Notes under the pieces: generated by a model
Databases searched by the model: none
What the model saw: the letters and a program-made list of their open reading frames with translations, nothing else
Told to the model about the DNA's origin: nothing
IMG/VR virus record: IMGVR_UViG_3300011013_002877
Coordinates: 1 to 24,471 of that record
DNA from: a virus
Strand: one strand, 5' to 3'
DNA length: 24,471 nt
Position numbers and translations under genes: made by a program
In this document: positions 1 to 24,471 of the stretch, in pieces
Layout of the letters: each line of letters opens with the position of its first letter
How positions within the stretch are numbered: position 1 is the stretch's first letter

Positions 1-1129
1 ATAACACAACTTTATCTTCAGTCATTTTTATTTTTGATTCTACTTCAACCGGATATTTAAAGTAAAACTCTTGAAATTTTGACTCTATTAAATCATGGGA
101 TTCTACAGTTGAAGAGCTGAGTTGTACTGTTGTAAAGCTTTTAGCCTGTTTATCGTATTTCTTTTTTGGATTTTCTAAATCTTTACTTTTATCAATATTT
201 AAAATTCGTTTTTGAATAGTATGAAATGAAAGTTTCCCTATATCACATGTAATCCATTTTCGATTTAATTTTTCAGCTACTGCAGCAGTTGTACCTGAAC
301 CTCCAAAAAAATCTAAAACAATATCACCTTCATTTGTTGCTGATTTTACAATTCTTTTCAAAAGGTTTTCATTCTTTTGTGTAGGATAACCGGTTTTTTC
401 ATTATTAAAAGACATAATTTGAATCGAATTCATAGAATCTAATTCTGAACTATTCCATGTGTCTTCAATTGCATAACCCTTACCTTTTGGTTTTGACCCG
501 TCTCTGCGAACATAATCATCAGCATAAGGGATATATTCTTTATTAAATTGAAAATTATCAGATTTCGTGTAAAAAAGAATAACATCATGGTTTCTTATCC
601 AATTTTCAGCCTTTGTTTTATACCCCGATATCCATCCTATTCTCCATATAATTTCTCTTTGAAATTTGAAACCTAGTTCATCCATTATTATTTTAATGTA
701 ATGAGAACTTTTTTCATCTAAATGAATATATATACTTCCTTGTTCATCTAAAATTTCTTTTGCAACTATTAGTCTTCTTCTTAAAAATTCAATAAATTCA
801 GTCCCCTTTACTTTGTCTGTATACGCTTTTTGTCCATTTCTGCCTTTAAAATCTTTTTTAGTAGTAAAAGGTGGATCAATATAGATGAGTTTAACTTTTC
901 CTTTTACTTTATCTTTTATCAGAGGATCTTTGTTTTCATAGATGGTTTTTAAAAATTGTAAATTATCACCAAAAGCAATAATGTTTTGCCAATCATCTTC
1001 TTGTGATTCAGAATTAGCACTATAAATTTTTTCTACTTGTAAAGTCGCTGGGTACACATCGTCTTCGTTATCTAAAACGTCATCTTCGTCCATCTTTCCT
1101 TTATAAATTAATTTGCACTCGTCACTCAT
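1..1129 (-). CDS. DNA methyltransferase, beta-class, type III Mod-like (partial at left edge)
   Basis: This ORF starts at ATG 1129 behind AAAGGAATAAC and reads open through base 1, so at least 376 residues are present and the C-terminus is missing. The target-base catalytic motif DPPF is at residues 85-88, preceded by an AFGDN-containing segment near residue 52. The AdoMet-binding motif DFFGGSGTT is at about 273-281. The order catalytic motif first, AdoMet motif last, is that of beta-class amino-methyltransferases such as type III Mod subunits, which methylate adenine N6 (or cytosine N4). In a phage it most likely protects the phage's own DNA from host restriction. It is the last gene seen in the minus-strand block, 19 nt after UvsW. 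Whether a Res subunit follows is outside the window. The methylated base and recognition site cannot be told. Confidence 0.88.
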   Translation of the reverse strand, partial: MSDECKLIYKGKMDEDDVLDNEDDVYPATLQVEKIYSANSESQEDDWQNIIAFGDNLQFLKTIYENKDPLIKDKVKGKVKLIYIDPPFTTKKDFKGRNGQKAYTDKVKGTEFIEFLRRRLIVAKEILDEQGSIYIHLDEKSSHYIKIIMDELGFKFQREIIWRIGWISGYKTKAENWIRNHDVILFYTKSDNFQFNKEYIPYADDYVRRDGSKPKGKGYAIEDTWNSSELDSMNSIQIMSFNNEKTGYPTQKNENLLKRIVKSATNEGDIVLDFFGGSGTTAAVAEKLNRKWITCDIGKLSFHTIQKRILNIDKSKDLENPKKKYDKQAKSFTTVQLSSSTVESHDLIESKFQEFYFKYPVEVESKIKMTEDKVVL

Positions 1130-1148
1130 GTTATTCCTTTCATGTTGC

Positions 1149-3095
1149 TTAAACTATTACCAATCTCTCTTGTATTGGAAATCCCTCAGGTATGTAACTC
1201 AAGTTTAAACGATTGATATACTGTCTATAAAATGGTCCGCTTCTTCCTCTAGCACTTAAGTCATCAACAAAATCGTAAATTTCAGCAGTATTTTTTGAAA
1301 CAAATAATCTAATAGCCCTGCCTAATGATTGTGTTATTGTAGTGTAACTTTTCAATGGACTTGCAAATACGATATTCTTTAACGATTTTATGTTCAAACC
1401 TGTGCTCATCAGCGCGTACCCACTTACAACTATACAATTATTATGTGTTCTAAGGATATCGAATATCTTTTCACGGTCTTTAGGTTTTGTTGCACCTGCT
1501 ACATAAAAGACCTTGTATTCTTCTTGAAATTCAACAGCATGTTTGCCAACGATGTGTTTCTTTTCAACTTTTATACCTGGATTTTTAATGTTTATCAATA
1601 ATGTGAATAAGTCTTGCATATGTTGGATATGCTGGCACAATACAACAGTATTACCGTTTTGTGTAACTTTATCAGATAGTCTTGATATCAAGATGTTTCT
1701 ATTTTTATGTTCTTTTATAAATTGTAGTTGTTTTGTGTAATTTCCAACATGTTTAAAAATAGCTTTATCATCATTATTATACATTAATCGTATAACATTT
1801 ATATTAACAGGTGTAGCTAAACCGCGCTCAATAAGGCCTTGCGTTTTTATATATCTTTTTGGTTTACCTGTACATGCCATGATAGACATTTTTGCTATTT
1901 GGTCTTCCGGTAATGTACCTGTTAATCCAATTCTATATTTTGCATTAGTGCATTTGTAAACAATATCAGCTGCTTTAGTATCTAACTTAAGTTGATGCGT
2001 CTCATCTATTATCACAAAGTCAAAATTTTCAAAACCTTTTTCAATTAACATAGCACTTTGCCAAGTTGTTACAGTTATCTGTTTATCAAAGGCTTTTACT
2101 TTATTGTCACCACCTATTAACCGTATAGACTCGAGAAAATCATCCGACGCATTGTAATCTTTACAATCATTATAGATTTGAGTGGTTAGTGAGACTGAAG
2201 GTACTAATAACATACCTTTTAGATTTTTTGATTTAAAAAATGATAATATACAGTAAATACATGCTGATTTTCCCGAGTTATGATGTATTACACCGTTCTG
2301 TATATATGTTTGAAATTCGTTCTGTACCTCAAAATCTATCCATCGTTGAGACGGAACAATTTCTATACCAATAATTTGTTTAGATTTTTTACCAAATTTA
2401 TCTGTTAAAAAGTCACCAATATTTAGCTCATTAGCAGGTAACCACTCATTGTTAACTAAGAGATAATGTGTATCAGCGCATTTTATACAAGTATCGTCGC
2501 TCAAGTAAAGTTTTCTACCACTGAAATATTTTTCAAATACACGCGAAATGTTATCGTAACCATTAGGGGTTTCAACCTTTATTTTCTGGTTGTTGTTTTT
2601 TAAATATAACAATTCTTCATATGTGATTGTGGTTTTAATTTTACCTTTTGGTGTTAAAAATTTTTTAAGTAATTTATAAGCATCCTCTGATATTTCGACG
2701 TTTATTTCTGACTGTGGATCCAGACAACCGGTCGCGGCCAATGCTATTTGGTTTTTTTTCTGTATAGATTCTACTACTATTTGTTTTTGATAATCATACA
2801 ACTTAAAAGGCATATTTAAATTTTCTATATGTTCAAGAATTTCTTGTTCGCTATATTCCGGGGTTTCTGGTACATCTGTTACAAATGCTAAAAGTCCTGA
2901 AGGTATAATAATACTACTTGCATCACTTGGATCTATAACATAAAAAACTTCAGAATCTGGTTTGAGGCCTCTTTTTATCATAGGATCAAAATAAGCATTT
3001 GGGATTTTAATTGTAAATTTTCTCTTGATTTCTTGAAGTTCTTCTGGCATTCCAGAAATTTTATAGAAAGATTCGTTTATTTTTTGCGTAGTCAA
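1149..3095 (-). CDS. uvsW: UvsW-type SF2 DNA/RNA helicase precursor containing a mini-intein
   Basis: This is a 648-aa precursor. Removing the intein (residues 124-273) leaves about 498 residues, close to T4 UvsW, the ATP-dependent helicase that drives branch migration, unwinds R-loops and shuts off origin-dependent replication. The Q-motif-like segment PFKLYDYQ is at about 96-103. The P-loop is split as AATG (120-123) and SGKS (274-277). The DETH box lies in FVIIDETHQ, followed by GLTGT (motif III) and QSLGRAIR (motif VI). The start is TTG at 3095, with AAAGGA five bases upstream; no in-frame ATG fits better. A 10-bp hairpin lies just upstream. It sits between Hsp20 and the methyltransferase. 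The protein is inactive unless the intein is excised, because the intein interrupts the ATP-binding loop. The identification is confident from the motif set and length. Confidence 0.9.
   Translation of the reverse strand: MTTQKINESFYKISGMPEELQEIKRKFTIKIPNAYFDPMIKRGLKPDSEVFYVIDPSDASSIIIPSGLLAFVTDVPETPEYSEQEILEHIENLNMPFKLYDYQKQIVVESIQKKNQIALAATGCLDPQSEINVEISEDAYKLLKKFLTPKGKIKTTITYEELLYLKNNNQKIKVETPNGYDNISRVFEKYFSGRKLYLSDDTCIKCADTHYLLVNNEWLPANELNIGDFLTDKFGKKSKQIIGIEIVPSQRWIDFEVQNEFQTYIQNGVIHHNSGKSACIYCILSFFKSKNLKGMLLVPSVSLTTQIYNDCKDYNASDDFLESIRLIGGDNKVKAFDKQITVTTWQSAMLIEKGFENFDFVIIDETHQLKLDTKAADIVYKCTNAKYRIGLTGTLPEDQIAKMSIMACTGKPKRYIKTQGLIERGLATPVNINVIRLMYNNDDKAIFKHVGNYTKQLQFIKEHKNRNILISRLSDKVTQNGNTVVLCQHIQHMQDLFTLLINIKNPGIKVEKKHIVGKHAVEFQEEYKVFYVAGATKPKDREKIFDILRTHNNCIVVSGYALMSTGLNIKSLKNIVFASPLKSYTTITQSLGRAIRLFVSKNTAEIYDFVDDLSARGRSGPFYRQYINRLNLSYIPEGFPIQERLVIV
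2277..2726 (-). other. Mini-intein in the UvsW P-loop (150 aa)
   Basis: Residues 124-273 of the UvsW precursor form a complete cis-splicing element. It begins with Cys (CLDPQSEINV, block A), has a block-B-like segment ADTHYLLV, and ends VIHHN followed by Ser, giving the canonical penultimate His, terminal Asn and +1 Ser. Joining the flanks restores AATG-SGKS, a proper Walker A motif. No LAGLIDADG, HNH or other endonuclease domain fits in 150 residues, so this is a mini-intein. Its C-terminal part shares a TP(N/D)GY(D/Q)NI stretch and overall layout with the split intein of PhoH in this window. Confidence 0.9.
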
Positions 3096-3130
3096 ATCAA
3101 TCCTTTAAATCACATTCGGTTAGTGTTTTT

Positions 3131-3157
3131 GAGAGAACTCATGGTAAGAGTTCTCTC
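3131..3157. repeat. Perfect 10-bp inverted repeat (hairpin) between hsp20 and uvsW
   Basis: GAGAGAACTC, a 7-nt loop ATGGTAA, and GAGTTCTCTC form a perfect 10-bp stem. In the minus-strand direction of the flanking genes the stem is followed by A residues, not U, so it is not a classical intrinsic terminator for them. On the plus strand only a short TTT follows. It may instead stabilise or process mRNA, or modulate uvsW translation from the start 36 bases further on. Confidence 0.6.
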
Positions 3158-3183
3158 TTTGAATTAATCAAATAATTAGAATG

Positions 3184-3570
3184 CTATTTTATTTCTAAGT
3201 ATTTGAATTTTGGTTTTACTCTTTTGAATTCAACTGTGAGCAGCCCATTTTTAGCGGTTATTTCACCCAATTCAGTATTTTTAGGTGTCTGAAATTTTCT
3301 TGTAAAATTTCTCATACTGAGGTTTCTTTCAAAATATTGACGTTCTGATGTTTTATCACTGTCGTCATCTTTGGTTTCTGTTTTTTTACCTTCAACAACA
3401 AATAATCCTTCATCATCAAAATATGCTGATAATTCGGATTTGTCAAAACCTGTGACAGCCATTTCTATGAATGTACTATCCCCTTCATTGTAAGTGTTAT
3501 ATGGTGGGTAAAATGAACCACTACTTTTTATTGAAGCTTCCAAGAAGTCTTCTAAATCATTTGTAAACAT
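3184..3570 (-). CDS. Small heat-shock protein, Hsp20/alpha-crystallin family
   Basis: This 128-aa protein belongs to the alpha-crystallin domain family, whose members are ATP-independent chaperones that hold unfolding proteins. The order of beta-strand segments is typical: a core ending in FEVEGKK-like text (LFVVEGKKTE), a Phe-rich RYFERNLSMRNFTRKF stretch, then ITAKNGLLTVEFKR near the C-terminus, the family's 'A-x-x-x-n-G-v-L' motif. I chose ATG 3570 because a near-perfect Shine-Dalgarno (AAGGAGG) lies seven bases upstream. An in-frame ATG at 3639 would add 23 basic residues that do not look like the family. Hsp20 genes are common in T4-like cyanophages and other large marine phages. About 225 bases of non-coding leader precede it. 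Confidence 0.85.
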   Translation of the reverse strand: MFTNDLEDFLEASIKSSGSFYPPYNTYNEGDSTFIEMAVTGFDKSELSAYFDDEGLFVVEGKKTETKDDDSDKTSERQYFERNLSMRNFTRKFQTPKNTELGEITAKNGLLTVEFKRVKPKFKYLEIK

Positions 3571-3795
3571 TGTTTTCCTCCTTAAGTAAAAACGTTTCTG
3601 GGCTTTTGTTTGTTTGTAGCCACAACCTATTCCGACCATTTAGTACCGAAATATATAAATGTCTTACACAATCGACATAGTTTGCTATGTATATTTCCTA
3701 TTTTTAAGTACTCTATCCGTTAACCTCCTTTGTCTTGATTTAACATAACAAATAAATATAAATTTAAATATATAAATCTGTATAAATCTATAACA
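3571..3795 (-). other. 225-base non-coding leader between the TnpB-like remnant and hsp20
   Basis: No credible gene is visible here. Features seen: a very AT-rich proximal third; an orphan AAAGGAGG (minus strand, about 3722-3729) not followed by any usable start codon; a 6-bp hairpin ACATAG-TTTG-CTATGT at 3675-3690; and the strong hsp20 ribosome site at its end. Because it directly follows a TnpB-related C-terminus, it could be a decayed element end or guide-RNA-like region, or an hsp20 regulatory leader. Neither can be shown from sequence alone. Confidence 0.4.
3675..3690. repeat. Short hairpin ACATAG-TTTG-CTATGT
   Basis: A perfect 6-bp inverted repeat with a 4-nt loop. A similar hairpin (CATAG-TT-CTATG, 4285-4296) lies at the other side of the TnpB-like ORF. 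IS200/IS605 elements carry subterminal hairpins at both ends, so the pair may mark remnant element ends. The stems are short and could be chance in AT-rich DNA. Confidence 0.35.
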
Positions 3796-4287
3796 TTATG
3801 TCACAGACGGTAGTATGTTAATCCTACCTGGGTCTAGAATTAATCTAGAATTATCACTCTCACATCTATGTACATTGAATAACAAGCTAGATGGATTAGT
3901 CATGAATTGAGCAGTTAGCTCCCCTAGAGTTATGTAGCCTAATCTCTTTAATTTAGACCACAAGGACCAATTGCTTTTAGTATTGTCATTTACCCACTTA
4001 AATTTATTGTCAGCATGCTCCGCTGCTGACAATAGTGATTTAATAGGTATAGATACTAATGAACCATTGACCCTGATTATTACCTTGGCTTTCTCTTGAA
4101 ACCCGAGACCCCTTCTGCCTATAACTAGAGCAGCACTTAAGTCTTTAGATTTTGAGTCATGACTAAGGTCATATCCATTAAGTAATGCATATTTGAACAA
4201 TCCAATTACAGATGTATATGCTGGATTAATTCTCTTTAGTTTAATGCCATTTCGGGCACACTTACTTTCTAGTAAATCTGAGAACAT
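3796..4287 (-). pseudogene. C-terminal remnant of a TnpB-related (IS200/IS605-type) RuvC nuclease
   Basis: This 163-aa ORF resembles only the C-terminal part of TnpB-related accessory proteins of IS200/IS605 elements. Residues about 19-28 read KRINPAYTSV, the family's conserved stretch after RuvC-II. A RuvC-III-like segment DLSAALVIGRRGLGF follows, equivalent to the D-x-N-A-A-x-N-I-x-x-R-G-L of TnpB, with the catalytic Asp kept. The CxxC zinc finger of true TnpB is absent, as in the TnpB-related branch. The N-terminal wedge, RuvC-I and RuvC-II are missing, and nothing upstream (4288-4342, AT-rich) supplies them. No clear Shine-Dalgarno precedes ATG 4287, which lies in a small hairpin. Base composition is visibly less AT-rich than its neighbours, suggesting import. 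It is likely a decayed insertion; a domesticated short protein is possible. Confidence 0.65.
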
Positions 4288-4333
4288 AGTTCTATGAAAT
4301 TTACTGATGATTTACTTTATAATAATTATAAAG
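4285..4333. repeat. Two inverted repeats upstream of the TnpB-like remnant
   Basis: CATAG-TT-CTATG lies at 4285-4296 and overlaps the ORF start codon. CTTTATAA-TAA-TTATAAAG, a perfect 8-bp stem, lies at 4315-4333. They sit at the truncated side of the TnpB-like gene and may be element-end structures or a terminator/attenuator. The second is pure A/T except one G-C pair, so its stability is low. Confidence 0.35.
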
Positions 4334-4342
4334 AAAGTTTAC

Positions 4343-4537
4343 TTAATTTTTTTCCAAAAAATCAATAATTCTATCTGAAATATTTTTGTCACATTCTTGT
4401 TGAATGTCCATAAGAAAATCTTTGTACTTGTTTAAAGTTTCTTGTGCATCCATTAGGTCAAGTTTTAAATTCTCGACTTTTTGCTTCAGTGGCCTTGTTT
4501 TAACGTCTTTATATCTGTTGTATTGTTTTCTTCTCAT
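4343..4537 (-). CDS. Small basic/coiled-coil protein of unknown function
   Basis: About 64 residues from ATG 4537; a TTG at 4552 would add five residues. Neither start has a good Shine-Dalgarno. The N-terminus is strongly basic (MRRKQYNRYKDVKTR), followed by a heptad-like amphipathic helix (VENLKLDLMDAQETLNKYKD) and an acidic C-terminal helix. It almost abuts the stop of the upstream 923-aa helicase gene, so it may be translationally coupled to it. I do not recognise a family. A small accessory factor of the helicase is a guess from position only. Confidence 0.55.
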   Translation of the reverse strand: MRRKQYNRYKDVKTRPLKQKVENLKLDLMDAQETLNKYKDFLMDIQQECDKNISDRIIDFLEKN

Positions 4538-4554
4538 TTTAAACTGTGCCAAAT

Positions 4555-7326
4555 CTAAAATTGTTTTATGAAACCATAAAATTGTTTTATATTTGGATCA
4601 ACCCTCCATACTTTTTGTGATTTATTTAAAAATTCTTTTTTTTCAAACTCACTCATAAGTGAGATATCTTTTTCGGATGTATTTATTTCTTTAGGACCTC
4701 GTTTATAACCTGCTTCTTTTAATATATATAACAATTTTTTATCAGCATGTATATAATATTGTTTAATCGGTACTTGACCCAGTTTTAACAATCTCGAAAA
4801 AAATACTGTACTCTCATTACGAATCATCGCATCAGATATTTTTGTCTTAATATAAGTCTCATCAACAAATTTTTGTGTAAAATCTAAAAGTACACGGTAG
4901 TTTTTACATTTTGTAATAAAGTTTTTGTCTTTTATACAAATTTTTAAAATTTTTTCTCGTATATTATCAGAAGTATCCGGCAATAATTCATCATTCATCT
5001 GAACTAATGTGTTTAATATCTTTTCTCCAGATAATTCATTATGTTTTGATTTCAATAAAAGTTTTATTTTTTCGGAATCTGATAAATTTAAAAAGTCATT
5101 AATATAAATTTGTTGCATTTCTTCTTTATTTTTTTGAAGTTCTTTACTATATCTAGTTAATATATTACCTTCAAATTTATTCTCTATTATTCGAGGTTCA
5201 TTAAAGAAATGATACTTCATCAGCCAAAACATTGCTTTTTTGTGGTTAAATTCAAGTATGTTTTTAAATGTATCAATTTTAATAGCATTTTTGCCTATTT
5301 TACTTAATCGCTGTGTACCGTAATCATCTACGCTAAATAAAAAATTCTGGTCTATATTTTTGCCAATATTTCCAAGATATTCATCTCTAACAGAATCATA
5401 AGTTGTTTTAACATAATTTGTTCTATCGGAAATATACATGTGTATCTCAGTCGCTTTCCTAGTTCTCTTGATCATTTGGATACTCGAGATAACGTCTGTA
5501 CTCATACTAGTATCATAGTGATAATGCGCATATATATTGTTTAGATTACTAACACCAACTGTTAAGCTTGGACTATAAAGAAACACGTCCCATTTATCAT
5601 GTTCTTCTTCTTTGAATAATTCATATATAAGTTTTTTAGTACTGCCTGGTGTATCAGCAGTTAGTAGAATACATTTTTTTCCGTGTTTTTCAAGCAATCT
5701 TTTTGTGCTTCTTAAAAAGTTCAAAGATGTACCTGATACTGTTATCTTTTGCTGCTTGGCCTTGTGTAACAATGATTGAAAAAAGTAATTCTTGTTTTCA
5801 TAACTATAAAGAATTGTTTTGTCTCTGTTATGATTGTTTAACAAATACACATTAGATGTTTTGTTTTCAAGTAAAAAGTTTTCATATCCTGTCAAAAAAG
5901 CGTCTGCTATTACTAATTTTTTATTGAAAGCACCAAAAAACTTCGCTAAGTTTAAAGAACTATTTCCAAGATTATTACGACTGTGACACATTAGAGAAAT
6001 AAATTCATCCATAATAACTAAATCAAAATTTTTGATATCATACTTCCACAGACTATCAAATTGCACGATAATAGAATCATTTAAATTATATTGGTCTTTA
6101 TTGTATATTTTCATACCGTACTTATTTGCAAAATCAACCGCAACTGATATTCTATTTGTTATGATGAGTGTTCTTAAATCTTGTGCATTTGCTTCATCTA
6201 TTATAGCTTTAATAATTGTTGATTTACCTGTCCCCATTGGTGATTTTATACAATAAAGACCGTCTTTTTCAGAGATAAACTTTTCAATTTCATCCATTCT
6301 ATTAAATTCTTTGCCATCATATGTGCCTCTGACTTTTAAGTACCTTTCATTCGTTTGAATCACTTTTGTACTTGTATTAAAATGCATTAATTCTTTATCG
6401 TAATCAAGTTCAGTGTTAAGTAATTTTTTACCAATTTCTGTTGAGCGTACTGCGTCAAATATGTTTATACTTCTTGTACTATTGAAATGGTGCATTGTGA
6501 AAGGACTATTATTAAACCAAAAATATCCTCCTATAGATTTAGTTTCAGACGGGTGCTTAAACTGTATGGAGCCATTTTCATTAGCTTTCATAGCTTCAAA
6601 TCCCATGGATTTATAAACATTTAGGCAATAATCCTCAATACTATCACCTGTTATGTCGTTTATATTGAATTTTTCAACAATACCAGTTTTATCCCCTTTT
6701 TTAAGATTTGTGTACTCATCTGCTAGTGTGTTTATTCTTCTCTCGAGGCTGCATTTATACAGGTACTTATCTTTGTTCAAAAGAATTTTATTTTTTTGGA
6801 TAGGGGCATTAAATGAAGCTATCCTACCAACTGCTTCATCAATTTCACAGAGGTCTTTTAAATCATAACTGAGATTTGATATTGCATTCTTATAATCGTT
6901 TATACTAATAGGCTCTATAAAAAGAATACCTTTCATATTAAAATTATCTTTATTATTATACGATTTAGACTCACCAAGTATACATTTATACTTGCTGAAA
7001 TATTGGAGAATTAAATCTCTATCTTTAGCAGTACGTACTTTGTCGATGTCTAAAATCATATATGTTATTTCATCTGTACAATAATATTCTAGTGTTTCTT
7101 TTCTTCGATAAGTTCGTATAGGTTCAGGTAATTTTGAAAGGGGTATATTTAATACCCAATAACTTACCAATGTATTAAACATTTCTACGTTGTTATAACC
7201 ATCTATAACATAATTTTTAAAAATAAATGTTTTATCATAGTAAGGTGACCAAGCACTTTTTTGATTTTTTTCACTTGGTCGTTGAGCGTTGAATACGGTT
7301 AAGTTGTGTTTTTTTACTTCAATCAA
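4555..7326 (-). CDS. Origin-binding-type SF2 helicase with N-terminal primase-like (AEP) region
   Basis: A 923-aa protein. The N-terminal region contains MILDIDK (Asp93, Asp95), resembling the hhhDhD metal-binding motif of archaeo-eukaryotic primases, and then a GESKSYNN...KGILFIEP segment. A helicase core follows: Walker A SPMGTGKST at 362-370, TLIITNRISV (motif Ia), a DEAD-like box VIMDEF at about 437-442, SLTVGVS at about 587-593 and QMIKRTRK at about 617-624 (motif VI). This order resembles the herpesvirus UL9-type replication-origin-binding helicases. The C-terminal 270 residues are helical and unrecognised. The start is TTG 7326 with AAAGGA five bases upstream. It probably helps initiate or restart phage DNA replication. 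The primase-like assignment is the weaker part, since the second AEP motif is not clear. Confidence 0.7.
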   Translation of the reverse strand: MIEVKKHNLTVFNAQRPSEKNQKSAWSPYYDKTFIFKNYVIDGYNNVEMFNTLVSYWVLNIPLSKLPEPIRTYRRKETLEYYCTDEITYMILDIDKVRTAKDRDLILQYFSKYKCILGESKSYNNKDNFNMKGILFIEPISINDYKNAISNLSYDLKDLCEIDEAVGRIASFNAPIQKNKILLNKDKYLYKCSLERRINTLADEYTNLKKGDKTGIVEKFNINDITGDSIEDYCLNVYKSMGFEAMKANENGSIQFKHPSETKSIGGYFWFNNSPFTMHHFNSTRSINIFDAVRSTEIGKKLLNTELDYDKELMHFNTSTKVIQTNERYLKVRGTYDGKEFNRMDEIEKFISEKDGLYCIKSPMGTGKSTIIKAIIDEANAQDLRTLIITNRISVAVDFANKYGMKIYNKDQYNLNDSIIVQFDSLWKYDIKNFDLVIMDEFISLMCHSRNNLGNSSLNLAKFFGAFNKKLVIADAFLTGYENFLLENKTSNVYLLNNHNRDKTILYSYENKNYFFQSLLHKAKQQKITVSGTSLNFLRSTKRLLEKHGKKCILLTADTPGSTKKLIYELFKEEEHDKWDVFLYSPSLTVGVSNLNNIYAHYHYDTSMSTDVISSIQMIKRTRKATEIHMYISDRTNYVKTTYDSVRDEYLGNIGKNIDQNFLFSVDDYGTQRLSKIGKNAIKIDTFKNILEFNHKKAMFWLMKYHFFNEPRIIENKFEGNILTRYSKELQKNKEEMQQIYINDFLNLSDSEKIKLLLKSKHNELSGEKILNTLVQMNDELLPDTSDNIREKILKICIKDKNFITKCKNYRVLLDFTQKFVDETYIKTKISDAMIRNESTVFFSRLLKLGQVPIKQYYIHADKKLLYILKEAGYKRGPKEINTSEKDISLMSEFEKKEFLNKSQKVWRVDPNIKQFYGFIKQF

Positions 7327-7333
7327 CTCATTC

Positions 7334-7423
7334 CTTTACTTTGTATTTTGATATATATATAATCATTTAAGATGCCTTATATAGCTTTACTTTATGTTAT
7401 TATATAGTAAAATCATTTAAGAT
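7334..7423. repeat. AT-rich imperfect direct repeats upstream of the 923-aa helicase
   Basis: Two copies of a roughly 40-base unit beginning CTTTACTTT and ending AATCATTTAAGAT lie at 7334-7373 and 7385-7423. A shorter related piece (TAAGATATATC) overlaps the 3' end of the capsid-like gene. The first copy includes the helicase gene's Shine-Dalgarno on the minus strand. Tandem duplication of the leader is the simplest explanation. Confidence 0.55.
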
Positions 7424-7458
7424 ATATCCTATTTCAATACTTCAAAAATAAAGTAAAA

Positions 7459-8337
7459 TTAAGATATATCAAATTTATACAACATTTTTTCGAGAGGGTC
7501 TGATGTGCTTAAAGCATTTTCAGTAATAGCATAACTGTTAAAGTTAAAGACTGCATTTTGTCCATTTTTTGGATTGACCGCTGTTTTTATTGTGTGAAAA
7601 TACGGACTCATAATCAAAGATGACTGACCAGGTATATCAGATTTTATGCCAACGTATGCAGTCGAGCTAGTATTATCAGGATTTAAGTAAAATTTTGTTC
7701 TTGAGTTAGAACCTAAAAACAGTCCCCTTTCAGTTTCATTCTCGATTACTCTGTTTGATATCGCTAATACACTAGCAGCTGCTTTTGTTGGAAGTATAAC
7801 AAATGAGTCGAGTGATTTAAATGAGTGTGAATTTATCTTCATTATTAATTCCGCAGCTCTTTGTTGTACTTCAAATGTAGTGGTTTCTGCATTACCCTGA
7901 TCTGTTAATGACAGGGACGGTGTTGCAGTGCACATAGTATTTAATTTTGATATTAATTTAATATTTTCATTTGTTGAACTGATTCCGCTAAATACTTTAC
8001 CGAGATACTCAGTTATTGATTTACCATATTGTCTTTGAAGGTCTTGTAGTGTTTCGGTTGTGAATCCAGTATCTTCAATTGGGTCTTCACCTACAACGAC
8101 TTCGTTTCGGAAAAGTTTTATCTTTTTTTTACCAGGAAATGCCGGGTCGTCAACATAAGCTAACGCAAATGTCGCCGCCGTTGGGCCATGTACTGGGGCC
8201 ACTTCACATACTTGATACGCCAGAGAATTATAATACTTTTGTTCAATCATAGTATTTACAATTTCATCTGTATTATCTATTTGAATGTCTTCTGCTAATA
8301 TCTTTTTTGAGTTTTCTTTAAGGAAATCTATATTCAT
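7459..8337 (-). CDS. Short T4 gp23/gp24-type capsid protein
   Basis: A 292-aa protein with the landmarks of the T4 major-capsid family (HK97 fold). AYQVCEVAPVHGPTAATFAL at about 40-59 corresponds to the T4 'V-x-P-M-T-G-P-T-G-x-x-F-A-L' block. Near the C-terminus, AYVGIKSD, then LIMSPYF and AVNPKNGQNAVFNFNSYAI match T4's 'VGYKG...YYAPYV...DPKNFQPVMGFKTRYGI' segments. T4 gp23 has 521 and gp24 has 427 residues, so this is a much-shortened form lacking insertions. A possible prohead-protease site (ILAE, residues 13-16) is present. ATG 8337 has AGTAGG upstream and an exact late-promoter box 19 nt before it. It lies outside any visible head gene cluster. It could be the phage's main capsid protein or a second, vertex-type paralogue. 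Confidence 0.75.
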   Translation of the reverse strand: MNIDFLKENSKKILAEDIQIDNTDEIVNTMIEQKYYNSLAYQVCEVAPVHGPTAATFALAYVDDPAFPGKKKIKLFRNEVVVGEDPIEDTGFTTETLQDLQRQYGKSITEYLGKVFSGISSTNENIKLISKLNTMCTATPSLSLTDQGNAETTTFEVQQRAAELIMKINSHSFKSLDSFVILPTKAAASVLAISNRVIENETERGLFLGSNSRTKFYLNPDNTSSTAYVGIKSDIPGQSSLIMSPYFHTIKTAVNPKNGQNAVFNFNSYAITENALSTSDPLEKMLYKFDIS

Positions 8338-8356
8338 CGGTTACCTACTTTTTAAA

Positions 8357-8364
8357 TATTTATA
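8357..8364 (-). promoter_or_regulatory. T4-type late promoter of the capsid-like gene
   Basis: An exact TATAAATA on the minus strand, 19 nt upstream of ATG 8337, with a Shine-Dalgarno (AGTAGG) between. T4 late promoters need only this -10-like box plus the gp55/gp33/gp45 machinery. A late promoter fits a virion gene. Confidence 0.75.
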
Positions 8365-8394
8365 TTTCTTATACAATGTATTTGAGCGAGTTTG

Positions 8395-9063
8395 TTAAGA
8401 GTTGTTAAAACACATGTCTTTATAACCACACCAATCACATAATTTTTGTGTTTTTTTCTCAAAAATTTCATCGTTTTCAATATCTCTTATACTGTGTATA
8501 AGTTCTTTTTTGTACTCCTGTATGTATTTTCTTTCAAATACTATAGAATTATCCAAATTATGTTCAACATATATAAACATTGCTTTAATTTTGTCAATAT
8601 CAGGATTCTTGTAAAAAAGATAAAGTGCATAAAATAACAACTGATTAAAATCCTGATATTTTATGTCTTTGTACTTACCTGTTTTCCAATCAACAACAAC
8701 TATACCGTTATCAACGTATGCGTAGTAGTCTATGTATCCACGAAATATTGTTCCTTCTTTATAACTTACTGGTAGTAGTTCGTCGTTAAAACCAATAGCA
8801 GTCTCCGAAAAATGTTTAATATCTAAAAGAGATTTATATTTAGTTTCTAAGAAAGTTTCAAATACTTCTCTATATTCCGACACGAGTGAATTCGTACTTT
8901 TAGCTGGGTAACTTTCTAACATACTGTGAATACATGTTCCCTTTAACAAAGGAGTCATATCATTGATAGGCTCTTTTATTTTTTGTATGTATTTGTACTT
9001 AAATTTTCTCGCACACTGTTTATATGTGGAAATTTTTGAAAAACTGTACGGCCCGTATTTCAT
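8395..9063 (-). CDS. PD-(D/E)XK nuclease, Cas4/RecB-like with iron-sulfur cysteines
   Basis: A 222-aa protein. It has the N-terminal SFSKISTYKQCARKFKYKY signature, GTCIHSMLE with His46, the metal site GYIDYY (Asp112) and VVVDWKTGK (Asp125, Lys127), and a QLLFYALYL helix with Gln141 (QxxxY-type). Cysteines at 17, 209, 212 and 218 have the spacing of the 4Fe-4S cluster of Cas4/AddB nucleases. It probably acts as a single-stranded DNA exonuclease in recombination or end processing. ATG 9063 directly follows the stop of the preceding gene (TAAATG), and no separate ribosome site is seen, so translational coupling is likely. There is no CRISPR array or other cas gene here, so it should be read as a phage recombination nuclease rather than an adaptation protein. 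Confidence 0.85.
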   Translation of the reverse strand: MKYGPYSFSKISTYKQCARKFKYKYIQKIKEPINDMTPLLKGTCIHSMLESYPAKSTNSLVSEYREVFETFLETKYKSLLDIKHFSETAIGFNDELLPVSYKEGTIFRGYIDYYAYVDNGIVVVDWKTGKYKDIKYQDFNQLLFYALYLFYKNPDIDKIKAMFIYVEHNLDNSIVFERKYIQEYKKELIHSIRDIENDEIFEKKTQKLCDWCGYKDMCFNNS

Positions 9064-9354
9064 TTATGATTTCGATACTAAAATAGCGATTTGGTCTTGA
9101 ATGTCTTGGTTGGCTTCCATTTTTTCAAGGATAATCTCTTCTTCTAATATTGAACCTGGGTCTTTTTTAGCTTTTGATTTTAAGGTATTGATAACTCTAT
9201 TTACTGCGTTAACAGCAATACCTTGTTCTTTGTAGTTTTCCTTGATTTCTTTAATTTCTTCTTGTATTGCTTTTATTTGTATTTGTTTTTCAAGAATTGC
9301 GAGTGCAAAATCATAACTTGTTTTCATAACTTCTTCTGTGCTTCTAATTTCCAT
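9064..9354 (-). CDS. Small helical protein, possibly GapR/DUF2312-like DNA-binding
   Basis: 96 residues from ATG 9354, behind AAAGGAATAATCA. It is almost entirely alpha-helical and coiled-coil in character. The pattern of an E/K-rich helix (IKAIQEEIKEIKENYKEQGI) followed by VNAVNRVINTLKSK vaguely resembles GapR-type (DUF2312) nucleoid proteins, in which a coiled coil precedes a short DNA-contacting helix. I am not confident of that family. It lies between thioredoxin and the Cas4-like nuclease, with no intergenic space on the nuclease side. The shared transcript suggests a DNA-metabolism accessory role. Confidence 0.55.
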   Translation of the reverse strand: MEIRSTEEVMKTSYDFALAILEKQIQIKAIQEEIKEIKENYKEQGIAVNAVNRVINTLKSKAKKDPGSILEEEIILEKMEANQDIQDQIAILVSKS

Positions 9355-9365
9355 TGATTATTCCT

Positions 9366-9680
9366 TTAAATATTAATTTCATCGATAAGCGCTTGTTTTG
9401 ATACTGCGCCGACTATTTTGTGTTTTATTTCACCGTCTTTAAATATAAAAAATGTTGGAATCGCCCGAGTGTCATATTTCACAGCCAAATCATGGTCTTG
9501 TTCAATATCTACCTCACAAATTTTTACATTAATTCCACCGTACATTTCGGCTAATTCGTTCAAAACTGGAGTCATTTGTCTACATGGTCCACACCAAGAC
9601 GCGCCGAACTTTACTAGTGTAATGCCTGTTGATATCACTGTGTCAAAATCTTTAGATGTTAACATTTTACACTTAACCAT
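9366..9680 (-). CDS. Thioredoxin
   Basis: A 104-aa cytosolic thioredoxin with the redox active site SWCGPCRQM at about residues 28-36, the buried Asp-equivalent strand VKFGAS, the cis-proline segment AIPTFFIFKDG and the closing GAVSKQAL helix. Length and order are those of a canonical single-domain thioredoxin. It could donate electrons to a phage ribonucleotide reductase or act as a protein-folding or polymerase accessory; none of these partners is in the window. ATG 9680 follows AAAAGGAATAATTA and overlaps the end of the upstream gene by 8 bases. Confidence 0.95.
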   Translation of the reverse strand: MVKCKMLTSKDFDTVISTGITLVKFGASWCGPCRQMTPVLNELAEMYGGINVKICEVDIEQDHDLAVKYDTRAIPTFFIFKDGEIKHKIVGAVSKQALIDEINI

Positions 9681-10095
9681 TAATTATTCCTTTTATTTCG
9701 TTAACATAATCGTTGTATTCGTCTAAATCATTAAAATCCGCGTATATAAATTTAGACGTTAACCTGTGTTCTTTATTATATCCCGCACTAGTAACACTAT
9801 GTGAAAGATTAAAGATTACTCTTTTTAAACTATCTACAAACTTAATAACTGATATGTGATTTTTGTTTATAAGAACACCATTCGCTTTTATGAAATTCTT
9901 TTTCACATAATCATGATTTAAGATATTGGTTATATTGTTGTGACTGTATGCATAATAGCTGATCAGCCTCTTTTCTCCGTTACTGTTAATCTCAGCGACG
10001 CAACTTAAATCCAACGCCAATTTATCTGGCAAAATATTAATACTCGAAACATGTTCGAGATTAACTAATTTGTCATCTGCTTCTACAAATATCAT
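9673..10095 (-). CDS. Unknown protein with two related beta-rich halves
   Basis: About 140 residues. Two in-frame ATGs lie six bases apart. The second (10095) is preferred because AAGG then has normal spacing; the first would touch the ribosome site. The sequence shows an internal similarity: LVNLEHVSSINILPDKLALD near the N-terminus and VLINKNHISVIKFVDSLKRV in the second half, each a 'v-N-x-x-H/n-I/V-S-x-I-x' beta pattern. This suggests a duplicated small beta unit. No catalytic motif or membrane segment is seen, and no family is recognised. It overlaps the thioredoxin start and follows primase. Confidence 0.6.
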   Translation of the reverse strand: MIFVEADDKLVNLEHVSSINILPDKLALDLSCVAEINSNGEKRLISYYAYSHNNITNILNHDYVKKNFIKANGVLINKNHISVIKFVDSLKRVIFNLSHSVTSAGYNKEHRLTSKFIYADFNDLDEYNDYVNEIKGIING

Positions 10096-10141
10096 TTCCA
10101 TCCTTTTTATTAATTATATAATTTTTTTGTTTAAAATCACC

Positions 10142-11224
10142 TTAAAGTTTGAGTTTTAAGCGAGTTATTGCTGATATTCCTTTATATATATTAGATTTAA
10201 TCATATGTGATATATCTAATTCTGGGTGATTCAGTTTTAACTCGTTAAAATCTTTTTCTTTATAATTGTTTGGCATAATAAAGACTTTATAACCTAACTT
10301 AGCATAATTAATACTTGTCTGAATACCAGTTTTATCGTTATCTAAGCAAAACACAGGATCCTTTAACTCTTTTAGTCTATCCTCTGATAATTTTGCACCT
10401 AGATTTGCAATGATATTATCTAGACCGGTACTGATACCATCAAATATTGCTTCAAATATATAAGTTGTTTTTATTTTATCTATACTAAACCAATTCCACA
10501 CTTTATACCCTGTTGTGCTAACAAAAGTAATGAATTTTTTTTCTTTTATACTTCGACTATAAAAACCATACATTAGATTATTTTTATATAGTGGAATAAC
10601 TAAAAAATCTTTTATTTTATATGTTGTGTTATTTATAGATATGTCAGTATTTGCAACAAACCAATTATCCTGAGGGCTTATTTTTCTATTTTTTAAATAT
10701 TTTATGTATTCATCGGTAAGGGGTGAAAAAAATTGTGATAAGTCATACAATAATGGTGTTTTTAAATCCTCTGTTGTTTCAGGTTTTGCAATCTCAGAAT
10801 CTGTAAAATCAAAAGTTTCAGACTTGGCAATCTCAGAATCTGTAAAATCAAAAGTTTCAGACTTGGCAATCTCAGAATCTGTAAAATCAAAAGTTTTATT
10901 TAATTCTGAGATAGGTTTAAGAGTTTTTAGCGAAGTCATTTTTTGTTGAAAAACTTCTCTCTTATATTGTGGTAAAAGATTGGGGTAAAAATCTCGAAGA
11001 AATGTGTACATTGTTTTACCTTCACAAGGGCACCCTGCGTTAAAACATGATACAAAATCAGTATCCGCACCATCTTTAGTATAAAGGTTTAAACGTTTAA
11101 CATTTTTTCTAGTTTTAGAGTCACCACAAATAGGGCATCTGCATGCTACTACATTATCTGTTTCTTTGTATTCACTTGCATTAGTAGCGAGTTTAAAATA
11201 CTTGACTGATCTAGGGTCTAACAT
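10142..11224 (-). CDS. DNA primase, T4 gp61/DnaG type
   Basis: A 360-aa primase that lays down RNA primers for lagging-strand synthesis, in T4 as partner of the gp41 helicase (not in this window). It has an N-terminal zinc-binding domain (CRCPICGDS, about 28-36, with a second cysteine set CFNAGCPCEG at 60-69). The Toprim fold follows, with YIFEAIFDG (Glu258) and FCLDNDKTG (Asp295, Asp297) for metal binding, then KDFNE near 324-328. Length is close to T4 gp61 (342 aa). The linker between zinc and catalytic domains holds three identical or near-identical 13-residue units (FDFTDSEIAKSET), which explains the extra length. ATG 11224 has AAAAAGG upstream with six-base spacing. Confidence 0.9.
   Translation of the reverse strand: MLDPRSVKYFKLATNASEYKETDNVVACRCPICGDSKTRKNVKRLNLYTKDGADTDFVSCFNAGCPCEGKTMYTFLRDFYPNLLPQYKREVFQQKMTSLKTLKPISELNKTFDFTDSEIAKSETFDFTDSEIAKSETFDFTDSEIAKPETTEDLKTPLLYDLSQFFSPLTDEYIKYLKNRKISPQDNWFVANTDISINNTTYKIKDFLVIPLYKNNLMYGFYSRSIKEKKFITFVSTTGYKVWNWFSIDKIKTTYIFEAIFDGISTGLDNIIANLGAKLSEDRLKELKDPVFCLDNDKTGIQTSINYAKLGYKVFIMPNNYKEKDFNELKLNHPELDISHMIKSNIYKGISAITRLKLKL
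10778..10894. repeat. 39-bp x 3 in-frame tandem repeat in primase
   Basis: Three adjacent copies with exact 39-bp period encode TFDFTDSEIAKSE-type units (primase residues 111-149). Copies differ only at a few bases at the ends, implying a recent expansion. The repeats lie in the linker and are acidic. Copy number may vary between strains. Confidence 0.9.
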
Positions 11225-11281
11225 TTTTTACCTTTTTCAATTTATATAACACCTTTTCTATAGAAGCATATATCTAAAAAT

Positions 11282-12556
11282 CTACCAACCACAATTTGTT
11301 ATATCTAGTTCCACGTGTGACTCGAAAACTTTTGGTAATTTTGGTTTTATTCCACCCAAATTAGCTTTATCTAAATATTTCATGAACTCTTCTTCATTAT
11401 ATGTAGTTTTACAGCTTTTATACTCCATAATAATATTTTTTCGAATATAATCAGGTATGCCTTCTTCCATAACCAGTGCAAAATTCCTGTCGTAGTGTTC
11501 TTTGTACAACTCATGTTCATTTAAAAATAGTTCTACTCTTTCTTTAACACTTTTTGCATCTGGTTTGATATTTAATATATGTTCTTTTAAATCATTAATC
11601 TTCGATTGTATTTCTTTTCGTTTTGTTTTATCTGTAATGATTTTCTTTTCAGCTCGGAGTAATTTTATTTCCTCATTGATACTATCTTTTTGTTTTTTTA
11701 CAAAATATTCCCCAGTGATAATTTTTTTAACATCACTTGGTCCAAAACGTTTATTCTTGTAAATATCTAAACCAATGTCTTCACCCTTTTTGTTGTAGTT
11801 TTTAATATCATATGAGTCTATAATATCTTGCAATACATCTCTTGGGAGTTTCTTGAATGCTTTTACCGTTAAAGGTATTTTTGTGTTATTTTTAAAGTTA
11901 TAATCTTGTATGTGTTTTATAAAATTTTCACTAAATTCTGTAAAATCAGTTACTTTTGGCACGTTGTCACTGACATCACCAGTAAAAACATGTTCAAATA
12001 TCCACTCGTCCATGGTCGAATGTTTCGTTTCTGGATAAATCCATTTTTTTGTTAATGTGCTGTATTGTTTAACATTTGGTGAGCGTTGAGATTGTATAAA
12101 ATCTTTATCTGGTGAAAGTATCAACACACCATCATAAGAATATTCTTTTGCGAGCACTAATATAATATCATCAGCTTCTGCACGATTTACATAAACACAT
12201 TTCCATGGGGTATTTTTTTGAATTTGTTCAAATAATTCATTGGTGTACTTATAAACTTCTTTGTAATTAATAAGGTTATCGCTTTTATCTCTTGCGATTT
12301 TTCTAGATAATTTATAATTTGGCCAAATATCTCTACGCCAATATGCTTTTTTGTAATCATCGAAGCATATGACCATTTCGCCGTACTCTTTATATTTAAG
12401 TTGTATATCTATCAATTCAGACATAATATAATAAAGAGTTAGGCCTATAAAATCTTCTGTTACATATTTACCGTCTTTTTTTCGTATATTAGAAGCATCT
12501 TTTGTACTACCAAAAATCATTCGATGTAGTATAGAGCTTATATCTACTAATATCAT
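11282..12556 (-). CDS. rnh: RNase H / 5'-3' FEN-type nuclease (T4 Rnh family)
   Basis: A 424-aa protein of the T4 RNase H family, which removes RNA primers and adjacent DNA from Okazaki fragments. It shows ILVDISSILHRM at the N-terminus (first metal Asp4), FDDYKKAYWRRDIWPNYK, AEADDIILVLA and ILSPDKDF (metal-binding acidic clusters), and GDVSDNVPKV (helix-hairpin-helix-like region). T4's enzyme has 305 residues; here about 120 extra residues lie in the C-terminal half, including a charged coiled-coil stretch (EEIKLLRAEKKIITD...). ATG 12556 follows AAAGGATATAA. It lies directly downstream of gp32, as rnh lies near gene 32 in T4. A hairpin terminator separates the two. Confidence 0.9.
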   Translation of the reverse strand: MILVDISSILHRMIFGSTKDASNIRKKDGKYVTEDFIGLTLYYIMSELIDIQLKYKEYGEMVICFDDYKKAYWRRDIWPNYKLSRKIARDKSDNLINYKEVYKYTNELFEQIQKNTPWKCVYVNRAEADDIILVLAKEYSYDGVLILSPDKDFIQSQRSPNVKQYSTLTKKWIYPETKHSTMDEWIFEHVFTGDVSDNVPKVTDFTEFSENFIKHIQDYNFKNNTKIPLTVKAFKKLPRDVLQDIIDSYDIKNYNKKGEDIGLDIYKNKRFGPSDVKKIITGEYFVKKQKDSINEEIKLLRAEKKIITDKTKRKEIQSKINDLKEHILNIKPDAKSVKERVELFLNEHELYKEHYDRNFALVMEEGIPDYIRKNIIMEYKSCKTTYNEEEFMKYLDKANLGGIKPKLPKVFESHVELDITNCGW

Positions 12557-12569
12557 TTATATCCTTTAT

Positions 12570-12593
12570 AAACAACACCCGAAGGTGTTGTTT
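12570..12593 (-). terminator. UUCG-loop hairpin terminator after gene 32
   Basis: Read on the minus strand, AAACAACACC-TTCG-GGTGTTGTTT forms a 10-bp stem with the very stable UUCG tetraloop, starting 3 bases after the gp32 stop. A short U-rich tract follows. On the plus strand a TTTTTGTT tract also follows, so it may act in both directions. T4 gene 32 also ends in a strong terminator. The next gene's ribosome site lies just past it, so read-through must supply rnh. Confidence 0.75.
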
Positions 12594-12596
12594 TTG

Positions 12597-13529
12597 TTAT
12601 ACGAGACCTTGTAAGATGCTGTCTAAATCATCATCTTTTGGTTTTGATGCTTGAGGAGTTTCAGCCTTAACTGTTTCTTGAGTTTCAGCCTTAACTGTTT
12701 CTTGAGAAGTTGTAGCTTGAGAAGATGTTTCTGCAACAGGTTTTGCTTGAGGAGCTGCTGAATCATCCATGTCTTGGAATGTCACTCTTTTAAAATCTTG
12801 TACTAATGTTTCATAGCTGTCAAAAGCTTCTGGTTTTAACAAATCACTTAATTTATAAGTATTTTCCTTGATATCTTTGATAGCTTCTTCAACAGAATTA
12901 TAAATTGATGTTTCTTCGGCTACCACTTCTGATGCATCGTAGTTGATTTGGCCATTTGAGCCTTTTTGTGCAACCAGTCTAAAGCTGTTACCTTTAAGAG
13001 GATTGTAAAGTTGTTTTGGGGTTTTACCAAGGGCGATATCTTGTTCAGATGGGTTAAGAGCTTTTTCGAGTTTATTACGCATAGCACCACTCATCTCATA
13101 TAAAAAGATTTTGCCTTCATTTTCAGGGTTTGCTGGGTCTTTTAAAATTTTGATGTTTGTTACATATCGAATGCTTCTTGAAAATGGTTTAGAACCTTCT
13201 TTGTCGCCTGAATTCCATCTTTTGGCCCACTCTTCTTGAAATGGACAAGGTAATCCGATAGTAGCTGGTGAAAATTTGTTCACAAATCTTTTTTTATCAC
13301 CTTTTGTGATAGTGGTTACAATTTTTTGCATCTCTATGATTATTCTTTTTTCCGAATCTGGTAAAAAACGAATCAAAGCTGCACCATTACCATTTTTATC
13401 TTTTGAAAGCATATAGAAGCGCTCATCTCTTTTAAATCTTGTTTGCTTTGCGAATGGGTCGCTTCCGATCGCATCTTTTAAAGCGTCAAAATTAAAGTCA
13501 TCTACTGTCAAGTTGTCTTTTTCTGTCAT
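12597..13529 (-). CDS. 32: Single-stranded DNA-binding protein, T4 gp32-like
   Basis: 310 residues (T4 gp32 has 301). The core shows GNGAALIRFLP at about 47-57, RYVTNIKILKDPANPENEGKIF at about 121-142 (T4: 'VKDPAAPENEGKVF'), GNSFRLVAQ, a YDAS strand and a final acidic tail (DDDLDSILQGLV), which in T4 recruits replication partners. The zinc subdomain is degenerate: T4 uses His64 and Cys77/87/90, but here the corresponding IGLPCPFQEEW has only one Cys (95). The low-complexity linker (about 265-300) contains a doubled ETVKAET unit. The ATG at 13529 follows AAAAAAGGAAAAAAC. A 101-nt leader with possible structure precedes it. Confidence 0.9.
   Translation of the reverse strand: MTEKDNLTVDDFNFDALKDAIGSDPFAKQTRFKRDERFYMLSKDKNGNGAALIRFLPDSEKRIIIEMQKIVTTITKGDKKRFVNKFSPATIGLPCPFQEEWAKRWNSGDKEGSKPFSRSIRYVTNIKILKDPANPENEGKIFLYEMSGAMRNKLEKALNPSEQDIALGKTPKQLYNPLKGNSFRLVAQKGSNGQINYDASEVVAEETSIYNSVEEAIKDIKENTYKLSDLLKPEAFDSYETLVQDFKRVTFQDMDDSAAPQAKPVAETSSQATTSQETVKAETQETVKAETPQASKPKDDDLDSILQGLV
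12658..12705. repeat. 24-bp x 2 tandem repeat in the gp32 linker
   Basis: Two exact adjacent copies of GTTTCAGCCTTAACTG+TTTCTTGA (24 bp) encode the repeated ETVKAET-type unit of the flexible linker before the acidic tail. Linker length is probably free to vary. Confidence 0.8.
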
Positions 13530-13645
13530 GTTTTTTCCTTTTTTAGTCTCTTTGGACTTTTTCTATAATTCAAATCTGGACTATATTGTCGAACTGTTCA
13601 CTAAACCGTTTAACGTCTCGAGGGACGATATCATTTATATTTATA
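13530..13645 (-). promoter_or_regulatory. gp32 leader with candidate late promoter and structured RNA
   Basis: On the minus strand an exact TATAAATA box (13645-13638) lies in the last codons of the endonuclease gene, 108 nt before the gp32 ATG. The leader then holds a short CGTC-CCTCGA-GACG hairpin, further self-complementary pieces (GTTAAACGGTTTAGTGAAC, GACAATATAGTC) and finally an A-rich, unstructured ribosome site. T4 gp32 represses its own translation by binding from a leader pseudoknot into an unstructured A/U-rich ribosome site. The layout here is compatible with that, but the fold is not proven. Confidence 0.45.
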
Positions 13646-15277
13646 TATTCCACCTCCACAATCGTAAATTTTTCGGTATTTTCTGGGATTCTCGGGTTTT
13701 TCTTTTAACTCAAGTTTAGGTGTGTTAGGTAAAAAATAAAAAAGTTTAGGCTTAACATAGTGACTAAACTTGAACCCTAGTTTTTCATATTCTGAGCCAT
13801 CCGACCATCTTCTATCAGCATAACTAGTGATTTCATCTGGCTTAAAGGTATTTTTGAAAAAATCAAATATTTTTGAAAATTCAGCTACAATACCTAATTT
13901 ATTACACATTCTTGTTAGTTCAAAATTATTGTTTAAATATCTAAAAGTCATAACTTGAATTAAGTCATCCAATCTATATAAACCAATATGTATATCTGAT
14001 TCTACATAACCCATGAGATGATTATTTTCAAGAAATGTTTCAGCTTCCTTGGAAGATATCTCTTTCACAGTACATTTATCGACGTTTGTTGGTGATATTA
14101 TACCCAAATTTTGATTAATAATTTGTTTCCAAATATCTTTTTTATAAATCCACTCGTTTTCAAATATATGTAGCAAATGAATACCTTTGTTTTCACACAT
14201 TTCTGTTTTTATGAGATGTTTATTAGGATCTTCTTTAGATGCGTTATCAAATTTTTCATATTTTGATTCACCAAACGAGTGGTACATTAACCCATCATAT
14301 TCTATTGCGAGATTACCAACCCTCAAGTCAAGTTCTAAGGGATATATAGACCTTCTGTCATTTTGTATTCCATCTCCAATAAATCTATAAATCTCTTCTT
14401 CTGCTTTCGATCTGATAGGTTTACATCTTGGACACCCTGTTCCTTTTAAGTGATTATTAGGAGTTACTCTAAAATCACCATGCTCTTTACATGTGATATA
14501 GACGTCGTCACAACTTCTTTTGTACACAACATTATCATATGTGTAAGTATCACCAAATATTTTTCTTGATTTCTCGATGAAAAGTTCAGTCGTGTATTTA
14601 TTATCATGCATTTCTGTTCTTCTCTCTTTATCACACATTTTACACGCGTGTTTACCTGTTATAAAACTGGCTTTTGCAATTTTATTTTGAGTACAATGTT
14701 TGGTACACACATAAGATACTTTACCATCTTTGATTTCAAGGTCATCATAACACTCTGGGTAGTTGAATTCTTTTCGAATTTTTATAATCCGTTCTTTTTC
14801 TTTTGTGTATCTTTCTAGTTTATAACACTCTGGACACCCTTTACCTTTTTTGTGTTTGTATGCTTTTATATTAAAATCACCATGTATTTTACATGTGACT
14901 ATGATGTAGTTATCACGACCAGTGTAAACAGTCTTTTCGTATGAATATTTTAGATGCTCGAAATTACCAGAATCTTTCAAATATTTTAAGTTATCTGATG
15001 AACTTTTAGTTGTATTTAAACCATGTACTTCACGGCACTGTCGGATAAACTCGTCAGTGCTCATAAGCATATTGTAATCGTCTCTGCGAAAACCACACTT
15101 TGGACAACCGTAGTAAATATGGTCATTTGGACGTTGCCAAAAAGAACCATGTTCCGGGCAAATTATCTCTATCTTTGTTTGTGAATTGACATATATTGCA
15201 TTAGAATAGTCGTATTTGTTACCATGTTTTTCTTTAAATTTTACTACAGCGTCTTCAAGTGTATATTTTTTCGCCAT
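13631..15277 (-). CDS. Free-standing Vsr-like (EDxHD) homing endonuclease with zinc-ribbon repeats
   Basis: A 548-aa protein. The N-terminal half carries four related DNA-binding-type zinc ribbons of the DUF723 kind: C40-P-E-H43...C58-P-K-C61; C129...H132...C148...C151; a divergent one around C191-C215; and C263...H266...C282...C285. The nuclease domain begins at about 292 (AEEEIYRFI), with PLELDLRV (Asp317), LAIEYDGLMYHSF (Glu326, Asp328, His333) and LLHIFENEW, the pattern of very-short-patch-repair-like EDxHD homing endonucleases, often annotated Hef-like in phages. The C-terminal region (about 400-548) is the family's extra domain. It sits 12 bases after the clamp gene with only a poor ribosome site, and ends in the gp32 leader. 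Such a gene inserted between essential genes fits homing. Confidence 0.85.
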   Translation of the reverse strand: MAKKYTLEDAVVKFKEKHGNKYDYSNAIYVNSQTKIEIICPEHGSFWQRPNDHIYYGCPKCGFRRDDYNMLMSTDEFIRQCREVHGLNTTKSSSDNLKYLKDSGNFEHLKYSYEKTVYTGRDNYIIVTCKIHGDFNIKAYKHKKGKGCPECYKLERYTKEKERIIKIRKEFNYPECYDDLEIKDGKVSYVCTKHCTQNKIAKASFITGKHACKMCDKERRTEMHDNKYTTELFIEKSRKIFGDTYTYDNVVYKRSCDDVYITCKEHGDFRVTPNNHLKGTGCPRCKPIRSKAEEEIYRFIGDGIQNDRRSIYPLELDLRVGNLAIEYDGLMYHSFGESKYEKFDNASKEDPNKHLIKTEMCENKGIHLLHIFENEWIYKKDIWKQIINQNLGIISPTNVDKCTVKEISSKEAETFLENNHLMGYVESDIHIGLYRLDDLIQVMTFRYLNNNFELTRMCNKLGIVAEFSKIFDFFKNTFKPDEITSYADRRWSDGSEYEKLGFKFSHYVKPKLFYFLPNTPKLELKEKPENPRKYRKIYDCGGGIYKYK

Positions 15278-15289
15278 ACATATCTAAAA

Positions 15290-15988
15290 CTATTTTTTTG
15301 CTGCCATCAAAACTGTCATGTCAATATCCATTGAATTTAACACGACTCTAAACGCGTCTTTTGATTTATTATATTTTACTTCTAATTTATAAGTACTTGA
15401 CGGTAAAGCGTTAAAGTTCTCGGCTGGAACTTTCACTGTAAAATCTTTCGTACAATTAGTATTATTTTTAGCAATACTAAATGAGTTACTTTTAGCGTTA
15501 AAATTGTTTGTGTTACCAAGTTTAATCTCGAGGTCACCATCCTTAGATGTAAAAATAACTTCGTTTAATTCCTTAAATATACCAGAAGCTGTTCTAATTT
15601 TTTTCATATCTTCTTCTGTGATTTCCACAGAACACACACTTGGAAATTCTATAGTCCTTGTAAATATACTCTCAGGTTTATCGTACCCGTCTAATACAGA
15701 AATATTGGAAGTAATATATTGAATAGAACTAGTGTTTGATGTAATAGAGACAATATTATCTAATACTGAGCATTTATATTCATCAAATAATTTAAACGTA
15801 CTCAAAAATTCTGATAAATTATACACTCCTATTTCCGGGAACTCCTCTGAGTCTAGTTTATCTAGTCTAACACGCACAACCACATCACCTGATGGGTTAT
15901 TAAGAATTGTTGTAGGGTATCTCAAAATACCAGTGTTGGTGATTGTGTTCAGCGATTTTAGTACATGTATTACATTTTGATTTAACAT
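15290..15988 (-). CDS. 45: Sliding clamp, T4 gp45-like
   Basis: About 232 residues (T4 gp45: 228), the trimeric processivity ring that also activates late transcription with gp33/gp55. Recognisable features are the N-terminal helix VIHVLKSLNTITNTGIL (T4 'TTALLKNFATINSGIML'), EIGVYNLSEFLSTF (T4 'VAIYDLNGFLGIL'), the domain border IEFPSVCSVEITEEDMKKI and C-terminal STYKLEVKY. Two ATGs six bases apart exist; 15988 gives better spacing from AAAAGG and aligns with the T4 N-terminus, while 15994 abuts the ribosome site. Its presence agrees with the TATAAATA late promoters found here, which depend on this clamp in T4. T4 genes 44/62 (loader) are not adjacent; the homing endonuclease gene follows instead. 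Confidence 0.88.
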   Translation of the reverse strand: MLNQNVIHVLKSLNTITNTGILRYPTTILNNPSGDVVVRVRLDKLDSEEFPEIGVYNLSEFLSTFKLFDEYKCSVLDNIVSITSNTSSIQYITSNISVLDGYDKPESIFTRTIEFPSVCSVEITEEDMKKIRTASGIFKELNEVIFTSKDGDLEIKLGNTNNFNAKSNSFSIAKNNTNCTKDFTVKVPAENFNALPSSTYKLEVKYNKSKDAFRVVLNSMDIDMTVLMAAKK

Positions 15989-16044
15989 CTTCATCCTTTT
16001 TTTTTTGTTTTTTTATTTTATCGTAAATATGCTTAAACTTTTGG

Positions 16045-16419
16045 TTATCTAATTCTTTTCGCAGGATATTTACTAATATCATCTTGGAATACATATGTAT
16101 ACACAACTATAGTATTCAGCAATTCCTTTTCTTTTGGAAAATCGAAAAATTGTGATATATTCTGTATTTTTACAGGCTCTCGTTTAAAAAAATCTGGCGA
16201 ACCTTCATACATATCCAACTCGCCTATAAGAGTTTTATTGATAGAGTATAAAGTACCTAGCGCCTCATAATCTCCACCTTTTTGGATAGCTGGAAATGTA
16301 AATTTATCTCCTAGCACATACATGAAAAATTTATCAATTGTTTTAGCAAATCCTAGTGATTTTATATCGTGATGGTCTTGTAAATAAGGAGGTAAAGAAC
16401 CATACACAAACAAGTACAT
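16045..16419 (-). CDS. Gamma-glutamylcyclotransferase-like (AIG2/GGCT fold) protein
   Basis: About 124 residues beginning MYLFVYGSL, the signature glycine loop of the GGCT/AIG2 fold, followed by LGDKFTFPAIQKGG, ALGTLYSI and GELDMYEGSPDFFKREPV, where the conserved acidic/YEG segment supplies the catalytic Glu in family enzymes. Members cyclise gamma-glutamyl groups or cleave gamma-glutamylamines. The phage substrate is unknown. I chose ATG 16419 because the family's proteins start just before the YGSL motif. Upstream in-frame ATGs at 16452 and 16437 overlap the RCC1-like gene. The ribosome site is weak (AGAAAAGACAAG). Confidence 0.75.
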   Translation of the reverse strand: MYLFVYGSLPPYLQDHHDIKSLGFAKTIDKFFMYVLGDKFTFPAIQKGGDYEALGTLYSINKTLIGELDMYEGSPDFFKREPVKIQNISQFFDFPKEKELLNTIVVYTYVFQDDISKYPAKRIR

Positions 16420-16429
16420 CTTGTCTTTT

Positions 16430-17890
16430 CTAAGCATTCTCATAAAATTCACTTAAAATAAAATTATTTTCTGGTACATTTATACCAGCTTCATAAGTTA
16501 AACCATCTTCTTTAACAATAAACGATGTCCAGTTTTTAGCTTTAATGTATTTCACAACTATTCCGGTATTAACAAATTGTTTTTGATGTTCAGTATTGTT
16601 TATACCCAGTTGACCGTAATAATTCATACCTCTTACATGTAATATATCGTTCATATCTATTAATAATATATGTCCGAACCCACACGATACATCTTTTGCT
16701 TTAATATTTTGTTTTGTAAAATATTCTAAATCTTTATCGAGTTGTCCATATGTATTTTTACCTTTTAGGTAAAGATTATTTTGTTCATCAATAAGAGCTG
16801 CGAAATCCTTACCTACGGATATAATCTTTTTTTGTTTTTTATTTAATAGTATATTAACCAGATTAGATTCTAATTTTTCTAGTTTAAATTCCAATTTTTT
16901 TATACTGTTTGATATATTTGATATGTTATCAAAGTTAGATTTCAGGTTTTTTATACTGTTTGATATGTTACCAAAGTTAGATTCTAGTTTTTTCACATCA
17001 TTTGATATAATATCCAAGCTACTAGGGTCCTTTTTAACAGTGTTAGTATCGATTTCAGGTAAAACAAAATTATTGTCGATTACTGTTATATCTGTATCAT
17101 TTGAGTTACTAGGAAAACTGGTCCCTAATTGACCACTATAGTTATAACCCTTGGTGTGTAATTTTCCGTTAACATCTATGTATGCTACGTGATATGTTCC
17201 ACAAACAACATCAGTAGCAATTATATTTGTTTTTATAAATTCTTTAGTATCTGGTAAATCACCAAACTGGTTATAATTATTAGTTCCTTTGAAGTATAAT
17301 TCATTTGTCGGACTTAATATAACAGTAAAATTAAACCCGAATTGTATTTTTTTAGCTTTTATTTTAGTGTTAACACCATCCACAAAAGCATAATCGTTCA
17401 TATCAATATACGCAAAATTATTACTCGTGCTAAATATTTGTTTTGCTTTAACATCTGCGCTTATAGGTTTCTTAGTATTTGAATCTATTTCAAATAAATT
17501 ATTATCTAAATCAGTATAAAATATACTTTTAAAAATAGTTATATGAGATGCTTTCAACCCTGTATCTATATCAGTTTCAGCGACATAGTGTAAAGTATCA
17601 TCATTGTCTATATAAACAAGCATCTTATCATCTGTAACAGCGTATTTTACATTTGGTATAGGCTTTGACGTTTTGTAAACACCTTTTACAGTAAGTGTGT
17701 TATTCCAATCAATAAGACATACGGAAGATGAACTAGCTGATACGAACTGACATAAATCTAATTTTATAAAATAGTTGTATTCTTTTGATAATTCATTAAT
17801 TTGTTGAAAATCGTTTTTACCAGAAGCTCGCAAATATCCTTTATCATCTATAACAAAAGTAGTATTCGCACAACACGCTATTGCATTCAT
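16430..17890 (-). CDS. RCC1-repeat beta-propeller protein with coiled-coil insert
   Basis: 486 residues. RCC1-like blades are clear from the recurring pattern 'G-x-N-x-x-G-Q-L/F' with a following 'v-x-x-G-x-x-H/F-x-x-x-I-D' strand: KGTNNYNQFG near 201, KGYNYSGQLG near 247, KGKNTYGQL near 376 and RGMNYYGQLG near 420, with degenerate blades in the first 200 residues. Between blades a helical stretch at about 290-350 repeats N-I-S-N-S-I-K-x-L-E/K units and should form a coiled coil. Cellular RCC1 proteins bind chromatin or GTPases; phage versions have no established role, so virion adhesion, scaffolding or host interference are all possible. ATG 17890 follows AAAAGGATTTAG. No signal peptide or membrane segment is seen. 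It lies downstream of the actin-like gene. Confidence 0.78.
   Translation of the reverse strand: MNAIACCANTTFVIDDKGYLRASGKNDFQQINELSKEYNYFIKLDLCQFVSASSSSVCLIDWNNTLTVKGVYKTSKPIPNVKYAVTDDKMLVYIDNDDTLHYVAETDIDTGLKASHITIFKSIFYTDLDNNLFEIDSNTKKPISADVKAKQIFSTSNNFAYIDMNDYAFVDGVNTKIKAKKIQFGFNFTVILSPTNELYFKGTNNYNQFGDLPDTKEFIKTNIIATDVVCGTYHVAYIDVNGKLHTKGYNYSGQLGTSFPSNSNDTDITVIDNNFVLPEIDTNTVKKDPSSLDIISNDVKKLESNFGNISNSIKNLKSNFDNISNISNSIKKLEFKLEKLESNLVNILLNKKQKKIISVGKDFAALIDEQNNLYLKGKNTYGQLDKDLEYFTKQNIKAKDVSCGFGHILLIDMNDILHVRGMNYYGQLGINNTEHQKQFVNTGIVVKYIKAKNWTSFIVKEDGLTYEAGINVPENNFILSEFYENA
16856..16993. repeat. Degenerate repeats encoding the RCC1-protein coiled coil
   Basis: Units containing a variant of TTTTTTATACTGTTTGATAT recur at about 45-60 base spacing and encode (N)ISNSIKKLE-like heptads. 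They suggest the coiled coil grew by duplication. Confidence 0.65.
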
Positions 17891-17924
17891 CTAAATCCTT
17901 TTATGTTATTCGATTGTCTTAAAG

Positions 17925-18884
17925 TTATGCTTTTCTACAACCAAATAAAAATTGTCCAATACTGTTAAAATACTCGAAATTATCTTTTGGAACTCTTATA
18001 AAACCATCTTTAGTATCGGACTTAAATAATGCTGCTCCACCACCAGTTACGGATATAAAATCCATTTGGTCAATAATTTTACCATACTTAACTTCAATTA
18101 ATTTTAGCAAATCTTTTAAATATTGTTTTTTAACTTCTTCATTGTAAGTTTTAAAGTCATGTTTTTGACCCCGGAGTTTATAAACTCCTGTACTTAAGAT
18201 TTGTTCAGCTTCGTGTAACCCGATTGTTCTACCATGTAACTCATGAACTTTTTTTGCAATCAGTGTTGCTATTTTCATAACACCTTCTTTTTCAATTCCT
18301 TCAAACAATGCGGGTGAAGTTTTACCGTCTTTTACGAGAAACATATCTAAAGTATTAAACCCGATATCTACACCAACATAATTTGATTGTCCTAAGAATT
18401 CATCTTGTTCTTTCGGAAAATTAACACCGTACTTATCGATAGTCAATTTTGAACCTGCCCCTTGTGGTATAATAAACACCTCGTCAAAAGAATATTCTGT
18501 TCCCTCTACAGTGTACTTTTGTATTGCTTCTTTAAAGTGGCCTGATGAATTTATTTGTGAAACTGATAATCCTGCAACGATCATATCTGGATGAGAATCA
18601 ATTTGCTTGAGTGCATGATGTAAAAGGAGAGGCGCGTAGTACTCGAGGGCTTTGTACTCCTTGATGTCTATTCTGTTTTCGCTAGGTAGCGCTGTTGCAT
18701 TTTCTCCGACGTAATAACTATGCTCTTTGTAATCATATATTCTAGTATCAGGAACATTAGGATTCTTTTTTGTTACACCGATTGCTGATTGAAATTTAAA
18801 CTTTTTAATAATAGTACCATCTGAAGTACCATATACTATTTTACAATGCCCATACCCAATATCTATTGATAATATTTTTTTCAT
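17925..18884 (-). CDS. ParM/StbA-family actin-like ATPase
   Basis: 319 residues with the actin-fold nucleotide motifs in order: phosphate-1 LSIDIGYGHCK (Asp8), a connecting IIPQGAG near 138, phosphate-2 VGVDIGFNTLD (about 170-180) and the adenosine motif ISVTGGGAALF (about 277-287). Length matches ParM/Alp proteins (about 320 aa), which polymerise to move DNA. In a lytic phage such a filament could position or segregate phage genomes or organise the infected cell. ATG 18884 follows AAAAAGGTAGAAC. The acidic 84-aa gene lies immediately upstream in the same transcript. No ParR-type ribbon-helix-helix protein or iterated parC-like repeat is visible nearby. Confidence 0.88.
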   Translation of the reverse strand: MKKILSIDIGYGHCKIVYGTSDGTIIKKFKFQSAIGVTKKNPNVPDTRIYDYKEHSYYVGENATALPSENRIDIKEYKALEYYAPLLLHHALKQIDSHPDMIVAGLSVSQINSSGHFKEAIQKYTVEGTEYSFDEVFIIPQGAGSKLTIDKYGVNFPKEQDEFLGQSNYVGVDIGFNTLDMFLVKDGKTSPALFEGIEKEGVMKIATLIAKKVHELHGRTIGLHEAEQILSTGVYKLRGQKHDFKTYNEEVKKQYLKDLLKLIEVKYGKIIDQMDFISVTGGGAALFKSDTKDGFIRVPKDNFEYFNSIGQFLFGCRKA

Positions 18885-18896
18885 GTTCTACCTTTT

Positions 18897-19151
18897 TTAA
18901 AATTCTGCGTTTTTCATATCTTCCGATACTTTTACATCTCTGTTCACATCTGGAATTGATGGTTTTTCAACTACTTCTTTGTTTATGTCAAAATCTTCAT
19001 CTAAATTAAGCGGTACTTCGATTTTTTCTTTTTGTTTAGATTTGGAAGGTTCGGAAATAATAACAGTTTCACCACCTTCGTCGCCTTCATCGAAGTTTAT
19101 ATCTATTTTTATGTGCTTTATATTTGGAGCATCTTCAATCTTTATAACCAT
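18897..19151 (-). CDS. Acidic, largely disordered protein upstream of the actin-like gene
   Basis: 84 residues from ATG 19151 behind AGGAATACA. The first 20 residues (KIEDAPNIKHIKIDINFDEG) could form a short beta unit; the rest is rich in Glu, Asp, Lys, Ser and Pro with no hydrophobic core, so it is probably disordered. No family is recognised. It ends 12 bases before the ParM-like gene, so the two are very likely co-expressed. Plasmid parM genes are paired with a small adaptor, but this protein has no DNA-binding motif. An adaptor or regulator role is only suggested by position. Confidence 0.6.
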   Translation of the reverse strand: MVIKIEDAPNIKHIKIDINFDEGDEGGETVIISEPSKSKQKEKIEVPLNLDEDFDINKEVVEKPSIPDVNRDVKVSEDMKNAEF

Positions 19152-19191
19152 TGTATTCCTTATAACAAATATTTAAAATTATATACAAAAT

Positions 19192-20589
19192 TTACTTAAT
19201 TTTTTCATCACCAAATTCGTCTGCCCACTCAGCAATAGCTGACCTCACTGTCTTATCTAAAACAAACCCAGCGACATTAACGTTTTTATTATTTTTACCA
19301 ATCTTTCTCATTAAGTACGTCAACGCGTTATTGTATTTATTAAGGTATGCAGTATCTATTTGTTTCGTACTACCTAATATAAAAACTTTGCAATTTTCAG
19401 ATATCCTAGTTAGTATTGTTTTTACACTGGATATTGAGTTATTTTGACAATTTTTACTCAAAATAGATATTAAGTCGCCAAGCATGTAATTGTGATTATT
19501 ATCCACACTAGGAGTGTATATAAATCCATCATACGGTATTTTTCGAATAGAATTAATTCTAACTCCTTCTAATCTGTCGCCATTACTCGTAAAAAGCAAG
19601 TCATTTTCTTTGATGTTTTTAACAAATTTGTAAGAATTATTTACGAATAATCTGTGACTTCCTGTTACTTGAATTGTTTGAAATACACTATCAAAATCAA
19701 ATTCTATTTCGTACATTTCTTCGTCCGTCTCATCTATACTTTGTCTTTTTATAGAATTGATTTTTTCAAAAGTAAATCTTTTTAATTTATGAGAATAACT
19801 CTTCACATACACATTTTCAGTTCGTATCAAATCATATATATCTTTTATACTCATTTTACCTTTAGTGGTTTCTAAAATTTGTGTTTCAGAGAGACACTCA
19901 TCTAAAATAACTATCGCGTTTCTTATATTTGACCCTCTCAAATGCCCTTCGTACTTAAATTGTATTTGATACTTGTTTATAAAATCGTCTAATTTATTGT
20001 TTAATTCCTCTTGGGTTAATTTTGTTTTTCTATTATTATATTTTTTTTCTATTATATATTCTAAATTAGAGTACAGCGGTGCTAGGAATCCTTGTATTTT
20101 TTCTTCTAAACTTCCTTTTAAAAAACCAAGTTCTTCTGAATCTGAGATAACAGTTTTTCGAATATACACGATCTTATCGTACTTATCATGATGGGTATCA
20201 ATTAGTCTCATTGCAGCACTTAATGCTACTAAAGTTTTTCCTGAATTATGAGATATTATATTATCACTATAATAACGATGATTTGGGTGCAAAACTTCTA
20301 AATCATATGTGTCATGAACACCTATGTTTATAATTTGGAGGACTTTAAAACCACCGATCGTTACATCACCTTCTTTTAAATCAATTGATTTTACCCAGCC
20401 AGTTTGCATTTGAAATAAATGGTCTACTGAGCATTCAATTATATCGCCGTTCGAAAAAGAAACAGATAAACATTCTTTGTTTGGCTTGTGATAAACTTCA
20501 CCTATGTTTTGATAACCGTCTGGTGTACTTATTTGTATATCTTCGAAATTATCTTTGTAAAACTGCAGATCTTTTACATTAATTTTCAT
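19192..20589 (-). CDS. phoH: PhoH ATPase C-half: split-intein C-fragment, PhoH domain, second mini-intein
   Basis: 465 residues. Residues 1-115 are the C-terminal part of a split intein, ending IISHN. Ser116 then begins SGKTLVALSAAM, the second half of the PhoH Walker A motif. The PhoH domain continues (IVYIRKTV; GFLKGSLEEKIQ; HLRGSNIRNAIVILDE, Walker B). It is interrupted by a 149-aa mini-intein (232-380) and resumes CQNNSISSVKTILTRI, then FILGSTKQID and the C-terminus. The ORF has its own ATG (20589) and Shine-Dalgarno (AAAAAGG, six-base spacing), 54 bases after the stop of the N-half. It cannot make a functional ATPase alone. After trans-splicing to the N-half and loss of the second intein, PhoH would be about 463 aa, normal for PIN-PhoH proteins. 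Confidence 0.9.
   Translation of the reverse strand: MKINVKDLQFYKDNFEDIQISTPDGYQNIGEVYHKPNKECLSVSFSNGDIIECSVDHLFQMQTGWVKSIDLKEGDVTIGGFKVLQIINIGVHDTYDLEVLHPNHRYYSDNIISHNSGKTLVALSAAMRLIDTHHDKYDKIVYIRKTVISDSEELGFLKGSLEEKIQGFLAPLYSNLEYIIEKKYNNRKTKLTQEELNNKLDDFINKYQIQFKYEGHLRGSNIRNAIVILDECLSETQILETTKGKMSIKDIYDLIRTENVYVKSYSHKLKRFTFEKINSIKRQSIDETDEEMYEIEFDFDSVFQTIQVTGSHRLFVNNSYKFVKNIKENDLLFTSNGDRLEGVRINSIRKIPYDGFIYTPSVDNNHNYMLGDLISILSKNCQNNSISSVKTILTRISENCKVFILGSTKQIDTAYLNKYNNALTYLMRKIGKNNKNVNVAGFVLDKTVRSAIAEWADEFGDEKIK
19450..19896 (-). other. Contiguous mini-intein in the PhoH Walker B box (149 aa)
   Basis: Residues 232-380 of the C-half begin CLSETQILETTKGKMSIKDI (block A) and contain VTGSHRLFV (block B with the T-x-x-H-like His), GFIYTPSVDNNHNYML (block F) and LISILSKN before Cys381. 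Removal yields VILDE-CQNNS, the PhoH Walker B and following Q-N. The penultimate residue is Lys rather than the usual His, an uncommon but tolerated variant in some inteins. No endonuclease domain fits. Confidence 0.88.
20245..20589 (-). other. C-terminal fragment of the PhoH split intein (115 aa)
   Basis: Residues 1-115 of the C-half ORF hold the parts of an intein normally found after block A: STPDGYQNIG, block B CSVDHLF, then DTYDLEVLHPNHRYY (block F) and NIISHN before Ser (block G, with penultimate His, terminal Asn and +1 Ser). It lacks an initiating Cys1 of its own, which is supplied by the preceding ORF. It aligns by eye with the C-terminal two-thirds of the UvsW mini-intein. Confidence 0.88.
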
Positions 20590-20643
20590 TTTTTACCTTT
20601 TTTATAACTTTATTTAGTCTTCTTGAAGTTCTTAAACACGGAA

Positions 20644-21831
20644 TCAAAAATCTTGACATATAATTTTTTGTTTTTGTTTAATAGAATCTACATCATTATT
20701 CTCAAATATTTTAACATATTCAAGTCTTGCTTTCTTTAAAAAGTTCAAAGACCATTTCAATGATTTATTCGTTCCTAACCAGTATCTTAATTGTAAATAT
20801 TTTGATTTGTATTTCTTATCATCTTCAAATACTATTTTTTGTTCATGATTTAACTTCGTGTATAGCAGTACTGTGCTGTTAAAGTCAGCTAAATTATATT
20901 TTTGTGTTTGGGTAGTTCGTATAAGATTTTTTTCACAAAGTTGTTTAAGACTTTTCTTATCGATACCAAATAAATTTTTCACTTCTGATGATGTTATATA
21001 TTTTTCAGTAAATTTGATGTCTATTTGAGTACCTGGAAGTGTGCAACCAGCTGGTGAATCACTAACTACGACGTCGTAGTAATCATCCATAAATTGGGAT
21101 ACTAATACTTTTTGTCCCATGTTTTGAGGTGTAATTTCTTGTTTTGAAATTAATTTATCGTCTATTTGTACAAATAAGTTACCTGTTCTGTAATAAAAGA
21201 AAGGTTTACCATTCTGATCTGTTATTTTAATATGTTGAGCAGTTTTGGGTATGTCTTTAGAAAATATATCAAAAACATTGTACTCATGAGCAGGATTTTC
21301 TAGTGTAAGTTCGCCCGACAGTACTGCATCTTTATCTTCACTAACATTAAAAGATTGTACTTCAACTCCTTCTGCGAGTGCACGATTTTTAGCCATTATA
21401 TCTAGGCTAATAAATTTTACATTTGAATTTTCTGTTTGCATATCTCGGGCTATCTCAATGATTTTTCTATCATTGATAATACTTCTTTCAAAATCACCGT
21501 TATTTGAAACATATTTCTTTTTGGAAACTACGTTGATATAAGCTACTTTACCATTTAAAAAAGCCCTGGCTGAAACTGTGACCATTTTTTTATTAGAAGC
21601 TCTTTCGACATGAAGTATTTCTGCCTCGTTATATATCCGACCAAATTGTCTCGCTTGGTAGTTAATCTCCAAATACCCGCTCTTTTTAGTATCCAATTCG
21701 TCTAATACCGTTTCAGGTAAAACAATTAGGTTTTCACCACCATCAGACAATGTAAATATATTCTCAACATCATTTAATATAATGTTCGTGTCGAGAACAT
21801 AAATTTTTTTAAATCTGGTTTTTCTTCTCAA
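20644..21831 (-). CDS. phoH: PhoH N-half: PIN domain, half a P-loop, split-intein N-fragment
   Basis: 395 residues. A PIN ribonuclease-type domain opens the protein (YVLDTNIILND, Asp14; LDELD near 43-47; KFISLDIMAKNRA, Asp144), followed by the linker of PIN-PhoH proteins up to VVSDSPAG (255-262), the first half of the Walker A motif. From Cys263 the sequence switches to an intein start (CTLPGTQIDIKF) and then to a 115-residue extension that looks like a winged helix-turn-helix (YITSSEVKNLFGIDKKSLKQ) plus a basic helical tail. The start is TTG 21831 with AAGGAAAATC upstream. An exact late-promoter box lies 17 nt before it. The stop is a genuine TGA followed by further stops. PIN-PhoH proteins are RNA-acting ATPases of uncertain role, common in phages. 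Confidence 0.88.
   Translation of the reverse strand: MRRKTRFKKIYVLDTNIILNDVENIFTLSDGGENLIVLPETVLDELDTKKSGYLEINYQARQFGRIYNEAEILHVERASNKKMVTVSARAFLNGKVAYINVVSKKKYVSNNGDFERSIINDRKIIEIARDMQTENSNVKFISLDIMAKNRALAEGVEVQSFNVSEDKDAVLSGELTLENPAHEYNVFDIFSKDIPKTAQHIKITDQNGKPFFYYRTGNLFVQIDDKLISKQEITPQNMGQKVLVSQFMDDYYDVVVSDSPAGCTLPGTQIDIKFTEKYITSSEVKNLFGIDKKSLKQLCEKNLIRTTQTQKYNLADFNSTVLLYTKLNHEQKIVFEDDKKYKSKYLQLRYWLGTNKSLKWSLNFLKKARLEYVKIFENNDVDSIKQKQKIICQDF
20647..21045 (-). other. N-terminal fragment of the PhoH split intein with HTH-like extension
   Basis: Residues 263-395 (133 aa) of the N-half. Only the first roughly 15 residues are recognisable intein (block A, Cys1), which makes this an atypically early split. 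The following 43 or so residues match the pattern of MerR/excisionase-like helix-turn-helix domains (S-S-E-V-K-N-L-F-G-I-D-K-K-S-L-K...I-R...Y-N-L-A-D-F). The rest is basic and helical. The extension may be a leftover DNA-binding part of a lost endonuclease or may help the halves associate. Confidence 0.75.
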
Positions 21832-21848
21832 GATTTTCCTTTTTGATT

Positions 21849-21856
21849 TATTTATA
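21849..21856 (-). promoter_or_regulatory. T4-type late promoter of phoH
   Basis: An exact TATAAATA on the minus strand, 17 nt before the TTG start and upstream of its AAAAAGGA ribosome site; same geometry as the capsid-like and gp15 genes. Confidence 0.7.
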
Positions 21857-21893
21857 GTCTGTTCAAATGTAATTTTAAGTTTTTAAATTTATG

Positions 21894-22532
21894 CTAAATG
21901 TTAAAATCAAATTGTTTAATTTTAACATTGTGGAATATCCCATTATCAAAATAAGGGGTATTTGTAAATTTTCTTAACCTGTTTTGGAGTCTAAAATATT
22001 TATAATTCAGCTCATGTTCCATATCTAAAACTGATTTCTTTTTTTCAACGAGTATATCTTGCTGAAGGGCAAGATTTTTTATCATTTTGTTTGTACACAA
22101 TGCAACATGAGTGTTCTTGATATATGTCCCAAAGAAATAAATTTTACCAAGTGTTTTAGACAATTCTATTCCTTCCGCACGATTTTTAAGATGAAAAAAA
22201 CAAGCGTAGTCTGATTTTTCTGCCTCTCTAAGAGGATTATTTAAGCCGTACTGCTTTAATCCTTTAATACCACCGAATGATTCTCTTCTTTGGAGCAAGT
22301 ACTCATCGCGTGGTGTAGCAGGCTCAACAACATTTATTAAGTATTGTAATTTATTATCAGGAAGATTATCGTAGTTTATCATAATAGGTTCTTGGAAAAT
22401 CTCTATCACGAAATGATACGGTGCTATTGTCATAATGTATTGTGCAAAACCAACATCATTATTTTTTAAAGCTTGTAATGTTTCATTGTAGAAATCAATA
22501 TTGTAGTAGTCATCAATAGTTATATATTTCAA
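21894..22532 (-). CDS. Unknown protein, 212 aa
   Basis: The start is TTG 22532 with AAAGGAACACAACA before it; no earlier ATG is in frame with a better site. The protein is soluble in character: an acidic N-terminal part (YITIDDYYNIDFYNETLQAL), a central segment with YLLQRRESFGG and GLNNPLREAEKSDYACFFHLKNR, and a basic helical C-terminal third (ELNYKYFRLQNRLRKF). There is no signal peptide, membrane segment, zinc site or nucleotide-binding motif. I do not recognise a family. It sits between another unknown gene and phoH on the same strand. Confidence 0.7.
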   Translation of the reverse strand: MKYITIDDYYNIDFYNETLQALKNNDVGFAQYIMTIAPYHFVIEIFQEPIMINYDNLPDNKLQYLINVVEPATPRDEYLLQRRESFGGIKGLKQYGLNNPLREAEKSDYACFFHLKNRAEGIELSKTLGKIYFFGTYIKNTHVALCTNKMIKNLALQQDILVEKKKSVLDMEHELNYKYFRLQNRLRKFTNTPYFDNGIFHNVKIKQFDFNI

Positions 22533-22554
22533 TGTTGTGTTCCTTTACACAATT

Positions 22555-23112
22555 TTATTTGTCTATATCCATAACATTAACATCGTTTGGGTCCATAATT
22601 GAAACATCCTTTGTTAAGTTTTTTTCATTTATTTCCATGATAAACATTAAATCTCCTTTTTCAAGGTCAATAGCTGCTCCGTCATATCGATAGATTTCTG
22701 ATAAAGATGTTTCTATATCATTTTTAAACTCGTTGTGAAATTCGTTTATTGTCCACTGTAGTGCGTGTTCGACTGGCATCTTGTTGTCAAATATACTCGA
22801 AACTCTGATATAATGTGTGTCTTTTCTAAAAAGTACCAACATGGTAAACCCAGATTTTAAAAATCTTAACGCAATAAAATTTTTATCTTTCTTGAAAAAG
22901 TTTTGTTTCTTTACTAAGTAGTTGATTCCAACTTGCATTTTTCTCTGTAGTTGTGATAGTTTTATATTAGTGCGGTCTTCAATACGGGATATTAAATCAT
23001 GTTTATCCACATCATCATTAACTTCAACATCATATCCATCAGCTTTAAGGTTCCATGATTTTTTTACAATTTTAAGTGCTTCCTGTAACTTTAAATATCT
23101 TTTAAATCTCAT
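22555..23112 (-). CDS. Unknown protein, 185 aa, first gene of the minus-strand block
   Basis: ATG 23112 is chosen because AGAGGATAATA lies just upstream; an in-frame alternative start at 23142 would add ten basic residues and lacks a ribosome site. The N-terminal third is basic and helical (RFKRYLKLQEALKIVKKSW). The middle contains a beta-rich FIALRFLKSGFTMLVLF and an amphipathic HALQWTINEFHNEFKNDIET helix. The C-terminus is acidic (DPNDVNVMDIDK). No known motif is seen. It is driven, at least late, by the shared palindromic late promoter 48 nt upstream. Confidence 0.7.
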   Translation of the reverse strand: MRFKRYLKLQEALKIVKKSWNLKADGYDVEVNDDVDKHDLISRIEDRTNIKLSQLQRKMQVGINYLVKKQNFFKKDKNFIALRFLKSGFTMLVLFRKDTHYIRVSSIFDNKMPVEHALQWTINEFHNEFKNDIETSLSEIYRYDGAAIDLEKGDLMFIMEINEKNLTKDVSIMDPNDVNVMDIDK

Positions 23113-23160
23113 TATTATCCTCTTGTATTTTAATCTCCGCAATATTTGTTTATATGTATG

Positions 23161-23168
23161 TATTTATA
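23161..23168 (-). promoter_or_regulatory. Late promoter, minus-strand half of a bidirectional palindrome
   Basis: The palindrome TATTTATATAAATA (23161-23174) contains TATAAATA on both strands, overlapping by two bases. This half would serve the 185-aa gene, with a 48-nt gap to its ATG. Confidence 0.6.
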
Positions 23169-23174
23169 TAAATA
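23167..23174 (+). promoter_or_regulatory. Late promoter of gene 15
   Basis: An exact TATAAATA 18 nt before ATG 23193, followed by AAAAGG as ribosome site. In T4, gene 15 is transcribed late. The other strand of the same palindrome carries the opposing box. Confidence 0.78.
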
Positions 23175-23192
23175 AAAACAAAAGGCAACTAA

Positions 23193-24281
23193 ATGAGACC
23201 TCGTTTACATCACACAATTAGAAAGTATACTCTTGCAATGCTCGAAACCTTTAACGGGCTTTTTGTTGAGTTAGAAGGCAAAGATGATAACGGTGATACT
23301 ACTTACACATATAAAACAATACCTATTAAATACAGGTCTCGTGAAAAAATCAATCTCTTAGACGAAGTTGAAGAAAACCAATTATTAAATGGGAACTACA
23401 ATTTCTTACCAAGGACATCATTAACACTGAGCTCAATAGTAAAAAATAACGAAAGACAATCTAATAAATTCTGTAAAATTGCAACTAACGATTTTGGTGA
23501 ATTTGTGTACAATGCTGTTGCATATGATTTTGAATATGATTTGAGTATTATGTGTCGCGGCATGAATGAAGCCAGTAATGTGATTGAACAGATAACATAT
23601 AAATTTAATCCAACATATACTCTTCTCATAAATGAAATACCGAATCAAATAACACCTACTTCTGTTCCTATCCAATTAGTTGAGATAACTATGGAAGATT
23701 CCGAATACGAAGAAACAAGTACAAATATTGTCGTTGTTCAGGCGAGTATGATGTTAAAAGGTAACTTTTATGAGCCCGTTCGTGAGATGCACAAGGTTAA
23801 AAACTTTAAAATGTTTATGAACATGTGGTATTACAGTGATAAAAATGAAATGAATAGGGCTAAACTTTACGACTTTGATGTTATTAATGATATACCCGAA
23901 AATAACCCAGATGAACATATATTGTTGGATGATGATGGTGAATTTGGCCATATTTTACCAGTAATAACTGATATTATTATCACCGATCCACAAGATGACG
24001 AAACAATATTATCTGATGTCGTCAATGTTGGTGATAGCGTCCAGCTAATTGTTGAGCTTAAAGACCCCGATAATAAGTACTCGGAAATTCAATACTTATG
24101 GGATGTACCTTCTAGTGTTGTATTAACGAATAGCCCCTTAACATCCTATAATCACATAGACGACGGCTCGAGAAAAATATTTAATTGTAATTCCACTGGC
24201 ATAGTAGAAGTTAAAGTTATTGCACAAGATGTGTACGGTAACAATAGCAACTTGTTCATAAAACAGATTACTGTTGTTTAA
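23193..24281 (+). CDS. 15: Tail sheath stabiliser/terminator, T4 gp15-like, with C-terminal Ig/PKD-like domain
   Basis: 362 residues (T4 gp15: 272). The first 230 or so follow gp15: TIRKYTLAMLETFNGLFVE (T4 'SFRRYATLMGDLFSNIQIK'), IPIKYRSREKI (T4 'VPITYASKEHF'), FLPRTSLTL, a YDLSIMCRGMNEASNVIEQI stretch (T4 'YELSIFTRYEDDMFQIVEQI') and LKGNFYEPVRE (T4 'NGWMYPPV'). gp15 caps the contractile sheath and tail tube at the head-proximal end. Residues about 257-362 are an added beta-sandwich of Ig/PKD type, with DIIITDPQDDETILSDVVNV, VELKDPDN, YLWDV and VIAQDVYGN. Such domains decorate virions. ATG 23193 has AAAAGG with normal spacing. It is the only complete plus-strand gene of the window. Confidence 0.88.
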   Translation: MRPRLHHTIRKYTLAMLETFNGLFVELEGKDDNGDTTYTYKTIPIKYRSREKINLLDEVEENQLLNGNYNFLPRTSLTLSSIVKNNERQSNKFCKIATNDFGEFVYNAVAYDFEYDLSIMCRGMNEASNVIEQITYKFNPTYTLLINEIPNQITPTSVPIQLVEITMEDSEYEETSTNIVVVQASMMLKGNFYEPVREMHKVKNFKMFMNMWYYSDKNEMNRAKLYDFDVINDIPENNPDEHILLDDDGEFGHILPVITDIIITDPQDDETILSDVVNVGDSVQLIVELKDPDNKYSEIQYLWDVPSSVVLTNSPLTSYNHIDDGSRKIFNCNSTGIVEVKVIAQDVYGNNSNLFIKQITVV

Positions 24282-24431
24282 AACTAAAAGTTTATATAGT
24301 GTTCTTTACATAAACCCTTGGTATTTAAAGATATTTAGGAATTCAAGTTAAGTTCAAAACTAAAAGTTTATACAGTGTTCTTTTACATAAAACTCTAGAA
24401 ATTTTAAAATTTAAAGATATTGAAATTATAA
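24280..24431 (+). repeat. Two direct repeats downstream of gene 15
   Basis: Copies start at 24280 and 24357 (period 77). The best-conserved part is about 35 bases: AAAACTAAAAGTTTATA, T or C, AGTGTTCTTT, then ACATAAA. A looser part follows (ATTTAAAGATATT ... CAAGTTAA). Each begins with AAACT-AAA-AGTTT, a 5-bp inverted repeat. The second copy runs into the possible start of the next gene. They could be duplicated promoters or a terminator pair; nothing proves either. Confidence 0.65.
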
Positions 24432-24471
24432 ATGTCCAAGTTAAACCGATTAGATTTAGATACGACCAAAT
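24432..24471 (+). CDS. Possible start of the next plus-strand gene (partial)
   Basis: ATG 24432 opens a frame (MSKLNRLDLDTTK) that runs to the end of the window. There is no good Shine-Dalgarno; TATAAATG overlaps the start. With only 13 codons it is listed because gene spacing favours a gene here. Confidence 0.3.
   Translation, partial: MSKLNRLDLDTTK

What the first reader, a model, noticed from the sequence alone, without database searches (positions are those of the whole stretch)
20245..21045. PhoH is a fractured gene joined by an atypically split intein inside its P-loop
Seen: one ORF ends VVSDSPAG followed by Cys and an intein start; the next ORF, with its own Shine-Dalgarno and ATG, opens with the rest of an intein ending SHN, then SGKT. 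Joining the ends gives PAG-SGKT, a complete Walker A. The break falls right after block A, so only about 15 residues of recognisable intein are on the N side, unlike classical splits near the endonuclease site. Known: naturally split inteins with very short N-parts and fractured phage genes have been described from metagenomes (Dassa et al. 2009 fractured genes; AceL-TerL type). I am not aware of this arrangement in PIN-PhoH. Inference: PhoH activity is produced only when both ORFs are translated and trans-spliced.
Basis: partly seen in the sequence, partly recalled or inferred. Interest (0 to 1): 0.92.

Follow-up and report, generated by a model that had tools for sequence, protein, structure and literature searches.

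The report
Split-intein PhoH gene in a phage
A phage gene for the ATPase PhoH is broken into two genes at its ATP-binding loop, and each half carries part of a self-splicing protein element (an intein) related to the lab tool VidaL that should join the halves into one working protein; the first half still carries what looks like the stump of the DNA-cutting enzyme that once spread the element.

Summary
PIN-PhoH is split between two ORFs (21831-20644 and 20589-19192, minus strand). The first ends PAG|C plus intein block A. The second opens with the rest of an intein ending ISHN|SGKT. Five in-frame stops separate them, so this is not one sequencing error. The conceptually spliced protein is 62% identical to an intein-free PhoH (L088), without a gap at the junctions. 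The C-half is homologous to VidaL, an experimentally active, atypically split (S1) intein (34% identity; Foldseek 1.8 A); VidaL's native locus (L037) is the same P-loop position of a phage RecA. So this is a VidaL-type S1-split intein in a new host gene. Two other PhoH genes are split there (L007; L003, a 462-kb phage). The N ORF runs 117 residues past the 16-residue IntN; this tail matches the start of a longer one in L007 that ends in a GIY-YIG/T5orf172 nuclease, so it is probably a homing-endonuclease remnant; of 33 other split relatives only L007 has such a run-on. And the same PhoH carries a contiguous intein at Walker B. Splicing itself is inferred, not shown.

The parts
21046..21831 (-). 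N-extein: PIN domain and first part of PhoH, ending VVSDSPAG (residues 1-262 of the N ORF)
   Evidence: Pfam PIN_4 E=3.6e-19; 63% identical to L007; 62% identical to L088 as part of the spliced protein
20998..21045 (-). IntN, 16 residues CTLPGTQIDIKFTEKY (block A; Cys1 = Cys263)
   Evidence: 10/16 identical to L007; same length as VidaL's IntN (16 aa, PMC13014065) and as the native N half at L037
20647..20997 (-). 117-aa C-terminal tail of the N ORF, probable remnant of a homing endonuclease fused to IntN (front part kept, nuclease missing)
   Evidence: BLASTP E=1.7e-22, 38% identity to the first 115 residues of the L007 tail, whose end is a T5orf172/GIY-YIG domain; in-frame 4-codon gap, dN/dS about 0.44
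20590..20646 (-). stop codon, then 54-nt gap with four further in-frame stops and an A-rich possible Shine-Dalgarno (AAGG)
   Evidence: sequence read; no Rfam intron
20245..20589 (-). IntC, 115 residues from MKINVKDL to IISHN
   Evidence: phmmer to VidaL 6VGV E=3.8e-16; AlphaFold model pLDDT 83, top Foldseek hit 6VGV E=1e-8, rmsd 1.8
19897..20244 (-). C-extein part 1: SGKT of Walker A up to Walker B ILDE
   Evidence: Pfam PhoH E=3.2e-28; gapless with L088
19450..19896 (-). second intein, contiguous, 149 aa, at Walker B (DE|CLSE...LSKN|CQN)
   Evidence: Pfam Intein_splicing E=3.9e-10, above cut-off; same site as in Campylobacter phages IBB_35 and CP20 (BLASTP E=9e-13 to CP20); absent from L007, L003 and L088
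19195..19449 (-). C-extein part 2: rest of PhoH from CQN
   Evidence: PHROG 2765 (PhoH) E=4.9e-47 across the C ORF; gapless junction with L088

Best explanation
PhoH here is a fractured gene. The upstream ORF makes PIN-PhoH-N fused to a 16-residue IntN and a 117-residue tail; the downstream ORF makes a 115-residue IntC fused to the rest of PhoH. IntN and IntC bind, fold into one Hint domain and splice in trans through Cys1, Asn115 cyclisation and Ser+1, giving PAG-SGKT and so a complete Walker A. A second intein at Walker B splices out in cis. The element is a VidaL-type intein naturally split at site S1. The tail is the decayed front part of a homing endonuclease that in a relative (L007) is still fused to IntN with a GIY-YIG-type nuclease. 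Shown by sequence: the two halves, their homology, the intact junction in relatives, the catalytic residues, purifying selection. Inferred: trans-splicing, dependence of PhoH function on it, and loss of the nuclease.
For: Both halves and junction residues present. Spliced sequence 62% identical and gapless at both junctions to intein-free PhoH L088, 36% to CP220. IntC homologous to VidaL by sequence (E=3.8e-16) and predicted fold (1.8 A). VidaL's IntC is identical over about 101 aa to the IntC at L037, whose native setting is the same: N ORF ending G|CLPKEAVVQIRLTKKG, endonuclease remains, IntC ORF, in the P-loop of RecA. Two more PhoH genes split at the same point: L007 and L003. Catalytic positions His57, His114, Asn115 invariant in 31 IntC sequences. 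dN below dS in N-extein (0.29/1.48), IntN (0.34/1.25), IntC (0.32/1.25), C-extein (0.19/1.18) between window and L007. Tail homology to the L007 nuclease-bearing tail. Among 33 split relatives IntN ORFs end 15-43 aa after Cys1 except L007 (384).
Against: No splicing was measured. dS between window and L007 is high and near saturation, and the 16-codon IntN is too short for its own test. The 117-aa tail could hinder splicing; its AlphaFold model is uninformative (pLDDT 39). That the tail is a nuclease remnant rests on one relative.
Confidence: 0.88

Rival explanations
1. The two ORFs are a dead PhoH: the gene was broken by intein decay and neither piece splices.
For: The nuclease is gone and the tail is shortened compared with L007.
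Against: All catalytic residues are kept; exteins, IntN and IntC all show dN well below dS against L007; the same split survives in L007 and L003; the second ORF keeps a start codon and a purine-rich leader.
Confidence: 0.06
2. The break is a sequencing or assembly error, or is bypassed by readthrough or an RNA intron.
For: The two ORFs are in the same frame.
Against: Five in-frame stops between them; L007, an independent contig, has the split at the same place with TAA directly before the second ATG; no Rfam intron in 19000-22000; the sequence between the extein ends encodes an intein.
Confidence: 0.01
3. Trans-splicing holds, but the tail is not a remnant: it is a kept DNA-binding, assembly or regulatory domain that acts while attached to IntN.
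For: Reading frame kept over about 115 codons against L007 with dN/dS near 0.44; a weak PHROG match of unknown function over its start (E=0.001).
Against: The tail diverges faster than IntN, IntC and exteins (39% versus 60-75% identity), as expected for a part under weaker constraint; no homologue outside L007.
Confidence: 0.25

Closest known systems
VidaL split intein (PDB 6VGV; Burton 2020 and Neugebauer 2017 as cited in PMC13014065)
   Same: Split at S1 with a 16-aa IntN; Cys1 and Ser+1; inserted at the same G|SGK point of a Walker A; IntC about 34% identical, 1.8 A.
   Different: VidaL sits in a phage RecA-type gene (L037), its N ORF stops right after IntN, and endonuclease remains lie between the two ORFs; here the host gene is PIN-PhoH and the N ORF runs on into a tail.
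PolB16 OarG split intein (PMC10189870)
   Same: Naturally split at S1 with a 15-aa IntN, from a metagenome.
   Different: Cysteine-less (Ser1), in PolB, only distantly similar (profile E about 0.002).
AceL-TerL and GOS-TerL split inteins
   Same: Atypical split with short IntN in a phage ATPase.
   Different: Split at S2, after helix 1; AceL-TerL IntN is 25 aa (PMC13014065).
Fractured genes of Dassa et al. 2009 (paper not held; known here from citations and memory)
   Same: Gene in two ORFs joined by a split intein, with an endonuclease gene between halves; L003 PhoH fits this.
   Different: In the window there is no endonuclease ORF between halves; in L007 the nuclease is fused to IntN rather than free-standing.
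PhoH inteins of Campylobacter phages IBB_35, CP20, CPt10 (PMC3322345)
   Same: Intein in phage PhoH at Walker B, the same site as the second intein here; in CP20 it is interrupted by an endonuclease ORF.
   Different: No P-loop intein; Walker A intact (SGSGKS).

Membership tests
Class 1 intein (Hint domain) | Cys/Ser at position 1, block B His, C-terminal His-Asn, nucleophile at +1 | tested here: met
   Cys263, His57, His114, Asn115, Ser116; His57, His114 and Asn115 invariant in 31 aligned IntC
Class 1 intein (Hint domain) | Hint fold | tested here: met
   IntC model pLDDT 83; the 50 PDB matches with E<=0.001 are inteins or intein-like domains, best VidaL
Naturally split, S1-type (VidaL-type) intein | Two ORFs with the break after the second beta strand, IntN of 15-16 aa | tested here: met
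   IntC starts at the position of VidaL IntC; IntN is 16 aa by alignment with L007 and L037, although the ORF goes on
Naturally split, S1-type (VidaL-type) intein | Trans-splicing activity | not testable with these tools
   needs expression
Naturally split, S1-type (VidaL-type) intein | N ORF ends at or soon after the end of IntN (usual, not strictly defining) | tested here: not met
   117-aa tail here; 32 of 33 split relatives end 15-43 aa after Cys1
Fractured gene with free-standing endonuclease between halves | Endonuclease ORF in the gap | tested here: not met
   54-nt gap; met in L003 (430-aa ORF)
PIN-PhoH (PhoH2-like) ATPase | N-terminal PIN plus PhoH ATPase with Walker A and B after splicing | tested here: met
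   Pfam PIN_4 and PhoH; spliced sequence 62% identical to L088
GIY-YIG homing endonuclease fused to IntN | Nuclease domain after IntN | tested here: not met
   absent in the window; present in L007 (T5orf172 24.7 bits, cut-off 20)

The most novel reading that the evidence does not exclude
PhoH N halves of the L007 kind are a distinct architecture: a split intein whose homing endonuclease (GIY-YIG type) is fused behind the very short IntN at split site S1, so that trans-splicing both builds PhoH and releases the IntN-endonuclease. The window is the next step, with the nuclease lost and the front part of it kept. The series contiguous, fused, free-standing and lost endonuclease would then show how atypically split inteins arise: by endonuclease insertion at S1.
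Probability: 0.4. Interest if true: 0.75.

Novelty: new variant of a known kind. Interest (0 to 1): 0.62.

Why it matters
Atypically split inteins with very short N parts are prized for protein labelling, but few are characterised and their origin is unclear. This locus gives a new host gene, a new pair of halves to test and, with its relatives, a natural series in which the endonuclease sits in different places at the same split point. A gene whose ATP-binding loop exists only after ligation is also a clean natural test of whether splicing gates enzyme activity.

Tried and rejected
Scan of viral contigs with the C ORF alone found nothing; an alignment with L003 was needed. The tail alone finds no relative in 50,697 phage records and only L007 in IMG/VR. 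A genome-contig scan found no relative. AlphaFold of the tail was uninformative. An RNA intron was sought and not found. Promoter-like and terminator-like patterns around the ORFs are no more frequent than in shuffles. Single origin of the three P-loop PhoH inteins was tested: holding them together is weakly disfavoured (AU p=0.0425, 103 columns), so two separate invasions are possible but not settled. A search of open-access papers for intein plus PhoH gave, among those I read, only the Campylobacter phage case.

Full report
What is there. On the minus strand, ORF N (21831-20644) holds a PIN domain and the first part of PhoH and reads ...DDYYDVVVSDSPAG|CTLPGTQIDIKFTEKY..., then goes on for 117 residues to a TGA. 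After 54 nt, ORF C (20589-19192) starts MKINVKDLQFYKDNFEDIQISTPDGYQ and reaches ...HRYYSDNIISHN|SGKTLVALSAAMRL. The two frames coincide but five stops lie between them. Pfam finds PIN_4 in N and PhoH in C. The window is a complete IMG/VR record of 24,471 bases, probably a phage fragment.

The exteins fit. Removing both inteins in silico gives 463 residues that align to the intein-free PhoH of contig L088 over 454 residues at 62% identity; the few small gaps lie in the PIN part and none at either junction. L088 reads NAPAGSGKTLIALSAAMRL at the first junction and ILDEFQN at the second.

The intein is VidaL-type. The 115-residue IntC alone matches VidaL (PDB 6VGV) at E=3.8e-16. The AlphaFold model of IntC has pLDDT 83 and its best PDB match is 6VGV at 1.8 A. 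The published short-IntN split sites are S1 (VidaL, PolB16 OarG) and S2 (AceL-TerL, GOS-TerL) (PMC13014065); this one is S1. An IMG/VR contig, L037, has an IntC identical to VidaL over the aligned stretch and shows the native setting: an 81-aa ORF ending GESG|CLPKEAVVQIRLTKKG, two endonuclease-like fragments, then the IntC ORF that continues SGKSYICAGN in a RecA-type protein. So VidaL and the window intein sit at the same point of Walker A in two different ATPases.

The family is broad. An alignment of window and L003 IntC retrieved 288 IMG/VR relatives, of which the best 80 were read. Among 54 distinct ones, 33 are split, 14 contiguous and 7 undetermined. Representative hosts are RecA-type, DnaB, UvrD and an AAA protein, entered at the P-loop. 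Gaps between halves fall into two groups: about 1.1-1.7 kb, usually with a long ORF, some matching homing endonucleases, and under 700 nt without one. The sample is biased towards sequences that share the motifs used in the scan.

PhoH has three cases: the window, L007 (67% identical over the query) and L003, the 462-kb phage LR756500. L003 has a free-standing 430-aa ORF between halves, related to the ORFs between RecA-type halves. Window and L007 inteins are sisters (100/93); L003 falls elsewhere and a single PhoH clade is weakly disfavoured (p=0.0425).

The tail. In L007 the N ORF runs 384 residues from Cys1: IntN, a region matching the window tail (E=1.7e-22, 38%), a stretch shared with the free-standing ORFs of other loci (39% to L015), and a terminal T5orf172/GIY-YIG domain above the Pfam cut-off for T5orf172. 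Its stop overlaps the IntC start, with a TAA directly before that ATG in the second frame, so this split is real too. The window tail covers only the first part. I infer that the window lost the nuclease. In the other split relatives no N ORF runs on.

Selection. Between window and L007, identity is 63% in N-extein, 62% in IntN, 39% in the tail, 60% in IntC, 75% and 68% in the C-extein parts; dN is about a fifth to a quarter of dS outside the tail and 0.44 of it within. dS is high, so ratios are rough.

Second intein. Walker B of the same protein holds a contiguous 149-aa intein (Pfam E=3.9e-10) at the site known from Campylobacter phages. PhoH in this phage would therefore need one trans- and one cis-splicing event.

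Mechanism and limits. Trans-splicing by the class 1 route follows from established intein chemistry and from the activity of VidaL reported in the literature (half-time about 1 min at 37 C, PMC13014065); it was not measured here. The dependence of PhoH on it is inferred because a complete Walker A does not exist in either half.

Noticed in passing
window 2277-2726 (within 1149-3095, minus): The UvsW-type helicase has a contiguous 150-aa intein in its own P-loop (AATG|CLDP...HHN|SGKS), related to the PhoH split intein (26%, E=7e-12): three inteins in one 24-kb fragment.
   Followed up: partly
window 13631-15277 (minus): Free-standing homing endonuclease (PHROG 559/3339) between the ssDNA-binding protein gene and 15290-15994; related to endonucleases that lie between split DnaB intein halves (E=3e-24).
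   Followed up: partly
L100 (CPt10) 862-3837 and L002 (CP20) 2362-5337: PhoH is annotated as a disrupted pseudogene in CPt10, but in CP20 the same arrangement reads as a classically split Walker-B intein with an endonuclease-like ORF between halves; it may be a working fractured gene.
   Followed up: partly
L043 2019-2477 versus L011 444-857: A contiguous RecA intein reads KYKQK-MNMYLEKEVNVAEL, as if a split pair (as in L011, VNMYFEKEVSVAEL) had been fused again: possible split-to-contiguous reversion.
   Followed up: no
L009 5926-8340: AAA protein with a VidaL-type split P-loop intein and a further intein match downstream in the same ORF.
   Followed up: no
L037 48-2679: Native locus of the VidaL intein recovered: 81-aa N ORF, two endonuclease-like fragments (300-695, 930-1421), then the IntC-RecA ORF.
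   Followed up: yes

What the first reader, a model, noticed from the sequence alone, without database searches (positions are those of the whole stretch)
20647..21000. Split-intein N-fragment carries a helix-turn-helix-like extension
After block A the N-half continues for about 115 residues instead of stopping. About 43 of them have the spacing of MerR/excisionase HTH domains (S-S-E-V-K-N-L-F-G-I-D-K-K-S-L-K), followed by a basic helical tail. Typical short N-inteins have nothing like this. It could be the DNA-binding remnant of a homing endonuclease that once filled the intein, or a dimerisation/association module for the two halves.
Basis: partly seen in the sequence, partly recalled or inferred. 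Interest (0 to 1): 0.7.

Follow-up and report, generated by a model that had tools for sequence, protein, structure and literature searches.

The report
Split intein carrying homing-endonuclease remnant
In this phage the first half of a split, self-splicing insert in the phoH gene ends in about 118 extra amino acids that are the leftover front end of a gene-copying DNA-cutting enzyme, which a related phage still carries whole and fused at the same place.

Summary
The phoH P-loop carries an early-split intein. Its N-fragment (12-15 residues needed) runs on for about 118 more residues before a stop, and a complete C-fragment starts 54 nt later. The extension is no part of the HINT fold: 23 unsplit relatives leave only 17-71 residues at that point, and 49 of 50 split relatives stop 15-56 residues after Cys1. 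The 50th, in a syntenic phage (L009), explains it. There the same phoH N-intein runs in frame into a 384-residue tail. The window's extension aligns to residues 1-126 of that tail (38% identity), which continues through repeat modules shared with free-standing homing endonucleases to a C-terminal GIY-YIG nuclease. A third locus (L106, clamp-loader gene) has the same fused region, also lacking the nuclease. The window therefore holds the N-terminal, probably target-binding, part of a homing endonuclease fused to the N-intein, with about 250 codons lost. The HTH label is plausible but weak: Pfam HTH_17 is below cut-off, a villin headpiece scores better in PDB, and both AlphaFold models failed. 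Nothing supports an association module. This is a new variant of the known split-intein plus homing-endonuclease arrangement.

The parts
21046..21831 (-). N-extein: PIN domain and N-terminal part of phage PhoH, ending ...SDSPAG
   Evidence: Pfam PIN_4 E 3.6e-19; phrog_2765 PhoH; 63% identical to L009
21001..21045 (-). N-intein core CTLPGTQIDIKFTEK (block A, Cys1; functional length 12-15 aa inferred)
   Evidence: alignment with IntN of split and unsplit relatives, 15-56 and 17-71 aa
20647..21000 (-). C-terminal extension of the N-fragment: truncated N-terminal region of a fused homing endonuclease
   Evidence: 38% identical to L009 endonuclease fusion over 127 columns, pairwise E 2e-27; to L106 26%, E 7e-12
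20911..21000 (-). HTH_17-like segment YITSSEVKNLFGIDKKSLKQLCEKNLIRTT (weak)
   Evidence: only HTH_17 match in the window's six frames, E 0.003, 13.2 bits, below cut-off 27; phrog_11967 E 1.1e-5 at 20923-21018
20692..20820 (-). conserved block DKKYKSKYLQLRYWL...IFEN shared by all three members, across two different host genes
   Evidence: alignment A8: D76 K77 K78 Y79 S81 K82 Y83 L84 W89 invariant
20590..20643 (-). 54-nt gap between the N-half's stop (stop codon 20644-20646) and IntC ATG; no endonuclease gene
   Evidence: ORF list; in L009 the two ORFs overlap by 8 nt
20245..20589 (-). C-intein, 115 aa, with block B histidine, block F and terminal HN, Ser+1
19195..20244 (-). C-extein PhoH, starting SGKT; itself interrupted by a second, unsplit mini-intein at 19450-19896
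   Evidence: Pfam PhoH E 3.2e-28, Intein_splicing E 3.9e-10; coordinates

Best explanation
The window's phoH gene is cut at its P-loop codons (PAG|SGKT) by an atypically split intein with a very short N-fragment. In the lineage of this phage a homing endonuclease reading frame became continuous with the N-intein, giving N-extein + N-intein + endonuclease (N-terminal recognition region, repeat modules, C-terminal GIY-YIG nuclease) in one polypeptide, followed by the C-intein + C-extein gene. A relative (L009) still has this. In the window about 250 codons (repeat modules and nuclease) are gone and only the first ~118 residues of the endonuclease remain on the N-intein. Expected working, inferred and not shown: the two precursors associate through the intein halves, splice to PhoH, and release the short N-intein with its endonuclease stub. 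In L009 that by-product would be the active endonuclease that copies the element into intein-less phoH; in the window it would be a nuclease-dead, perhaps still DNA-binding, fragment. Shown by sequence: homology to the fused endonuclease, absence of the nuclease in the window, intact intein motifs, existence of intein-less alleles. Inferred: splicing, DNA binding, the direction of change (loss in the window).
For: (1) L009 N-half ORF 2948-4993 (681 aa): PIN, then Cys1 and a 384-aa tail; window residues 1-123 align to tail residues 1-126 at 38% identity, E 2e-27. (2) The L009 tail ends in a nuclease: T5orf172 24.7 bits, over its cut-off of 20; GIY-YIG E 3.8e-4, just below its cut-off. Its middle matches 14 free-standing endonucleases, hhalign probability 99.2, E 8e-20, and Campylobacter phage F379 'putative intron-associated endonuclease', which lies between the halves of a split terminase gene. 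(3) L106, a clamp-loader gene (phrog_168 E 1.4e-62), has the same N-intein + extension running into the first repeat module, then stops; 30% identity to L009, E 1.8e-19. (4) No more of the endonuclease was found in the window: with the full L009 tail as query, the extension was the only window match at E <= 0.001. (5) N-to-C gaps are 998-1469 nt in 37 of 50 split loci (most with an endonuclease-like ORF); 12 of 50 have gaps of 26-242 nt like the window's 54, so absence of the endonuclease is common; L077 keeps only a C-terminal nuclease piece. (6) The extension evolves about twice as fast at non-synonymous sites as its surroundings: dN 0.66 against 0.29 (PIN) and 0.31 (IntC). (7) 12 of 12 other PhoH relatives found have an uninterrupted P-loop.
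Against: Only three members of the fused form with this extension are known (window, L009, L106), so the direction (loss in the window rather than gain in L009) rests on the wide occurrence of the downstream modules. The first ~150 residues of the L009 endonuclease do not match the N-termini of other endonucleases (hhalign E 0.019, probability 2.5; no match to F379), so that they are the recognition domain is argued from position and total length (about 370-385 aa in both), not from homology. dS is near saturation, so the rate contrast is rough. The frame is still open, which neutral decay would not keep for long.
Confidence: 0.85

Rival explanations
1. The extension is a domain that belongs to the N-intein itself (it helps the halves associate, or blocks premature cleavage), and in L009 an endonuclease was added behind it later.
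For: It is kept open in the window and in L106, both without a nuclease, and the block DKKYKSKYL is conserved across two different host genes.
Against: 49 of 50 split relatives have no such domain. In L106 the extension runs straight into an endonuclease repeat module in the same frame. The extension is less conserved than the C-intein (37% against 60% identity).
Confidence: 0.1
2. The remnant has been kept for a new job: a nuclease-free DNA-binding protein released by splicing, which sits on the P-loop site and shields it from, or competes with, active endonucleases, or regulates phoH.
For: Weak HTH_17 and phrog_11967 matches; open frame of 118 codons; dN/dS below 1, roughly 0.37 with dS near saturation; two nuclease-less members.
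Against: The substitution rates cover the time when the enzyme may still have been whole. The HTH-like part is the fastest-evolving piece (dN 0.81). The fold was not confirmed.
Confidence: 0.15
3. The stop is a sequencing or assembly error and the complete endonuclease is there.
For: The window is a virus record of 24,471 bases without independent copies.
Against: Only 54 nt separate the stop from the C-intein, too short for the missing ~250 codons. No other piece of the endonuclease was found in the window.
Confidence: 0.03

Closest known systems
Atypically (S1) split inteins such as VidaL (16-aa N-fragment)
   Same: Split right after the first strands of the intein; C-intein of about 115 aa. 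L027 has N-intein CLPKEAVVQIRLTKKG, which I recall as VidaL's; PMC13014065 (passages) gives VidaL 16 aa and an S1 split.
   Different: The N-fragment here does not stop but carries ~118 residues of an endonuclease.
'Fractured genes' (Dassa et al. 2009; paper not held, known here from reference lists and recall)
   Same: Split intein plus endonuclease at the split point; most split relatives found here have that layout.
   Different: In L009 the endonuclease is in frame with the N-intein, not a separate gene; in the window most of it is gone.
AceL NrdHF split class 3 intein with an intervening GIY-YIG gene (PMC7891396, passages)
   Same: Phage-like split intein with a GIY-YIG nuclease between the halves.
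   Different: Separate gene, and canonical split site (98 + 48 aa).
Vibrio phage 1.244.A terminase gene (L006)
   Same: N-half ORF 529-2490 runs past an apparent N-intein (CVWGETKI...) into a GIY-YIG domain over the Pfam cut-off; the C-intein ORF overlaps its end by 11 nt.
   Different: Different host gene; no counterpart of the window's extension. That it is the same arrangement is my reading; the record does not annotate an intein.

Membership tests
Split intein, atypical short N-fragment | Cys1, block B histidine, block F, terminal HN, nucleophile at +1 | tested here: met
   Window C1, H57, D96, H114-N115, S+1 conserved with relatives
Split intein, atypical short N-fragment | N-fragment of 15-35 aa | tested here: not met
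   133 aa from Cys1 to stop; range from PMC13014065
Split intein, atypical short N-fragment | trans-splices | not testable with these tools
   needs expression
Fractured gene (split intein with free-standing endonuclease between halves) | endonuclease gene between the halves | tested here: not met
   54-nt gap in the window; met in most split relatives
GIY-YIG homing endonuclease | GIY-YIG nuclease domain | tested here: not met
   No Pfam hit in P0002; found in the homologous L009 protein
GIY-YIG homing endonuclease | homology to the N-terminal region of a fused GIY-YIG endonuclease | tested here: met
HTH_17 / MerR-type HTH | score over the curated cut-off (27 bits) | tested here: not met
   13.2-14.1 bits
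HTH_17 / MerR-type HTH | HTH fold in a confident model | tested here: inconclusive
   pLDDT 36 and 38; helices predicted at 20-26 and 30-38

The most novel reading that the evidence does not exclude
Trans-splicing here releases a useful by-product: a nuclease-free, site-specific DNA-binding fragment, domesticated from an endonuclease that was fused to the N-intein, which occupies P-loop coding sites and protects phoH from invading endonucleases of co-infecting phages, so that protein splicing also makes an immunity factor.
Probability: 0.1. Interest if true: 0.8.

Novelty: new variant of a known kind. Interest (0 to 1): 0.5.

Why it matters
Split inteins with a free-standing endonuclease gene between the halves, and unsplit inteins with an inserted endonuclease, are both known. 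An endonuclease fused to the free end of a short N-intein is a third arrangement that could link them, and the three members show full (L009) and truncated (L106, window) states. It suggests that the S1 split end naturally tolerates a cargo of 100-370 residues, which matters to users of VidaL-type inteins, and it gives a testable case of what happens to an element after its mobility enzyme is lost.

Tried and rejected
Direct searches with the extension alone found nothing further in IMG/VR, in phage GenBank by tblastn at E <= 1, or in GTDB species genomes; in IMG/VR the two-sequence profile found only the L009 contig, the three-sequence profile only the L009 and L106 contigs, and a codon pattern for DKKYxxKYL(x4)W four stretches, two of which are these contigs and two unrelated. 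A first search with the whole C-half found nothing in IMG/VR. PDB by sequence gave nothing useful for the window alone, and for the profiles a villin headpiece (E 0.07, then 0.009) and a transcriptional regulator (E 0.1); I count the villin hit against a confident HTH claim. AlphaFold on the window alone and with L009 gave pLDDT 36 and 38; I did not run fold searches on such models. Integral part of HINT: rejected, since 23 unsplit relatives have only 17-71 residues between Cys1 and the point where the C-intein match starts. Readers should know that its N-halves were found with a hand-made pattern for the residues before Cys1; 4 of 77 loci gave no N-half and were left out, and the 50 split loci collapse to 37 distinct ones.

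Full report
What is there. The window is a 24,471-base virus record. On the minus strand, ORF 20644-21831 encodes a PIN domain and the front of a phage PhoH (Pfam PIN_4 E 3.6e-19) up to ...SDSPAG, then Cys1; 133 residues run from Cys1 to the stop. The next ORF, 19192-20589, starts 54 nt later with a 115-aa C-intein ending in HN, followed by SGKT..., the rest of the PhoH P-loop and ATPase. PhoH relatives without the intein read uninterrupted across the same point (12 of 12 loci other than L009; in L096 a frame break lies before it).

Not part of the intein fold. An IMG/VR scan with an alignment of four C-inteins gave 77 loci. By script, 23 are unsplit with 17-71 residues from Cys1 to the start of the C-intein match, 50 are split (37 distinct), and 4 show no N-half. 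In 49 of 50 split loci the N-half stops 15-56 residues after Cys1. The exception is L009 with 384. N-to-C gaps are 998-1469 nt in 37 loci, in most of which I read an endonuclease-like ORF, and 26-242 nt in 12 loci. The window resembles the latter, but with a 133-residue N-tail.

The relative that explains it. L009 (an 18.6-kb contig) is syntenic around phoH: the gene upstream and several downstream correspond by eye to window genes. Its N-half ORF (681 aa) goes through Cys1 into a 384-aa tail, and its C-half ORF overlaps by 8 nt. Window residues 1-123 align to tail residues 1-126 at 38% identity, E 2e-27 pairwise. The extein is 63% identical. The tail continues with repeat modules that match 14 free-standing endonucleases (hhalign probability 99.2) and ends in a T5orf172/GIY-YIG domain over the Pfam cut-off for T5orf172. 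The same modules and nuclease occur in a gene annotated as endonuclease between the halves of a terminase gene in Campylobacter phage F379.

A third member. L106, a clamp-loader gene (phrog_168 E 1.4e-62), was found through its C-intein. Its N-half runs through CVLPGTT... into a region hit by the window/L009 profile (E 5.8e-13; pairwise 30% to L009, 26% to the window), reaches the first repeat module, and stops. A DUF285 gene follows where the rest of the endonuclease would be. The end of the window's frame (IKQKQKIICQDF) lines up with L106 IKESLLRICFDA inside that reading frame, as expected of a truncation.

Rates. Nei-Gojobori estimates, window against L009: PIN dN 0.29, dS 1.86; C-intein 0.31, 1.56; extension 0.66, 1.75; its HTH-like part 0.81, 1.30. 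dS is near saturation; I use only the contrast in dN. The extension is less constrained than the intein but looks to have been under protein-level constraint for much of its history.

Is it an HTH? The segment YITSSEVKNLFGIDKKSLKQLCEKNL has the spacing of MerR/excisionase domains (my recollection of the motif). HTH_17 is its best Pfam match when excised (E 0.056) and the only such match in the window's six frames (E 0.003), but at about half the curated cut-off. phrog_11967 hits the same place in the window and in L009 and nowhere in 9 other phage records, but its function is unknown. Against: a villin headpiece is the best PDB profile hit (E 0.009), L106 gives no HTH hit, and the AlphaFold models are unusable. 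I put HTH at somewhat better than even.

Mechanism. Most likely the window shows an element that has lost its mobility enzyme: an N-intein with the stump of a fused endonuclease. Splicing should still restore PhoH, since the intein motifs are intact, and would discard the stump with the N-intein. Whether the stump still binds DNA is open.

Literature. Searches of the held open library turned up free-standing GIY-YIG between intein halves (AceL NrdHF, PMC7891396, passages), the S1/S2 split sites (PMC13014065, passages), and a 2006 statement that GIY-YIG enzymes were then unknown in inteins (PMC1564403, passage). None of the listings or passages I saw describes an endonuclease fused in frame to the N-fragment of a split intein; the 2009 'fractured genes' paper could not be read. 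Vibrio phage 1.244.A appears to be another such fusion, in the terminase gene.

Noticed in passing
window 19450-19896 (-): Second, unsplit mini-intein of 149 aa in the same phoH gene at the Walker B motif (DE|C...N|CQNN), penultimate residue K instead of H. Campylobacter phage CPt10 has an intein at the same site split around an endonuclease gene and annotated as a pseudogene.
   Followed up: partly
window 2277-2726 (-): Unsplit 150-aa intein at the P-loop of a UvsW-like helicase, so all three inteins seen in the window lie in ATPase motifs.
   Followed up: partly
window 13631-15277 (-): Free-standing Hef/HNH-like homing endonuclease gene (phrog_559 E 4.5e-98, phrog_3339 E 1e-59); L009 has a related one at 8166-9911.
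   Followed up: partly
L002 / L010, L021, L069: C-intein ORFs with about 60-75 extra N-terminal residues before the intein match, the mirror image of the window's N-half extension.
   Followed up: no
L077:4136-4875: Split terminase intein in which only a C-terminal nuclease piece of the intervening endonuclease survives (72 aa), the opposite remnant to the window's.
   Followed up: no
L106:2046-2783: DUF285 (BspA-like) repeat gene lying inside a split intein locus where the endonuclease C-terminus should be.
   Followed up: no
window 10776-10896: About three copies of a 39-bp tandem repeat, in frame (TFDFTDSEIAKSE x3), in a primase-like ORF 10142-11224.
   Followed up: no
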